From Candidatus Bathyarchaeota archaeon (GTDB taxonomy: Archaea; Thermoproteota; Bathyarchaeia; JAPDIZ01), in contig JAPDIZ010000002.1 of assembly GCA_029259355.1 (NCBI GenBank), forward strand, positions 248,001-312,000: DNA of 64,000 nt. The letters are read 5' to 3'. The notes under the pieces were generated by a model, which saw only the letters and a program-made list of their open reading frames with translations, had not been told where the DNA came from and ran no database searches. This document shows, piece by piece, positions 1 through 64,000 of this stretch; within the stretch, counting starts at the first letter, position 1, and each line of letters opens with the position of its first letter. A program made the translations under genes and the position numbers.

Positions 1-270
1 CCTCTTCTCTACAACTACCTCATCTACGCTGTGTATCTTTGCGCCAAACTTCTCCATAACATCCCTTATCTCCTTGTACTTGAACCCTGAGCCCTCTAAA
101 ACGACTTTTATGGTCTCGGTCTCCACATCTACCTCCCTAATTACTATGTTAACCGTCTTTACTCCATCGACGCTTCCCAGAACCTCACCGAGCTCAAGTA
201 TGGAGGGCTTGTGAGGCTTCAAAACATCCAGTACTACCTTAGTGAGAATCGGCGAGCCGCTATCTCCCAA
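1..270 (-). CDS. DUF211 family protein (partial, runs off window start)
   Basis: Minus-strand translation MGDSGSPILTKVVLDVLKPHKPSILELGEVLGSVDGVKTVNIVIREVDVETETIKVVLEG... resembles the archaeal DUF211 family; TTG start inferred. Confidence 0.7.
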   Translation of the reverse strand, partial: MGDSGSPILTKVVLDVLKPHKPSILELGEVLGSVDGVKTVNIVIREVDVETETIKVVLEGSGFKYKEIRDVMEKFGAKIHSVDEVVVEKR

Positions 271-301
271 CTGCTTCTCTCACCCACTAAGACCCTGTAA
301 G

Positions 302-321
302 GCAATTATATGGTGAATTGC
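302..321. promoter_or_regulatory. Dyad GCAATT-N8-AATTGC around a TATA-like element
   Basis: Perfect 6-bp inverted repeat flanking atatggtg, upstream of the 356 ORF. Confidence 0.35.
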
Positions 322-355
322 TTCACAGATTTTAATTATTCGGAGAACCATAGGC

Positions 356-970
356 ATGGTTGAGCAGGGGTTGCTAAGTCAGCCCCGAGGCGGGGGCGCT
401 TGGTTGGGTTTGGGTGAAGCAGAAAAGCTTGGTGAAGAAGAGATCAGGCGGTTGGCAGAGGCTAGAGCTTTTTTTGAGAAAAGAGCTAGAGAGCTTGAGC
501 AGGAACTCGAAGGGCTTAAGCTAATCCTAGAGCTAATCGACAATGCTCTTGCTTCTGCAAGCTTCAAAAGGGCTACGGAGGTCGTGAAGCCGGCTGAGGA
601 AGCCCCCCCAACTGAGTACAAGCGAGTAATACCCCTTAGGGCGGCTGATGGAACCCTCTTGGCAAACATGTACATAGGAGAAGACTTTGTGCAAGTTATT
701 CCAGCTCAAGGCGTAAAGCTTTACACGTCCACCCCTCCCTTCCAGAGCTTTTTGGTGGGAAGGATTTTCGAAGCCATGCAAGAAAAGGATAGAGAAGACG
801 CTCAGAGGGGGAAAATACCTCCAGACCAGATATTCTCCTATAAGATAGTTCAAGATGGGGATGAGCTGAAGAGCGTAATAATCAGAAACTACAGGGAAGA
901 GAGGAGGCTTAGGGAGCTGAGAACGGCAATCAAGTGGACATTCGAGAAGATGAGAGAGAAGATAGCCTAG
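356..970 (+). CDS. Conserved hypothetical protein with N-terminal coiled coil
   Basis: 204-aa ORF, plausible coding composition, co-directional with the ACT-hom genes. Confidence 0.6.
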   Translation: MVEQGLLSQPRGGGAWLGLGEAEKLGEEEIRRLAEARAFFEKRARELEQELEGLKLILELIDNALASASFKRATEVVKPAEEAPPTEYKRVIPLRAADGTLLANMYIGEDFVQVIPAQGVKLYTSTPPFQSFLVGRIFEAMQEKDREDAQRGKIPPDQIFSYKIVQDGDELKSVIIRNYREERRLRELRTAIKWTFEKMREKIA

Positions 971-994
971 GAGGGTAGGCTCCTGAGGATAGAG

Positions 995-1468
995 ATGGAC
1001 GTAGAGCTTGAGGACGTACCTGGCCAGCTCATCAAGGTACTCGAGCCCATAGCCAAGGGCGGGGGGAATATCGTCGGGGTTGTGCACCACAGAAACCACG
1101 CGAGAGGCTCTTTGGTCAAGGTGACGGTTACCTTTGACTTGAGCGAGCCGAAGAGGCTCGACGAAATCCTGAGCGAGCTGCGGAAGAGGAAGATATCCAT
1201 TCTGCGGATGGGCGGGGAGAGAAAGACGCACGCTATGACGGCTATCCTGATTGGGCACGTTTTCGCCACCAACATCAAGGACACCATAGACAGAGTTATG
1301 GCCACTGGAGCAGCTGTTCGAAAAGTCGATGCAAGGATAAAGAGTCCTGAAGAAGTTTCCTCAGTAAAGCTCATCATCGAAGCAGATACCGAGGAAGAGC
1401 TGACTAGGGCATGCCAAGAGCTTAAGAAAGCAGGTAGGGAGAAGGACCTCTTCATCATCAGGAGCTGA
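995..1468 (+). CDS. ACT-domain protein (amino-acid-binding regulator)
   Basis: Tandem ACT-like motifs (DVPGQLIKVLEPIAKGGGNIVGVVHHRN) directly upstream of hom. Confidence 0.75.
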   Translation: MDVELEDVPGQLIKVLEPIAKGGGNIVGVVHHRNHARGSLVKVTVTFDLSEPKRLDEILSELRKRKISILRMGGERKTHAMTAILIGHVFATNIKDTIDRVMATGAAVRKVDARIKSPEEVSSVKLIIEADTEEELTRACQELKKAGREKDLFIIRS

Positions 1469-1473
1469 GGCTT

Positions 1474-2493
1474 ATGAAAGTGGTTATCGCAGGGCTAGGT
1501 ACGGTAGGCAGAGGGCTGCTCAAGGCTCTGAGCAAGAAGAAGAGCGAGCTTTGGAGAGCTTATGAGTTCTCTCCCAAGGTAGTTGCTGCAGTCAAATCCG
1601 ACGGAGCTTTCCTCGACGAAAACGGACTCGACCCAGCCTCAGTGGTCTCATCTTTAGATGGCAGAGGCTATGAAGAACATTCGGCTTGGGTAAGCGGCTA
1701 CACCGCCCTAGAAGCCATAAGAGACCTCGATTTCGACGTTTTGGTGGAGGCAACCCCTACCAACGTTGAGAGCGGGGAGCCTGGGCTATCCCACATACTA
1801 ACAGCGCTTGAGCGGGAGAAAGACATAGTCACCTCCAATAAAGGACCTTTAGTAATAGCCTTCGAGAAACTGATGGAGGCTGCTCGAGAACGTGGGCGCA
1901 TTCTTAGGTACGAGGCTACGGTTGGCGGAGCGATGCCAGTCTTCAGTTTGGTCGAGAAGTGCCTCAGGGGGAACAAGATCACCGCGATCAAAGGGATTCT
2001 CAACGGAACGACCAACTACATACTCACGCGGATGACCTACGAGCGGGTGCCATTCGACATTGCTCTCAAAGAGGCTCAGGAGCTGGGCTACGCTGAGGCG
2101 AATCCCTCCTTCGATATCGAGGGCATAGATGCGGCCTGCAAGCTCGTGATACTAGCGAACGCGATAATGGGCATAAGAGCAAAACTGAGCGATGTGGAGA
2201 TCGTTGGAATAACACGGATAACTCCAGAAGCCATCGAGCTGGCTAGGGAAGACGGCTATCTTATAAAGCATGTAGCCCAAATCGAGGAGGGGGTTTTGGA
2301 GGTTTCACTGAGGCTTGTTGACGAGAAGTCTCCGCTAGCGGTGGGTGGAACGCTGAACGTGGTCAGCGTATCCACCGACTTAGCTGGGGAGTTTACGGTG
2401 ATTGGGAGAGGAGCTGGTGAAGAAACGGTGAGCGCGGTGCTCAACGACCTTATTGATATATGGCTAGAGAGGAGAAGGGCGCTAGCGAGATGA
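1474..2493 (+). CDS. hom: Homoserine dehydrogenase
   Basis: GLGTVGRGLL NAD-binding motif; KGILNGTTNYILT; EAQELGYAEANPSFDIEGIDAACKL. Confidence 0.95.
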   Translation: MKVVIAGLGTVGRGLLKALSKKKSELWRAYEFSPKVVAAVKSDGAFLDENGLDPASVVSSLDGRGYEEHSAWVSGYTALEAIRDLDFDVLVEATPTNVESGEPGLSHILTALEREKDIVTSNKGPLVIAFEKLMEAARERGRILRYEATVGGAMPVFSLVEKCLRGNKITAIKGILNGTTNYILTRMTYERVPFDIALKEAQELGYAEANPSFDIEGIDAACKLVILANAIMGIRAKLSDVEIVGITRITPEAIELAREDGYLIKHVAQIEEGVLEVSLRLVDEKSPLAVGGTLNVVSVSTDLAGEFTVIGRGAGEETVSAVLNDLIDIWLERRRALAR

Positions 2494-3644
2494 CACCAAC
2501 CACGCGAGTTCTTTGGGACGCGGTTGAGTGGATGTGCAAGGCTAGGGAGGAAATAGGAGAGGGAATGGATGAGACATCAACCAAGAGAGCGCTCAAGGAC
2601 TACCACGCTAGGAGAAGGCCGAGGCACTGCGGCATGACTGTTCACAGTGGAATAGGCTGCGACAATAAGTGCGTCTACTGCTACGTCCCGGAGATGAGAT
2701 TTACAGCTGGTGTTCCACGCTCCTACCCCCTCAGCCCACGAGAATTTGCCTTAGCGCTAGCTAGCAACCCATGGATACTCCCCACTCGCTGGGGTACGTT
2801 TTTAGCCTTTGGCAGCGTAGCCGACCCCTTCCACCCCCTGCTCGCTGAAAAAACCGTGGATTATATGAGGGTGGCGAAAGCGGTCTTGGGCAACCCCATC
2901 CAGTTTTCCACGAAGATGACCCCCACTCAGCAGCACATGAGCTTCTTCGAAAATCTCCCTAGAGAGGGGGTTAGCCCCCTCGTAACCCTCGTCACAGTTA
3001 AGAGGCATAGAGCCCTTGAGCCTAAAGCTCCTTCCCCCAGCCAAAGGCTTGAGTTTGCTGAAAAGCTTTCTAAGATGGGGTATAGAGTGGCGCTGTTCCT
3101 ACGACCCATCATACCAGGAGTGACCGATAGAGAGATTTCGGACATACTAGATGAAGCAAAGAGCCATAGCGTAGACGTGGTGGTAGCTGGTTCGCTAAGG
3201 ATTACGGAGAATATCGTGGAGAGGATGAGGGCTTCGGGGATCGCTATCAACGAGGTGCTGAAGAGGGCAAAGAGAGTTAGCAAGAGGCAAACCCCCATCT
3301 ACTCAAGGGATTTGAAGAAAATGGTGGCTAGGGAATGCGAGAAGAGAGATATGGTGTACCTCGATAGCGCCTGCTGCGCTACCGCACTAGCTACTGAAGT
3401 ACCTTGTATCGAGCTCTGCTGGCTGGTTGGTAGGTGCACGGGATGCCCTAACAAGTGCTACGAGAAGGTTCCAGAGCTTTCAAGCAGTGAAGCAAAAGAG
3501 CTGCTTGCCGCTATTGGATGTGAAGAGGTTAGCAAGGTGGAGGTTGCCTCGGACACGGTAAGGACGAGGATAGCGAATCCAAGCCCGCAGCTAGCATACT
3601 TAGCGAAAACGCTTTTCAGGAGAAACGTGGTTTTCGAGAAGTAG
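2490..3644 (+). CDS. Radical SAM protein with Cys-rich C-terminus
   Basis: CDNKCVYCY (CxxxCxxC) motif; C-terminal CCATALATEVPCIELCWLVGRCTGCPNKC; ATGA overlap with hom favours the 2490 start over 2460. Confidence 0.85.
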   Translation: MTPTTRVLWDAVEWMCKAREEIGEGMDETSTKRALKDYHARRRPRHCGMTVHSGIGCDNKCVYCYVPEMRFTAGVPRSYPLSPREFALALASNPWILPTRWGTFLAFGSVADPFHPLLAEKTVDYMRVAKAVLGNPIQFSTKMTPTQQHMSFFENLPREGVSPLVTLVTVKRHRALEPKAPSPSQRLEFAEKLSKMGYRVALFLRPIIPGVTDREISDILDEAKSHSVDVVVAGSLRITENIVERMRASGIAINEVLKRAKRVSKRQTPIYSRDLKKMVARECEKRDMVYLDSACCATALATEVPCIELCWLVGRCTGCPNKCYEKVPELSSSEAKELLAAIGCEEVSKVEVASDTVRTRIANPSPQLAYLAKTLFRRNVVFEK

Positions 3645-3677
3645 GTTTTTAGCATTTGCTTGTTCGGTGACCAAAGG

Positions 3678-3685
3678 TTTTATAA
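3678..3685 (+). promoter_or_regulatory. Putative TATA box (TTTATAAA) for the lysC-aro operon
   Basis: ggttttataaacaca about 40 nt upstream of the mini-ORF ATG. Confidence 0.5.
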
Positions 3686-3723
3686 ACACATTGTGTAGTT
3701 TATTGCGCTACTGGCTGGTTTCG

Positions 3724-3807
3724 ATGGTCGCCGCAGCCCTACCCACAGCTTCTCACACTACGTTCTGCTACTATAGCTATTGTACAAGCTTTAGCTTTAG
3801 TGGGTAG
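3724..3807 (+). CDS. Putative Phe/Tyr-rich leader peptide MVAAALPTASHTTFCYYSYCTSFSFSG
   Basis: ATG...TAG, 27 codons; 6 aromatic residues (3 F, 3 Y) within residues 14-25; upstream of an operon ending in pheA-tyrA. Confidence 0.4.
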   Translation: MVAAALPTASHTTFCYYSYCTSFSFSG

Positions 3808-3818
3808 GGGCGGCGGCC
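3726..3818 (+). promoter_or_regulatory. Structured operon leader: 19-bp stem with 2-nt bulge and 53-nt loop
   Basis: 3726-3746 GGTCGCCGC(AG)CCCTACCCAC pairs with 3800-3818 GTGGGTAGGGGCGGCGGCC (18 Watson-Crick + 1 G-U). Confidence 0.75.
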
Positions 3819-3871
3819 TCCGAGGAAACAGATCTTCTTGAATGCCCTTTTCCCGGGGGTCTGCCGCTTCC

Positions 3872-5137
3872 ATGACGGCAAAAGACAGCAGCCTATTGGT
3901 CGTAAAGTTCGGCGGAAGCTCCTTAGCCAGCGCGGAGAGAGTAAAGCTCGCCGCGGGCTCAGTTGCAGCAAAGGTCTCGTCAGGCACGAAGGTTGTGGTC
4001 GTCGTCTCGGCTATGGGAAAAACCACCGATGAGCTACTGCTCCTTGCAAAGGAAGTTACGGGGTCCTCAAAGGGCTTTGAGCTCGACGACATCTTGTCGA
4101 TGGGGGAGAGAACTAGCGCAAGAATATTCGCCGCTGCGCTAAATGCTCGTGGAGTTAAGGCTAAATACATTGACCCAGCCGACCCAAGCTGGCCCATAAT
4201 CACCGACGGAAAATTTGGAAACGCATCCCCGCTGCTTGACGAAACCGAGAAGAAAGTGCTTGAGACTATTCCGCCGATGCTGGAAAAGGGCATAACACCC
4301 ATCGTACCCGGCTTTTTGGGGAAGACTAGAGATGGCAAGATAACGACGCTAGGAAGAGGGGGAAGCGACGTAACCGCCATGCTCCTAGCGAGAGCGTTGA
4401 AGTGCGACGTAGTGCTCGTCTCCGACGTAGACGGCATACTCTCAGCAGACCCCAAGCTAGTTGAGAATCCAAGGAAGATTGATAGAATCTCGGTTGAGAA
4501 GCTAATTGGGCTCTCGAGTGTAGGGACGAAGTTCATCCACCAAAAAGCGCTTAGAGTTAAGCCAGACTACATAGACGTAAAGCTGGTTAACTTCAGAAAG
4601 GCTTCGCTCGACGCGTCTGGCACGGTGATCGAGGGATCTTTCCCAGAGCTTGTCGCTGAATCCTTAAGCAGCCCCCTTATGTCGATAACTATTGTGGGAG
4701 ATAACCTCACCGACAACCCCGAAGTCTTTCTGGAGCTAACGAGGATGATCAGGGCCTACGGAGCCCCCATCTTGGGGATGTCAGCTAACCACGACTCCAT
4801 AATCGCCTACCTACCGACAGTTTCGGAGCGAGGGCTCCTTGATAAGGTCCACGGCATTGTCGTCAGCAGGGAAAACGCTTTGGCAATGGCTGTTAGGCCT
4901 AAGCTCGCGCTCATCGTGGTGAAGGGGGTGGGGCTTGAGGAGGCTCCTGGAATGATCGCGAGGGTGACGACGCCGTTGCAGAGAGCGGGGATCAACGTCT
5001 ACGGCATATTCACCATAACCTCGAGCATCCAGCTCCTAGTCGGCTGGGAAGATAGGGAAGAGGCACTTAGGTTGATCAAGGAGGAGCTTGAGCTTTCCTC
5101 TCCCGGGATGGGGCAAAACAGAGAGGAGGTGGTGTAG
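3872..5137 (+). CDS. lysC: Aspartate kinase
   Basis: VVKFGGSSLASAERV; GRGGSDVTAMLLARAL; C-terminal ACT domains; ORF open from 3842, start at 3872 preferred. Confidence 0.93.
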   Translation: MTAKDSSLLVVKFGGSSLASAERVKLAAGSVAAKVSSGTKVVVVVSAMGKTTDELLLLAKEVTGSSKGFELDDILSMGERTSARIFAAALNARGVKAKYIDPADPSWPIITDGKFGNASPLLDETEKKVLETIPPMLEKGITPIVPGFLGKTRDGKITTLGRGGSDVTAMLLARALKCDVVLVSDVDGILSADPKLVENPRKIDRISVEKLIGLSSVGTKFIHQKALRVKPDYIDVKLVNFRKASLDASGTVIEGSFPELVAESLSSPLMSITIVGDNLTDNPEVFLELTRMIRAYGAPILGMSANHDSIIAYLPTVSERGLLDKVHGIVVSRENALAMAVRPKLALIVVKGVGLEEAPGMIARVTTPLQRAGINVYGIFTITSSIQLLVGWEDREEALRLIKEELELSSPGMGQNREEVV

Positions 5138-5944
5138 GTGGTTAGTGGTAAAGTGAGGAGGCTTTCGCGCATATTTAGTGAAGGTGGGAAAACCGTCATA
5201 GTCCCCATGGATCACGGAACAACCTCTGGCCCCATCAAGGGGCTGGAGGATATGCAGAAGATAATCGACTTGTTGAAGAAAACGCCTACAAACGCTGTGG
5301 TTATCCACAAAGGGATAGCTGAGCGTGTCGACACAACAGGTCTCGGCCTAATAGTGCACCTCTCAGCCAGCACAACCCTCGGCCCGTCTCCAAACTGGAA
5401 GGTATGCGTCACCTCTGTGGAGGAAGCTGTTAGGCTAGGCGCTGATGCGGTTTCAGTGCACGTAAACGTAGGCGATGAGCATGAGCCTGACATGCTAGCT
5501 AAGCTGGGGGAGGTAGCGGATGAGTGCGATGCTTGGGGGGTGCCCCTTCTCGCCATGATGTACCCGAGGGGTCCTAAGATACCCAGCGAGCACGACCCTG
5601 AGTGCGTCAAGCACGCAGCTAGGCTCGGTGCGGAGCTAGGGGCAGATGTCGTGAAGACTAACTACACGGGCTCAGTGGAGTCGTTTAGGGAAGTCGTGAG
5701 GTCTTGTCCCGTACCAGTAGTGATCGCTGGTGGGCCAAAGGCTCCTACGGTAGAGGGATTTCTGCGCATGGTCTGTGATGCGATGAAAGCGGGAGCTGCC
5801 GGGGTATCGATAGGTAGAAACGTATTTCAAGCGGAGAACCCAGCTAAAATGGCGACAGCTCTTTCAGCCATTGTCCACGAGGGGGCTTCGGCAGAAAGGG
5901 CTTTGGAGATACTAGGTGGTAGGGATGAAAGAACTCTGGATTAG
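5138..5944 (+). CDS. 2-amino-3,7-dideoxy-D-threo-hept-6-ulosonate (ADH) synthase / class I aldolase family
   Basis: [49 protein letters not shown]; next to DHQ synthase II. Confidence 0.9.
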
Positions 5945-7028
5945 GCTACGCAAAGGCTTAGACGAGTCTAGGAAGAAAAAGCTGCTTGAGGAAGTAGGCG
6001 ACAAGCTCTCTGGTGTCATATGCGAGGACGAGGGAGATGTTGCGCTAGCAAGAGCATACGATATAAGGAGGATAGCGTCTCCTCTAGGCGCGGACTTCGT
6101 CTTAGTTAACTTTAGAGATCTTGAAAAAGAGAGATCAAAGCTGATGGGAAAGAGAGTGATGATAGCTTTTCAGCCATCGGCTATGAAAGACATAAACTTC
6201 CTTGAGGAAAACCTCCCTGGAGGAGCTGAGTACCTCCTCGTTGAGAGCGAAGACTGGAGGGTTATTCCTCTAGAAAACGTCATCGCTAGGTTTCACGGAA
6301 AGCTCAAGATCCTAGCAAAAGCCAGCAACTCTATAGAGGCGAAGACTTTCTTAGAGACTCTTGAGTTAGGCGCAGATGGCATAGTCGTAGACGCGCAGTA
6401 CCCAGAGCAAATCGAGGAATTCTGGTCGGTCGTTGAGGAGGTTTCGAAGCCCAAGGCTGTGGTGAGGGAAGAAGCCATCGCTGTACCGCTCGTTCGGGCA
6501 AAGGTAGTGGACGTAAAGCCCGTCGGAATGGGTGCGAGAGTCTGCGTAGACACCTGCGACCTGCTCTCGGAGGGAGAGGGGCTTCTAGTGGGTAGCCAAG
6601 CCTCAGGACTCTTCCTAATACAAGCCGAGGTTGAGGACACACCACACACAGCAGCTAGGCCCTTTAGAGTTAATGCAGGGCCCGTCTCCTCTTACACACT
6701 CACCCCCGATGGGACCACCAAGTACCTCTCAGAGCTCTCAACTGGAGACAAAGTGTTGGTAGTGAGCAGGAAGGGAGAGACGAAGCCAGCTATCGTGGGC
6801 AGGACGAAGATAGAGTGGAGACCTATGGTCATGGTTGTTGCGGAGTACGAGGGCTCGATGTACAAGACGATCGTTCAAGAGGCTGAGACCATTAAGTTCG
6901 TCACACCAAATGGAGCAAAAGCCGTCACTGAGCTCAAGCCAGGAGATGAGGTGCTGATGCGCGTAGAGGAAGGGGGAGGAAGACACTTCGGCGTCTTGGT
7001 GAAGGAAGAGAGAATAATCGAGCGATGA
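5925..7028 (+). CDS. 3-dehydroquinate synthase II
   Basis: [64 protein letters not shown] 5925 in frame within ORF 5916. Confidence 0.92.
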
Positions 7029-7723
7029 AGCCAAGAATCTGCGTATCTCTTGTTGAACCAACTATTGAGCAGCTATGTAAAGCAGCTGTTGAAGCGGAGC
7101 AGGGCGGGGCCGACTTAGTTGAGCTGAGGATAGACCACCTCAGAGAGCTTGAGGAGTCAAAGAGAGTAAGTGAAGTTCTATCGAGCATCAAAATCCCTGC
7201 GATACTTACGTGCAGACCTCTTAGAGCAGGTGGTGGATTCTGGGGAAGGGAGAGGACACGGGTCTCCCTGTTGAGGAGCTTGTGTAGTGAGGGGTTTGAG
7301 TACGTTGATATAGAACACGATGTCAAAAATTTGCTAGACTTAGTTACCGAGGTCAGAGACCAAGGGGTAAAGGTCATATTATCGTTTCACGACTTCCAAG
7401 CTACGCCGAAGCTGAGGAAGCTCCAGAAGATAGCTAAGAAGCTTGACTCGTACCACCCAGATATCATAAAGGTAGTTACCTACGCGAGATATGTGGAAGA
7501 CAACTTGACGTGCCTCAGAGTGGTCTCCATACCGGTGTACAGAGAGCGGCTTATTTGCTTCGCAGCAGGTGTGCTGGGAAAACCGTCTCGAGTGCTAGCT
7601 CCCCTCTTCGGCGCTCCCTTTACCTACGCGTCGCTCGAGAAGGGAAAGGAAGCTGCTCCCGGCCAGCTCACACTCGAGGAGTTGAGGGAAGTCTATAGGA
7701 TTTTGGGGGCTGTGAGTGAGTGA
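7025..7723 (+). CDS. aroD: 3-dehydroquinate dehydratase, type I
   Basis: GADLVELRIDHL; ILTCRPLRAGG; VILSFHDFQATP; DIIKVVTYA. Confidence 0.92.
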   Translation: MKPRICVSLVEPTIEQLCKAAVEAEQGGADLVELRIDHLRELEESKRVSEVLSSIKIPAILTCRPLRAGGGFWGRERTRVSLLRSLCSEGFEYVDIEHDVKNLLDLVTEVRDQGVKVILSFHDFQATPKLRKLQKIAKKLDSYHPDIIKVVTYARYVEDNLTCLRVVSIPVYRERLICFAAGVLGKPSRVLAPLFGAPFTYASLEKGKEAAPGQLTLEELREVYRILGAVSE

Positions 7724-8580
7724 GGGTGCTCGGCAGCTCGATGTTGTGTTGCTTGATCGGCGACCCAGTTGAGCACTCGCTCAGCCCCCAGATGCACAAC
7801 GCGGTCTTTGAGCATCTAGGTATCAATGCTGTATACATTCCCCTAAGAGTACCCAAAGACGCTCTTGCAGCGTCCATCGAGATTATCCGAAAATCTAACT
7901 TCCTCGGAGCGAACGTAACCATGCCCCATAAGGAATCGGTGCTAGCGCTTCTAGACGAGGTCGATGGGGCTGCAAGCGGGATAGGGGCGGTAAACACCAT
8001 AGCCAAAGAGGGGGATAAGCTTGTGGGGTATAACACAGATGGACCTGCTGCGCTACACGCGATAGCGAGCAGAGTAAGCAAGCTAAGCAACAAATCTGCG
8101 TTGGTGCTTGGAGCGGGGGGAGCAGCGAAAGCCATCGCATGGCTCCTCGTAGAGCATGTCGCTGAGCTACACATAGCTAACAGAACATTCGAGAGGGCCA
8201 AGGAGCTGGCTAGGGCGTTGTCGAGAAAAGGAGTTGCTTATTCCCACCCGCTTGAGAGAGGGGTCTTGAAGCAACTGCTTCCCAAAGTGGATATAGTGAT
8301 TAATGCAACTTCAGTTGGCATGTATCCACGAGTAGACGAGACCATATTGACCAAGGAGTACTTCCTCCCGCATCACGTAGTATTTGATGCTGTGTACAAC
8401 CCACTCTTAACTAGGTTTTTGCAGGAGGCGAAAAAGGCTGGGGTTAGAGAGGTCATCCCAGGCATAGAGATGTTCGTGTTGCAGGGCGCATTAGCCTTCG
8501 AGAAGTGGACGGGGAGAAGAGCGCCCATCGAGCTGATGCGAAGCGTTGTCGAGAAAGAGCTGGGAGGAGGCAGCGTTTGA
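7720..8580 (+). CDS. aroE: Shikimate dehydrogenase
   Basis: CLIGDPVEHSLSPQMHNAVF; NVTMPHKES; LGAGGAAKAI; INATSVGMYP. Confidence 0.95.
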   Translation: MRVLGSSMLCCLIGDPVEHSLSPQMHNAVFEHLGINAVYIPLRVPKDALAASIEIIRKSNFLGANVTMPHKESVLALLDEVDGAASGIGAVNTIAKEGDKLVGYNTDGPAALHAIASRVSKLSNKSALVLGAGGAAKAIAWLLVEHVAELHIANRTFERAKELARALSRKGVAYSHPLERGVLKQLLPKVDIVINATSVGMYPRVDETILTKEYFLPHHVVFDAVYNPLLTRFLQEAKKAGVREVIPGIEMFVLQGALAFEKWTGRRAPIELMRSVVEKELGGGSV

Positions 8581-9458
8581 AGGGAGAAGCCGTTGCTTTC
8601 GGAGCCGCAACTATAGTCAACGCCGTCGCAACAGGCTTCGGCGCCGCTTTCGGAATAAACCTCTGGACGAGGTGCTGGGTAGAACTCACCGAGGATGTTG
8701 GAGTAGTTGAGGCGGAGATAAGGAGCGATCCCTATGAGGACACAACGCTCTTGAAGAAAGCTGTTGAGGTGGTTCTTCGGCGTTATGGAATGATGGAAAA
8801 GTTTGGGGCGAAAGCAGTTACCGAATCAAACATACCCATCGCGAGAGGGCTCAAGAGCAGCAGCGTTGCAGCAAATGCGGCCGTGCTCGCCACGCTGGCT
8901 GCTTTGGGTGTAAGTGAGTTTGACGACGTAGAGGTCGTCAAAATGGGAGTAGATGCTGCGGTAAAAGCGGGTGTGACCATAACGGGTGCTTTTGACGATG
9001 CCTGCGCTTCATTCTTCGGAAACGTAGTCTTCACAGACAATACCAATAGGCGTATTCTCAAGACCATCGAGTTCGGCCAAGACTACCACGTGGTTGCTTT
9101 GGTCCCAAGAGAAAAAGTGTACACAAAGTCCGTGAGCAGAGAGAGGATCAGATCTATCGCTCCCTTGGTTAGGTATGTCTTCGAGCTAGGCATGTCGGGG
9201 CGCTTGTGGGAGGCGCTAACCCTAAATGGCCTCCTATACTCCGCTGCGCTCGGAGCCAATCCCGCTCCAGCCATTGATGCGTTACAAGCGGGAGCTATGG
9301 CCTCAGGCCTCTCCGGAACGGGACCTGCGGTTATTGCTGTGGTGGACGCGGATAAGTTGGATGCAGTTGTTGAGGCGTGGGAAGCGTACGAGGCTGATGT
9401 GCTGATATGCAGAACAAACCGCAGAAAAGCTAAGCAGGTTGTGATAGGTGGCTGTTGA
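8577..9458 (+). CDS. aroK: Shikimate kinase, archaeal GHMP type
   Basis: IPIARGLKSSSVAANA; ITGAFDDACASFFG; SGLSGTGPAVIAV; TTG 8577 in frame overlapping the aroE stop. Confidence 0.9.
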   Translation: MKGEAVAFGAATIVNAVATGFGAAFGINLWTRCWVELTEDVGVVEAEIRSDPYEDTTLLKKAVEVVLRRYGMMEKFGAKAVTESNIPIARGLKSSSVAANAAVLATLAALGVSEFDDVEVVKMGVDAAVKAGVTITGAFDDACASFFGNVVFTDNTNRRILKTIEFGQDYHVVALVPREKVYTKSVSRERIRSIAPLVRYVFELGMSGRLWEALTLNGLLYSAALGANPAPAIDALQAGAMASGLSGTGPAVIAVVDADKLDAVVEAWEAYEADVLICRTNRRKAKQVVIGGC

Positions 9459-10747
9459 CCGTGGACATGTTAATTTATGGCGGAGCTGAGCTCTCTGGTG
9501 AGGTTCTAGCACCCCCCTCTAAGAGCTACGCACAGAGGGCTTTGCTAGCAGCTTCGCTGTCGCAGGGCAAGACGGTGATCAACAACTTGGGAAGTTCGCT
9601 AGACGTAATGGCCATGATTAACGTCTGTAGAGCGCTGGGTGCTCACATAGAATCTAGCGATAAAAGAGCGGTCGTCCATGGTTTTGAGCGCCCGAAGGCT
9701 CCGAGGAAACCCGTGAACTGTATAGAGTCTGCCGCGACAATGAGGTTTGTGACGCCGATAGCGTCTCTATCTAGAGGAAGAGTTGTGATAGATGGCGTCG
9801 GCTCGCTGCTGAGGAGGCCTATGCAACCCCTCATAGACGCGTTGAGAAAGCTGGGAGTGCGGTGTAGGTGCTTGGGAGATGGGGGAACGCCGCCCATCGA
9901 AGTCCGAGGAAGAGGCAGGTTGCCCGGCGGGAGGTGCGAAGTGCCTGGCCACGTCAGCTCACAGTTCGTCTCTGGGCTGCTCTTCGCTGCGCCTAAGGCT
10001 GAGCAGAACGTAGTTATCGAGGCTACAACCCCTCTCGAATCTAAGCCCTATGTGAAGATGACTATAGAGGTTCTTAGACTCCACAGGGTGGAGGTTTTCT
10101 CCGATGAGCAGATGTGGAGCTTTGAAGTGCCCTGTGGACAGGTCTATAGACCCACCATACACCGCGTACCGGGAGACTTTTCTTCAGCAGCGTTTATGAT
10201 GGCAGCTGCTCTAGTGACCAAGTCAAGGGTTACTGTCAAAGGTCTTAGGAGAGGTGGAAACCAAGCCGACGAGGTTTTCGTGGATGTCATTAGGGAGATG
10301 GGTGCTTGGGTCCGCGAGGAGGAAGAAGCCATAGAAGTTGGCTACGAAAATGGACTCAAGGCGATCTCCTTCGATGCCTCAGATGCTCCAGATACGGTGC
10401 CTATCCTTGCCGCCTTGGCTTGCTTCGCAAAAGGCGAGACAGAGATCTCTGGCATAGGTAGGCTCAGCCTAAAGGAGTCCGATAGGCCAAGAGCTATAGC
10501 GACAGAACTATCCAAGATGGGCGCAAAGATCTTGATAGAAGGCGATACGATGAGAATAAGGGGGTCGAAGCTGAGAGGAGCGCCTCTATACTCTTACGGA
10601 GATCATAGAATAGCGATGGCATGTGCAGTCGCTGCGCTCGGAGCGGAAGGCGTTTCTCGAGTCATCGGCGCAGATGCTGTGAACAAGTCTTACCCAAGTT
10701 TTTTCGAAGACTTAAACAAGTTGGGAGCTGAGGTTATTGCCTGGTAG
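9455..10747 (+). CDS. aroA: 3-phosphoshikimate 1-carboxyvinyltransferase
   Basis: PPSKSYAQRALLAASL; SQFVSGLLFAAP; YGDHRIAMACAVAAL. Confidence 0.95.
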   Translation: MTVDMLIYGGAELSGEVLAPPSKSYAQRALLAASLSQGKTVINNLGSSLDVMAMINVCRALGAHIESSDKRAVVHGFERPKAPRKPVNCIESAATMRFVTPIASLSRGRVVIDGVGSLLRRPMQPLIDALRKLGVRCRCLGDGGTPPIEVRGRGRLPGGRCEVPGHVSSQFVSGLLFAAPKAEQNVVIEATTPLESKPYVKMTIEVLRLHRVEVFSDEQMWSFEVPCGQVYRPTIHRVPGDFSSAAFMMAAALVTKSRVTVKGLRRGGNQADEVFVDVIREMGAWVREEEEAIEVGYENGLKAISFDASDAPDTVPILAALACFAKGETEISGIGRLSLKESDRPRAIATELSKMGAKILIEGDTMRIRGSKLRGAPLYSYGDHRIAMACAVAALGAEGVSRVIGADAVNKSYPSFFEDLNKLGAEVIAW

Positions 10748-11834
10748 CGTCTTCGGCCACTCCTTTAGAGTCATCGCGTTTGGGGAAAGCCACGGGAAGT
10801 GTGTAGGCGTCGTCGTTGACGGCTGCCCAGCTGGGCTTGAGCTTAGCGAAGAGGATGTCCAGAAGGAGCTGGATAGGAGAAGGCCCGGCCGCTTACCTCT
10901 AGTTTCTCCTCGAGTTGAGGAGGATAGAGTGGAGATTCTCTCCGGAGTATTTAGAGGAAGAACCACCGGAGCTCCAATATGCATGATCATCTGGAACAGA
11001 GGCTTTGACTCGTCTCCCTATGAAAAAATCGCGGATTTGCCTAGACCAGGACATGCAGATTACCCGGCTAGAGTCAGATACGGGGGCTTCAACGATTACA
11101 GGGGAGGAGGATACCTCTCGGGTAGGCTAACTGCCTCATTCGTTATGGCTGGTGCAGTTGCGAAGAAGCTCCTATCCACTAAGGGGATAGAGGTTTTGGC
11201 TCATCTAGTTCAAGTAGGTGGTGTTAAACTCTCTAGAGAGGTCTCTGTGGAGGAGGTTAGGGAAAAGGCCGCGAACAGCCCAGTGTTCTGCGCCGATCCC
11301 GGCACAGAAAAGCGCTTTGTAGAGGAGATTGAGAGCGCTGCTAGGGAAGGAGATAGCGTAGGAGGAGTCGTTGAGTGCTTAGTCCTCAACCTACCAGCAG
11401 GCATAGGAGACCCCTTGTTCGACTCTATAGACGCCGATTTAGCCAAAATTCTATTCGACATACCTGGCGTAAAAGGTGTGGAGTTTGGTGCAGGCTTTAG
11501 CGCCGCATCGCTGAAGGGTTCTCAAAACAACGACCCCTACGCCATCGTAGATGGAAGGGTGATGACCACCTCTAATAGGGCGGGAGGAGTTCTTGGAGGC
11601 CTGACAACAGGAATGCCGCTAGTGGTTAGGGTCGCCTTTAAGCCAACCCCCTCTATTCGAAAACCTCAGAGAACCATCAACCTCCGCACGCTCGAGGAGG
11701 CCCAGCTGGTCATCGAGGGGAGACACGACCCCTGTATAGCGATCCGCGGAGTACCCGTTGTGGAGGCCATGGTGGCTATGGTGCTCGTCGATCACATGCT
11801 TAGGCTTGGACACATACCCGCGGTTTTGAGGTGA
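10737..11834 (+). CDS. aroC: Chorismate synthase
   Basis: FGESHGKCVGVVVDGCPAGLELSEEDVQKELDRRRPG; SGRLTASFVMAGAVA; GGVLGGLTTGMPL. Confidence 0.96.
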   Translation: MPGSVFGHSFRVIAFGESHGKCVGVVVDGCPAGLELSEEDVQKELDRRRPGRLPLVSPRVEEDRVEILSGVFRGRTTGAPICMIIWNRGFDSSPYEKIADLPRPGHADYPARVRYGGFNDYRGGGYLSGRLTASFVMAGAVAKKLLSTKGIEVLAHLVQVGGVKLSREVSVEEVREKAANSPVFCADPGTEKRFVEEIESAAREGDSVGGVVECLVLNLPAGIGDPLFDSIDADLAKILFDIPGVKGVEFGAGFSAASLKGSQNNDPYAIVDGRVMTTSNRAGGVLGGLTTGMPLVVRVAFKPTPSIRKPQRTINLRTLEEAQLVIEGRHDPCIAIRGVPVVEAMVAMVLVDHMLRLGHIPAVLR

Positions 11835-11838
11835 GCGC

Positions 11839-12924
11839 TTGTCATACGAAGAGATCGCCAGCCTAAGAAGGAGGATAGACGAGGTAGATGCTCAGATCGC
11901 CTCGTTACTAGCTGAGAGGATCGGAATCGCTAGGAAGATTGGGGAGCATAAGCGGAGGCTTAAGCTACCCATAGAGGACGTGAGGCGAGAAAAAGAAGTT
12001 ATCAGCAGAGTTAGGCGACTGGCTCAGGACATGGGCGTCCCTCCCGAGGACTATGAGGCCATCTTTCGGGAGATAATATCCGCGTGCAAAAGGGCGCAGA
12101 GCAGGGAGAAGAAGGTCGCCTTTTTAGGGCCTTGGGGAACATTTACCGAAGAAGCTGCTAGGCGATTTTTCCCCAAAGCCGGGACGGAGTTCATCCCCGC
12201 ACCATCAATATACGACGTTTTCAGGATGGTGACTTCGCAAGATGCCGACTACGGCGTGGTCCCCGTTGAAAATAGCGTTGAGGGCTCAGTCAACGCTACG
12301 CTAGACCTGCTTTTCTCACATGATGTACAGGTGTGTGGCGAGGTCGAGCTACCGATACGCCACTGCCTGATAGTTGCCCCGGGAACCTCGTTGGAGGATA
12401 TTGACGTGATCATTTCACATCCACAAGCACTTGCTCAGTGTAGGAGGTTTTTGGAGGAAAGACTTCCGGGCAGAGCTCTTCGAGAAGTTGATAGTACCGC
12501 AAAAGCTGTTGAGATGCTCAAAGAGATTCGTAACGCAGCAGCTATCGGTACAGAGGTTGCCGCCGAGAGACATGGAATGGTAGTCATCGCTAGGGACATT
12601 CAAAACAGCCCAAGAAACTTCACGAGATTTTTGGCGATATCTACTCACGACCAACCGCCTACGGGAAGAGACAAAACATCTTTAGTCTTCTCCATACCCC
12701 ATGTGCCAGGCTCGCTTTACAAAGCGCTAGAGGTTTTTGCTAAGAGAAACATTAACCTAACCAAAATAGAGTCTAGGCCCACGAGGCATACGCCTTGGGA
12801 GTACATATTCTTCTTAGACTTCGAGGGGCATAGGCTACTTAGCCCGTATCACGAAGCTATCGAAGAGCTATCGAGGAGAGCGATTTTCGTTAAGGTACTG
12901 GGCTCCTACCCGAGGGCAACCTAA
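11839..12924 (+). CDS. pheA: Bifunctional chorismate mutase / prephenate dehydratase
   Basis: N-terminal AroQ (LRRRIDEVDAQIASLLAERIGIARKIGEHK); prephenate dehydratase FLGPWGTFTEEAA, GVVPVENSVEGSVN; C-terminal ACT. Confidence 0.94.
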   Translation: MSYEEIASLRRRIDEVDAQIASLLAERIGIARKIGEHKRRLKLPIEDVRREKEVISRVRRLAQDMGVPPEDYEAIFREIISACKRAQSREKKVAFLGPWGTFTEEAARRFFPKAGTEFIPAPSIYDVFRMVTSQDADYGVVPVENSVEGSVNATLDLLFSHDVQVCGEVELPIRHCLIVAPGTSLEDIDVIISHPQALAQCRRFLEERLPGRALREVDSTAKAVEMLKEIRNAAAIGTEVAAERHGMVVIARDIQNSPRNFTRFLAISTHDQPPTGRDKTSLVFSIPHVPGSLYKALEVFAKRNINLTKIESRPTRHTPWEYIFFLDFEGHRLLSPYHEAIEELSRRAIFVKVLGSYPRAT

Positions 12925-12987
12925 GAAGCAAAGCCCATAGCTTTTTGCGTCAAGGTTGTGTTAGCCTCTTCATAGCGGTGAGCAACG

Positions 12988-13782
12988 TTGAGGGTAGCGA
13001 TTGTAGGCGGATATGGTAGATTTGGTCGATGGATGGCTAAGTGGCTTAGAAACGATGGCTTTGAAATCGTTTTGTGCGGTAGATCTTTGGAAAAAGCTAT
13101 CAGCGCAGCCAAAGCGCTGGGGGTGGATTTTGCCTCTATCGACGAGGCAGTTAGCACAAGCGACATCGTAATCGTTTCGGTGCCTATTCCCGCGACCTAT
13201 GAGGTTTGCCGCCTCGTAGCCAACAAAATGAGAAAGAGGGCGCTTTTGGTAGAGGTTTCCTCGGTCAAATCCGGCATAGCGGATAGACTGCAAAAAGAGC
13301 TCAAAGAAGTAGAGTTCGTGAGCATACACCCGCTTTTTGGCCCCAGAGCCGAAGGGCTTAGTGGACAAAACGTAGTGTTAATCGAAGGATGTTCGGAGAG
13401 GGGATCCAGATGCGTTGAGGAGTACTTGATAAAGCATAAAGCCGAAGTAGTCTACATGAGCGTTAAAGACCACGATAGAGCTATGGCGCTCCTCCAAGCC
13501 ATCCACCACCTATCCCTCCTCGGCTACGCTTTACTGCTAAACCAAGCCTATAACGAGTACGGTTTAGACATAGAAAAGCTCGCAACAAGATCTCTTAGGG
13601 AGACGCTCGCAGTCATCGAGTCGATAGTCGAGAACAGAAACTCCATTTGCTGGATATACGAGCACAACCCCTTCGTCGAGGAGTTTTTCAAAACCTTCCT
13701 TAAAGCCGTAGAGGACATAGCCAGGAAGGGTATCAGCTGGGCGCTCGATGAGGTTGGTGAGCTTCTAAAGCGCATTGGGTAG
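12988..13782 (+). CDS. tyrA: Prephenate dehydrogenase
   Basis: VAIVGGYGRFGRWMAKWL; VSSVKSGI; SIHPLFGP; TTG start. Confidence 0.88.
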   Translation: MRVAIVGGYGRFGRWMAKWLRNDGFEIVLCGRSLEKAISAAKALGVDFASIDEAVSTSDIVIVSVPIPATYEVCRLVANKMRKRALLVEVSSVKSGIADRLQKELKEVEFVSIHPLFGPRAEGLSGQNVVLIEGCSERGSRCVEEYLIKHKAEVVYMSVKDHDRAMALLQAIHHLSLLGYALLLNQAYNEYGLDIEKLATRSLRETLAVIESIVENRNSICWIYEHNPFVEEFFKTFLKAVEDIARKGISWALDEVGELLKRIG

Positions 13783-14812
13783 AGAGATGTCGATTGAGCT
13801 AAGGCGTAGAGTGATTCGTCTAGGAAGAGAAGTGCCCATGATGGGAGCAATATCCTTTGGGGTAATAGATAGAGGAACCAACGTCCTCCAGATTAGGCCG
13901 ACAACCCTCTGCCCCCTCTCCTGCATCTTCTGCTCCACAGATGCTGGGCCAAGCTCTAGGTGGAGAAGAGCTGAGTACGTGGTAGAAGACGTTGACTGGT
14001 TGGTCAGCTGGGTCGATGCGGTGGCTAAGCACAAGGGAATAGACGACGTAGAGGCGCATATAGACACCGTTGGCGAACCGCTTACCTACCCAAAGCTCGT
14101 CGAGCTAGTCTCTAAGCTCCGCAAGCTACCTAGGGTGAAGGTTATCTCGATGCAGACACATGGCTCTCTCTTTGACAAAGAGCTTATTCAGAGGCTCGAT
14201 GAAGCTGGCATAGATCGCATCAACTTATCCATAGACGCCACAGACCCGGATCTCGCCAAGAAATTAGCGGATACGCCTTGGTACGACGTGAAGAAGGTAA
14301 TGAAGTACGCTCAATACATCGTTGAAAGCACTGGAATCGACCTCCTCATAGCGCCCGTTTGGGTACCAGGCTACAACGACGAGGAGTTGGAGAAGATCGT
14401 CGAATTCGCGCTTTCGATAGGCGCAGGCAAGAGGTGGGTTCCGCTAGGCATACAGAAGTACGAAGCCCATAAGCGGGGGAGAAAGCCGCCTGGAGTCAAG
14501 TCGCCTAGCTGGAAGGCGTTTTACAAGAGGCTAGATGAGCTTGAGCGTAGGTATGGCGTTAAGCTGAGGCTTTCGAGGAGGGATTTTGGGATAAGAAAGA
14601 CCGAGATCTCGCCCATCCTCTTTAGGGTGGGAGAGGTGGTTAGGGCGAGGGTTGTTGAGGAGGGGTGGCTGCGCGACGAGGTTCTTGGAGTGGATTGGAG
14701 GGGTAGGAGGGCTATCACGCTGGTGGGGGTAAAGAGCTTAACTAAGGGATCTGTGGTTCGCGCTAAGGTAATAGCCAATAAACACGGTATCTACTTAGCG
14801 AGGCTAGACTAG
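13775..14812 (+). CDS. Radical SAM protein with C-terminal TRAM-like domain
   Basis: TTLCPLSCIFCSTDAGP (CxxxCxxC); C-terminal RVGEVVRARVVEEGW...VGVKSLTKGSVVRAKVI. Confidence 0.85.
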   Translation: MGREMSIELRRRVIRLGREVPMMGAISFGVIDRGTNVLQIRPTTLCPLSCIFCSTDAGPSSRWRRAEYVVEDVDWLVSWVDAVAKHKGIDDVEAHIDTVGEPLTYPKLVELVSKLRKLPRVKVISMQTHGSLFDKELIQRLDEAGIDRINLSIDATDPDLAKKLADTPWYDVKKVMKYAQYIVESTGIDLLIAPVWVPGYNDEELEKIVEFALSIGAGKRWVPLGIQKYEAHKRGRKPPGVKSPSWKAFYKRLDELERRYGVKLRLSRRDFGIRKTEISPILFRVGEVVRARVVEEGWLRDEVLGVDWRGRRAITLVGVKSLTKGSVVRAKVIANKHGIYLARLD

Positions 14813-15579
14813 GTTTTTGCTCGAGAAACGATCCACTCGTATATAGCTTCGACTGCTTCTCTCGAAAGCCTTAGCTTGTGAGGTGCTTTTGGCACGATCT
14901 CAAGCTTCTTTGGCTGGTTTGCTGCTCGAAACAGAGCGTGCGCGCACTCTAGGGGGACCAGCTCGTCGCAAGCTCCGTGGATTATCAGAACGGGCTTGTT
15001 CTTGATCCTCCCAACCCATCTGAGGGGGTCGTGGAGCGCGATGTCCTCCACCATCTCATTCTCAGTGCGGTATTCGATAGCCTTCAACGCCCCTATCTCA
15101 TGAGACTGCTTGATAACTTCAGCAAGAGCCTTCGCACGCTTGCGGTCGCTAAAGCCGGCTGGGCACGCTGCCAGCACCACCTTGTCTATGACGCCAAGCC
15201 TATCGATAGCGGCTACCTTTGCTGAAACCACTGCGCCTCCGCTGAAACCCACCAACACAACTCGCAGAGCCAGAGCGCTTGCTGCGTACTCTACTATGGC
15301 TTCTAGGTCATGACACCACCCCGAGAAGCTGAAGGAGCCACTGCTTTCACCTACGCCCCTGAAGTTAAAGATGAGAGCGCTCAATCCTCGGCTCGAAAAA
15401 AGCTCGGCGAGCTCGGCGTATCCCCTATCGCCCGGTATCCTCGGACCACCAGGTATTCCGTGACAGAAGACGATGGCTAGTGAGCTGTCGATAACTCTGT
15501 AAGCGTAGCCAACTACCTCCGCGTCGCCAACCCTTATCACAAACCTCTGTGGGCTAGCCACCCCTAATCCTCCTGACAA
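14809..15579 (-). CDS. Alpha/beta hydrolase
   Basis: FCHGIPGGP; LVGFSGGAVVSAKVA (GxSxG); IIHGACDELVPLE; Asp/His C-terminus. Confidence 0.85.
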   Translation of the reverse strand: MSGGLGVASPQRFVIRVGDAEVVGYAYRVIDSSLAIVFCHGIPGGPRIPGDRGYAELAELFSSRGLSALIFNFRGVGESSGSFSFSGWCHDLEAIVEYAASALALRVVLVGFSGGAVVSAKVAAIDRLGVIDKVVLAACPAGFSDRKRAKALAEVIKQSHEIGALKAIEYRTENEMVEDIALHDPLRWVGRIKNKPVLIIHGACDELVPLECAHALFRAANQPKKLEIVPKAPHKLRLSREAVEAIYEWIVSRAKT

Positions 15580-16363
15580 GCTCCATCAGCTTGGAGACTC
15601 GCTCCACATCGACTGGGTTGGTGGTCACTGCCTGTTGCTTGAAGTATGTTCCAATTATGGCTCCATCCGATACGCTCAGGAAGCGCTCCACGTTCTCCTC
15701 GTTTACACCGCTTCCCACCAGAAGTGGGTGTTCGCCAACAGCGCTCTTCACTAAGTCGACGAAGTCCGGAGTGGGGGGCTCTCCAGTAGCTCTTCCCGTA
15801 ATTATCACCGCATCTGCTCCGCAGCGCTCAATGGTTTCTCTCGCAACAACCTCAGCGTTAAAGCGTGGTGAAAGGGGGTATGCGTGCTTAACCATCACGT
15901 CAGCGAAGATGGATACCTCGCTTCTAAGCAGGTTTTTAAGCCTCATAAGCTCGTGGGGTTTGCCAACTATGACGCCCTGCTCCGTAATCATCGCACCATG
16001 CAACACGTTTACCCTGATGAAGCTTGCACCTACTGCGTGCGCGATGCTCAAAGCAGATATAGCGTCGTTTCGCAACACGCTGATCCCAATTGGCAAGTCA
16101 ACAAGCCTAGCGACGCATGATGCAGCGTAGGTGATGCAAGCGATCGTGTGTGGAGGAACGGTATCGGGGTAGTAGGGAGAGTCTCCATAGTTCTCGATGA
16201 TTATCCCATCAACCCCACCTTCATACAGCGCGATGGCGTCTCGCTCCGCAGCCTCTACAACACTCCACCAACTTCCCTCAAACTCTGGTGACCCGGGAAG
16301 GGGTTTCAGGTGAACAACCCCGATAATTGGCTTATCTGTCTTGAACAATTCTTCAAGTAGCAA
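15554..16363 (-). CDS. BtpA/SgcQ family protein
   Basis: IIGVVHLKPLPGSPEFEG; GVDGIIIENYGDSPY; VLRNDAISALSIAHAVGASFIRVN. Confidence 0.85.
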   Translation of the reverse strand: MLLEELFKTDKPIIGVVHLKPLPGSPEFEGSWWSVVEAAERDAIALYEGGVDGIIIENYGDSPYYPDTVPPHTIACITYAASCVARLVDLPIGISVLRNDAISALSIAHAVGASFIRVNVLHGAMITEQGVIVGKPHELMRLKNLLRSEVSIFADVMVKHAYPLSPRFNAEVVARETIERCGADAVIITGRATGEPPTPDFVDLVKSAVGEHPLLVGSGVNEENVERFLSVSDGAIIGTYFKQQAVTTNPVDVERVSKLMELVRRIRGG

Positions 16364-16648
16364 ATTCTGACCTCACAGCTCCTTATACTACATATACAAC
16401 AAAGAGTTGACTCGACGATTATGCGTAAAAGAAATAAGACGATTATATAAAACCCATACACCCGCGCGCTGAAAAGAGATTACGTGGGGTGACGCCATCC
16501 TCGGACCCAGTGCAAAGACCATGGACGTCAGCAGAAAGAGTGCAGACGACTAGGAAAAGCAGATTTTCGCTATTAATTTCTCTAGCCAAGCAAAAGACCC
16601 CCCCAGCTTTATTGCTTAATCAGCAAGGCTCGGAGATGATCAGAGCCT

Positions 16649-18592
16649 ATGGACGCTGATGAAGAAGGTGAAAGAACTCAGAAAACTCCCTCCACGGCCG
16701 AGAAAAACCAGTCAGCTGAAGAGAGTAGCTCAGCATCTAGCGACCCGAGAAGCAGCGCTGCTGAACGAAGAGCACACCGCCGAGGAGAGAAAGTCTCTGG
16801 TATTATGGACTTTTTCAGAAAGCGAAGAGGCGTAGTCATCCTTCGCACATGGGTGATCTACGGAATCATACTCGGTATTGTAGCAGGAGTTGGAGCGATA
16901 CTACTTTACGAGTCCATCAAGCTCTCCACACATCTATTCCTCGGGGAGATAGTTGGCTACATCCCGCCATGCCCGCTGAGCGAGGGATCTGTCAATCCCT
17001 CGCTTCCGAGCAACCGCTTACTCATCCCGGTTGCAACAACCCTCGGAGGCCTCATTAGTGGGTTGCTCGTCTACAAGCTTGCTCCAGAGACTGAAGGACA
17101 CGGAACGGACGCGGCCATAGACGCTTTCCACAACGGCAGAGCTGTTAGGAAGCGCGTCCCCATCATCAAGATGATCGCGTCAGCCATCACCATAGGCTCT
17201 GGAGGGAGCGCTGGCAGAGAGGGGCCTATGGCTCAGATAGCCTCTGGAATAGGTAGCTTCTTGGGCGAGAGGTTCAAGCTAAACAGGCATCAGAGAAGGA
17301 TTTTGATGGCGGTGGGTGTGGGCGCGGGTATCGGCTCCATATTCAAAGCGCCTTTTGGCGGAGCCTTGTTCGGTGCGGAGGTGCTGTACAAACGAGACTT
17401 TGAGGTCGAGGTCATAGTTCCCGCAATCATAGCATCAGTGATTGGGTACGTCATATTTGGGGCATGGACGGGGTACGAGCCCGTTTTCGGAATGGTTGGG
17501 CTGCAACATGAGTTTGTCAAGCCGATAAACTTGCTCTTCTACGCCATCTTAGGCGTTGTGTGTGGGCTTGGAGGAATTCTCTACGTTAAGACGTTCTACG
17601 CAACCAAGAGCCTCTTCTCCACCATGAAGATACCCAACTACCTGAAGCCAGCTATTGGAGGGCTTGGCGTCGGGCTCTTGGGAATGGCTTTTCCACACGT
17701 CTTGGGTGTTGGCTACGGCTGGCTTCAGCTAGCTATGACGGAAAGGCTAGCTCTTCTCCCCCTATACGTAATCATCGCGCTAGCGATCGCTAAGATATTC
17801 GCTACAGCGCTAAGCATTGGAAGCGGGGGCAGCGGTGGAGTATTTGCTCCCGGGTTATTTGTGGGCGGGATGCTCGGGCTCGCTTTATGGAAAGTGTTCA
17901 AGATGATGTTTCCCGACGTATTTACCTGCAGCATGGCCGCCTTCGTCATCGTCGGTATGATGGCTCTATTTGGTGGGGTAGCAAAAGCCCCCATATCCGT
18001 CATCATCATGGTTACTGAGATGACCTCATCCTATCTCCTCCTCGTGCCTTCGATGCTCGCCACCACCATCTCCTACCTCGTCACTCGGGAGAACACAATA
18101 TACGAAAGCCAAGTTGAGGATAGAGCTTCTTCGCCAGCTCACTACCCGGAGTATCATATACCCGTTTTGCGAGGAATATACGTGAGAGAAGCGATGAGCA
18201 GAGATGTCGTCACCATAAAGCCCTACGACTCAATCGAGGATGCGATGAAGCTAATGGGACAGAAAAGGGTCAAGGGTGTGTTGGTAGTCGACGAATCTGG
18301 AGATCTATGCGGGATAGTCACTCTTGAGGATGTTCTTAAGATACCACCAAGCGAGAGAAGCAACCAGCCGGTTGAGTCCATAATGAGCGAAGACCTCATC
18401 ACGGCATTTGAGGACGAAACCCTTCACGACGCTTTTGAGAAGATGGTTCACCACGGGATAAGCCATCTCCCGGTGGTTGACGCAGACAACCCGAAAAAGG
18501 TTGTCGGCATGCTAACCATAAACGACATAATGAGAGCCTATGATGAAGCAATGGCCTTGGTAGTCGGCGTCTCGCCTCAGGAGTCCGAGTAG
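16649..18592 (+). CDS. ClC-type chloride channel with two C-terminal CBS domains
   Basis: GSGGSAGREGPMAQIASGIGSFLG; GSGGSGGVFAPGLFVGG; CBS repeats VREAMSRDVVTIKPYDS, VESIMSEDLITAFEDE. Confidence 0.93.
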   Translation: MDADEEGERTQKTPSTAEKNQSAEESSSASSDPRSSAAERRAHRRGEKVSGIMDFFRKRRGVVILRTWVIYGIILGIVAGVGAILLYESIKLSTHLFLGEIVGYIPPCPLSEGSVNPSLPSNRLLIPVATTLGGLISGLLVYKLAPETEGHGTDAAIDAFHNGRAVRKRVPIIKMIASAITIGSGGSAGREGPMAQIASGIGSFLGERFKLNRHQRRILMAVGVGAGIGSIFKAPFGGALFGAEVLYKRDFEVEVIVPAIIASVIGYVIFGAWTGYEPVFGMVGLQHEFVKPINLLFYAILGVVCGLGGILYVKTFYATKSLFSTMKIPNYLKPAIGGLGVGLLGMAFPHVLGVGYGWLQLAMTERLALLPLYVIIALAIAKIFATALSIGSGGSGGVFAPGLFVGGMLGLALWKVFKMMFPDVFTCSMAAFVIVGMMALFGGVAKAPISVIIMVTEMTSSYLLLVPSMLATTISYLVTRENTIYESQVEDRASSPAHYPEYHIPVLRGIYVREAMSRDVVTIKPYDSIEDAMKLMGQKRVKGVLVVDESGDLCGIVTLEDVLKIPPSERSNQPVESIMSEDLITAFEDETLHDAFEKMVHHGISHLPVVDADNPKKVVGMLTINDIMRAYDEAMALVVGVSPQESE

Positions 18593-18659
18593 AGTTCTCC
18601 GAATAAGCTTTATGGGGTACTTTAAGCCAGTGATTTGGCTGAGAATACGGTGAAAAGAT

Positions 18660-20024
18660 ATGTGGAGCATGCTAGATCTCCTCAGAAACAACCCCGACAT
18701 TATCAAGTGGTCTCAGAGGAAGAGAGGGTTAGACGAGTCCATCGTAGACGAAGCCATCGAGCTAGATCGAGAGTGGAGGCGTTCGCTTACCGAGCTAAAC
18801 GAGCTTAGAAAGCAGCACAACATCATTTCGAGAGAAGTAGCTAAGCTATCTGGCGCCGAAAGAGAAGCCAAGATCGCTGAGGCGAAGAAGCTCCTCGAAG
18901 AAATCGAGGAAAAGGAGAAGGCGTTGAAGGAGCTTGAGGAGAGAAGAAACAGCGTCTTGCTAAGTATACCCAACATAGTCCACGAAACCACTCCCGAAGG
19001 CCCAGACGACACGTTCAACGTACCCATAAGGTTCTTCGGCAAACACCTGGTCTGCAAGGACCACTTAGAGTCGTTTTTGGCACAAACCGCTGGCTTCGAG
19101 GTGGAGTACGAGCTGGTTGACTGGAAGCCCATTGGGCACGCAGACATGCTCGGCTTCTTGGGACTTGGAGATACTGAAAAAGCTGGGCAAGTCGCGGGGT
19201 CTAGGTTCTACTACCTCTTCGACGACCTAGTCTGGTTAGACTTTGCGCTGCTGCTCTACGCCCTTGACTACATGTCCTCAAAGGGATTTACCGTGGTAAT
19301 GCCACCCTACATGATGAGGAGGAAACCCTACGAGGGAGTCACAGCTCTGCAAGACTTCACTGACGCCCTCTACAAGGTGGAGGAGGAAGACCTCTACCTC
19401 ATTGCGACAAGCGAGCACCCCATAGCCGCGCTACACATGGACAAGGTGTTGAAGGAGGAGGAGCTTCCCCTAACCTACACAGGCATCAGCCCATGCTTTA
19501 GGAAGGAAGCAGGTGCGCACGGAAAGGATACCAAGGGGATCTTCCGCGTCCACCAGTTCCACAAAGTGGAGCAGTTCGTCTTCTGCATGCCAGAGGATTC
19601 TTGGGATTGGCACGAGAAGCTAATCCAAAACGCTGAGGAGCTTTGGCAAGGCTTGGGCATACCCTACCGCATAGTCAACATATGCACGGGGGATTTGGGA
19701 GTAGTCGCTGCCAAGAAGTACGACTTGGAGGCTTGGATGCCCGCTCAGGGAAGGTATCGCGAAATGGTTTCGTGTAGCAACTGCACCGACTGGCAGAGCT
19801 ATAGGCTAAACATAAGGTATGAGCGAAGGGTTGAGAAGAAGCTGGTGAGAGGCTACGTACACACCCTAAACTCGACGGCGATAGCCTCTACTAGAGCTAT
19901 CACAGCGATCTTGGAGAACTGCCAGAAAGAGGATGGCGTAGTCAAAATACCCAAGGTCCTTAGGCCCTACCTAGAGATATTTCAGAAAGCTCCCAAAGAC
20001 TACATATACCCCAAGAAGAGGTAG
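18660..20024 (+). CDS. serS: Seryl-tRNA synthetase
   Basis: [20 protein letters not shown]; class II motifs including [43 protein letters not shown]. Confidence 0.95.
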
Positions 20025-20030
20025 CGAGCG

Positions 20031-20708
20031 TTAACTCCTCATCGCTTCTAGCACAAAAATCGTTTCCTGTGGGTAGCTCTTGGCTTCTACAAGCCTCCAC
20101 CTAAAGCCATGCTTTCTCACCGCGCTGATCAAAGCGTCTATGTCGGCGATTGTTGAGTAAACCATCCTTACCCTCCCTCCACATCTCAGAAAACGCCATA
20201 CTTCTCCGAAGAATTCGTCGAGCACCGAGCAGTCGCTTCCACAAAGCCAGCCCATCTCGGCAAATGACTTAGGTTCGCCGATGAGATAGGGTGGAGAAAA
20301 GATGGCTAGGTCAAACTTCTGCTCATCACCTAACGGCTTCAGGAGATCCCCAGCCAAGATATCCACTCGGCTCTCCACGCCATTCAGTGCTGCGTTCAGC
20401 TTAGCGCATAAGCAAGCGATGGGGTTTATGTCGGTGGCGACGACCTTCTCAGCTTTTTCAGCAGCGAAAACGGCTTGAATGCCACAGCCTGTGCCTACGT
20501 CGAGGACATAGTCTCCCTGCTTAACGCCGAGGTTTTTGGCTAGAAGAGTGCTCGTCAGCGTCCCCACGGGGGAGAAGACGCTTGGAAGAATCAAAAACCT
20601 CTTGCCTAACACTTCTACGATGGGCGACTTTCTCCAAAGTAGCTTGTGGTGTAGGGAAAGCGCTGCAGCAATAGCTCTATGCCTCAGCAACCCCTTCTTC
20701 ACTCGCAT
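20031..20708 (-). CDS. SAM-dependent methyltransferase (PrmC/HemK-like)
   Basis: VLDVGTGCGIQAVFAAEKA; FDLAIFSPPYL. Confidence 0.85.
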   Translation of the reverse strand: MRVKKGLLRHRAIAAALSLHHKLLWRKSPIVEVLGKRFLILPSVFSPVGTLTSTLLAKNLGVKQGDYVLDVGTGCGIQAVFAAEKAEKVVATDINPIACLCAKLNAALNGVESRVDILAGDLLKPLGDEQKFDLAIFSPPYLIGEPKSFAEMGWLCGSDCSVLDEFFGEVWRFLRCGGRVRMVYSTIADIDALISAVRKHGFRWRLVEAKSYPQETIFVLEAMRS

Positions 20709-20768
20709 AACGAGTCGCCTATTTATTGAGGAAACGCATATTCACTTCTTTCGAAGAGCGAACTCTGC

Positions 20769-21023
20769 TTGCGGGATGGTGGTTTGAGCGAAGCCGAAGT
20801 CGACACCTGCCTCTACGGAAGCTGCACAGAACCCTCCAAAATAGTCTATGTACTGAGCGGAAGGAGGTACGGACTCTGCGAAAGGCACTCCCGCTTGATC
20901 AACGAGTGGCTGAAAAAGCTTTGCCAAAAGCATGGCTACGCAGAGCTTTCTTGGATAGAGATTGAGGAGAGAGATGGGAGAATAAAGAGAATCAAGCCAG
21001 TTAAGCAAAAGGCCGGAGACTAG
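20769..21023 (+). CDS. Small hypothetical protein with paired Cys residues
   Basis: 84-aa ORF between MTase and redox cluster; CLYGSC...YGLCERH pattern. Confidence 0.5.
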   Translation: MRDGGLSEAEVDTCLYGSCTEPSKIVYVLSGRRYGLCERHSRLINEWLKKLCQKHGYAELSWIEIEERDGRIKRIKPVKQKAGD

Positions 21024-21098
21024 CCGCCTACTCGTATAAACTCTGTCTGGAAGCTGCGGAAGCTTTTAAAAAATGCTAGGTTAGGTGAGGAGTGTTCG

Positions 21099-21275
21099 TT
21101 GAGTAGGAGGCTCGCTGCACTGACTCCACTACGGAAGCTACGCTACGAGCTAGTCTGGTGGCTTTTGCTCCTAGCTTCACTCGCACTCATTGCGATGGGG
21201 TTGGCGTGGGGAGAGTATGAAGCAGCTTTGGTGCAGGTGAAGTTCCTGTGTCCATCATGTGTTGGGCTAGCGTAG
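21099..21275 (+). CDS. 58-aa single-TM protein ending in CPSCVGLA (CD1871A-like CXXC small protein)
   Basis: Translated by eye: MSRRLAALTPLRKLRYELVWWLLLLASLALIAMGLAWGEYEAALVQVKFLCPSCVGLA*; absent from supplied ORF track; directly upstream of the NapH-like gene. Confidence 0.65.
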   Translation: MSRRLAALTPLRKLRYELVWWLLLLASLALIAMGLAWGEYEAALVQVKFLCPSCVGLA

Positions 21276-21285
21276 GGGCGTTGTC

Positions 21286-22047
21286 TTGCGAGTACAGAGA
21301 GTGAGACGAGTCGTTCAGTTCTGTTCGCTAGGAGCTCTTATGGGAGGTGGCCTACTGGGGATTAGGCTTGGCGTAGCCTGCCCAGTTTTGTTCTGCCATG
21401 GCTATCCCTACGCATGCGTTGCCTGCCCCCTCGGGATCATCCAAATCTACTCTGCTTCGCTAGCGGCACCTGCCATGACCATCGGGTTTTTGATGCTCTC
21501 TGGTCTCTTCATTGGAAGAGCAGCTTGCGGATGGCTTTGCCCGTTTGGGCTGATCCAAGACCTTCTTGCCAAGCAATCCAGCAAGAAGCTTAGGAGAGTG
21601 TGGTGGGTCAAGTTCGCTTCCTTAGCGCTAGCAGTTTTGGCATCGGCATACTTAGGATCCTCAGCTTTTTGCGCAGTGTGTCCAGCTGGAACTTTTTGGG
21701 CAACAATTCCCTACGTTTTGGAGGAACCGAGCTCGGCTACCCAGCTGCTTGTCATAGCTCACTTCGCCTCACTCGCGTTGGTGATCGCTCTCTCAATCCG
21801 CTTCATGAGGTTTTGGTGCAGGTATTTATGCCCCCTTGGCTCGATGGGCGCTTTCAACAAAGTTTCTCGCCTCACCATACTCCGGGGGGCAGAGTGCACA
21901 AACTGTGGAGCGTGTCTGTCGGCTTGCCCCATGGGCATCGAGCAGGTTCGGGAAATAGGGGTTTCCACAGACTGCGTGCTCTGCGGCTTATGCGTAGACG
22001 CTTGTCCCCTTAAATGCTTGAGGCTGGTCTTGAGGAAGGGTGTTTGA
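21286..22047 (+). CDS. NapH/CcoG-like membrane 4Fe-4S protein
   Basis: Repeated CxxCP motifs (CVACPLG, CGWLCPFG, CAVCPAG, CRYLCPLG) and two ferredoxin motifs CTNCGACLSACP / CVLCGLCVDACP. Confidence 0.85.
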   Translation: MRVQRVRRVVQFCSLGALMGGGLLGIRLGVACPVLFCHGYPYACVACPLGIIQIYSASLAAPAMTIGFLMLSGLFIGRAACGWLCPFGLIQDLLAKQSSKKLRRVWWVKFASLALAVLASAYLGSSAFCAVCPAGTFWATIPYVLEEPSSATQLLVIAHFASLALVIALSIRFMRFWCRYLCPLGSMGAFNKVSRLTILRGAECTNCGACLSACPMGIEQVREIGVSTDCVLCGLCVDACPLKCLRLVLRKGV

Positions 22048-22058
22048 GGAGGTTAAGC

Positions 22059-22655
22059 ATGCGTTTGGCTAAGAGCTGCTTAGCCGCTGTCGTACTCGCG
22101 ATACTCCTACACTCGATCTCCCTAAGCGTTGGAGAACCTGCTCCAGACTTCGCTTTGAAGACCATCGACGGTGAGGCGCTCAGCCTCAGCAGCTTCAGGG
22201 GTAGAGTAGTGGTGATCGACTTTTTCGCAACTTGGTGTAAGCCCTGCGTACAGGAAGTCCCTGAGCTAGCCAAGATTAGGCAGCGCTACAGCCAAGAACA
22301 GCTCATCATGGTTTCGCTAGACGTAGACCCCAGCGAAGACCCCGACTTGATTAGAGGCTTTAGAGAAGCACACGGAATTTCTTGGCCCATCTGCGCCTAC
22401 GCCTCCTCCGTAGCTGACGACTATGGGGTAAAAGCCATTCCCACCATAGTAATCGTCGACAGAGAAGGCCGAGTCGCCTACGTGCACGTTGGTTACGCCA
22501 CCGCAGACCAGCTATCTCAAGCCATAGATGCGGTCATAGCTGGCGAAGAAGCTCCTAAGCGAGAGGAAGTAGGCATCCTGCCCTACGTAGTAGCTGCGCT
22601 GCTCATCGCTGCGGCGGCGATCTGGATTACGCGAAGAAGATCCTCGCCTAGTTAG
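22059..22655 (+). CDS. TlpA-like membrane-anchored thioredoxin-fold protein
   Basis: Signal/TM; VVIDFFATWCKPCVQEVPELA; C-terminal TM; ATG 22059 in frame within ORF 22014. Confidence 0.88.
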   Translation: MRLAKSCLAAVVLAILLHSISLSVGEPAPDFALKTIDGEALSLSSFRGRVVVIDFFATWCKPCVQEVPELAKIRQRYSQEQLIMVSLDVDPSEDPDLIRGFREAHGISWPICAYASSVADDYGVKAIPTIVIVDREGRVAYVHVGYATADQLSQAIDAVIAGEEAPKREEVGILPYVVAALLIAAAAIWITRRRSSPS

Positions 22656-23407
22656 CCAAAGCCCTCTAGAAAAGCCCTGACGTTTCTGCCCAAAACCCTG
22701 TGGTTGTACCCTCCTTCGAGGACGGCGAACCTCTTCCCCTCACACACCCTCTCCGAGTATTCTTTGACGATCTCTCCTATTGTGGTGTAGTCTTGGGTTT
22801 CGAGCATGCCTCCCCAGTCCTCTACGTGGCGGTCGAAGCCAGCTGAGACAGCGATTATGTCGCTTTCCCCAACCCTCTGGAGGAAGTCTCTTAGGTCCTC
22901 GAGCTGAGTTTCTCTGCTTCCGCGAGAGAGGTGGTAGTACCTTACTCCCGATACTCCGCTGAAGATAGTGGCTGTGCCATCTCCGTAGTGCAGGTCGAAG
23001 TCAACGATCACCGCCTTGCTTATGCGGTTAGCTCTGCGCAACCTCTCGATGGCTATGGCTACGTTGTTGAAGTAGCAGAAGCCCCAGCTGTGGTCGGGGT
23101 TTGCGTGGTGACCGGGAGGCCTGATCAGCCCAAAGGCGGGAGTTCCCTCCATAGCTAGCTCGCTAGCCAGTATAGCTCCGCCTACTGCTAGGAGAGCGAT
23201 TTCGTAGGTGAGTGTTCTGCGCTTCACCGCGTTTAGGTGAGACTCTGTGTGCACGAGCAAAACGTCTTGCTCTGAAGCGGGAGTTGGCTCGACGAACTCG
23301 AAGCGTCCCTCGAGCTCTCGGAAGATGCTCTCCATCCTTCCCGGAGCTGCCGCTGGATCCGAGGCATAGACCTCTTTGTACCGGGGGTGAAACACCACCT
23401 TAACCAC
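22652..23407 (-). CDS. Histone deacetylase / AcuC-like family protein
   Basis: RPPGHHANPDHSWGFCYFNNVAIAIE; IVDFDLHYGDGTA; GTG start at 23407 fits family N-terminus. Confidence 0.9.
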   Translation of the reverse strand: MVKVVFHPRYKEVYASDPAAAPGRMESIFRELEGRFEFVEPTPASEQDVLLVHTESHLNAVKRRTLTYEIALLAVGGAILASELAMEGTPAFGLIRPPGHHANPDHSWGFCYFNNVAIAIERLRRANRISKAVIVDFDLHYGDGTATIFSGVSGVRYYHLSRGSRETQLEDLRDFLQRVGESDIIAVSAGFDRHVEDWGGMLETQDYTTIGEIVKEYSERVCEGKRFAVLEGGYNHRVLGRNVRAFLEGFG

Positions 23408-23506
23408 GGCAACCACCGCAAGAGCTTTGCACGCATCAAACGATTTTTTCTTTGAACGCCTAAAGCAAGCTTTAAAATTCCTTAAACGTTTTTCGTAGGG
23501 AAAGAG

Positions 23507-24637
23507 GTGGATGGTTTGTCCAACCAACTTCCCATAGACGCTATCGCCGCCAACGAACCAGAAAAAGCTAGAGCATTTGTCGAAGAAGCCTTAGGCAAGG
23601 ACTTTGCATACGTGTGTGTAATCGGAACTACAGACACCTCTCTCATCCCTGGGATAACAGTAGCTGGCGCTTCTCCAGAGCTAACGACGTACACGCCACC
23701 CGCTGACGTTGAGTATGTATTGCTGGGAAGGTGTAGGTGTATACCAGCAGTTCCCGTCACTCCAGAGGGTATACCGACTCCAGCGCTGATAACTAGAGCT
23801 TCGATCAAGCTATCGAATGCGCCTGCTTTGGTGGCTGTAGGTGGCCTCAAAGTCAAGCCCAAGACTCCTTACATCAATTTGGGTGGAGAGCACGGGGGAG
23901 ATATAAGGACTGGGAGAGCGCTGCCTAGGGAAACCGTCTCCGAAGTCTACGAAAGAGCTAAGCTCTTGGGTAGAGAGCTTTCCAAGGCTTGTGACTTTTT
24001 AGTCATTGGCGAAAGCATCCCAGCTGGAACCACCACAGCCCTAGCTGTGATGGTGGCGGTTGGCGTAGACGCTTGGGGAAAGGTAAGCAGCGCTATGCCC
24101 AACAACCCCCATCAACTGAAGAGCGAGGTAGTGAGGGAAGCGCTTAGAAACGCTGGGATAGAGCCAGGTTCATGCGCCGATGACCCACTCGCAGCAGTCT
24201 CATCGGTAGGCGACCCAGTTATCCCCGCTTTCGTTGGCCTAGTCGCTGGAGCCTCCAAGGAGGTCTTGGTAATAGCTGCTGGAGGTACGCAAATGGGAGC
24301 AGTTCTTTCGCTCTTAAAAGGCTTAGAGCCCGATGCCCTCGAAAATGTGGCCATAGGAACCACTCGCTGGATTTTAGAGGATTCATCGTCCGACTTGGTC
24401 GGGCTTGTTAAGCAGATCGGGAGAGTACCCATTCTAGCCGCAAAGCTTGACTTCTCACAAACTTCTGCTGAGGGGCTGAGGTACTACGAAAGAGGCTTTG
24501 TGAAGGAAGGCGTAGGGGCTGGGGGCTCAGCCATAGCCGCGATGTTGAAAAGCAAAGGCGAGATTTCGGCGAAGAGGATCGCTTACGAGGTGGAGCGAGA
24601 CTACGCCTCCCTAATCACCAAAGGATATGCTGAGTAA
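23507..24637 (+). CDS. cobT: Archaeal nicotinate-nucleotide:base phosphoribosyltransferase (CobT family)
   Basis: GGEHGGDIRTGRALP; GESIPAGTTTALAVMVAVG; GGTQMGAVLSLL. Confidence 0.85.
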   Translation: MDGLSNQLPIDAIAANEPEKARAFVEEALGKDFAYVCVIGTTDTSLIPGITVAGASPELTTYTPPADVEYVLLGRCRCIPAVPVTPEGIPTPALITRASIKLSNAPALVAVGGLKVKPKTPYINLGGEHGGDIRTGRALPRETVSEVYERAKLLGRELSKACDFLVIGESIPAGTTTALAVMVAVGVDAWGKVSSAMPNNPHQLKSEVVREALRNAGIEPGSCADDPLAAVSSVGDPVIPAFVGLVAGASKEVLVIAAGGTQMGAVLSLLKGLEPDALENVAIGTTRWILEDSSSDLVGLVKQIGRVPILAAKLDFSQTSAEGLRYYERGFVKEGVGAGGSAIAAMLKSKGEISAKRIAYEVERDYASLITKGYAE

Positions 24638-24653
24638 GAGGATGCTATTATAA

Positions 24654-24687
24654 CCAATTCCCACCCTCTTATTCTCTTGGGAATTGG
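24654..24687. promoter_or_regulatory. Perfect inverted repeat CCAATTCCCA-N14-TGGGAATTGG in the gatE promoter/leader
   Basis: 24654-24663 and 24678-24687 are exact reverse complements; TATA-like ctattataa immediately upstream. Confidence 0.6.
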
Positions 24688-24689
24688 CT

Positions 24690-26600
24690 ATGGTTGACTA
24701 CGAAGCCATTGGGCTGAAGGTGGGCATAGAGGTTCACCAACAGCTAGCTACTTCGCGAAAGCTCTTCTGCGAATGTCCCTGCACCCTACGCTCAGACGAA
24801 CCAGACTTCACCATAATCAGGAGACTCAGGCCCACCCAAAGCGAGTTGGGAGAAGTAGACCCAGCAGCTGAGTTCGAGTTCAAGAAAGGGAGAACTATCG
24901 TCTACGAGGCTTACAAAGACACTACCTGCCTCGTTGAGCTCGACGAAGAGCCACCTCACCAGCCAGATCAAGAAGCGATAGACATAGCGCTGACGTTTGC
25001 TCAGATGATAGGCGCTACCCCTGTTGACGAGCTGTATGTGCTGAGGAAGACTGTCGTCGATGGAAGCAACCCCTCAGGCTTTCAGAGAAGCATCATCGTA
25101 GCACTCGGTGGGGAGATCAAGCTACCTAGTGGGAAGACCATTCCCATACAGACGATATGCGTAGAGGAGGATGCGGCAAGGAAGATCAAGGAGGAGGGGA
25201 TGAGGATTTGGTACCGAGTCGATAGGCTTGGAATCCCCTTGATAGAGGTAGCTACGGCGCCAGTGATCTCTTCGCCCAAGGAGGCTGAGGAGGCTGCGCT
25301 AGCTATAGGAAGGCTTCTGAGAGCAACCAAGCGGGTTAGGCGCGGCTTGGGCACCGTTCGCCAAGACGTCAACATCTCCATCAGAGACGGAGCGCTCATC
25401 GAGGTAAAGGGGGTTCAGAGGTTAGACCTAGTTTCGAAGGTAGTGGAGTACGAGGTTAGGAGGCAGCTCGAGCTCCTAAAGATTCGCGACGAGCTTAGGG
25501 GGCGCGGCGTAAAGGAGGAGGACATAGCCGAAGACTTCGTTGACGTAACCGATGTGTTTGCCAAGACTGAGAGCCGCGTCATCAAGAGCGCGCTGAAGAG
25601 AGGAGGAGTGGTACTTGCGGTAAAGCTTCCGGGGTTTGCTGGGCTGCTTGGGAGAGAGCTGATGCACGGGGTTAGGCTTGGGACGGAGATGTCGGATCGC
25701 GCACGCTTCTGGGGAAGAGTTGGAGGCATATTCCACACTGATGAGCTACCGGGATACGGGATAACGGAGGAAGAGGTTAGGAAGCTGCGAGAAGCTGTTG
25801 GAGCTAGGGAAGAGGATGCCGTGGTTTTGGTGGCTGATGCGAGGGAAAACGCTGAAGACGCTCTCAGAGCTGTGGTTGAGAGGGCTATAGAGGCTTTGAA
25901 AGGGGTTCCAGAGGAGACTAGGGCTCCCCAGCCCGATGGAACCACTCGCTACATGAGACCTAGGCCCGGGGCTTCGCGCATGTACCCCGAGACGGACATA
26001 AGGCCCATAGAGATTACCCCAGAGCACCTCGAAGAGATCAGAAAGCAGATACCGGAGTTTCCCGAAGAAACCGTCAAGCGCCTCGTATCGACCTACGGCA
26101 TCAACGAGAAGCTAGCCAACCAGCTCCTAGACTCAGACTACCTAGAGCTTTTCGAGAAAATCTGCTCAGAGACTAAAGTGCCTCCAACCTTCGTAGCTGC
26201 TGCTCTAACCGAGACTTTGAAGAGCTTGGAGCGAGATGGCGTGCCCGTGGAGAACCTGAGCGAGGAGCAGCTCTGGGAGGTGTTTAAGCGCATCGATGAG
26301 GGTATGGCAGCCAAAGAGGCGTTTCCAGACATCGCTACCTGGTTGGCGAAAAACCCTGACAAATCGGTTTCGCAAGCGCTGGAAGAGCTTGGCCTAGGCA
26401 TGCTTAGCCCCGAAGAAGTCGAGGCGTTGGTTGAGGAAGTGGTTTCTCGAAACACAGAGCTCATCAGAGAGCGAGGCGAGAGAGCGTTTGGAGCATTGAT
26501 GGGAGACCTGATGAGGGAGGTTAGGGGAAGAGCAGACGCAAAGCTCGTTGCCCAGATGCTTAGGGAGAGGATCAAGAAAGAGCTCGAGAAAAGCGGCTAG
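24690..26600 (+). CDS. gatE: Glutamyl-tRNA(Gln) amidotransferase subunit E
   Basis: GLKVGIEVHQQLATSRKLFCECPC; GTVRQDVNISI; C-terminal GatB/Yqey-like domain; ORF open from 24684. Confidence 0.94.
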   Translation: MVDYEAIGLKVGIEVHQQLATSRKLFCECPCTLRSDEPDFTIIRRLRPTQSELGEVDPAAEFEFKKGRTIVYEAYKDTTCLVELDEEPPHQPDQEAIDIALTFAQMIGATPVDELYVLRKTVVDGSNPSGFQRSIIVALGGEIKLPSGKTIPIQTICVEEDAARKIKEEGMRIWYRVDRLGIPLIEVATAPVISSPKEAEEAALAIGRLLRATKRVRRGLGTVRQDVNISIRDGALIEVKGVQRLDLVSKVVEYEVRRQLELLKIRDELRGRGVKEEDIAEDFVDVTDVFAKTESRVIKSALKRGGVVLAVKLPGFAGLLGRELMHGVRLGTEMSDRARFWGRVGGIFHTDELPGYGITEEEVRKLREAVGAREEDAVVLVADARENAEDALRAVVERAIEALKGVPEETRAPQPDGTTRYMRPRPGASRMYPETDIRPIEITPEHLEEIRKQIPEFPEETVKRLVSTYGINEKLANQLLDSDYLELFEKICSETKVPPTFVAAALTETLKSLERDGVPVENLSEEQLWEVFKRIDEGMAAKEAFPDIATWLAKNPDKSVSQALEELGLGMLSPEEVEALVEEVVSRNTELIRERGERAFGALMGDLMREVRGRADAKLVAQMLRERIKKELEKSG

Positions 26601-27538
26601 CTGCGCCTAGATTCCCACAGCTCGTAGAGCTTAGCCCCAAGCTCCCTGATGTATGCGCTGTCCTCAATCTTTTCCACGATCTCTGCTGGAAAGCCTTGCT
26701 CTCCGTGTAGGGCTCCAGCAATAGCCCCGGTCATAGCGCCTATGGTGTCTGCGTCTCCCCCTAGACTGATGGCGTAGGCTATGGCATCCATAGCTGATTC
26801 GTAGTTTTTAGCGAAGCAGAATATGGCAGTGGGGGCTGAGTTGAAGGCTTCCACGCTATTCCCTAGTCTTCTGACGACCTCCGCTCTCTCGGCGCGTTGC
26901 TCAAGAAGCTTTTGAGCTGTGGAGAGCTTCTCCGCGTAGACGGCTTCTCGAGTAGCTTGCGCAACAGCTTCTAAGAAGTCAAGGGGATCGAAGGAGGAGG
27001 GGGTTGCCTTGAGGGAGAGGGCAATGGCGTATGCCTGAAGCACAGCCCCCTCCACCCCCAGCGGGTGAGTGTGCGTGATCTGACTTGCTTGGCTAACGAC
27101 TTCTCTTAGCTCTTCGAGGCTTTGGTGGAAGAGGAGGGCTAGGGGAGCCACCCTCATAGCTGCTCCGTTTCCAAAAGACCCTCTTCCGCCGAAGAGCCTT
27201 CTCGGAGCTTCTTCCCAAGAAACTCCAGACCTCACCATTCTGAAGACGGTGGGTGGTCCGGGGCCATATCCCCTAAAGGGCTGTTGCTCGTAATTCTCCA
27301 TCAGCTTGTTAGCCATGTGGAGCTTGTCGAATCCTCTACGCTCTATTAGAGACTCGGCTACTCCGATGGTCATGTGTGTGTCGTCGGTGTATCGAAGCTG
27401 GCCGCGGTACTGTCTAGCAAACTCTAGCACGTAGCTGGGGCTGGGCAGCGGGCCAAAACCCTCAAAACCCGCGCCCAGAGAATCCCCAATCGCTGTTCCC
27501 AAGAGAGAGCCTGCGAACTTGGTGAGCATGGCGAACAC
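26597..27538 (-). CDS. ADP-ribosylglycohydrolase family protein
   Basis: GTAIGDSLGAGFEG; YTDDTHMTIGVAESL; SLGGDADTIGAMTGAIAGALHG. Confidence 0.92.
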   Translation of the reverse strand: MFAMLTKFAGSLLGTAIGDSLGAGFEGFGPLPSPSYVLEFARQYRGQLRYTDDTHMTIGVAESLIERRGFDKLHMANKLMENYEQQPFRGYGPGPPTVFRMVRSGVSWEEAPRRLFGGRGSFGNGAAMRVAPLALLFHQSLEELREVVSQASQITHTHPLGVEGAVLQAYAIALSLKATPSSFDPLDFLEAVAQATREAVYAEKLSTAQKLLEQRAERAEVVRRLGNSVEAFNSAPTAIFCFAKNYESAMDAIAYAISLGGDADTIGAMTGAIAGALHGEQGFPAEIVEKIEDSAYIRELGAKLYELWESRRS

Positions 27539-27544
27539 ACCACG

Positions 27545-28489
27545 CTACTCAACAAGCTCTACGTCGTCTATTCTTCCATCGCTGTCCATGTCTACTCCAA
27601 GCACGACGCGAGCTTGCACCGATGGGTTATAGAGGTTTCCCCTAGCTACTTCGTCGAGTCTGCGAACAAATGCGACGACAGCTGCTCGCGTCCCAGGGTA
27701 GCTGTTTCCAGCCAACACGAGCACGTAGGTTCCCTCGCCGAAGGGGTTTGGGGCTTTCACGATCAAGCCGTGCTCGTCTTCAAAGTAGCTTGTGTCGGAT
27801 ATGGTGGAGTATATGGCGCTGTGGCGCTTTAGAGAAAAACGAATTGGGAGATAGTCGTTGAGCTTAGCTGCTACTGAGTTAACTCTTGGCCCACCAACCA
27901 CTATGAGGTTTTGCCCGAGCTCAGCCTCGGAAAGCTCTGTGTCGAGCTTTGTGACTATCTCCCTAGTAACCGATAGCGTCGAGCCGAGGAATAGAGCTAG
28001 GTCGGCTGCGAAGTGTCCGTCTCTCGCTCTCGCCCTAAACTCTCCGTGTGCGTCAGGGCTTCCCACAACTATGCTACACTTGATTCCCTCGGGGGATACG
28101 AAAGGCTCCAAAAACTTGGCTTCCCTCTCGCTCAAAACCTTGACCGCTGGGCTCGGCTTGGCTTCAAAAGCTTCTTCATCGATTATAGCGGCAACCGCTG
28201 GGGTATTTACCCTGTAGACTTTAGCCAGAGTCCCTCGCTTTTCCTCAGTTCTCTCGACTTCGAGAACCCCCAATCTCTCGAGGATGCGAATGTGGTAGTA
28301 AACAACCTGCTCGTCTATCTTGAGCTTTTTAGCGAGTGCTAGAGGGTAGGATGGGTTCTTCGACAGCTCCTTCAGTATCCTCCAGCGGATTGGGTGGAAG
28401 AGCTTCTTAGCGACTTCGGGGTCTTTCACCACGGCGACGAAAGTGCTTTCCCATCCGCTTTCGCCTGTTCTTACGAGAAAGTACCCCAT
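27545..28489 (-). CDS. ArsR-like HTH protein with S-layer-like C-terminal domain and EF-hand-like loop
   Basis: N-terminal winged HTH (HPIRWRILKELSKNPSYPLALAKKLKIDEQVVYYHIRILERLGVLEVE); C-terminal VVGGPRVNSVAAKLND, VLVLAGNSYPGTRAAVVAFV and DMDSDGRIDDVE. Confidence 0.75.
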   Translation of the reverse strand: MGYFLVRTGESGWESTFVAVVKDPEVAKKLFHPIRWRILKELSKNPSYPLALAKKLKIDEQVVYYHIRILERLGVLEVERTEEKRGTLAKVYRVNTPAVAAIIDEEAFEAKPSPAVKVLSEREAKFLEPFVSPEGIKCSIVVGSPDAHGEFRARARDGHFAADLALFLGSTLSVTREIVTKLDTELSEAELGQNLIVVGGPRVNSVAAKLNDYLPIRFSLKRHSAIYSTISDTSYFEDEHGLIVKAPNPFGEGTYVLVLAGNSYPGTRAAVVAFVRRLDEVARGNLYNPSVQARVVLGVDMDSDGRIDDVELVE

Positions 28490-28511
28490 CTCCCCTCTCC
28501 TAATAAAAGCC

Positions 28512-28539
28512 TATAAACAATTTTATAAAACTGTTTATA
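28512..28539. promoter_or_regulatory. Operator-like dyad TATAAACA-N12-TGTTTATA
   Basis: Perfect 8-bp half-sites flanking palindromic TTTTATAAAA, upstream of the HTH gene. Confidence 0.55.
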
Positions 28540-28702
28540 ACAAAGGTTTGCGTAAAGGCTCGATTAAGAAGCACATTTCTGTAAAAACGGAGATGTAAGT
28601 GAGCAGAGCAAGCAGCTCCTTTTCCAATTTTTACTAAACGGTTTTTAGCATCGCTTTTATTGCAGAAGCAAATTCCTTCAGCACCTCGTTGCGGTGTTTC
28701 AG

Positions 28703-30526
28703 ATGTGCGGGATATTTGGCTGCGTCCTCAACGAAGGCGATGCTGCTCCACTAGTAAGGGAGGGTCTCAAGCGCCTCGAGTATAGGGGATATGACTCGGT
28801 TGGTGTAGCAACTGTCTGGGATGGAAAGGTCTTCGTTAAGAAGGATGTCGGAAAGCTTGACGAAGTTCACGCGAAGTTAAACCTAGACGATTTACCCGGC
28901 TGCGTCGGGATAGGCCACACTCGCTGGGCTACACACGGCGCACCTGAGCAGGTCAACGCCCACCCACACACCGACTGCACCGGCGAGGTTGCTGTTGTCC
29001 ACAACGGCATCGTCGAGAACTTCGTCGAGCTCAAGCGAATGCTTGAGCAAAAGAGGCATGTGTTCAGGTCCAGGTGTGATACCGAGGTGATCGCTCACCT
29101 CATAGAGGATGAGCTGAAGAAAGCGGGAAGCCTAATCGAGGCTGTTAGAAGAGCTCTCAGAGAGGTAAAGGGTTCCTACGCCATCGCCGTAGTCCACGCA
29201 AAGCACCCGGATCGAATAGTCTGCGCGAGACTGGAGAGCCCATTGGTCATAGGCCTATCCAGCCGAGGGATGTACTGCTCCTCAGACATCCCCTCGTTCC
29301 TACACCTAACTAGGAGGGCTGTCTTCCTACAGGACTACCAAGTTGCTGAGATATCCCTCAACGGCGTAAGAGTGTACGACTTGATCACAGGCAAGGAAAT
29401 ACCGTACGAGGTTCAGCAGCTCGACTTGTCTGAAGAAGCTGCTGAAAAGAGCGGCTACCCCCACTTTATGCTTAAGGAGATATTTGAGCAGCCACAGGCT
29501 ATGAAAAACGCGCTTAGGACGCATGAGCTCTACTACGACCTGATGGCCCCCGCCCTAGCAAATGCAAAAAGGGTTTTTCTCACAGCCTGTGGAACGTCCT
29601 ACCACGCGTGCGTAGCAGCGTCGTATGCTCTGTCAGAGCTTGGGGGAATAACCGCGCAGCCCGTAATCGCTTCAGAGTTCATAAACTACGTAGGCCCAGC
29701 TGTGGACGAGGAAACCGTCGTCTTAGCAGTCAGCCAATCTGGGGAGACGGCCGACACGCTAAGCGCGGTGAGGTTTGCTCGATCCAAGGGAGCTACCGTC
29801 TTGGGCGTCACCAACGTCATGGGATCTTCGCTGACTAGGCTCTCAACCGTTTACATAGGCCAAAACTCCGGTCCGGAGATAGGCGTAGCCGCGACAAAGA
29901 CCTTCACCGCGCAGCTGACCGTTCTACTCAGGCTCGCTATGAAGGTCGGCTTGCGAACTGGAACGCTTAGCCAAGAGAGTTATGAGGGGCTGAGCGAGCG
30001 GCTGCTTGCGATGCCCGACTACGCAGCAAAGGTGCTGGAGACGGTTGACGAGAGGGTCAAGCTTCTGGCTTCGAAGTACGCCGATAGGCAGAGCTTCTGC
30101 TTCTTGGGCAGAGGCATAAGCTCAGCCACAGCTATGGAGGGTAGGCTAAAGCTGCTGGAGATAGCCTACATCCCCTGCTTGGCCTACCCAGCGGGGGAGA
30201 GCAAGCATGGATTTATCGCGGTTGTGGAAAAGGGATATCCAACAGTTTTCGTCGCGCCGAATGACTCAACAAGGACGAAGATCATTGGAAACATCATGGA
30301 GATGAAGGCTCGCGAAGCTTCTGTAATAAGCTTGATCGAGGAGGGGGATAGGGAAATCGCAGAGTTTTCGGACGACTACTTGGAGATGCCCAAGGGCATT
30401 CCGGAGATGTTTACCCCACTGATCTACGTAATACCTCTTCAGCTACTCGCGTACTACATATCGGTTTACAGGGGGTACGATCCGGATAAGCCCAGGAACT
30501 TGGCTAAGTCTGTGACAGTTCAGTAA
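28703..30526 (+). CDS. glmS: Glutamine-fructose-6-phosphate aminotransferase
   Basis: MCGIFGCV (Cys nucleophile); GIGHTRWATHG; CGTSYHA; SQSGETADT. Confidence 0.96.
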   Translation: MCGIFGCVLNEGDAAPLVREGLKRLEYRGYDSVGVATVWDGKVFVKKDVGKLDEVHAKLNLDDLPGCVGIGHTRWATHGAPEQVNAHPHTDCTGEVAVVHNGIVENFVELKRMLEQKRHVFRSRCDTEVIAHLIEDELKKAGSLIEAVRRALREVKGSYAIAVVHAKHPDRIVCARLESPLVIGLSSRGMYCSSDIPSFLHLTRRAVFLQDYQVAEISLNGVRVYDLITGKEIPYEVQQLDLSEEAAEKSGYPHFMLKEIFEQPQAMKNALRTHELYYDLMAPALANAKRVFLTACGTSYHACVAASYALSELGGITAQPVIASEFINYVGPAVDEETVVLAVSQSGETADTLSAVRFARSKGATVLGVTNVMGSSLTRLSTVYIGQNSGPEIGVAATKTFTAQLTVLLRLAMKVGLRTGTLSQESYEGLSERLLAMPDYAAKVLETVDERVKLLASKYADRQSFCFLGRGISSATAMEGRLKLLEIAYIPCLAYPAGESKHGFIAVVEKGYPTVFVAPNDSTRTKIIGNIMEMKAREASVISLIEEGDREIAEFSDDYLEMPKGIPEMFTPLIYVIPLQLLAYYISVYRGYDPDKPRNLAKSVTVQ

Positions 30527-30954
30527 ACGCCTATGCCCCTGAGCAGCTCCACCAAGTTTTTAGACATCTGGAGAGACCTGAGGTCGCGGAGGGGAACCCA
30601 CCTAGCTTCTAGCGCATCCGACCCAGCCCTAAGCTCTCCAGACACGTAGTCTGCGAAGAAGTCTAGGATGACGTAGTGGAACCTGATCCTACCCACCTCA
30701 TCTCTCTCAACGATCTCCGAAACCCAGCAGAGACCCCCCACCTCTACCTCGACGCCGCATTCCTCACGCACTTCTCTTCTCACAGCATTCCTCAAGCTTT
30801 CACCAAGCTCAACCACTCCACCAGGTACGCTCCAAACACCCCTCCCCGGATCCGAGCCCCTCCTGACGAGCAGTATCCTCCCCTCTCTTATGATCACAGC
30901 GCCAACGCCCAAAACAGGCTTGTCGGGGTACTCCCTATGCAACGCAGCCACCAA
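30520..30954 (-). CDS. NUDIX hydrolase
   Basis: GGVVELGESLRNAVRREVREECGVEV matches the Nudix box. Confidence 0.93.
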   Translation of the reverse strand: MVAALHREYPDKPVLGVGAVIIREGRILLVRRGSDPGRGVWSVPGGVVELGESLRNAVRREVREECGVEVEVGGLCWVSEIVERDEVGRIRFHYVILDFFADYVSGELRAGSDALEARWVPLRDLRSLQMSKNLVELLRGIGVY

Positions 30955-31040
30955 CCTTATCGGTTGGGTAGAATAGTACTTTAGCGGTTTGGTGGAGGTG
31001 TGAAGCCACGCCCATTAGAGCTGTTGAGGACTACGTCGCT

Positions 31041-31976
31041 TTGATCGAAGCAACTCCTCCAATACCCGGTTTTGAGGAGTACATCGGCGTCTACGTCTTG
31101 CTGGGCAAGCCCTGTGCTATACTCGATATAGGGCCGTACTCTTCTATGAAGCACGTGCTAGACGCACTAGAGGAGCTTAGGATAAAGCCCGATCAAGTCG
31201 GATACTTGCTGCTTACGCACATACATATAGACCACGCTGGAGCTGTGGGCCAAGCCGCCAAAATCTTTCCCAAAGCCAAGGTGGTGGTGAGCGTGTATGG
31301 CGCTAAGCACCTCGTAAACCCTGAAAAGCTCTGGAGCTCTACTCTCCAAGTGCTCAAGCACGTAGCTGAAGGATATGGGCCATACGAACCCGTTCCCGAG
31401 GAGAGAGTGGTCTTAGCAAACGAGGGGTTGGAGATAGACCTAGGCGTAGCTAGGTTGAGGGTTTTGGAAACACCTGGCCACGCTCGCCACCATGTAAGCT
31501 ACTTCGATGCCGAGAGGAGATGGGTTTTTGCCGGCGACTCTCTAGGCGTGTACATACCGTCGGTGGACATGCTACGGCCTGACACTCCTCCGAGGCTAGA
31601 CTTTGAAGCCCTACTCAATAGCTTGGAGAAGATCCGGAGGCTTCAGCCTCGCAAGATCTTCTACGCTCACTTCGGCTGGGTCGAGGAAGCGGAAGCGTGG
31701 TTTGGCAGGTGCTTAAACCAGTTGCTTCTCTGGGCAGAAACGCTTTGCTCCCTAGATGATAGCTCTCTTCTAAATGCGAAGAGAGCTATGCAGGTTCTGC
31801 ATGAGAGAGACTCAGAGATGAAGAAGCTTGGTAAGCTAAAGCCTGAGCGTAGGTCGAAGGAGGAGTTTTTTCTGGGAAATAGCCTAACGGGTTTCCTTGA
31901 CTACATACAGAGGGTTGGCAGAGAAAGGGTATCGGGGATTGTCGAAAGGTTTTTGAGAGGAAAAGCTGGTAGGTAG
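31041..31976 (+). CDS. MBL-fold metallohydrolase
   Basis: LLTHIHIDHAGAVG (HxHxDH); TPGHARHHVSYF; FAGDSLG. Confidence 0.93.
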   Translation: MIEATPPIPGFEEYIGVYVLLGKPCAILDIGPYSSMKHVLDALEELRIKPDQVGYLLLTHIHIDHAGAVGQAAKIFPKAKVVVSVYGAKHLVNPEKLWSSTLQVLKHVAEGYGPYEPVPEERVVLANEGLEIDLGVARLRVLETPGHARHHVSYFDAERRWVFAGDSLGVYIPSVDMLRPDTPPRLDFEALLNSLEKIRRLQPRKIFYAHFGWVEEAEAWFGRCLNQLLLWAETLCSLDDSSLLNAKRAMQVLHERDSEMKKLGKLKPERRSKEEFFLGNSLTGFLDYIQRVGRERVSGIVERFLRGKAGR

Positions 31977-31980
31977 GGCC

Positions 31981-32235
31981 CTACGACTTCTCCTCCTTCT
32001 TCTCTTCCTCCGTCGAGATTATCTCCTCGATGGGCGGAGGCGGGGGAGTGGTTAGCATAGTCCACCCAATCCACGCTACGATGAACATGAACGCAAGCAC
32101 ACCCGCTGCTAGGGTTAGCCGAATAGCCCACATCTGCCATTCAAAAGGTGTGAAAAACATCCAGTACACGTATCCAGCCATAACCGCTAAGCTGACTATG
32201 AGAATTAAACCGCCAACGACTCTATCGCTCACCAT
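31981..32235 (-). CDS. Small membrane protein with two predicted TM segments and acidic/charged tail
   Basis: MVSDRVVGGLILIVSLAVMAGYVYWMFFTPFEWQMWAIRLTLAAGVLAFMFIVAWIGWTM...; divergent from the ABC transporter. Confidence 0.7.
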   Translation of the reverse strand: MVSDRVVGGLILIVSLAVMAGYVYWMFFTPFEWQMWAIRLTLAAGVLAFMFIVAWIGWTMLTTPPPPPIEEIISTEEEKKEEKS

Positions 32236-32324
32236 CTACAATCCACCTCTCGACAACCGACAGACAACATAAAGCCGTGTAGAGGATTTAAAAGCGTTTC
32301 CCAGAAGCTCAGCCGCGGGCGTGG

Positions 32325-32344
32325 TTATATGGTAAGGCATATAA
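32325..32344. promoter_or_regulatory. Dyad TTATATG-N6-CATATAA upstream of ABC permease
   Basis: Perfect 7-bp half-sites containing TATA-like sequence. Confidence 0.4.
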
Positions 32345-32359
32345 AATCCGTGCCTTTGG

Positions 32360-34078
32360 TTGGGGTTTCGAAGCTCTTTAAGCGAGGAGCGACGCTCTTT
32401 GGCATCACTCTCAGGGCTCCTCGATAAAGCAACGCGAAGCGCTTTGGCGAGAAAAGCTTTCAACTTCACAGTACTGGCTTTCTTCTTCGGCTTCGTCTTG
32501 ATCCCATCGCTTTGGGTTTTTCCACACACGCTCACCAGGCTAGACCAGATGTACACGCAGGTGATAGCGAAGCCTGAGGTGCTCTCTGAGGCCGTGACCT
32601 CCCTTATCAGATCGGTTGAGATAGCTCTCGCAGTCGTCGTTATAGACGTGGCTGTTGGAGTTCCCGTAGCTTGGATACTGGTTAGGAGGAAATTTATGGG
32701 TAAGGAGTTCTTGGATACTTTGTTGGATCTTCCGGTGACCATGCCAACATCTGCCCTCGGCTTCTCCATATACCTCTTCTGGGCAACTCCTAGGAAGCTG
32801 TCTATGGCGGATCTTTTGGGCTTGAAGACGGGCTTCCTCTCAGAGGGACCTCTCCTAGTCTTAGCGCTTCACGCCGTTTTCTGCCTTCCTTACGTGGTGA
32901 GGTCGGTTATCGGCATGGTATCGGAGCTAGACCCAACCTACGAGTATGCAGCACGTACGCTAGGAGCTCCTTCCTTCACCACGTTTCGCACCGTAAGCCT
33001 ACCGAGCATCGTCCCCGGAATCGTCTCAGGAGCTATACTAGCCTTTACGAGGAGCGTCAGCGAGACAGGGGCTACGATGATAGTAGCTGGATGGTACGAA
33101 ACAGCTCCTGTCTACATAAAGAGGATGTGCGACGTAAACCCAGATGCCGCGTCGCTCGTAACGATCTCGCTGATCGCCACATCGCTTGTTCTGGTGTTTG
33201 CGCTGAGCGCGTTATCGGCCTACTGGAGGGTTCCGATAGTCAGGGTTTTGCCTTCCTTGGAGCGGTGGCTAAGCACAGCGAAGGCTTCCGCGGTGCGAGA
33301 CTTCGTTATCCTAGCGTTTTTGGCTGTGGTGGTGTTTGCTCCAACGTTCTACATAGCTGTAGCGCCTCTACAAGCTCCTCCACAAGCGCAGGCACAACGA
33401 CCCGATTCAACAGAGTTCGGCTGGGACGCGTTTGCCGAGACATTGGTGAACTCGCTGTTGATTGCGTCGGGAGCTACCGCTGTCGGGCTTTTGCTCGGTT
33501 TACCCCTAGCAATGTACATATCGAGAAGGCTTTCAGGTAGGCTTAAGGTGTTGCTAGATACCTTGGTCAACGTGTCCGTAATAGTGCCAACGAGCGCATT
33601 AGCCTACTCGCTTTACCTGTTTTGGGGAGACGCCCCCGGAGGGTTGGGGCTTTTCGAAAAGGGGCTTGCTTTGGTCGTTGTGGTTCACATGGTGCTTACG
33701 TTTCCCTACGTGGTGAGGCCCATACTCTCTGCCCTTGAAGGCTTAGACCCTGTTTACGAAGAAGCTGCCCTAACCTTGGGGGCAAAGCCCTACACGGTGT
33801 TCAGGACGGTGGTGCTTCCCCTAATAAGACCCGCAATACTGGCTGGCGTCGTGCTTTCGTTCACCAGAAGCTTCAGCGAGACGGGGGCTACGGTGATAGC
33901 TAGCGGAGCTCAGGTCAGGACCACGGTTCCCGTGCTCATCGTGGGGTGGGTTAAGCAAGCTCAGAAGCTAGGCGATCAAGTAGCGCTCTACAACGCCTCC
34001 ATAGCCTGTGCGCTCCTGCTTGGGCTAAGCTACGCAATGCTCGTAGCCTTTAGGCTTGTGATGGGGAGGGTCAAGTAG
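32360..34078 (+). CDS. ABC transporter permease, two fused BPD-type permease domains (iron/thiamine/sulfate-like)
   Basis: Two EAA-type loops: YEYAARTLGAPSFTTFRTVSLPSIVPGIVSG and YEEAALTLGAKPYTVFRTVVLPLIRPAILAG. Confidence 0.9.
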   Translation: MGFRSSLSEERRSLASLSGLLDKATRSALARKAFNFTVLAFFFGFVLIPSLWVFPHTLTRLDQMYTQVIAKPEVLSEAVTSLIRSVEIALAVVVIDVAVGVPVAWILVRRKFMGKEFLDTLLDLPVTMPTSALGFSIYLFWATPRKLSMADLLGLKTGFLSEGPLLVLALHAVFCLPYVVRSVIGMVSELDPTYEYAARTLGAPSFTTFRTVSLPSIVPGIVSGAILAFTRSVSETGATMIVAGWYETAPVYIKRMCDVNPDAASLVTISLIATSLVLVFALSALSAYWRVPIVRVLPSLERWLSTAKASAVRDFVILAFLAVVVFAPTFYIAVAPLQAPPQAQAQRPDSTEFGWDAFAETLVNSLLIASGATAVGLLLGLPLAMYISRRLSGRLKVLLDTLVNVSVIVPTSALAYSLYLFWGDAPGGLGLFEKGLALVVVVHMVLTFPYVVRPILSALEGLDPVYEEAALTLGAKPYTVFRTVVLPLIRPAILAGVVLSFTRSFSETGATVIASGAQVRTTVPVLIVGWVKQAQKLGDQVALYNASIACALLLGLSYAMLVAFRLVMGRVK

Positions 34079-35185
34079 GTGCCTAGCGTCGAGCTCGTAG
34101 GCGTAACGAAGCGCTTTGGCAGAAAGACAGCGCTAGACAACGTATCGCTGAGAGTGGAGGATGGCGAATACGCTGTAGTGTTGGGGCCGACAGGAGCTGG
34201 GAAAACAACTCTCCTAAGAATAGTGGCTGGAGTGCTCAAGCCAGATGCTGGGGAGGTGCGCATCGGAGAAGCTGTCGTCAACGACATCCCACCAGATGAG
34301 AGAGGTGTGGCGCTCTTCTTCCAAAACTTCGCGCTCTTTCCCCACATGACCGTCTTAGACAATGTTGCCTATGGGCCGAGGATGAGGGGGCTTCCTGAGC
34401 AAGACTGCATCCGAATAGCTAGGGAAATGCTCGACCTTGTTCACTTACTCGAGAGAGCAAACTCAATGCCTCACGAGCTTAGTGGAGGGATGCAGCAGCG
34501 CGTTGCGCTTGCGAGAGCACTCGCAACTGGCGCAAATCTATTGCTTCTCGATGAGCCGTTGAGCCAGCTCGACGCTAGGATAGGCGAGGAGCTTCGCTAC
34601 GAGCTTAGGCGCTTCGTCAAGGATTTGGGGCTCACAGCCATACACGTAACCAACGACGTAGATGAAGCAATGGCCGTCGCTGATAAAATAGTGGTTCTAA
34701 AGAGGGGCAGCGTAATCCAGGTAGGATCGCCAGAAGAGGTTTACCTAAAGCCCAAGACGCCCTTTGTCGCCAGCTTCGTGGGAGAAGCCACAGTCTTCGA
34801 AGCCATTGTCAGAGCTGTTGATAGCGAAAGAGTTCGCGTGGAAGCGATGGGTGTAGAGATCATGGCTTATGCTCAAGGCTTTTCAGGGGGGGACTTGGTG
34901 GTCGCAGCCATCAGGCCGGAGAGCATACGCCTCCTTAGGGAGGCGGAGCCAGCGCTAGCCAATAGGCTCGAGGTAACTGTTGAGAGGATCAGCTTCATAG
35001 GCGGTATGCTCAGAGTGGAGTGCGGAGTAGTTGGCACAGACCTAAAGCTGCTTTCGCTGGTTCCAGACGAGGAGAACGTAGAGCTAGCTGAGGGAGAGAA
35101 GCTCTTCGCTTCCTTTAGCCCAGAAGAGGTGAGCATCTATCCCTACCCAAGCGAGGGGCTATTTAGAGAGCTTTCGCTGGAGTAG
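34079..35185 (+). CDS. ABC transporter ATP-binding protein 1 (H-loop His replaced by Asn)
   Basis: GPTGAGKTT; LSGGMQQRVALARAL; LLLLDEPLSQLDAR; IHVTNDVDEAM; TOBE-like C-terminus; GTG start. Confidence 0.93.
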   Translation: MPSVELVGVTKRFGRKTALDNVSLRVEDGEYAVVLGPTGAGKTTLLRIVAGVLKPDAGEVRIGEAVVNDIPPDERGVALFFQNFALFPHMTVLDNVAYGPRMRGLPEQDCIRIAREMLDLVHLLERANSMPHELSGGMQQRVALARALATGANLLLLDEPLSQLDARIGEELRYELRRFVKDLGLTAIHVTNDVDEAMAVADKIVVLKRGSVIQVGSPEEVYLKPKTPFVASFVGEATVFEAIVRAVDSERVRVEAMGVEIMAYAQGFSGGDLVVAAIRPESIRLLREAEPALANRLEVTVERISFIGGMLRVECGVVGTDLKLLSLVPDEENVELAEGEKLFASFSPEEVSIYPYPSEGLFRELSLE

Positions 35186-35192
35186 CGGTTCT

Positions 35193-36299
35193 ATGCCGAG
35201 GGTTGAGGTAATCGGTGTCCGCAAGAGGTTCGGCGACGTAGAAGCGCTTAGGGGGGTAGATCTCTCGATAGAGGATGGGGAATATGTCTGCATCATCGGG
35301 CCATCAGGCTGCGGAAAAACCACCCTACTCAGAATAATCGCTGGGCTCATACCTCCAGACGAGGGACACGTCTACATAGATGGGAAGCTGGTCAACGGCG
35401 TCCCCCCAGAGGATAGAGGCCTAGGCTTCGCCTTCCAAAACATCGCTCTATTCCCACACATGAGCGTACTCGACAACGTCGCCTACGGGCTGCGCGTAAG
35501 AGGCAAAGATGCCTCATTTTCGAAGAAAGTAGCTAGGGAGATGCTGAGGATATCCCCCATAGAGATATCACCCAAAGCTCTTCCCAGAGAGCTTAGCGGA
35601 GGAGCAGCACAAGCAGTAGCCATAGCTAGGGCTTTAGCCACGGGAGCGAAGCTACTGCTCCTCGACGAGCCCTTGGGAGCGCTTGATGCGAGAGTTAGGG
35701 TGTCGATGCGCTACGAGCTGAGGCGAATAGTGAAGGATTTGGGGCTCACAGCCATACACGTAACCCACAACCAAGCCGAGGCGATGTCCATAGCCGACAA
35801 GGTGGTGGTTATGCGAAGCGGTCGCGTGATGCAGGTCGGCGCTCCCCGCGAGCTCTTCTGGCAACCCCAAAACCTCTTCGTAGCCTACTTCGTTGGTGAG
35901 ATAACGCTTCTCGAAGGCTATATCGTTGAGCGAAGCGAGGATAGGTGCTTGATAGAGCTTAGGGAGGGGCTTCAGCTTGTATCAACTTGTCCAGAGAGAG
36001 CTCGCGGCGACCACGTCGTCGCTGCCATACGCCCAGAAAGAGTCAAGCTGTACGCAAGCGAGGTTGGTGGAGAAAACGTCTTGAGGGGGAAGGTCTTGAG
36101 CGCGAGAGTCTTAACCGGTGTGCTGAGGTACGAGGTGCTCTTGGAGAATGGAGAAACTTTGCTTGTGAAGGAGATTCTCACCCACGCGAAGAGAAGAGTT
36201 TTGCCAGAGACCTCGGTTTGGGTGCAGATACCTCCACAATCGATACTGTTATTTGACTACCCGTCGATAGGTCTTATGAGGGAGATTTCGCTTGAGTGA
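35193..36299 (+). CDS. ABC transporter ATP-binding protein 2 (variant signature LSGGAAQA)
   Basis: GPSGCGKTT; LSGGAAQAVAIARAL; LLLLDEPLGALDAR; IHVTHNQAEAM. Confidence 0.93.
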   Translation: MPRVEVIGVRKRFGDVEALRGVDLSIEDGEYVCIIGPSGCGKTTLLRIIAGLIPPDEGHVYIDGKLVNGVPPEDRGLGFAFQNIALFPHMSVLDNVAYGLRVRGKDASFSKKVAREMLRISPIEISPKALPRELSGGAAQAVAIARALATGAKLLLLDEPLGALDARVRVSMRYELRRIVKDLGLTAIHVTHNQAEAMSIADKVVVMRSGRVMQVGAPRELFWQPQNLFVAYFVGEITLLEGYIVERSEDRCLIELREGLQLVSTCPERARGDHVVAAIRPERVKLYASEVGGENVLRGKVLSARVLTGVLRYEVLLENGETLLVKEILTHAKRRVLPETSVWVQIPPQSILLFDYPSIGLMREISLE

Positions 36300-36972
36300 G
36301 CGTTTTTTGGGCTGGCTCATCATACGCAGAGAGGAACGGATTTTCGCCATGGTCAAAAACCACCTTACGAAGGTTTTGGACACAGTAACTGAGCTTCATC
36401 GAGCGATAACTCAAGCTGCTCAGCGGAACCTAGAGGAAGCGAACAAAACCATCGATCGATTACACGAGCACGAACACGAAGCTGATAGGCTTAGGAGAGC
36501 CATCGCTGAGGAGCTTTCGAAGGGAGAGCTCCCTCCAAAGGATAGAGAAGATCTCTTTCGCTTTGTCGATAGAGCCGACATCGTTGCGAGGTGGGCAACT
36601 GATTGTGCGAGAAACCTACGCATCCTCATGAACGCAAAGATCGAGGTAGCTGACGAGATCTGGAAGTCTTACGTGGAGATAAGTGATAAGCTCGTAAGCT
36701 GCGTAAAAGCCCTTAAGCAGGGTATGGAGGAGATGTACAAGGCAGTTGACAGCGCGCTCGAGCGTATAGTGGAGATAGAGGAGCTTGAGTCCCAAGTAGA
36801 TGTGCTTTACCACGAAGCAAAGGAGAAGTTCTTGGTGTATGCTATGGACGCGAAGCCCCCCGTCTTCCAGCTTTTAAGAGACATCCTACACGACCTTGAG
36901 CAGGTAGCGGACATATGCGAAGACGCTGGTGACATACTTAGGCTGATCGCGATACGAGTTAGTGGGGGGTAG
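36292..36972 (+). CDS. DUF47 / PhoU-like protein
   Basis: Long helical protein with LHEHEHEADRLRRAIAEEL and DLEQVADICEDAGDILRLIAI; overlaps upstream ABC gene. Confidence 0.85.
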   Translation: MSERFLGWLIIRREERIFAMVKNHLTKVLDTVTELHRAITQAAQRNLEEANKTIDRLHEHEHEADRLRRAIAEELSKGELPPKDREDLFRFVDRADIVARWATDCARNLRILMNAKIEVADEIWKSYVEISDKLVSCVKALKQGMEEMYKAVDSALERIVEIEELESQVDVLYHEAKEKFLVYAMDAKPPVFQLLRDILHDLEQVADICEDAGDILRLIAIRVSGG

Positions 36973-37462
36973 TGCCTCCACCTTTTGGCTTGAGCAACTT
37001 TCCCTCTCTGTTGATCTCACCCAACCTTATCCTCGTCGAGGATATGGGCTCACCATCCTCAGCCAACACCCTATCTATAGTCACGATGGCTAGGGGCTTA
37101 AGCCCCCTACTCTCTCTTATTCTGTTGATCACTCTCCCAACGGGTTCAGTCTCCGAACTCACAACGAGAGCTTCCAAGTCCGGGCTGGTAGTGGTTATCC
37201 CCCACTTGTCGTATAGTGGGATTATCTCCACTCTATTCAGAGCGCGCTCTTCACGAAAAAACTCGATCAGCGCTTTTTCCCTAACCTCGTATGGGTCTAC
37301 CTCGTGTTTCTTGCCAGAGCTACGCACCATCTCGTCAGATGTGAGGCCTACGAGAACTTTTTCTCCCACCTCAAGCGCTTTGCGAAGCAACGCTCTATGC
37401 CCCTTGTGCAAAACGTCGAAAGTCCCCCCCACCGCTACTGTAGCATATCTTCGCCTTTCCAA
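36959..37462 (-). CDS. coaD: Phosphopantetheine adenylyltransferase, archaeal type
   Basis: VAVGGTFDVLHKGHRALL; ISSTRIR. Confidence 0.92.
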   Translation of the reverse strand: MERRRYATVAVGGTFDVLHKGHRALLRKALEVGEKVLVGLTSDEMVRSSGKKHEVDPYEVREKALIEFFREERALNRVEIIPLYDKWGITTTSPDLEALVVSSETEPVGRVINRIRESRGLKPLAIVTIDRVLAEDGEPISSTRIRLGEINREGKLLKPKGGGTTPH

Positions 37463-37481
37463 CGCTGAAGAAACCTCGCTG

Positions 37482-38492
37482 CTACGAAGCTTCTCTTCTA
37501 TCTATCATCTCGTGAGTAGATGGGCCTGTGCCTATTAGGGTGACGGGGGTTTTGAGAGCCTCCTCGATTTCCTCCACGAACTTCTTCGCCTTTCTGGGAA
37601 GCTTGTCGTAGCTGGTAATGCCTTTGCAATCTGGTATCACAAGGTCGAGCTTCGTTAAAGCTATTTGAGTTGCGCTATTCAGCATAACAGCTCTCTTAGC
37701 TAGCTCGAAGTTGAACTCTGCTACGCGCCTCCTCCTCCCTGTAACCGATGCGATCTCCATCCACCCCCTCTTCTCTACCTCCTCAGGAGACAGCTCGCCA
37801 GGTAGTGGACCGCCACCCACTCGCGTGACAAAGGACTTCAGCACAACCACTACCTCGTCCACCTTCTTGGGTCCAACGCCAACATCAGCGCAGATGGAGG
37901 AAGCGGTCACGTCCTTCGAGGTCACGAAGGGATAGGTTCCATGCCAAAGCGAGAGAAAGGTTCCCTGAGTACCCTCCAAGATTACATCCTCCCCCTCATC
38001 TACGGCTTCGTTTACCTCCAGCGGAACGTCGGTGAGAAACTTCTGGAGCCTAGGCTCGTCCTTAACCAGCTTCGCACGTCTCGCAACCCTATCCTCCATC
38101 GCTGGACCACAGCCAGTGCCAGTTGTCCCGATAACGCCAGATAGGTAGCTGCTTGTTTTGTCGGCTTCGATATGCTTCTGCTCTATTATGGCGCACTGCG
38201 GGTCTACGCCAAGCCTGTCGGCGCAGCCAGTTAACTCGATCTCGCTTAACAGCACATCTGGGTTGACCAACACACCTGGCCCTATTAGGAGGCGCGTCGT
38301 CGGCGAGACAAAAGCGCTGGGAACCATCCTTAGCTTGTATACGTGGTCGCCAAACACTACAGTGTGGCCAGCGTTTGGTCCCACTCCTCCTCTAGCAGCG
38401 ATCTTTGGGCGATCAGCCCAAGCGAGAAATGAGACGACCTTACCCTTTCCAGTATCCCCAAAAAAGCCGTCAACAACAACCGTACATACCAA
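37482..38492 (-). CDS. purA: Adenylosuccinate synthetase
   Basis: VVDGFFGDTGKGKVVSFLA; GGVGPNAGHTVVFGD; LEGTQGTFLSLWHGTYPFVTSKDVT; ORF open to 38525, TTG 38492 likely start. Confidence 0.92.
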   Translation of the reverse strand: MVCTVVVDGFFGDTGKGKVVSFLAWADRPKIAARGGVGPNAGHTVVFGDHVYKLRMVPSAFVSPTTRLLIGPGVLVNPDVLLSEIELTGCADRLGVDPQCAIIEQKHIEADKTSSYLSGVIGTTGTGCGPAMEDRVARRAKLVKDEPRLQKFLTDVPLEVNEAVDEGEDVILEGTQGTFLSLWHGTYPFVTSKDVTASSICADVGVGPKKVDEVVVVLKSFVTRVGGGPLPGELSPEEVEKRGWMEIASVTGRRRRVAEFNFELAKRAVMLNSATQIALTKLDLVIPDCKGITSYDKLPRKAKKFVEEIEEALKTPVTLIGTGPSTHEMIDRREAS

Positions 38493-38533
38493 GAAGCGGT
38501 TTCCCTTATGGACTATATTCCTCAAGACTCAGA

Positions 38534-38551
38534 TTAGCTTTTCTAAGCTAA
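38534..38551. promoter_or_regulatory. Hairpin/dyad TTAGCTT-TTCT-AAGCTAA between purA and the 96-aa ORF
   Basis: Perfect 7-bp inverted repeat with 4-nt loop. Confidence 0.4.
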
Positions 38552-38578
38552 GCGAGGAAATGCTTAATATAACGGGTT

Positions 38579-38869
38579 TTGGATGTGGTGCTTGGGAAGA
38601 AGTCGGCGATGAAGAGGGTCATCTCAAAGCAGTCTCTGCAGAAAATAGCCTCCTATCTGCAGAGAAAGGGTTTTCGTAGGTGGAGGTCTGGGCGCGAGGA
38701 GCACTTCGAGAAGTATGTGGACTCTGGAAAGATACACGTGATCATAAAGCCCATTAGGAAAGGTAAGATGCTCCTAAAGGTCCACCTCGACTACTTCCCG
38801 TGCATAATCCTTCAGTACTCTCCCACGATCCAAGAGTTCATAAATAAAATATTGAGACTAGTAAAGTAG
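38579..38869 (+). CDS. Small basic hypothetical protein
   Basis: 96-aa ORF filling the purA-hppA gap; alternate start around 38609. Confidence 0.55.
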   Translation: MDVVLGKKSAMKRVISKQSLQKIASYLQRKGFRRWRSGREEHFEKYVDSGKIHVIIKPIRKGKMLLKVHLDYFPCIILQYSPTIQEFINKILRLVK

Positions 38870-38874
38870 CTTTT

Positions 38875-40920
38875 TCAGAGAATAGCCAGCCTAGCTATGT
38901 ATTTTGCGAAGATCACTGAGATCATGTTGATGACCTTTATCATCGGGTTTAGCGCGGGGCCAGCTGTGTCCTTGAAGGGGTCTCCCACGGTGTCGCCGAC
39001 AACCGCAGCGGCATGAGCTGGCGACTTCTTTCCTCCGAAGTGTCCCAGCTCGATGAACTTTTTGGCGTTGTCCCAAGCAGCTCCACCGTTAGCCATCATT
39101 AGCGCTAAGCACAGACCTGTGACTATCGCGCCGATAAGCATAGCGCCAAGAGCTTCCCAGCCGAACACGAAGCCAACCACTAGTGGCGAAAGCAGCGCTA
39201 GCGCGCCGGGCAGCGCCATACCCTTTAGCGCTGTTCTCACGCTGATGTCTACGCACCTAGCGTAGTCTGGCTTCGCCTTGCCCTCCATTATGCCCTCTAT
39301 CTCCCTGAACTGCCTCCTAACCTCGTTAACCATCTCAAAGGCTCCGACGCCTACACTCCTCATGCAGAACGCTGTGAACAGGAAGGAGATGGCTCCGCCC
39401 ACTAGAAGCCCGAGTATGACCTTGGGGTTGACCAGGGCAAGCCTCGCCCCAATATCCTCAAGCGCTATCCCCACATACTCCTCTATCTCGATGAGGTATG
39501 CCAGCAGCAGCGAAAGCGCTGCCAAGCCCGCCGACCCAATGGCGAAGGTCTTGGTCAGCGCCTTGGTGGTGTTGCCTACAGCGTCTAGCGTATCGGTTAC
39601 CTCCCTAACCTCTGGCTCCAAATCAGCCATTTCAGCTATTCCGCCCGCGTTATCGATAATGGGTCCAAACGCGTCCACGGACACGATTATCCCAGCGACC
39701 GATAGCATAGCCATAGCAGCTACAGCGACGCCATAGAAGCCGTAGTAAGCGCCTCCACACCATGAGCCAAAGGTGTAGGCGAGCACCACGCCAAGCGCTA
39801 TCACTATCACCGGGAGGAGAGCGCTCTCCAGGGCGTTAGCCAACCCGTTGATCAGGTTTATCGCTGGACCCGCTTGCGACGCTTCAGCGATTCGCTGCAC
39901 AGGCTTGTGGCCGTAGTGCGTGTAGTAGTTAGTGAGCAGCGCTAGCAAGACGACGATCACCACGCCGACCATGGCTGAGTAGAACAGCTCGTATGAGCCG
40001 AACAGCACGTAGGTTGCGTACGCAAAGCCGACGATGGCTAGAACAGCGGTTGCGGCTATCGCTCTGATCAGCGGCGAAACTGGGCTCTCACCACGCCTAA
40101 GCCTCACGAAGAAGGTGCCGACTACAGTGGAGAGTATGGCTATGGCGCCCAGCAGAAGCGGATACTCGACGAAGGCTGCGTTGCCCGTCGTCTGAAACAG
40201 CGGCCAGCCGAGCAGCATCGCTCCCACAAGCGTGACTGCGTAGGTTTCGAAGATGTCTGCCGCCATCCCTGCTACATCCCCTACGTTGTCGCCCACAGCA
40301 TCCGCGATTACAGCGGGGTTTCTTGGGTCGTCTTCGGGTATTCCAGCCTCTACCTTTCCAACTAGGTCAGCGCCTACGTCAGCTGATTTCGTGTAGATTC
40401 CTCCGCCTATCCTTGCGAAAAGCGCTACCAAGCTTCCTCCGAAGCCAAAGCCCGCGAAGAGGATAGGATCTCTCCAAAGCCAGTAGTACACCGTCAGCCC
40501 GAGCAGCGCTAGCCCAACCATCGAAAGCCCCATCACCGTGCCTCCCCTGAAAGCCACCGAAAGCGCCTTGGCAATCCCTTCTTTGGCCGCATTTGCCGTA
40601 CGCGTGTTGCCCTCGACAGCAACGCGCATCCCGAAGTAGCCAGCTAAAGCCGAGAACAGCGCACCAGTGAAGAACGACACACCAGTTTGCCAGTTGATGG
40701 CTGCTGCGAGCACCAGCGACAGAACAACCATGAAGATGAGCAGCGTCCTATACTGCCTGTTTAGGTACGCGATGGCTCCCTCCTTTATGGCGCTGTAGAC
40801 CTCAACCATTCTCTCCGTCCCCAGCGGCATCTTGAGCACCGAGAGCGTCGAGACCCCAGCGAAGGCTAGGGCTAGCAGCGCCGACGCCAAAGCTAGCCAG
40901 ATTATCCACATATCTGTCAA
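38875..40920 (-). CDS. hppA: Membrane-bound proton-translocating pyrophosphatase (K+-independent type)
   Basis: GGGIYTKSADVGADLVGKVEAGIPEDDPRNPAVIADAVGDNVGDVAGMAADIFE; GNTTKALTK (K/T positions of K+-independent class). Confidence 0.96.
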   Translation of the reverse strand: MTDMWIIWLALASALLALAFAGVSTLSVLKMPLGTERMVEVYSAIKEGAIAYLNRQYRTLLIFMVVLSLVLAAAINWQTGVSFFTGALFSALAGYFGMRVAVEGNTRTANAAKEGIAKALSVAFRGGTVMGLSMVGLALLGLTVYYWLWRDPILFAGFGFGGSLVALFARIGGGIYTKSADVGADLVGKVEAGIPEDDPRNPAVIADAVGDNVGDVAGMAADIFETYAVTLVGAMLLGWPLFQTTGNAAFVEYPLLLGAIAILSTVVGTFFVRLRRGESPVSPLIRAIAATAVLAIVGFAYATYVLFGSYELFYSAMVGVVIVVLLALLTNYYTHYGHKPVQRIAEASQAGPAINLINGLANALESALLPVIVIALGVVLAYTFGSWCGGAYYGFYGVAVAAMAMLSVAGIIVSVDAFGPIIDNAGGIAEMADLEPEVREVTDTLDAVGNTTKALTKTFAIGSAGLAALSLLLAYLIEIEEYVGIALEDIGARLALVNPKVILGLLVGGAISFLFTAFCMRSVGVGAFEMVNEVRRQFREIEGIMEGKAKPDYARCVDISVRTALKGMALPGALALLSPLVVGFVFGWEALGAMLIGAIVTGLCLALMMANGGAAWDNAKKFIELGHFGGKKSPAHAAAVVGDTVGDPFKDTAGPALNPMIKVINMISVIFAKYIARLAIL

Positions 40921-41014
40921 ACCCCCTTGAGGCTACCTAAGAATAATACACACCACCTTTAACCCTTTCTCGGAGGGGAAACCGCTTTTATACTCTGTTT
41001 CGACGCTTCTACGG

Positions 41015-41575
41015 GTGTTGGCTTTGCCCGTTTCGCGATACGAGGACTTGATGAGCGAGGTTGTGGAGAACGTAGCAAAGCTCGTGCTGGCATCGGCCAA
41101 AACCGCTCCAAAGGCTAGGGGAATAGATAGGCTGGTCTACGCGCTGATAACTGGGGGGGAAAAGGAGAAGCTCGCCGACCAGATGGAGGCGATGGCTGAG
41201 GAGAGGCCGATCTTCCCGAGGGATGCCAAGAACGTACGAGACTCGGATGCTGTGGTCGTAATCGGGTTAGCTGATGCTGAACCACTAGGGCTCGACTGCG
41301 GAGCTTGTGGCTTCCAAACGTGCGATGAGTTTTCGAAGGCGAAAAAAACGCAGGGGAGGTTTTTCCAAGGACCTCAGTGCATGATGCACCTGATCAACCT
41401 AGGCATAGCCATAGGATCGGCTGCAAAGACCGCTGGGGTCCTGAACGTGGACAACAGGGTGATGTTCACCATAGGAGCTGCGGCTATTAGAGCGGGGTTG
41501 GTGAAGGCGGAGGTGGCGTTTGGCATACCGCTCTCAACCACTGGAAAGAGCATATACTTCGATAGGCAGACGTAG
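41015..41575 (+). CDS. DUF2148 ferredoxin-domain protein
   Basis: LDCGACGFQTCDEFSKAKK; AAKTAGVLNVDNRVMFTIGAAA. Confidence 0.85.
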   Translation: MLALPVSRYEDLMSEVVENVAKLVLASAKTAPKARGIDRLVYALITGGEKEKLADQMEAMAEERPIFPRDAKNVRDSDAVVVIGLADAEPLGLDCGACGFQTCDEFSKAKKTQGRFFQGPQCMMHLINLGIAIGSAAKTAGVLNVDNRVMFTIGAAAIRAGLVKAEVAFGIPLSTTGKSIYFDRQT

Positions 41576-41581
41576 CGGACG

Positions 41582-42289
41582 ATGCCCACTAAGCTCGCTG
41601 CTCTTTTCTCTGGTGGAAAAGACTCCACTTATGCGCTCTGGTGGGGGCTTTGCCAAGGTTTTGAAGTAGCTTGCCTGCTATCGGTTTTCGTCGAATCACC
41701 TGAGTCGTGGATGTTCCACTACCCAAACCTGCACGTGGTTGAGTTGCAGGCAGAAGCCATCGGTACACCGCTGCTGAAGATATGGTCAATGGGGGAGAAG
41801 GAGAGAGAGCTTGAGGACTTGAAGCGAGGGATGGCGGAGGCTGTTGAGCGATACGGCGTAGAGGGCGTGGTTTCAGGAGCGTTGGCGAGCGAGTACCAGA
41901 GGTGCAGAATTGATCGCCTATGCGAAGAGCTGGGCTTGATGCACCTCTCACCTCTTTGGCACAAAGATATGCGCAGCCTCCTCAGAGAGTTCGTGGAAGA
42001 GGGGTTTGAGGCGATAATAACCTCTGTTTCGGCTTATGGCATGGACGAGAAGTGGCTTGGCAGAGGGATAGACCACCAGTGCGTCGAAGACCTGATCAAG
42101 CTAAACCGAAGATATGGGATACACCTCGGAGGAGAGGGTGGGGAGTTTGAGACGCTTGTGCTTGACGCCCCGTTTTTCCGGAAGCGCGTTGTAATCGAGC
42201 GATGTAGGCGCGTTTGGAGGAGAGACTCTGGATACTTGCTTGTGGAAAAAGCCTACTTAGCCGAAAAAACCTCTTCACAAACCTCTTGA
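41582..42289 (+). CDS. dph6: Diphthine-ammonia ligase family (Dph6/MJ0570-like ATP pyrophosphatase)
   Basis: ALFSGGKDSTYALWWGL; GVVSGALASEYQRCRIDRLCEELGL; GEGGEFETLVLDAPFF. Confidence 0.92.
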   Translation: MPTKLAALFSGGKDSTYALWWGLCQGFEVACLLSVFVESPESWMFHYPNLHVVELQAEAIGTPLLKIWSMGEKERELEDLKRGMAEAVERYGVEGVVSGALASEYQRCRIDRLCEELGLMHLSPLWHKDMRSLLREFVEEGFEAIITSVSAYGMDEKWLGRGIDHQCVEDLIKLNRRYGIHLGGEGGEFETLVLDAPFFRKRVVIERCRRVWRRDSGYLLVEKAYLAEKTSSQTS

Positions 42290-43563
42290 AGCTTTGCGAA
42301 AACCTCATCCTCATCCACCGTAAGCACTTTACCTCCTCTCATCACAAAAACGCCGTCTACCAAAAGCGTGTCCACCGCTCCATAGGGTGGAGAGTAGACT
42401 ATGTGGGAAACTAAGTGTTTGCCGCTTAACACGGGGGAATATCCCGCTTTGCTGAGATCGATTAGAGCGATGTCAGCTCTTGCTCCAACGCGTATCTCCC
42501 CTATCTTGCCCGACAAGCCCAACGCCTCAGCTCCATTAACGGTGGCCATGTCCAAAACCACCTGAGCTCCGCATGCAGCGGCGTTCCATAGGTGATGCTT
42601 GGAGAGAAGCGAGCAAAACTTCATCACCTCGTACATGTTTAGGGAGTTGCTGCTTCCCGCTCCATCGGTCCCTAGCGAAACCACTACGCCATTTTCCACC
42701 ATCTCGTGAACGGGAGCTGTTCCACCGATAGCCAGCTTCATGTTCGATGTTGGACAGTGGCAAACTCTTGCTTCCCTTTCCGCGAGTAGCTTGACCTCGC
42801 GCATCGTCAGCCACACACAGTGCACAGCCACAAGCCAACGACCCAACGCCCCTAAGTTATCCAAGTACTCAACCTCTCTAACCCCCCTACTCTTCTCAAA
42901 ATCCGCTTGCTCACGCCTAGTCTCTGCAACGTGCATGGTTAATGGGATTGAGTAGCGCTTGGCTAAGTCAACGCAGCGAAGCAGAGCATCTTCTTCGCAT
43001 TTGTATAGAGAGTGGGGAGCTATAGCTGGCGAGATCCTCGGGTTTTTGAGAGCTTGGACCTCCCTAACGAACTTCTCGGCGTTGGAGATTTGTTGGGAAA
43101 GCTCTCCAAACCGCGGGTCTTCCATTACGCCGTAACCAATCACCCCCCTAAGCCCAGCATCCGACACAGCCCTAACAGCCTCTCTTGGGAAGAGGTAGGC
43201 ATCGAAGACGGCGGATACTCCGGATCTGATGAGCTCGACGCATCCAGCTAGCGCTCCCATGTACGCCGCATCCCTCGTTAGCTTGGGTTCGAGCTCTTGG
43301 GAAACGTAGCCTATCCACTCCCAAAAGCCTAGGTCGTCAGCAAGTCCGCGGATGCAGCAAGCTCCTAGGTGGCAGTGTGCATTTACGAGAGCTGGAACGG
43401 CTGCCAAACGGCTACAGTCAACAACCTCATCTCCGCCGTCTACCTCCTTATCCACGTCGATGATTTCACCATCTTCGATGGCTATGGAAGCGTTTCTAAG
43501 GACACGCCTTTCACCGTCCTGAGTCACCACGTACCTGCAATTCCTCAAGACTACGTCCACCAA
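42253..43563 (-). CDS. Amidohydrolase, SAH/MTA/5'-deoxyadenosine deaminase-like
   Basis: VPALVNAHCHLGACCIRG; LTMHVAETRREQADF; VSLGTDGAGSSNSLNMYEVMK. Confidence 0.85.
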   Translation of the reverse strand: MVDVVLRNCRYVVTQDGERRVLRNASIAIEDGEIIDVDKEVDGGDEVVDCSRLAAVPALVNAHCHLGACCIRGLADDLGFWEWIGYVSQELEPKLTRDAAYMGALAGCVELIRSGVSAVFDAYLFPREAVRAVSDAGLRGVIGYGVMEDPRFGELSQQISNAEKFVREVQALKNPRISPAIAPHSLYKCEEDALLRCVDLAKRYSIPLTMHVAETRREQADFEKSRGVREVEYLDNLGALGRWLVAVHCVWLTMREVKLLAEREARVCHCPTSNMKLAIGGTAPVHEMVENGVVVSLGTDGAGSSNSLNMYEVMKFCSLLSKHHLWNAAACGAQVVLDMATVNGAEALGLSGKIGEIRVGARADIALIDLSKAGYSPVLSGKHLVSHIVYSPPYGAVDTLLVDGVFVMRGGKVLTVDEDEVFAKLQEVCEEVFSAK

Positions 43564-43616
43564 GCTAGACCTCTCCCGCAGACAAGCTCATATCCTACGG
43601 GTGGAGCAAAAAGGCT

Positions 43617-44420
43617 GTGGGTGCTACCTTGGTAATCACGCTGCTAACCGACTTCGGGCTTAGAGACCCCTACGTTGCTGAGATGAAAGCCGTTATCCTC
43701 TCCATAAACCCCTCAGCCACTATAGTGGACATAACACACCTCGTTGAGCCGTTCAACGTCAGGATGGGGGCGTTTCTCCTAGCCTCTGCTTACAGGTATT
43801 TCCCGAAGGGCTCGATACACGTCGGCGTGGTAGACCCAGGCGTTGGTGGTCGAAGACGACCTCTACTGATAAAGTCGAGAAATTACGCGTTCATCGGTCC
43901 AGATAACGGCCTCTTAGCGCTTGCTGCCAAGCTCGACGGGGTTGAGGAAGCCTACGAGATTACCAACCCGAGGCTTATGCTTCCCGAAGTGTCGAAGACT
44001 TTTCACGGCAGAGACATCTTTGCGCCAGTAGCTGCTCACCTCTCGCTTGGCGTGGAGCCCTCTGAGGTTGGGGAGCGCGTTCAAAGCTTCAAAGAGCCTA
44101 GCTTCGCTCGTCCGCGGCTAGAGGGCAGCCGACTTCTCGGGGAGGTTTTGTACATCGACAACTTCGGCAACGTTGTCACAAACATCGCTGAAGAACTCGT
44201 CAAGGAGCTCGGAGCTAAAGCGGGAGACGAGCTATCGATTCAAGTTGGTGAATGTGAGTTTAGGTGCAGGTTCGTTAAGTACTATTCGATGGGTGAGCCG
44301 GGGGAGCTCCTTTCGCTCGTCGGAAGCCACGGCTTTTTGGAAATCTCCGTCAACCTAGGCAAAGCGTCTGAGAGAGTGGGGGCTAAGCTGGGAGACCTAG
44401 TGGCAGTTGAGCGCTTTTAG
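43617..44420 (+). CDS. SAM hydrolase / SAM hydroxide adenosyltransferase (DUF62)
   Basis: ITLLTDFGLRDPYVAEMKAVI; HVGVVDPGVGGRRRPL; FIGPDNGLL; FHGRDIFAPVAAHL; YIDNFGNVVTNI. Confidence 0.92.
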   Translation: MGATLVITLLTDFGLRDPYVAEMKAVILSINPSATIVDITHLVEPFNVRMGAFLLASAYRYFPKGSIHVGVVDPGVGGRRRPLLIKSRNYAFIGPDNGLLALAAKLDGVEEAYEITNPRLMLPEVSKTFHGRDIFAPVAAHLSLGVEPSEVGERVQSFKEPSFARPRLEGSRLLGEVLYIDNFGNVVTNIAEELVKELGAKAGDELSIQVGECEFRCRFVKYYSMGEPGELLSLVGSHGFLEISVNLGKASERVGAKLGDLVAVERF

Positions 44421-44470
44421 TCGCGAAACCTATTTACCCTCAGCTACACCAACTATGTCGGAATCCGTAG

Positions 44471-46168
44471 GTGGGGTTGTTGACTAAATACATTTTCACC
44501 ACCGGAGGCGTGCTGTCGAGCGTTGGCAAGGGAACAGTCACTGCCTCTGTGGGCAAAATTCTTCAGGTAAGGGGGTTCTCCGTCTCCGCCGTCAAGATTG
44601 ATCCCTATCTGAACTGTGACGCTGGCACCATGAACCCGTATCAGCACGGCGAGGTCTACGTTACTGAAGATGGGGGCGAGATGGACTTAGACTTAGGCAC
44701 TTACGAGCGCTTCCTCGACATCAACCTTTCTAGAGAAAACAACATCACCACGGGCCAAATCTACCTAACCGTCATCGAGCGCGAGAGAAAGGGGGAGTAC
44801 CTCGGCCAATGCGTCCAGATAATCCCCCACATAACCACTGAGATCAAGCGGAGGATAAAGGAGGCTGCTAAGCGAGCTGGCGTCGAGATTCTGCTAGTAG
44901 AAGTTGGTGGAACTGTGGGAGACATCGAGGGGCTGCCGTTTTTAGAAGCGATTAGGCAGATGAGGCTAGAAGAGGGCTACATGAACACGCTGTTCATCCA
45001 CGTAGCCCTAGTCCCCTACCTAGAGGCTACTGGAGAGTACAAGACAAAGCCCGTTCAGCACAGCGTTCAGGAGCTTAGGAGAATAGGCATTCAGCCAGAT
45101 ATCATTGTAGCGAGAGCTCGTGAAGCGATTTCGGGAGAGCCTAGGAGGAAGATAGCGCTCTTCGGCAGCGTAGACGATAGGGCAGTCTTCTTCTCCCCAA
45201 ACGTAGAGTCCATCTACCAGCTTCCGCTAGTCCTCGACGAACAGGGCTTGGGAGACTTCATCTGCGAGAGGCTTGGGCTTCCGAAGCGGAAGCCAGACTG
45301 GAGTTCATGGGAAGCCATCGCTAACTCGATGACGAAGGGGGATCAGGTGGTGAGGATCGCTATGTGCGGCAAGTACGCTAAGCTAGCGGATAGCTACCTA
45401 AGCGTAAACGAAGCGCTCAAGCACGCCGCCGCCTACTGCGGAGCAAAGGTCGAGATAAGCTGGTTGGAGACCGAGAAGTTTGAGCAAGACCCAAGCTCTC
45501 TAAAGAAGCTCCTCGAGTACGACGGTGTGTTGGTGCCCGGAGGCTTTGGGTCGAGAGGTGCTGAGGGGAAGATAATGGCCATAGAGTTTGCAAGAAAAAA
45601 CGACATACCGTTTCTGGGCATATGCTTCGGCTTCCAGCTAGCAATAGTCGAGTTTGCGAGAAACGTGGTTGGGCTTGAGAAGGCCAACTCGACAGAGGTA
45701 GACCCCGACACCCCGCACCCCGTCGTGGACTTACTTCCCGAGCAGCGCGGAATATCCGAGCTTGGTGGGACCATGAGGCTTGGGGCCGAGCCGGTGCTGG
45801 TGATGCCCAACACACTCGCTCACACGCTGTATGGGAGGGAGGTGATCTACGAGCGGCACCGCCACAGGTACGAGGTAAGCCCGGAGTACAGGGAAGCCAT
45901 CGAGTCTAAGGGAATGGTGTTTTCGGGGCTCTGCGTAAGAGGGGTTAGGGCAGAGATACTAGAACTACCGGATCGGTACTTCTTCTTCGCTACTCAGTAC
46001 CACCCTGAGTTCAAGTCGAGACCTGGGAAGCCCGACCCAGCCTTCTATGGCTTCATAAAGGCAGCATTATGCAAAAAAGCTGGTAAGCCTAAACCAGACT
46101 TCTCAGATCCTCCGAGAGACTACGCCGCAGCGTACACAGCCTTCGGCAGACGAGTTCAAAAACGCTAG
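44471..46168 (+). CDS. pyrG: CTP synthase
   Basis: KYIFTTGGVLSSVGKGTVTASVGKIL; KIDPYLNCDAGTMNPYQHGEVYVTEDGGEMDLDLGTYERF; GICFGFQLAIVEFARNV. Confidence 0.96.
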   Translation: MGLLTKYIFTTGGVLSSVGKGTVTASVGKILQVRGFSVSAVKIDPYLNCDAGTMNPYQHGEVYVTEDGGEMDLDLGTYERFLDINLSRENNITTGQIYLTVIERERKGEYLGQCVQIIPHITTEIKRRIKEAAKRAGVEILLVEVGGTVGDIEGLPFLEAIRQMRLEEGYMNTLFIHVALVPYLEATGEYKTKPVQHSVQELRRIGIQPDIIVARAREAISGEPRRKIALFGSVDDRAVFFSPNVESIYQLPLVLDEQGLGDFICERLGLPKRKPDWSSWEAIANSMTKGDQVVRIAMCGKYAKLADSYLSVNEALKHAAAYCGAKVEISWLETEKFEQDPSSLKKLLEYDGVLVPGGFGSRGAEGKIMAIEFARKNDIPFLGICFGFQLAIVEFARNVVGLEKANSTEVDPDTPHPVVDLLPEQRGISELGGTMRLGAEPVLVMPNTLAHTLYGREVIYERHRHRYEVSPEYREAIESKGMVFSGLCVRGVRAEILELPDRYFFFATQYHPEFKSRPGKPDPAFYGFIKAALCKKAGKPKPDFSDPPRDYAAAYTAFGRRVQKR

Positions 46169-46614
46169 ATGTCTATCGAGTGCTTCTCCTTTATCGTCCT
46201 CAACACGATCATCGTCTGCGTAGAGACCACGCCATCGATGGAACCCACTTGGTCAAGCACCCGAGCGAGCTGGCTCATGTCTGTAGTCCTTATCTTCGAA
46301 ACAGCGTAGAACTCCCCGGTTACGTCGTAGAGCTCGTAGACCTCGTTGATCGACGCTAGCTTCTCCAGCACAGAAGCGTACTTGGAGGGGTCTGCTCTTA
46401 TGCATATTATGGCGGTAAGCCCCTTCCCAACGGCTTCGGGGGATACGTGAGCATAGAAGCCCTTGATAACCCCCTCTTCCCTAAGCCTCCTCACCCTAAG
46501 GTGTATGGTTCCCTCGCTTACGCCGAGTCGCCTAGCTATCTCGGAGAAAGGAGTTCTCGCGTTTTCTTGCAGGATGGAGAGTATCTTGCGGTCTAGCTCA
46601 TCAAGCGCTACCAC
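46165..46614 (-). CDS. Lrp/AsnC family transcriptional regulator
   Basis: LDELDRKILSILQENARTPFSEIARRLGVSEGTIHLRVRRLREEGVIKGF. Confidence 0.92.
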   Translation of the reverse strand: MVALDELDRKILSILQENARTPFSEIARRLGVSEGTIHLRVRRLREEGVIKGFYAHVSPEAVGKGLTAIICIRADPSKYASVLEKLASINEVYELYDVTGEFYAVSKIRTTDMSQLARVLDQVGSIDGVVSTQTMIVLRTIKEKHSIDI

Positions 46615-46773
46615 GGTGGCATGCCCCTTCTGCTGACCACCTCAAGGCAGAGATTTGGCTTGCGGATGCTAAAAGCGTTGCTAAATGGGCAAATTCCTTA
46701 ATAACCTCGGCGACCAAGTCCTCCAGTTGGGAGCTGGGGGTAGTCAGAGACGGAGGTTGCCGGCAAAACACCC

Positions 46774-47754
46774 TTGCTTATCTTGTTTTTCTGCTTGCTC
46801 CTCCCAACCCCCAACCAGCTCCAACCTAGCAACCAGCTTGTTGTGGTAGCTTCTGTGGATACGCTAGCCATGATTGTGAGAGAGGTTTGTGGGAAGAGGG
46901 CTGATGTCTACTCACTCGTAGAGGCTGGGAAAGACCCTCACTTAGCTCAGCTGACGCCCTCGATGGTGGAAGAGTTCTCTAAAGCAGTTCTCTTCGTGAG
47001 CACCGGCCACCTAACCGTCGAGGATAAGTTCGTGGAATCGGTTGCTCGCCCAGCTGGCATGGAGGTGGTGTCGCTCCAAGACTACTTGGCGGAGGGAGCA
47101 AAGCTCTCGAAGCTTCCAGGAGTATCCGGGAAGAACCTCCACGGGTACTGGCTCGAGCCCGACAACGCTATCGCGATAGCTTGGGCTGTTGCCCACCGAA
47201 TGTCCACCATCGACCCTGAGAACCAAAGCTACTACTTAGGGAGAGCAAAGCTTTTTGAGGAGAGGGTTGGGGAGCTGAAGGAGTTGCTGGCTGCGACATC
47301 TGCTGAGCTTGACCTCGAGGGAGCCGGAGCCGTTGTTTGCTTGCCAGCAGAGGCTTACTGGGCAGAGGCGTTGGGGATGAACGTAGTTGAGGTTTTGAAG
47401 AGCGAGGAGCACGTAACGCCCAGTCCTGAGAAGATCAGCCGAATCGCGAGCTTGGCTAAGGAGGGGAAAATAAGGTACGTAATCGCCTCCGACATGGCAT
47501 ACTCGCTCATGGGAGAATACATCGAGCAAATATCCTCCACCACGGGGCTGAGAGTGATCAGGATCTCCGTCTTTTGCTCCTCCACCAAGTACTACACAGA
47601 CTATTTGGCCTACAACGCGGGATTGGTGAGGGCAAGCGCGAAAACATCTTCTCTCTCAGAAACCACTCTGTCCGCGCCAGCCGCGTTCTCGATAGCTGTG
47701 CTATCTGCTCTCGTGGTGATAGAGGCTTGGGCTCTTCTGAGGAGGAGGGAGTAA
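46774..47754 (+). CDS. znuA: Zn/Mn-type ABC transporter substrate-binding protein with C-terminal TM anchor
   Basis: ZinT/ZnuA-like AGKDPHLAQLTPSMVEEFSKA, HGYWLEPDNAIAIAWAVA; C-terminal APAAFSIAVLSALVVIEAWALLRRRE. Confidence 0.87.
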   Translation: MLILFFCLLLPTPNQLQPSNQLVVVASVDTLAMIVREVCGKRADVYSLVEAGKDPHLAQLTPSMVEEFSKAVLFVSTGHLTVEDKFVESVARPAGMEVVSLQDYLAEGAKLSKLPGVSGKNLHGYWLEPDNAIAIAWAVAHRMSTIDPENQSYYLGRAKLFEERVGELKELLAATSAELDLEGAGAVVCLPAEAYWAEALGMNVVEVLKSEEHVTPSPEKISRIASLAKEGKIRYVIASDMAYSLMGEYIEQISSTTGLRVIRISVFCSSTKYYTDYLAYNAGLVRASAKTSSLSETTLSAPAAFSIAVLSALVVIEAWALLRRRE

Positions 47755-48545
47755 TGGGCTCGGAACACCCCGTCATCGAGATGAACTCGCTTTGGGTAGT
47801 CTACGACCACACGCACCCAGCGCTCGTAGATGTCTCGGTTGTAGTCGATAAACCAGAGTTCATAATTGTCATAGGACCCAATGGAGCGGGAAAAACCACC
47901 TTGCTCAAGGTGTTGCTGGGGATGATAAAGCCCACTAAGGGTTGGGCAAGGGTCTTTGGCTTTGACGTGGTTAGAGAAGCTGAGGAGATTAGGAGGCTAA
48001 CTGGTTACGTTCCCCAGCGAGATATCATAAACTTCGAGGTTCCGCTGTCGGTTAAGGATGTAGTCCTCATGGGGCTGTTGCCCAAGAAGCGCATTCCCCG
48101 CATACCTTCTTCAAGCGATTTGAAGAGGGTTGAGGAAGCTCTGGAGTTCGTTGGAATGGGTGACTTGTGGGAGGAGAAGTTCTCAGATCTCTCCGGAGGC
48201 CAGCAGCAGAGGGTGCTGCTTGCGAGAGCGCTAGTGTCTGAGCCAAAGCTTCTCCTCCTCGACGAGCCGCTTTCAGCAGTTGATGTAGCCTCACAAGACG
48301 CAATACTCAGAATACTGAGGCACTTGCGCGAAGAGGGAACAACCATCGTGATGGTTTCACACGACATCAACCCAGTGGTTGAGTACGTGGACAAGATCAT
48401 GCTCCTCAACAAGAGGGTGGTAGCCTATGGAACGCCAAGCGAGGTCATCCGCGAAGAGGTGTTTTCCGAGGCCTATGGCTACAAGGTCAAGATAATCGAG
48501 CACGCGGGTGTGTGTTACGCCATAACTGGAGATGTCCACGCATAG
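47754..48545 (+). CDS. znuC: Zn/Mn-type ABC transporter ATP-binding protein
   Basis: GPNGAGKTTLLKVLLGM; LSGGQQQRVLLARALVSEPKLLLLDEP; ATG 47754 overlaps upstream stop (TAATG). Confidence 0.92.
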   Translation: MGSEHPVIEMNSLWVVYDHTHPALVDVSVVVDKPEFIIVIGPNGAGKTTLLKVLLGMIKPTKGWARVFGFDVVREAEEIRRLTGYVPQRDIINFEVPLSVKDVVLMGLLPKKRIPRIPSSSDLKRVEEALEFVGMGDLWEEKFSDLSGGQQQRVLLARALVSEPKLLLLDEPLSAVDVASQDAILRILRHLREEGTTIVMVSHDINPVVEYVDKIMLLNKRVVAYGTPSEVIREEVFSEAYGYKVKIIEHAGVCYAITGDVHA

Positions 48546-48554
48546 GGGGCTAGT

Positions 48555-49376
48555 GTGTTGATAGGCTACATCGTCCTCAGAGCAGCTCTCGGACTTGCGC
48601 TCATAGCAGCTCTGTCAGCGCTCGCAGGAACCTTCGCCGTCCTCCGAGGGCTATCCTTCATCGTAGCAGGCGTCGCCCACGCCGCCTTGGGAGGAGCAGC
48701 CCTAGGAGTCTTCCTCTCATCGTCTGGAATACTGCCATTCGATGCATCTCTGTATGGAGCGATTGGGGCGGGGCTGCTGCTCGCGCTAACAGCTGCGTAC
48801 GTAGGCGAGCGGGGGGCTGTGGGGGAGATGGAGACAGCTATCGGGGTGGCTTTCGCCCTAGCTATGTGCGTAGCCGTCTTCTTCATGTACTACATACCCC
48901 CGGAGCAGGCGCCTAAGATTTGGGGCTTCCTCGTAGGCGACGTGATGCTGCTGACCGACAGCGATGTGCTCTTGCTCCTCTGCATAACGCTTGCCTGGCT
49001 AGCCATGGTCGCTCTCTTCCACAGAGAGTTTACCTACATAGTGTTTGACATAGAGGGAGCTGAGGCGCATGGGCTTAGCGTTAGGAGGTATCACTACGCG
49101 CTTTTGCTCATGATCGCGCTATCGGTTACGGTTTCTACCAAGGCTATCGGAGCGATAATAGTCTACGCGGTGATGATCGCTCCCGTAGCAGCTGCCGCAA
49201 ACATATCGAGTAGCATGAAGAAAGTGTTTGGATATGGCTTCATATTCGCCTCAACAGCCTGCTTCTCAGGGCTGCTTCTGTCTCTAGTCTTGGACATATC
49301 CCCAAGCGCTGTCGCTGGGATAGTGTCCGCCTCGATCTACCTAACGACACTATTCATAAAGAAGGGGGTTAGGTGA
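48555..49376 (+). CDS. znuB: Zn/Mn-type ABC transporter permease
   Basis: ABC-3 family permease motifs FIVAGVAHAALGGAALGVFL, TKAIGAIIVYAVMIAPVAAAANI. Confidence 0.9.
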   Translation: MLIGYIVLRAALGLALIAALSALAGTFAVLRGLSFIVAGVAHAALGGAALGVFLSSSGILPFDASLYGAIGAGLLLALTAAYVGERGAVGEMETAIGVAFALAMCVAVFFMYYIPPEQAPKIWGFLVGDVMLLTDSDVLLLLCITLAWLAMVALFHREFTYIVFDIEGAEAHGLSVRRYHYALLLMIALSVTVSTKAIGAIIVYAVMIAPVAAAANISSSMKKVFGYGFIFASTACFSGLLLSLVLDISPSAVAGIVSASIYLTTLFIKKGVR

Positions 49377-49380
49377 GCGT

Positions 49381-49689
49381 TTAGGGTATGGAGAGCAGGT
49401 TTGCTTGAGAAAGCGCATTGAGTATCTCGACAAGCACAGGTTTGATCTCCTCGTGGCTGAGCTCAGTCCCCTCAGCAATGCGCTCAACCATGGTTTGGAC
49501 GGTGGTGTCGCCATCGCACATACTCCAAACTACGTAGGCGGCGAAAGAAACCACGTAAACCTTCTTAGACTCGTCTTCAGCGAGGTAAGCGCCATCTGGG
49601 CCAGCTGCTACCTCGTACCCCCTTTTGACGGGCTTTTTGCTCATCCAACTCTCTATCTCTTCCCCGCTCATCTCCTTAGGCTCAGACAT
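49381..49689 (-). CDS. PqqD-like protein (orphan)
   Basis: KKVYVVSFAAYVVWSMCDGDTTVQTMVERIAEGTELSHEEIKPVLVEILNALSQANLL matches PqqD-type fold pattern. Confidence 0.7.
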   Translation of the reverse strand: MSEPKEMSGEEIESWMSKKPVKRGYEVAAGPDGAYLAEDESKKVYVVSFAAYVVWSMCDGDTTVQTMVERIAEGTELSHEEIKPVLVEILNALSQANLLSIP

Positions 49690-49718
49690 GCTTTCTTATA
49701 CTCCTTCACGCTTTTGGG

Positions 49719-49743
49719 TGGCGAGAATCCCTCATTCTCGCCA
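49719..49743. repeat. Perfect 10-bp hairpin/dyad TGGCGAGAAT-ccctc-ATTCTCGCCA
   Basis: Exact inverted repeat, 5-nt loop. Confidence 0.8.
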
Positions 49744-49744
49744 A

Positions 49745-49782
49745 AGGCATATACAAATCTGCGCGGGACTTTGTATATGCCT
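49745..49782. repeat. Perfect 13-bp hairpin/dyad AGGCATATACAAA-N12-TTTGTATATGCCT
   Basis: Exact inverted repeat one nucleotide after the previous hairpin. Confidence 0.8.
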
Positions 49783-49803
49783 CGCAATCCTCTTCACATC
49801 GCC

Positions 49804-49811
49804 TTATATAA
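49804..49811 (+). promoter_or_regulatory. Putative TATA box for rio2 (TTATATAA)
   Basis: gccttatataag, about 25 nt before ATG 49830, consistent with a leaderless transcript. Confidence 0.5.
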
Positions 49812-49829
49812 GAATTTGGAGAGCACAGC

Positions 49830-50756
49830 ATGTCAGTGGAGCGCCTCATCCCACTTGTGAAGAGCCTAGAGAAAGAGGATATCGCTGTCCTCATGGCTGT
49901 GGAGGAGGGGATGACTTCCTTCGAGTACGTGCCCCTTGAGCAGGTGGTTAGGCTTTCACGCCTTGACCCCCAAGAGGTAGAGTATAGGCTTGGAAGGCTC
50001 GAGGAAAACAGGCTGCTGCGCAGGTGGATTGGACATTACGTGGGCTACGCCCTGAACTACGCAGGGTACGACTGCTTAGCCCTTGATGCCTTGGTTAAGC
50101 GAGGGGTTGTCGAAGCCCTTGGCAAGCCTCTAGGCGTCGGCAAAGAAGCCGACGTATATGATGCGCTAACGCCATCTGGCGAGAGAGTTGCCGTCAAGTT
50201 TCACAGGCTTGGCAGAATAAGCTTCAGAGGGGTTAGGCGAGTTAGGCACTACCTAGCTTGGAAGAGACACGCCCCTTGGCTGTACAGGTCAAGGGTAGCT
50301 GCGGAGAGGGAGTATAGAGCGCTTTGCCTTTTGCATCCAAAGGGGATTTCGGTTCCGAGGCCTGTTGGGCAGAACCGCCATGTAGTCGTCATGGGGTATA
50401 TCAGCGGGGCCCTCCTCGCCGAGGCGATCGATTTGCCAAATCCGAGGAAGGTCCTAAAGAAAGTCCTAGAAAACGTGCGAAGGGCCTTTCTCGACGCAGG
50501 AGTTATCCACGCAGACCTCAGCGAGTTCAATATAGTAGTTGACGGCGAGAGCGTGTTGATCATAGACTGGCCTCAATTCGTGACACCCACATACCCCAGT
50601 GCGGAGAGACTGTTGAAGAGGGATGTGAAGAATGTGATCAACTACTTTAAAAGAAAGCATAGAGTAGTCGTTAGCCTAGAGCAAGCTCTTGCGTACGTAA
50701 AGGGTGAGAGAAGTAGCCTTTCCCTTAGAGTTGACAGGCGAGCGGGGGGCGAGTAA
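49830..50756 (+). CDS. rio2: RIO2-type serine/threonine protein kinase
   Basis: N-terminal winged helix; GVGKEADVYDALTPSGERVAVKFHRLG; IHADLSEFNIVVDGESVLIIDWPQ. Confidence 0.93.
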   Translation: MSVERLIPLVKSLEKEDIAVLMAVEEGMTSFEYVPLEQVVRLSRLDPQEVEYRLGRLEENRLLRRWIGHYVGYALNYAGYDCLALDALVKRGVVEALGKPLGVGKEADVYDALTPSGERVAVKFHRLGRISFRGVRRVRHYLAWKRHAPWLYRSRVAAEREYRALCLLHPKGISVPRPVGQNRHVVVMGYISGALLAEAIDLPNPRKVLKKVLENVRRAFLDAGVIHADLSEFNIVVDGESVLIIDWPQFVTPTYPSAERLLKRDVKNVINYFKRKHRVVVSLEQALAYVKGERSSLSLRVDRRAGGE

Positions 50757-50759
50757 GCG

Positions 50760-52784
50760 ATAAAGCGAGGCGATAGAGCTGGAGAAGCCTACTTCATAGG
50801 GATCGACCTACTTCCCCAACATAGCCCCCTTTCCTTAAAACAGTCCCGGTACGCGCTAGCGGTGGCTAGGGGTCAAGAGATCGTTGAGAAGGAGCACAGT
50901 GCATCTCTATATAGGGTGGTGAGGCTAGCCCACCGATACCGCGCAAAAGCCGTGGCTACGGATAACTTCTTCGAACTTGGGCGAAGCTTCTCCGCGCTGA
51001 AGAAGCTGCTTAGGAAGCTACCCCCAGAGACTAAGCTGGTCCAGGTTACTGGAGCTCCGGGCGAAGCTAGGACATTGGAGGAAGTTGCTCAGGAAAACGG
51101 CTTACCCCTCGGTAGTAAGCCATCCCCCCTCGATGCGGCGGCTGTTTGCGCTATCCTAGCTGCGAAGGGCATTGGGTACGAGCTCTCCGCCTTTGAAGAC
51201 AAGACAGAGATCATCGTGTCAAGGGCTGTGAGCTTATCCCACGGGGGGTGGAGCCAGAGCAGGTATAGAAGAAATATCCACGCGCTCATATCGAGAGCGA
51301 CCAAGAGAATTGAGAAGGCGCTCTCCGCCGCTGGCTTAAGCTACGAGCTGATGTGCGAAAAATCGGATTTCGGGCTGGAGAGGAGCAGGTTCGTGGTAGA
51401 CGCTCCTCGATCTGCGCTTTCCGGGGTGGTAAAGCCCTACAAGGGCTCTCTCATAAGGATACAGGTGAAGCCCCTCATAAGAGCTAAACCGGAGTACGCT
51501 GCCAACGCTGATGCTGCCAGAGTGAGTAAGAAGCTCATATTCGTCGGCATAGATCCCGGAACAACGTGTGGAGTAGCTATTCTGAGCATGAGGGGAGAGC
51601 CGTTATACGTGGGTAGTCGCAGAGGGATTTCAAGAGCTGAGCTCACAGAGCTGTTGCTAAGCTTCGGAGAACCCCTCGTGGTAGCCTCAGACGTATCTCC
51701 TCCCCCAGACTACGTCGAAAAGCTCGCAAAGTCTTTTGGAGCTGTTGTCTACTCCCCGACGCGGCTTCTCGAAGCCACTGAGAAGCAGGAAATCGCTAGC
51801 GAGTATGCGCTCAAATACTGCGTGGAGGTAAGCGATAGCCACCAGAGAGACGCCTTAGCAGCAGTTGTCAAAGCTTTCAAGAGCTACGAGCCCAAGCTCA
51901 AGCAGGTTGAAGCAAGACTTAGGGAGATGGGTGCTGAGGCGTTGACTGAGAGGGTTTTCGCGGAGGTTATACGCGGAAAGCCACTTCATAGGGCGGTGGA
52001 GGACGTGGCTGAATCTGTCGGAAAGAAGCCCACTCCACCACCAGCTCCACCTAGCAAGGCGCCTGTGGATAAGCAGACTATTCACAGGCTCGTTGAGAAG
52101 ATTAAGGAGTACAAGCGCGAAATTGAAGAGCTGAAGGAAGAGAACAGGAGGCTCAGGGAGGAGCTCCGCTCAAGAGATCGTTGGATAGCTCGCTTGAAGA
52201 ACGCCTTAGAAGCTAGGCAGGCTGAGGAGCTTGCTAGGATACGGGGTGAGAGAGAGTTTGAAATGCTGCGCAGCAAAGTCAATCGCTTAAGGAGGAGGTT
52301 GGAGCAACTCGAGTCCATGCTTGATGAGTATAAGGAGAGGATCGAGATCATGCGTAAGTACAGGCAGCTCGAGTCGGTGGGGAGAGTTATTGCCCTGAAG
52401 CCCATCCAGAGCTTCACGAAGGAGGGGCTTGAGGAGGCTTTTCAGCTAGTGGGGGTGAAGCAGGGGGACGTAGTTTTGCTCGAAGACGCAAGCGGAGGAG
52501 GAGCATCAGCAGCTAAGCTGCTAGTTTCTAAAAGGATTAGGGCTGTAGTTGCTTCGACGAGGATGTCTCACCATGCGGAGGAGGTTTTCCGAAAGCACCG
52601 AATACCTATTCTTCAGGCAAGCGAGCTTTCGATAGAGTGGGTTGAGGACATCCCCTTTGTAAGCGCGGAGGACCTAGAGAAAGCTATCGCGAGGCGTCGA
52701 GAAGTCAATGAGGTGGGGGACGAGCTGGAAAAGGTCTTGAGGGAGTATAGAAGCGAGAGAATGAACGCATTAACGCAGGGGTAG
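50760..52784 (+). CDS. DUF460 family protein (RNase H-like fold plus coiled coil); start codon unclear
   Basis: VGIDPGTTCGVAILSM; long coiled coil; homologous N-terminus FIGIDLLPQHSPLSLKQSRYALAVARGQEIV lies upstream of first canonical start GTG 50862, in the frame of the RIO2 stop. Confidence 0.8.
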   Translation: MKRGDRAGEAYFIGIDLLPQHSPLSLKQSRYALAVARGQEIVEKEHSASLYRVVRLAHRYRAKAVATDNFFELGRSFSALKKLLRKLPPETKLVQVTGAPGEARTLEEVAQENGLPLGSKPSPLDAAAVCAILAAKGIGYELSAFEDKTEIIVSRAVSLSHGGWSQSRYRRNIHALISRATKRIEKALSAAGLSYELMCEKSDFGLERSRFVVDAPRSALSGVVKPYKGSLIRIQVKPLIRAKPEYAANADAARVSKKLIFVGIDPGTTCGVAILSMRGEPLYVGSRRGISRAELTELLLSFGEPLVVASDVSPPPDYVEKLAKSFGAVVYSPTRLLEATEKQEIASEYALKYCVEVSDSHQRDALAAVVKAFKSYEPKLKQVEARLREMGAEALTERVFAEVIRGKPLHRAVEDVAESVGKKPTPPPAPPSKAPVDKQTIHRLVEKIKEYKREIEELKEENRRLREELRSRDRWIARLKNALEARQAEELARIRGEREFEMLRSKVNRLRRRLEQLESMLDEYKERIEIMRKYRQLESVGRVIALKPIQSFTKEGLEEAFQLVGVKQGDVVLLEDASGGGASAAKLLVSKRIRAVVASTRMSHHAEEVFRKHRIPILQASELSIEWVEDIPFVSAEDLEKAIARRREVNEVGDELEKVLREYRSERMNALTQG

Positions 52785-53993
52785 CTAGAACAACGTAGCC
52801 TCGCCGCTAAGTATGAAGCTGGTTATGTCCTTTATCTTCGAGAGCTCTTCGGCGATTACCCCCCTGATGTCCTGCTGAATTGACCTTATGCTGACCCCCT
52901 TCTCCGAAATGACGCCTACATCGACTATTAGGGGATCGTTTATCGGGTGTCCGATCTGCGTAAGCATCTTAATATATATCTCCTCTATTCCTTTGACCTC
53001 CGAGTAAGCCCTATCCGCAATCTTCTTCGCTAAGACGTTGTATATTTTCCCTACGTGGCTAACGGGGTTTTTACCCGCCGTCGCCTCCAGCGACATTGGA
53101 CGACAAGGCGTAATGAGCCCGTTTACGCGATTTCCCCTCCCTGTATTGCCATCATCTCCGTGTTCAGCGGAGGTTCCTGTTACCGTTAGGTAGATAATGC
53201 CTTTGTCTGGTTTATCAGCTGTGTTAACGTTTACCCTAACCTCCATATCCGTAATCTTTGAGGCTAGGTCTTCGACACGCTTCTTAATCTCTTCCTTGAC
53301 GCTAAGGTAGTGGTTTAGGTCCTTTGTAAGGTGACTCACTATCGCTGCCGCGATGGTTAAACTGACCTCATTACCCGTTCTTACCCCCATGACCTTTACG
53401 TCCTCACCCACTTCGGGAAGCTCTGACTTCAGCTTGGGCGAATTCAAAAACCTCTCGGTTTCTAGGACAAGACGCTCAGTTTCCGTCAAGGGTGCGTAAC
53501 TCACGCCAAATGAGGTGTCATTTGCCAGAGGTATTTCTCTGCTCAGCTCGAATATCTGAACAAGGTCAGCAGAGCCTGGCCTAACCATGGCTTCGAGCTC
53601 AACGTGCTTGTCTACATCTAAGAAGCGAAACGTCTTTTTTAGAGAATCTCTCATAGCATCTAGAGCGATTTCGTACACCGGGATCTTGGTTATCTCATCC
53701 TCTTTGGTAACTTCGCTAGTAGCTCTTCCTGCAACGATTATCTTAATAGGCTCCTCGACAGTTCCTCCACCGAACTCAGGCTTTGCTCGACCCCCCACAA
53801 CAAGCCCTTTATCGACATTATGATGGAGAATCGTTCCAAAGATTCTCATGTACTCCCTACAGAGAGCTTTAGACACGGCTTCGCAAAGGTTGTCGGCTAT
53901 GTAGTCTGGGTGGCCTAGGCCCTTTCGCTCGACTATCTCAACGCGTTGTTGGCGGACGGGCTTGTAGGGGAGTTTTTGGACTACAATCCTCAT
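52785..53993 (-). CDS. mat: S-adenosylmethionine synthetase, archaeal type
   Basis: [92 protein letters not shown]. Confidence 0.96.
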
Positions 53994-54030
53994 CTACTTC
54001 ACATCCCCAACAACACATAACACAGCGCGT

Positions 54031-54059
54031 TTGGAGATGTGGAGCAAGCACATCTCTAA
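54031..54059. repeat. 11-bp hairpin TTGGAGATGTG-gagcaag-CACATCTCTAA between lsm and mat
   Basis: 8-bp perfect core, extended to 11 bp with one G-U pair. Confidence 0.55.
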
Positions 54060-54322
54060 AACCTTTCAGCGTCTAAGCATATATAGAGTATGTTGTTTCC
54101 CCTTATGAAGATGCTTCCATAGTTTACTGTTGGCTGCCCCCCATTGTACTCGACTGCCTCGTCCAAGACGACGTTCATGTAGTTGTCGCACTTGATCATT
54201 CTGCCTCTGTACTCCAAGTCGTTCTTTAAGCGGACGATGACATGGTTGTTAACGCTCTTGGTCAAAACCACTATCGGTCTCTTAACAGCCGTTGTAGTGC
54301 TCAAGGTGCTGCTCTCCTCCAC
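54056..54322 (-). CDS. Sm-like archaeal protein (LSm)
   Basis: RPIVVLTKSVNNHVIVRLKNDLEYRGRMIKCDNYMNVVLDEAVEYNG...YGSIFIRGNNILYICL (Sm1/Sm2 motifs); start 54322 or 54304. Confidence 0.92.
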   Translation of the reverse strand: MEESSTLSTTTAVKRPIVVLTKSVNNHVIVRLKNDLEYRGRMIKCDNYMNVVLDEAVEYNGGQPTVNYGSIFIRGNNILYICLDAERF

Positions 54323-54336
54323 GCCTTCGTATGTTG

Positions 54337-54352
54337 TTTTATGCCCATAAAA
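54337..54352. promoter_or_regulatory. Symmetric TATA-like dyad TTTTATG-CC-CATAAAA between divergent lsm and thiC
   Basis: Perfect 7-bp inverted repeat; could provide a TATA element in both directions. Confidence 0.4.
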
Positions 54353-54428
54353 GGGTTTTTCACAGAAACTGTTATTGGCGTCCATTGGGCATGGTAGGTT
54401 GCTACAACATAGTGTAAAGGGAAGAAGT

Positions 54429-55715
54429 ATGAGCCAAATCAGAGCGTCGAGGCGCGGAGAAGCTACAGAGGAGGTCGCGAAACTAGCTGAGGCCGAGTCC
54501 ATACCCGTGGATAAGCTAGTACAACGAGTCGCTCGGGGATCGGTCGTCATCATAAAAAACGCCAAGAAACTTGAAGGAGGCTTTGTAGGGGTGGGAGAGG
54601 GTCTGCGCACCAAAGTAAACGCTAACGTCGGCACCTCGCCCGAGGTATGTGATCCAAACCTAGAGGTTGAGAAAGCTAGAGCCGCGGAGAGGTTTGGCGC
54701 AGACACCGTTATGGACCTCAGCACGGGCGGAGACCTAGACGAGGTGCGCAGGAAGATATTGAAGGCGGTCTCGGTACCTGTGGGCACGGTCCCCATATAT
54801 CAAGCAGCCATCGATGCCGCGAGAAGAAGAGGCGCAGCAGTCGAGATGACCGAGGACGACATTTTCAATACCATAGAGAAGCACCTAAGCGACGGCGTAG
54901 ATTTCATCACAGTTCACGTAGGCATAACTAAGGAACTCGTGAAGGAGTTCCTCAAGGGCTATCGCGTGGCTGGCATAGTCAGTAGAGGAGGAGCCATAAC
55001 CGCTGCTTGGACGCTTCGCCACGATGCCGAAAACCCCCTCTACGCTCGATTCGACTACCTCCTCGAGATCGCGTCGGAGTACGACGCTGTTCTAAGCTTG
55101 GGGGATGCGCTTAGACCAGGCTCTGTTCTCGACGCCTCAGACCCTCTCCAGATAGGGGAGCTAGTCACCATAGGGAGGCTGGTCAAGCGCTGTAGAAAGG
55201 CTGGTGTGCAGTGCATGGTTGAGGGCCCTGGCCACGTCCCACTCGACCAGATAGAGGCAAACGTTAAGATGGAGAAGACGGTGTGCGACAACGCGCCCTT
55301 CTACGTCCTCGGCCCCCTAGTAACTGACGTAGCACCGGGGTATGACCACATCTCCGCTGCGATAGGGGCAGCGGTGGCTGGAGCGGCTGGAGCGGATCTG
55401 CTGTGCTACGTAACCAGAGCTGAGCACTTAGGCTTACCGACGGTGGAGGATGTTATCGAGGGAGTCGTTGCTTTAAGGATAGCAGCTCACGCAGCAGACA
55501 TAGCGAAGTATGGGGCCAAGGCAATGAAGTGGGATGAAGAAGTCTCAAAAGCGCGGGCAAGGCTAGACTGGGCCTCTCAGATCAAGCTAGCTATGGACCC
55601 AGAAAAAGCTAGCGAGATAAGGAGGAGATACCCTTCCACCAGTGGGTGCACCATGTGTGGTGAGTGGTGCGTGTACAAAGTGCTTTCTCAAGAAATTAGC
55701 AGGAGGAGGGGGTAG
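54429..55715 (+). CDS. thiC: Phosphomethylpyrimidine synthase
   Basis: NANVGTSPEVCDPNLEVEKARAAERFGADTVMDLSTGGDLDEVR; VSRGGAITAAWTLRHDAENPLY; VEGPGHVPLDQIEANV; CTMCGEWC. Confidence 0.95.
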   Translation: MSQIRASRRGEATEEVAKLAEAESIPVDKLVQRVARGSVVIIKNAKKLEGGFVGVGEGLRTKVNANVGTSPEVCDPNLEVEKARAAERFGADTVMDLSTGGDLDEVRRKILKAVSVPVGTVPIYQAAIDAARRRGAAVEMTEDDIFNTIEKHLSDGVDFITVHVGITKELVKEFLKGYRVAGIVSRGGAITAAWTLRHDAENPLYARFDYLLEIASEYDAVLSLGDALRPGSVLDASDPLQIGELVTIGRLVKRCRKAGVQCMVEGPGHVPLDQIEANVKMEKTVCDNAPFYVLGPLVTDVAPGYDHISAAIGAAVAGAAGADLLCYVTRAEHLGLPTVEDVIEGVVALRIAAHAADIAKYGAKAMKWDEEVSKARARLDWASQIKLAMDPEKASEIRRRYPSTSGCTMCGEWCVYKVLSQEISRRRG

Positions 55716-55734
55716 CGGAGCCTCGCCAAGCTAC

Positions 55735-56970
55735 TTGGTATGCGTTGAGAGGGCGGCTCCCATAGGCAGCTACGAAGTGGTTAGGCTTGGCGTTTGGAAG
55801 GCTTTGGACGTGGTAGCTAAGGGGTTGATATTGGAGGGTAAGAAGGTGCTTTTGAAGCCAAACGTGTGCGCACCGGTGGCTTGGGACACTGGAGCGGTAA
55901 CAAATCCTCTCGTAGTCAAGGCTGTTGCTGAGTGGATGTTTGAAAGAGGAGCTTCTAAGGTAGACGTGGGAGAAGACCCTATCATCGGAGTTAACCTATC
56001 GAAGGCTTACGAGCTCAGCGGCTTAGCCGAGGTTTCACGTGAGCTGGGGGTCGGCCTCCTTCACCTAGCCTCGGAAGGGGCTGTGAGGATCGAAGTCCCC
56101 CGAGGAGAGGTTTTGAAGGACATAGAGGTATCTTCTCTGCTCAGCCGATACGACCTCTGGGTATCAATTCCCGTGATGAAGACCCACATACTCACCACCG
56201 TAACCTTAGGCTTGAAGAACACCAAAGGCGTGCTGCCCGCCAAGAGCAAGCGAAAGATGCATTTCATCGGGCTGGATCAAGCGATTGCAGACCTTTACAC
56301 AGTGATAAAGCCCGACTTGGTAGTCTTGGACGCCACTCTTTGCATGGAGGGCTCTGGACCAGTCAATGGAACGCCTAAAGAGGTGGGGCTTGTGCTAGCC
56401 TCAAGGGATCCGCTTCCGCTGGACGTAGTAGCGTCTTGGGCAATGGGTTTTGAACCTGAAAAAGTCGCGCACATAGCCTACGCAGCCAAGCACGCAGGCC
56501 TAGCACCATCTGTGGAATCGGTTAGCGTTACGGGGTATTGGCCCCTCCCCAAGAGGCTTGGGTTTGAGCCTCCTCCAACCGCGAAAGTACTTAGCAGGAG
56601 CGGGGTTGACGTCATCTACGGAGACGCGTGCAGCGGCTGCGTGGCTGTAGTCGAGATTACCCTGAGGAGGCTTGAGCAGAGCGGTGAGCTTGAGGAGGTT
56701 TTGAAACGCTTGGGAGGTCTAACTATAGCTATCGGTCCAAGGGCTAAACTAGACAAAGCTCGGGGCAGGCTATTTGTCGTGGGCAAATGCCTATACGCGC
56801 AGAAGGAGAGAGGGATATATGTTCCCGGCTGCCCGCCGATAGGCTTTCAGATGCTTGACGCGATAAGGGCTGAGGCTGGGTTGGAGCACGTTTTTCCGCT
56901 CGAAGAGGCGTTAAAGGAGGCTAACGAGCTCTACAGTTTCTTGCAGACAGCTAAGAAGTCGACCACGTAG
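55735..56970 (+). CDS. DUF362 domain protein
   Basis: GKKVLLKPNVCAPVAWDTGAVTNPLVVKAVAEWMFERGASKVDVGEDP; MKTHILTTVTLGLKNTKGVLP; TTG start after GGAGGAGGGGG. Confidence 0.85.
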   Translation: MVCVERAAPIGSYEVVRLGVWKALDVVAKGLILEGKKVLLKPNVCAPVAWDTGAVTNPLVVKAVAEWMFERGASKVDVGEDPIIGVNLSKAYELSGLAEVSRELGVGLLHLASEGAVRIEVPRGEVLKDIEVSSLLSRYDLWVSIPVMKTHILTTVTLGLKNTKGVLPAKSKRKMHFIGLDQAIADLYTVIKPDLVVLDATLCMEGSGPVNGTPKEVGLVLASRDPLPLDVVASWAMGFEPEKVAHIAYAAKHAGLAPSVESVSVTGYWPLPKRLGFEPPPTAKVLSRSGVDVIYGDACSGCVAVVEITLRRLEQSGELEEVLKRLGGLTIAIGPRAKLDKARGRLFVVGKCLYAQKERGIYVPGCPPIGFQMLDAIRAEAGLEHVFPLEEALKEANELYSFLQTAKKSTT

Positions 56971-57530
56971 TCAGAGTCTACTATCTCCTCAACCTTCAGA
57001 GAGTCTGTAGAGATAGCATGTGCAAAAAGCTGTTTTTCCACGCACTTCTTCGGCGCGGAAACGACGGCTCTTCCTCCCCTCCTCAACACCCTTGCAAGCT
57101 CTCTAACCGTTTCTCTGGGGTTCGGTGAGTTCTGAAGAAGCGTTATCGCATAGGCTGCTCCAAAAACCTCGTCTTTGAAGGGGAGAAAGTCAGCGTCGGC
57201 TCGCACAATAGCTAGCCCGCTGCTACGCACTCTCCTTGACTTGAGGACGCCAAGCATACCCACGGACACGTCTACAGCGACCAATCGCTCGGTGTACAGG
57301 AGAAGATGCCAGCAGAGCAACCCCGTACCACATCCGATATCAGCTACGGTCTCCTTCTGTTGAGGAGGCAGTAGCTTGAGCGCAAGCCCGTATTTAGCCT
57401 CCTGCTCCTCTCCGTAGAGCTCGTCGTATGTGTGGGAGGAGGCGTCGTATTTTGAAATAACCTCCTTCTTATGCCTCCAAAAGCTATTAAGCGAGCTTTC
57501 TCTGGCTAAGCGGCAGCTTCCTGAACTCAA
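56931..57530 (-). CDS. SAM-dependent methyltransferase
   Basis: VADIGCGTGLLCWHLL; AVDVSVGML; actual start probably downstream of ORF start. Confidence 0.85.
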   Translation of the reverse strand: MSSGSCRLARESSLNSFWRHKKEVISKYDASSHTYDELYGEEQEAKYGLALKLLPPQQKETVADIGCGTGLLCWHLLLYTERLVAVDVSVGMLGVLKSRRVRSSGLAIVRADADFLPFKDEVFGAAYAITLLQNSPNPRETVRELARVLRRGGRAVVSAPKKCVEKQLFAHAISTDSLKVEEIVDSDYVVDFLAVCKKL

Positions 57531-58251
57531 GACCCCCCTCCCTCAAAACCCTCATAGCCGCGGGAGAGACAGAATTTGCGGCCAAGATCCCCCTCGCGTT
57601 AGGGTGCTTCCTCCTAGCGTGGTCAACATACCTCTTTAGCTGGGCGGCTGCGTCCACTCCAGCTGTGCCTCGCTTAAACTCCACGAAAACGGGGGCTCCG
57701 CTGGCATCGATTCCAAGTAAATCTACCTTGCCCATAGGGGTGGTAACCTCGGTTTTGAGCGGGGTGAAGCCCGGCTCAATTAAGCCGGGCTCTCTCAGCA
57801 CAGCCTCGACTAGCTCTCTCTCCAAGCCCCTTACCACGAGCTGATCAGCCGCGCACCTAGCTGCCAACGCGACGAAGATTACAGGGCTTGTGATCACTAG
57901 CTTTTCGCTAGGCTTTCTCCTTACGCTGACTATCTCCAAAACCCCCTCGCGTACTCTAGCTGTTATGCTGCTTCCCGGTGGCTGCCAATTAAGGGGCTCT
58001 CGCTTCTCTCCTCCGTGGATGAGCACGGCTCCATCCGGCTTTATCATCACCACCCTATCGCCTAGGGGTAGTGAGGAAGAAGCCCTCCCAGCATACTCCA
58101 CCTCACACCTCAGAAAGAGTATCACAACATCTCTTCCTCGGCTCCTGAGAATTAGCTGAGCAGCTTCGTCTGGGGAAGGCTCGGTCAGTACGCGGTAAGG
58201 CTTTTCGGCTAGTTCTAGGAAGTCGTCTAGCTTAACCCAGCAACCCCCCAA
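57487..58251 (-). CDS. nucS: Endonuclease NucS (EndoMS-like)
   Basis: TPMGKVDLLGIDASGAPVFVEFKRGTAGVDAAAQLKRYVDHARRKHPNARGILAANSVS (RecB-like nuclease core). Confidence 0.92.
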   Translation of the reverse strand: MGGCWVKLDDFLELAEKPYRVLTEPSPDEAAQLILRSRGRDVVILFLRCEVEYAGRASSSLPLGDRVVMIKPDGAVLIHGGEKREPLNWQPPGSSITARVREGVLEIVSVRRKPSEKLVITSPVIFVALAARCAADQLVVRGLERELVEAVLREPGLIEPGFTPLKTEVTTPMGKVDLLGIDASGAPVFVEFKRGTAGVDAAAQLKRYVDHARRKHPNARGILAANSVSPAAMRVLREGGLEFRKLPLSQRKLA

Positions 58252-58278
58252 GCCTAGGAGAGCCTACGCTAAAGCCCC

Positions 58279-59487
58279 CTAGGGCCCTATGTGTCCATAG
58301 ACTGTCTGCGCTATAACGGTTTTCAGCCCACTTCTCTCCAGCATCTGCTTGGCCAAGACCATGTCCTCAAAGCTAGGCCTCTTGATGTCTCTACGCTTGA
58401 AGATAGGTCTATAGTCGAGGACACAGACCTGCATCTCGGGGTCTATACTAGCCAGCCGATCCCCTATCTCAGCTAGCTCGTCCAAGGTGATGAGGTCGGG
58501 GTTATACGGAACTCCAACTCCAACGAACACCTTGTCACCGTAGCAGTCGCGAAGATACTTTACGGCGCTCCACGAGTTGCTGAGGTATCTTTCAGCGAGG
58601 CTGCGGTCAGTGATGCCCGTTATTTTCATGAACGTCTCGACTCTACACCCCTTTAGGTCTGGTCCCACATCGGTTACGCCACACTCCTGAACCAGCTCGT
58701 CTATGTATTCCTTGGTAAGTATGGTCGCGTTTGTGTCCAAGTGTAGCCTCGCTCTTTCATCAGGGTTTAGTCTCTTCAAATGCTTGAAGAACTGGGTTAG
58801 CCAAGCTCTGTTTAGCGTAGGCTCTCCCCCAGAGATAGCCATTCTATCCACGCCATACCTCCTCCTCGCCGCGGTAAGCATCCTTGCAGCCTCTAGGGAA
58901 GATAAGGGCTTGCCTTTGCCGCGATAGGTGATGTCGTAGTTCTGGCACTGAGGACACCTGAGGTTGCAGCCCGCAGCCCATATAGCCACCTCAACATACC
59001 TTGTGGTGGACTTGACCCACCAAGGAGTCCCGACTCCTCCCACGAAGTGGCCTTGAGGTCTCGTCACGATGCGTAGAGGAGCTACTTCACCCTCTCTCAA
59101 AAATTCGATGCGGTCTCCATCGCGCACCTGTGCAACACAGGCCCTAACCACCTCGTCATTTAGCTTGATGAGGCAACTAAAGCAACCGCCAGTTTCGCAC
59201 GGCGCGTAGAGCCAACCCTCGTTTGGAAGCTTGCTCACGGAAAACCCCGCTTGCTCCAGCGCATCCTTGGCCGTAGCGCCGTCGGCTACCTCGTACTCAA
59301 CACCTTCTATAAACACCTTTATCGGCGAAACCTCAACCTCTTCAACTAATCGCGCGTTGTATGGGCATGCAGCAACGCAGGCCAAACACCCCGCACAGCT
59401 CACCGGGTTTGCACAAGCCACTATTTCCTCGCAGAGGCCGCACTTTGCGCAGAGTTCCTCAACCTTTTTGGCGACGTGCCTGCGCAT
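58279..59487 (-). CDS. Radical SAM protein with N-terminal 2x[4Fe-4S] and plant-type [2Fe-2S] domains
   Basis: CAKCGLCEEIVACANPVSCAGCLACVAACP; CETGGCFSCLIKLNDEVVRAC (Cx4Cx2Cx11C); AAGCNLRCPQCQNYD (CxxxCxxC). Confidence 0.87.
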   Translation of the reverse strand: MRRHVAKKVEELCAKCGLCEEIVACANPVSCAGCLACVAACPYNARLVEEVEVSPIKVFIEGVEYEVADGATAKDALEQAGFSVSKLPNEGWLYAPCETGGCFSCLIKLNDEVVRACVAQVRDGDRIEFLREGEVAPLRIVTRPQGHFVGGVGTPWWVKSTTRYVEVAIWAAGCNLRCPQCQNYDITYRGKGKPLSSLEAARMLTAARRRYGVDRMAISGGEPTLNRAWLTQFFKHLKRLNPDERARLHLDTNATILTKEYIDELVQECGVTDVGPDLKGCRVETFMKITGITDRSLAERYLSNSWSAVKYLRDCYGDKVFVGVGVPYNPDLITLDELAEIGDRLASIDPEMQVCVLDYRPIFKRRDIKRPSFEDMVLAKQMLERSGLKTVIAQTVYGHIGP

Positions 59488-59660
59488 GGTCAGCCCTTCA
59501 CCCTCTACAGATTCCTTAGTCCTTAACCAAACTTATTAACTATATGGAAAAACCACATCAGATGGGAGAAATAGCTGAGCTCTCCGTTTTGAAACGCAAA
59601 GCTTATTTAGGTTTTTTCAACCAAATTCACGCCACCAACCGTATATAAAGGGGGACGGCG

Positions 59661-60875
59661 GTGGCGAGGAAAAAGGTTGTGCTAGCCTACTCAGGCGGTC
59701 TAGACACTTCGGTTTGTGTAAAGTGGCTTCAAGAGAAATACGACGTTGACGTGATCACGCTAACCCTTGACATAGGTCAGCCGAAGGATTTCGCAGAAGT
59801 TGAGAAGAGAGCTATTCAGACAGGCGCTATCAGGCATTACACAATAGATGTGAAAAAGGAGTTTATAGAAAACTACGTGTTTCCAGCCATAAAGGCTAAC
59901 GCGCTGTACGAGGGGAAGTATCCCATAACGGCCTCCCTCTCTAGACCACTCATCGCCTCCAAGCTGGTTGAGGTGGCTAGAAAAGAGGGGGCTGTAGCCG
60001 TAGCCCATGGTTGTACGGGGAAGGGAAACGACCAAGTCAGGTTTGAGGTCACGATAAAGTCCCTCGCCCCCGACTTGGAGGTAATTGCCCCCGTGCGAGA
60101 GTGGGGCATGACCAGAGACCAAGAGATTGAGTATGCGCTTAAGCATGGAATACCTGTTTCTCCCGAGAAAAGCCCCTACAGCGTTGATGAAAACCTCTGG
60201 GGGCGCTCAATAGAGTGTGGAGTGCTCGAATATCCTGAGGTAGAGCCTCCGGAAGAGGTTTTTGAGTGGACAGTTCCTCCTGAAAAAGCTCCTGACCAGC
60301 CCGAATATGTGGAGATAGAGTTTTTCGAAGGCGTTCCAGTAACGGTGAACGGAGAGGAGATGAACGGGGTGTCGCTGATCAAAAAGCTAAACGAGGTTGC
60401 GGGAAAGCATGGAGTGGGTAGGATAGACCACATGGAGGACAGGCTTGTTGGGATAAAGTCGCGAGAAGTATATGAGTGTCCAGCTGCTACCGTTCTGCTG
60501 GAGGCTCACAAGGACTTGGAGAAGGCTGTGTTGACTCGCCACGAAGTTATGTTCAAGGAATTGATCGATGCTGAGTGGACTAGGCTGGTGTACTATGGGC
60601 TTTGGACGGAGCCGCTGAGGCAAGACCTCGAGGGCTTCATCGAAAAAACCCAGAAGAGGGTTTGTGGAAAGGTTAGGGTGAAGCTATATAAAGGCGGGCT
60701 GAGGGTTGTGGGCAGATCCTCTCCATACTCACTATACGACTACAACCTAGCCACATACGAAGTTTCCTCGACCTTTGACCAATCCCTCGCTAAGGGCTTT
60801 ATCGAGTTGTGGGGGCTACCCACTAGGGTGGCTAACGAGGTTATGCGAAAGGCTAGGTCACAGCCAAGGCCATAG
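59661..60875 (+). CDS. argG: Argininosuccinate synthase
   Basis: VVLAYSGGLDTSVCVKWLQEKY; HGCTGKGNDQVRFE; YSVDENLWGRSIECG. Confidence 0.96.
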   Translation: MARKKVVLAYSGGLDTSVCVKWLQEKYDVDVITLTLDIGQPKDFAEVEKRAIQTGAIRHYTIDVKKEFIENYVFPAIKANALYEGKYPITASLSRPLIASKLVEVARKEGAVAVAHGCTGKGNDQVRFEVTIKSLAPDLEVIAPVREWGMTRDQEIEYALKHGIPVSPEKSPYSVDENLWGRSIECGVLEYPEVEPPEEVFEWTVPPEKAPDQPEYVEIEFFEGVPVTVNGEEMNGVSLIKKLNEVAGKHGVGRIDHMEDRLVGIKSREVYECPAATVLLEAHKDLEKAVLTRHEVMFKELIDAEWTRLVYYGLWTEPLRQDLEGFIEKTQKRVCGKVRVKLYKGGLRVVGRSSPYSLYDYNLATYEVSSTFDQSLAKGFIELWGLPTRVANEVMRKARSQPRP

Positions 60876-60896
60876 GAGCAGGGGGTTCTTTTCCCC

Positions 60897-61946
60897 ATGG
60901 TAGACGAGGTTAGGGTAGCGGTTATTGGCGCATCTGGCTACACAGGCGGAGAGCTCCTGAGAATCCTAGCCACCCATTCCAAGGTCGAGGTCGCTTACGC
61001 TACGTCTAGGCCTCACGCAGGCAAGAAGGTTTGGGAGGTACAGCCTCACTTACGGGGCTTGCTCGACGTAGTCTTGGAAGATGTGGATGTAGAGAAGATA
61101 GCTGAGAGAGCAGAGTGCGCCTTCCTAGCCACCCCCCACACGGTCTCCATGACCATAGCCCCTGACCTAATCGAGCGTGGGCTAAGAGTCATCGACTTGA
61201 GCGCAGACTTCAGGCTAAAGAGCGTTAAGGTCTATGAAAGGTGTTATAAAGTAAAGCATTCCTGCCCCCGCTTATTGGAGGAAGCAGTCTACGGCCTGCC
61301 CGAGCTACACCGCAGAGAAATCGCTGGAGCTCGGCTCGTAGCAAACCCAGGTTGCTACCCAACGGGGGCTATCCTAGCTATAGCACCCCTCCTATCCTAC
61401 GGGCTGATTGAGCCAAACACGATTTATGTAGACGCGAAGTCTGGGACATCGGGAGCGGGGGCTACGCCCACAAGCTTTACCCACCACCCGGAGTGTGGGT
61501 CAAACGTAAGGCCATACAACGTCTTTGCCCATAGACACGTGCCAGAGATAGAGCAAGAGCTCAGCGCCTTATGCGGCAAAGAGGTTAGCGTAGCCTTCTC
61601 GCCACACCTCGTCCCCATCGTCAGAGGGATTCTTACGTCAGTCTACGCGAACGCAGAGCCGGGGGTTTCGGAGCAAGACATCTACAGAGCTTACCTAGAC
61701 CTCTACGAAGTAGAGCCCTTCGTAAGAATTCTCGAGCCTGGAGAACTGCCTAACCTATCGGCTGTGGTTGGGTCTAACTTCTGCGACATCGGGTTTGTCT
61801 ACGACCGCGAGAAGCGGGTGGTAGCTGCGTTTTCCGCCATAGATAACCTGACCAAGGGGGCTTCGGGGCAGGCTGTTCAGAACATGAACATAATGTACGG
61901 CTTGGGTGAGACCGAGGGGCTGCTTTTCCCGGGGCTTTGGCCATGA
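60897..61946 (+). CDS. argC: N-acetyl-gamma-glutamyl-phosphate reductase (ArgC/LysY family)
   Basis: VAVIGASGYTGGELLRILATH; VANPGCYPTGAILAIAPLL; HRHVPEIEQEL. Confidence 0.93.
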   Translation: MVDEVRVAVIGASGYTGGELLRILATHSKVEVAYATSRPHAGKKVWEVQPHLRGLLDVVLEDVDVEKIAERAECAFLATPHTVSMTIAPDLIERGLRVIDLSADFRLKSVKVYERCYKVKHSCPRLLEEAVYGLPELHRREIAGARLVANPGCYPTGAILAIAPLLSYGLIEPNTIYVDAKSGTSGAGATPTSFTHHPECGSNVRPYNVFAHRHVPEIEQELSALCGKEVSVAFSPHLVPIVRGILTSVYANAEPGVSEQDIYRAYLDLYEVEPFVRILEPGELPNLSAVVGSNFCDIGFVYDREKRVVAAFSAIDNLTKGASGQAVQNMNIMYGLGETEGLLFPGLWP

Positions 61947-63202
61947 CCTTTAGATTACGTGAGTTTGATGGAGGCATAACAGCGGCCAAGGGATTCCTAG
62001 CCGCTGGGGTATCTGCTGGGCTGAAGAAGAGGGGGAAAGACTTAGCTCTCATCGTTAACAGCGGAGGAGCTGTTCCAGCCGTGGGCGCGTTCACCTCAAA
62101 CCTCGTCAAAGGAGCACCTATCTACGTGACTATGAAGCGCGTGGAGCGTGGGAAGATAGCAGCAATCGTAGCTAACAGCGGCTACTCAAACGTGCTTACG
62201 GGTGAGCGAGGAATCAGAGATGCGGAAAGGATGGCTGAGCTAGCTGCGGAGGAGCTGGGCTTAAACAAGGACGAAGTAGCTGTCGCCTCAACCGGGGTCA
62301 TAGGAAAGTTCCTCCCAATGGATCGCATAGAGCAAGGCATAAAGGCGGCTGCTAAAACGCTTTCAAGCTCTCGACAAGCTGCTCGAGACGCCGCAGAAGC
62401 GATAATGACCACAGACACCTTCCCCAAGGAGTCGGCGGTTAAGCTCGTTCTTAGCAACGGAGCGGAGTGCGTTGTGGCGGGAATGGCTAAGGGAGCTGGC
62501 ATGATCGCGCCTAGGCTACGCGTACACCACGCCACAATGCTCTCGTTCATCGTCACAGACGCGTCGGTGGAGCATAGCGCATTACTCTCTCTGTTTAAAA
62601 AAGCAGTTGAGCGCTCCTTCAACTGCGTGGTGGTTGACGGGGACCAGAGCACTAGCGACATGGTCTTGCTACTAGCCAACGGCGAAGCGGAGAACCCCAC
62701 CATATCTGATCCTCAGCACCCTGATGCCGAATCTCTCTACAGCGCATTGGAGGCCGTTATGCAAGATCTCGCAAAGATGATCGCCAAAGACGGTGAGGGA
62801 GCCACCAAGTTCATCGAGATATGCGTTCGCGGAGCAGAGACTTGGGAAGATGCTAGGGCTGTAGCGAGAGCGATCGCGTGCTCTCCACTGGTTAAGACCG
62901 CGATCTTTGGAAGAGATCCAAACTGGGGAAGAATAATGGCTGCAGCTGGAAACTCGGGGGTAAACTTCGACCCCAACCGCGTCGAGCTCTACATAGGAAC
63001 TCCTAGCGAACTCGTCCCAGTGCTTGTGGGAGGCGTTCCGTTGGTGCAGCCTAAGAGGGGCTACGGCAGGCTTGGACAGCTCCTAGAGGGGGATCACGTA
63101 AAAGTTGTTTTGGACTTGGGCCTAGGCGGCTCCGAAGCGGTTGTCTGGACTTGTGACATGTCTTACGATTACGTAAGGATCAACGCGGAGTATACCACTT
63201 AG
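61943..63202 (+). CDS. argJ: Ornithine acetyltransferase / N-acetylglutamate synthase
   Basis: AAKGFLAAGVSAGLK; IVANSGYSNVLTGERGIRDA; MTTDTFPKESAV; FGRDPNWGRIMAAAGNSGV. Confidence 0.94.
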   Translation: MTFRLREFDGGITAAKGFLAAGVSAGLKKRGKDLALIVNSGGAVPAVGAFTSNLVKGAPIYVTMKRVERGKIAAIVANSGYSNVLTGERGIRDAERMAELAAEELGLNKDEVAVASTGVIGKFLPMDRIEQGIKAAAKTLSSSRQAARDAAEAIMTTDTFPKESAVKLVLSNGAECVVAGMAKGAGMIAPRLRVHHATMLSFIVTDASVEHSALLSLFKKAVERSFNCVVVDGDQSTSDMVLLLANGEAENPTISDPQHPDAESLYSALEAVMQDLAKMIAKDGEGATKFIEICVRGAETWEDARAVARAIACSPLVKTAIFGRDPNWGRIMAAAGNSGVNFDPNRVELYIGTPSELVPVLVGGVPLVQPKRGYGRLGQLLEGDHVKVVLDLGLGGSEAVVWTCDMSYDYVRINAEYTT

Positions 63203-63213
63203 GGGGTTTGGGC

Positions 63214-64000
63214 TTGGTTGAGCCGAGTGAGAAGCTGAAGGCCGAGACCATAGTTGAGGCCCTCCCCTACATGAGGAGGTTTTACGACAAAGTATTCGTA
63301 GTGAAGGTTGGGGGAAGCGCGCTAACCAATCCCTCGCTTAGAGACGCCATAGCCCAAGACCTCGTCTTGCTTAGGATAATAGGCATAAAGCCCGTCGTAG
63401 TGCACGGCGGGGGTCCCGAGATCTCCGAGCTTGTTAGGAAGTACCTGAAGAGAGAGCCTGTATTTGTTAAGGGGCTGAGAGTGACCGATGAGGAAACTAT
63501 GGAGATTGTAGAAATGGTTCTACTAGGCAAGATAAACCGCGAAATCGTTACCGCGATTCAGAGGCATGGGGGAAAAGCCGTCGGGATTTCAGGAAAAGAT
63601 GACAACTTCATATTGGCTAGGAAATCCCCGCCAGCGCGGGTGATTGATGAGGAAACGGGCGAGGAAAAGCTGGTGGATCTTGGGCTTGTAGGCGAGGTAG
63701 AGTTAGTGAACCCAGAACTGGTTAACGTCCTATGCGATAGGGGGTTCATCCCCGTGGTGTCGCCTATAGGCGTTGACAACGAAGGGCGTAGTCTAAACAT
63801 AAACGCAGACATCGCTGCAGGACACATAGCCGTAGCAACCAACGCGGAAAAGCTAATCATGCTCACCAACGTACCGGGCATTCTCCTACGCCCAGAAGAC
63901 TCCTCAACACTCATAACTCAAGCAACTGTTGCAGAGGCAAAGGAGCTTATCCGAAGGGGCGTGGTAGCGGGGGGCATGATCCCAAAGGTTAATGCGTGCC
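63214..64000 (+). CDS. argB: Acetylglutamate kinase (partial, runs off window end)
   Basis: TTG start; translation MVEPSEKLKAETIVEALPYMRRFYDKVFVVKVGGSALTNPSLRDAIAQDLVLLRIIGIKPVVVHGGGPEIS; missing from ORF track because it is open at the end. Confidence 0.93.
   Translation, partial: MVEPSEKLKAETIVEALPYMRRFYDKVFVVKVGGSALTNPSLRDAIAQDLVLLRIIGIKPVVVHGGGPEISELVRKYLKREPVFVKGLRVTDEETMEIVEMVLLGKINREIVTAIQRHGGKAVGISGKDDNFILARKSPPARVIDEETGEEKLVDLGLVGEVELVNPELVNVLCDRGFIPVVSPIGVDNEGRSLNINADIAAGHIAVATNAEKLIMLTNVPGILLRPEDSSTLITQATVAEAKELIRRGVVAGGMIPKVNAC

Follow-up and report, generated by a model that had tools for sequence, protein, structure and literature searches.

The aromatic operon and its leader ORF

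The stretch of DNA that was analysed, called the window here, is 64 kb long and carries an operon on its forward strand that starts with lysC, encoding aspartate kinase (3872..5137). The start codon at 3872 was chosen by comparison with relatives and is the probable one. On the same strand follow nine genes of the aromatic pathway, encoding the archaeal first aromatic enzyme ADH synthase (2-amino-3,7-dideoxy-D-threo-hept-6-ulosonate, TIGR01949; 5138..5944), 3-dehydroquinate synthase II (DHQ synthase II; 5916..7028), the type I dehydroquinase AroD (7025..7723), the shikimate dehydrogenase AroE (7720..8580), the archaeal shikimate kinase (TIGR01920; 8505..9458), the EPSP synthase AroA (9455..10747), the chorismate synthase AroC (10737..11834), the chorismate mutase/prephenate dehydratase PheA with an ACT domain (11839..12924) and the prephenate dehydrogenase TyrA (12988..13782). 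Since aspartate semialdehyde is a precursor of the aromatic pathway in Archaea (PMC4162585), lysC, the gene that supplies it, belongs to this pathway. Directly upstream of the operon lie genes for a homoserine dehydrogenase (1474-2493) and a radical SAM protein (2460-3644), so aspartate-family and aromatic genes adjoin.

Ahead of lysC and the nine aromatic genes, an ORF of 27 codons (3724..3807, forward strand) encodes the peptide MVAAALPTASHTTFCYYSYCTSFSFSG, followed by a stop codon. Codons 14-25 (3763..3798, forward strand) read FCYYSYCTSFSF with three Phe and three Tyr, and are regarded as the control block from the translation and from the block position in relatives. Phe and Tyr, which the block is proposed to sense, are made by the downstream operon. 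A TATA box, TTTATAAA, is found at 3679..3686 (forward strand), 37 nt from the leader ATG and with the same spacing as in relatives; the transcript start in the window is predicted at about 3703-3712. The ORF with its translation, the TATA-type box and the gene identities downstream had been described in an earlier note on this DNA and are confirmed here. Its caveat that no strong Shine-Dalgarno sequence precedes the ATG also holds.

Among all window ORFs on both strands, this leader is the only one whose last 14 codons include six or more Phe/Tyr. When the 200 nt upstream of lysC in the window were dinucleotide-shuffled, an equally Phe/Tyr-rich ORF appeared at the same position in 0.42% of the shuffles, so that the significance of the window ORF on its own is modest (p 0.004). 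The exact ORF is without a close homologue because only one genome in the collection belongs to the window's order. Its support therefore comes from position, composition and architecture and not from a near-relative alignment; the ORF type is conserved throughout the class.

Conservation of the leader among lysC loci

The lysC gene was taken from 257 genomes of the same class, and the upstream DNA was read at 106 loci; the genomes in the comparison are mostly incomplete. A locus was counted as a carrier when an ORF upstream of lysC had at least 5 Phe, Tyr or Trp in its last 13 codons. The earlier note had proposed an alignment of the lysC upstream regions and had named a lack of conservation in close relatives as evidence against its reading. 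The alignment shows an ATG-initiated ORF with a Phe/Tyr cluster in 77 of the 106 class loci while the other codons drift, and other classes carry the leader as well. The 77 ORFs end 44-87 nt before lysC and span nine families (f1, f2, f3, f6, f10, f17, f18, f21 and f22). The typical leader is about 26 codons long; its N-terminal half is free, and its last 10-14 codons form a block that is mostly Phe/Tyr, as in NPYYYYYYYCFF, QFFSFGYYFYYYFN or MFYSFSYFFYN, each followed by the stop codon. Further peptides, likewise ending at a stop, are MVNKGKEKLLSSTAYFKELNTFNPYYYYYYYCFF (L003), MNATLQTTNAFTRFYSFEYSFYYYFN (L004), MNSHSTTTLTNSSMFYSFSYFFYN (L005), MSDPASLRNFFAHEFFFYYNYF (L009) and MTNNSGKECWSSQFFSFGYYFYYYFS (L167). 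Outside the class but within the phylum, for example, the leaders MASEGSRKKVFGFFYGFYFYFYFGP (L258), MFNTENLCPGFGKTFDSYSFSYFFFYSF (L262) and MRSRENKTKVVFFTFWSYFYFALA (L271) were found, also with a stop codon at the end.

A lysC search of named genomes returned distant relatives only, with Bathyarchaeota ex4484_205 as the nearest archaeal match. The upstream ORFs of a genome from a different class of the phylum (G335) are the same as those of ex4484_205.

A stricter test asked for an ORF that stops 40-100 nt upstream of lysC and has six or more Phe/Tyr among its final 13 codons. It was passed by 72 of the 106 loci as against 0.34% of the dinucleotide shuffles, an enrichment of about 200-fold, and antisense readings gave none. 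When all 20 residues were compared at the 106 loci, Phe and Tyr stood out and Trp did not. These numbers bear on the caveat of the earlier note that the ORF may have arisen by chance. A length of 27 codons is indeed unremarkable, and AT-rich genomes hold low-complexity, Phe-rich short ORFs. Against a chance ORF in an AT-rich leader stand the enrichment over shuffles, the drift pattern of the codons, the many families and the restriction to aro-linked lysC genes; chance is refuted for the class and is an extremely improbable explanation.

Two further groups of loci were noted. Four loci of the same phylum (L265, L267, L268 and L269, family f32) have aromatic-tailed ORFs that finish with ..GEGFYSMFHYY and a stop about 22-26 nt before lysC, apparently without an intervening hairpin, which may reflect a different coupling geometry. 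L272 and L274 have candidates that mix Trp and Tyr (AAYSWPLYGYSW and MAGYSWYCYSQ) before an aro-linked lysC, perhaps for Trp sensing too.

Specificity for the aro operon

When lysC paralogues outside the aro operon were inspected in the same-class genomes, none of 20 had the leader ORF, the maximum being 2 Phe/Tyr. The class loci without a leader number 29. Of these, 23 are aro-linked and belong to the families f4, f8, f16 and f19, which have a different element; four are lysC genes without an aro gene after them (L015-L018); the remaining ones are the distant L031 and L118, where the contig ends close upstream. In a scan of about 1.08 Mb of one relative, G007, the lysC leader was the only ORF to have both a Phe/Tyr tail and a strong hairpin immediately past its stop. 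Leaders rich in any other amino acid and followed by a strong post-stop hairpin were absent from the same 1.08 Mb. The device therefore looks specific for the aro operon in that genome. In the same class, no convincing Trp-rich leader before trpE or His-rich leader before hisG was seen.

Codon-level conservation

In the families f6 and f18, the N-terminal half of the leader is equally variable at the first, second and third codon positions, which indicates that its peptide sequence is not under selection, yet the reading frame stays open. In the same families, the aromatic block keeps Phe and Tyr through many Phe-Tyr exchanges and synonymous changes. In each of the 77 loci, the window locus among them, the last aromatic codon precedes the stop by 1-3 codons.

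The distance from the block to the stem after the stop was measured in 40 loci that were defined by DNA motifs alone, without ORF calls. It was 33, 36, 39 or 42 nt, a multiple of 3, in 33 of the 40 loci, and the first in-frame stop occurred 2-7 nt before the stem in all 40. The 3-nt period was absent from the hairpin loop and from the stem-to-lysC distance in these loci. Block lengths in whole codons and a stop that is always at the stem argue against chance and against a purely structural RNA. An untranslated structured or protein-binding leader, with the ORF as a by-product of conserved U-rich segments pairing among themselves and with the 5' end, would account for the strong hairpins and for the helix that f6 and another class form from the 5' end of the leader and the block. 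However, it does not explain why the N-terminal half drifts and remains open, nor why the block is encoded by many nucleotide sequences in families that share no RNA sequence, and the window and 13 relatives gave no Rfam match. We consider this explanation very improbable. The Rfam comparison of the window and the 13 relatives likewise led us to reject a lysine riboswitch or a T-box.

Nascent chains that are rich in aromatic residues can act inside the ribosomal exit tunnel. A TnaC-like sensor, where the aromatic peptide stalls the ribosome on free Phe or Tyr and not on tRNA charging, would fit this property and a block that ends right by the stop codon. The blocks of the families differ, however, and have no fixed register (YYYYYYYCFF, SFDYGFYYYGYFP, FYSFSYFFYN and FFTYFSGYYTTF), and the free interchange of Phe and Tyr is more in keeping with codon identity than with a specific arrest sequence. 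Nascent-peptide arrest is thus an unlikely basis of the leader. A Phe/Tyr-tailed ORF is kept at the same place in many archaeal families; therefore, the ribosome probably senses the supply of Phe and Tyr.

RNA structure of the leader

In the window, the start of the ORF (3726..3746, segment 1) is paired with a stretch that covers the ORF end and the first bases past the stop (3800..3818, segment 2), both on the forward strand, with an RNA fold of -49 kcal/mol (z -3.5). A second hairpin with four T in its loop spans the gap from the leader stop to the lysC ATG (about 3809..3868, forward strand, z -3.0). Segment 2 overlaps the 5' arm of this post-stop hairpin. The two hairpins share one strand and are mutually exclusive. 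Both had been overlooked in the earlier note.

The post-stop hairpin is a general feature of the carriers, beginning 0-3 nt past the stop in 73 of 77 loci with a median z of -2.7. Its stem sequences are unrelated between families, as seen with GCCCAGAAC/GUUCUGGGC, GCUUCGAAACC/GGUUUCGAAGC followed by UUUUUGUUUU, and GGAAGAGC/GCUCUUCC followed by UUUUU, and its position and pairing persist despite these differences. A run of at least four T occurs in or after the hairpin at 61 of the 77 loci, often in the loop and not after the stem. The families f2, f10 and part of f18 show a clear U-tract after the hairpin; the T-run of f6 and of the window is short or in the loop, and the f6 stem has no U-tract after it. 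Most relatives have a hairpin that ends 14-25 nt before the lysC start codon with the ribosome-binding site outside.

For 48 of the 68 loci, as for the window, the best TATA match was located between positions -50 and -41 relative to the leader ATG. With this spacing, the leader ORF would begin about 10-25 nt from the transcript start, which we infer to lie upstream of the leader ATG.

In many loci, the aromatic block can also pair with the segment that precedes the leader ATG. This P1 helix reached significance in 30 of the 84 loci; in the window it did not (p 0.2). In f6, GGUUCGAAGC pairs with GCUUCGACU; in L271, the partners are AGCUCCAGAGG and CUUCUGGAGCU. The latter helix, which links the 5' end of the leader to the block, is very strong in L270, L271 and L273 (family f35 of another class), where the post-stop stem overlaps the stop codon itself and the block contains Trp. 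In four f18 loci (L005, L123, L130 and L136), the sequence CUGGG(C) just before the leader ATG repeats the 3' arm of the post-stop hairpin; it could therefore compete for the 5' arm GCCCAG and is a candidate switch.

The output step and the proposed mechanism

The order of the elements is promoter, leader ORF, stop-adjacent hairpin, usually with a U-rich tract in or after it, ribosome-binding site and lysC. As far as can be read from sequence, such an arrangement has the anatomy of a ribosome-mediated attenuator that would sense Phe- and Tyr-tRNA. The last aromatic codon lies 1-3 codons before the stop, so a slowed ribosome would cover the base of the hairpin. When the first 4 or 10 nt were removed from the hairpin region, the mean stability dropped from -18.4 to -10.3 or -7.0 kcal/mol, respectively.

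The post-stop hairpin might alternatively gate the access of ribosomes to lysC. Such translational control concerns the output step and overlaps with the attenuator reading. In the window, the hairpin comes to within 3 nt of the lysC ATG and contains the G-rich stretch before it. One strand is common to both window hairpins and the second extends to the lysC start, so that translational control is possible in the window too; the f6 stem without a following U-tract also speaks in its favour. In most relatives, however, the position of the hairpin leaves the ribosome-binding site free, and the accessibility of the lysC ribosome-binding site showed no systematic change between simulated ribosome positions. 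Translational gating is conceivable but somewhat unlikely. Sequestration of the Shine-Dalgarno sequence as a general output is unsupported by the simulated accessibility. A classical 2:3 antiterminator was not found in the relatives. With no systematic switch in ribosome-binding-site accessibility and no antiterminator found, occlusion of the post-stop hairpin and the U-tract by the ribosome is the output step that we prefer.

According to PMC8716108, U-tracts together with aCPSF1/FttA dictate termination in Archaea. For FttA and a coupled ribosome, steric exclusion has been hypothesised (PMC11616081), and archaeal transcription-translation coupling is established (French et al. 2007, cited in PMC11616081). 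From this we infer a tie between FttA termination, coupling and the lysC leader.

Attenuation by occlusion would then proceed as follows, the sign of the control being an assumption based on pathway logic. Under a shortage of Phe or Tyr, the pioneer ribosome would slow down in the aromatic block. Its leading edge would sit on the base of the post-stop hairpin and hold it open, closely trailing the RNA polymerase, which would read through into lysC. With an ample supply of Phe and Tyr, the ribosome would run through and depart, the hairpin would form and transcription would terminate at the U-rich tract, possibly with the help of the archaeal termination factor FttA/aCPSF1. The upstream helix that many species have between the block and the 5' end of the leader may pause the polymerase or restrict translation of the leader to one round.

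Taken together, the leader is probably a ribosome-mediated attenuator of the lysC-aro-pheA-tyrA operon whose translated peptide reads the charging of tRNA-Phe and tRNA-Tyr. The earlier note had proposed such Phe/Tyr sensing, and comparative genomics across this class and other classes supports it.

A second leader element in other families

In the families f4, f8, f16 and f19, a different conserved element takes the place of the leader before the aro-linked lysC. It consists of tandem repeats, GGTGA (or GGAGG)-N-TTTTC and GGTGA-N-TTTAC, about 90-180 nt upstream of lysC. The motif is GGGTGA-N5-TTTTC-GGTGA-N5-TTTAC in f16 and GGAGG-N6-GTTTTCA-GGAGG-N6-GTTTAC in f4/f8. The element was observed at L006, L161, L170, L182, L192, L197, L010-L014, L193 and L194, and also at L007, L008, L131 and other f19 loci. 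Possible readings are short peptides, HVFGDGVY-like or YVFRRTCVY (VFRRxCVY-like), and in f19 MGGHLYWHKPAPETLIQV; alternatively, the element could be an RNA or a protein-binding repeat. The Rfam comparison gave no match for it.

Significance and comparison with known systems

For the phylum as a whole, we give an even chance to a wider proposal. The whole aromatic pathway would be controlled by attenuation, where a ribosome slowed on the Phe/Tyr leader holds the stop-adjacent hairpin open and blocks archaeal termination. The device would have evolved independently or be as old as the phylum, and would have been replaced in some families by the second, undescribed element. If this is true, Archaea, too, control biosynthesis by codon-level ribosome stalling. 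Coupling, FttA-dependent termination and the sensing of tRNA charge would become directly testable in Archaea, and a common origin or convergence with bacterial attenuation would become a question. In searches of an open full-text library, no report of leader-peptide attenuation in Archaea was found; subscription papers could hold one.

Leader-peptide attenuation is a textbook mechanism of bacteria. The bacterial pheA/pheL, pheST and trp attenuators resemble the archaeal leader in having a short promoter-proximal ORF rich in codons for the end product, a stop beside RNA hairpins and a biosynthetic operon downstream. In contrast to these, the archaeal leader lies in a setting of archaeal promoter and termination machinery, carries both Phe and Tyr codons, is without a recognisable competing 2:3 antiterminator, often has its U-tract in the hairpin loop and has a hairpin that abuts the stop codon. 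The actinobacterial and corynebacterial attenuators such as that of ilvBNC (PMC11857589, PMC10272879) also place a leader ORF with regulatory codons before amino-acid biosynthesis genes, but they are bacterial, serve branched-chain amino acids and have another hairpin arrangement. T-box leader RNAs sense tRNA charging upstream of amino-acid genes, as is proposed for the archaeal leader; they bind the tRNA with RNA, whereas the archaeal leader has an ORF and, in the window and 13 relatives, no Rfam T-box match. TrpY and the Lrp-type regulators, among them LrpA2, which has been suggested as a regulator of aromatic genes in Halobacterium (PMC4162585), likewise control archaeal aromatic amino-acid genes, but they do so as DNA-binding proteins and not through the translation of a leader.
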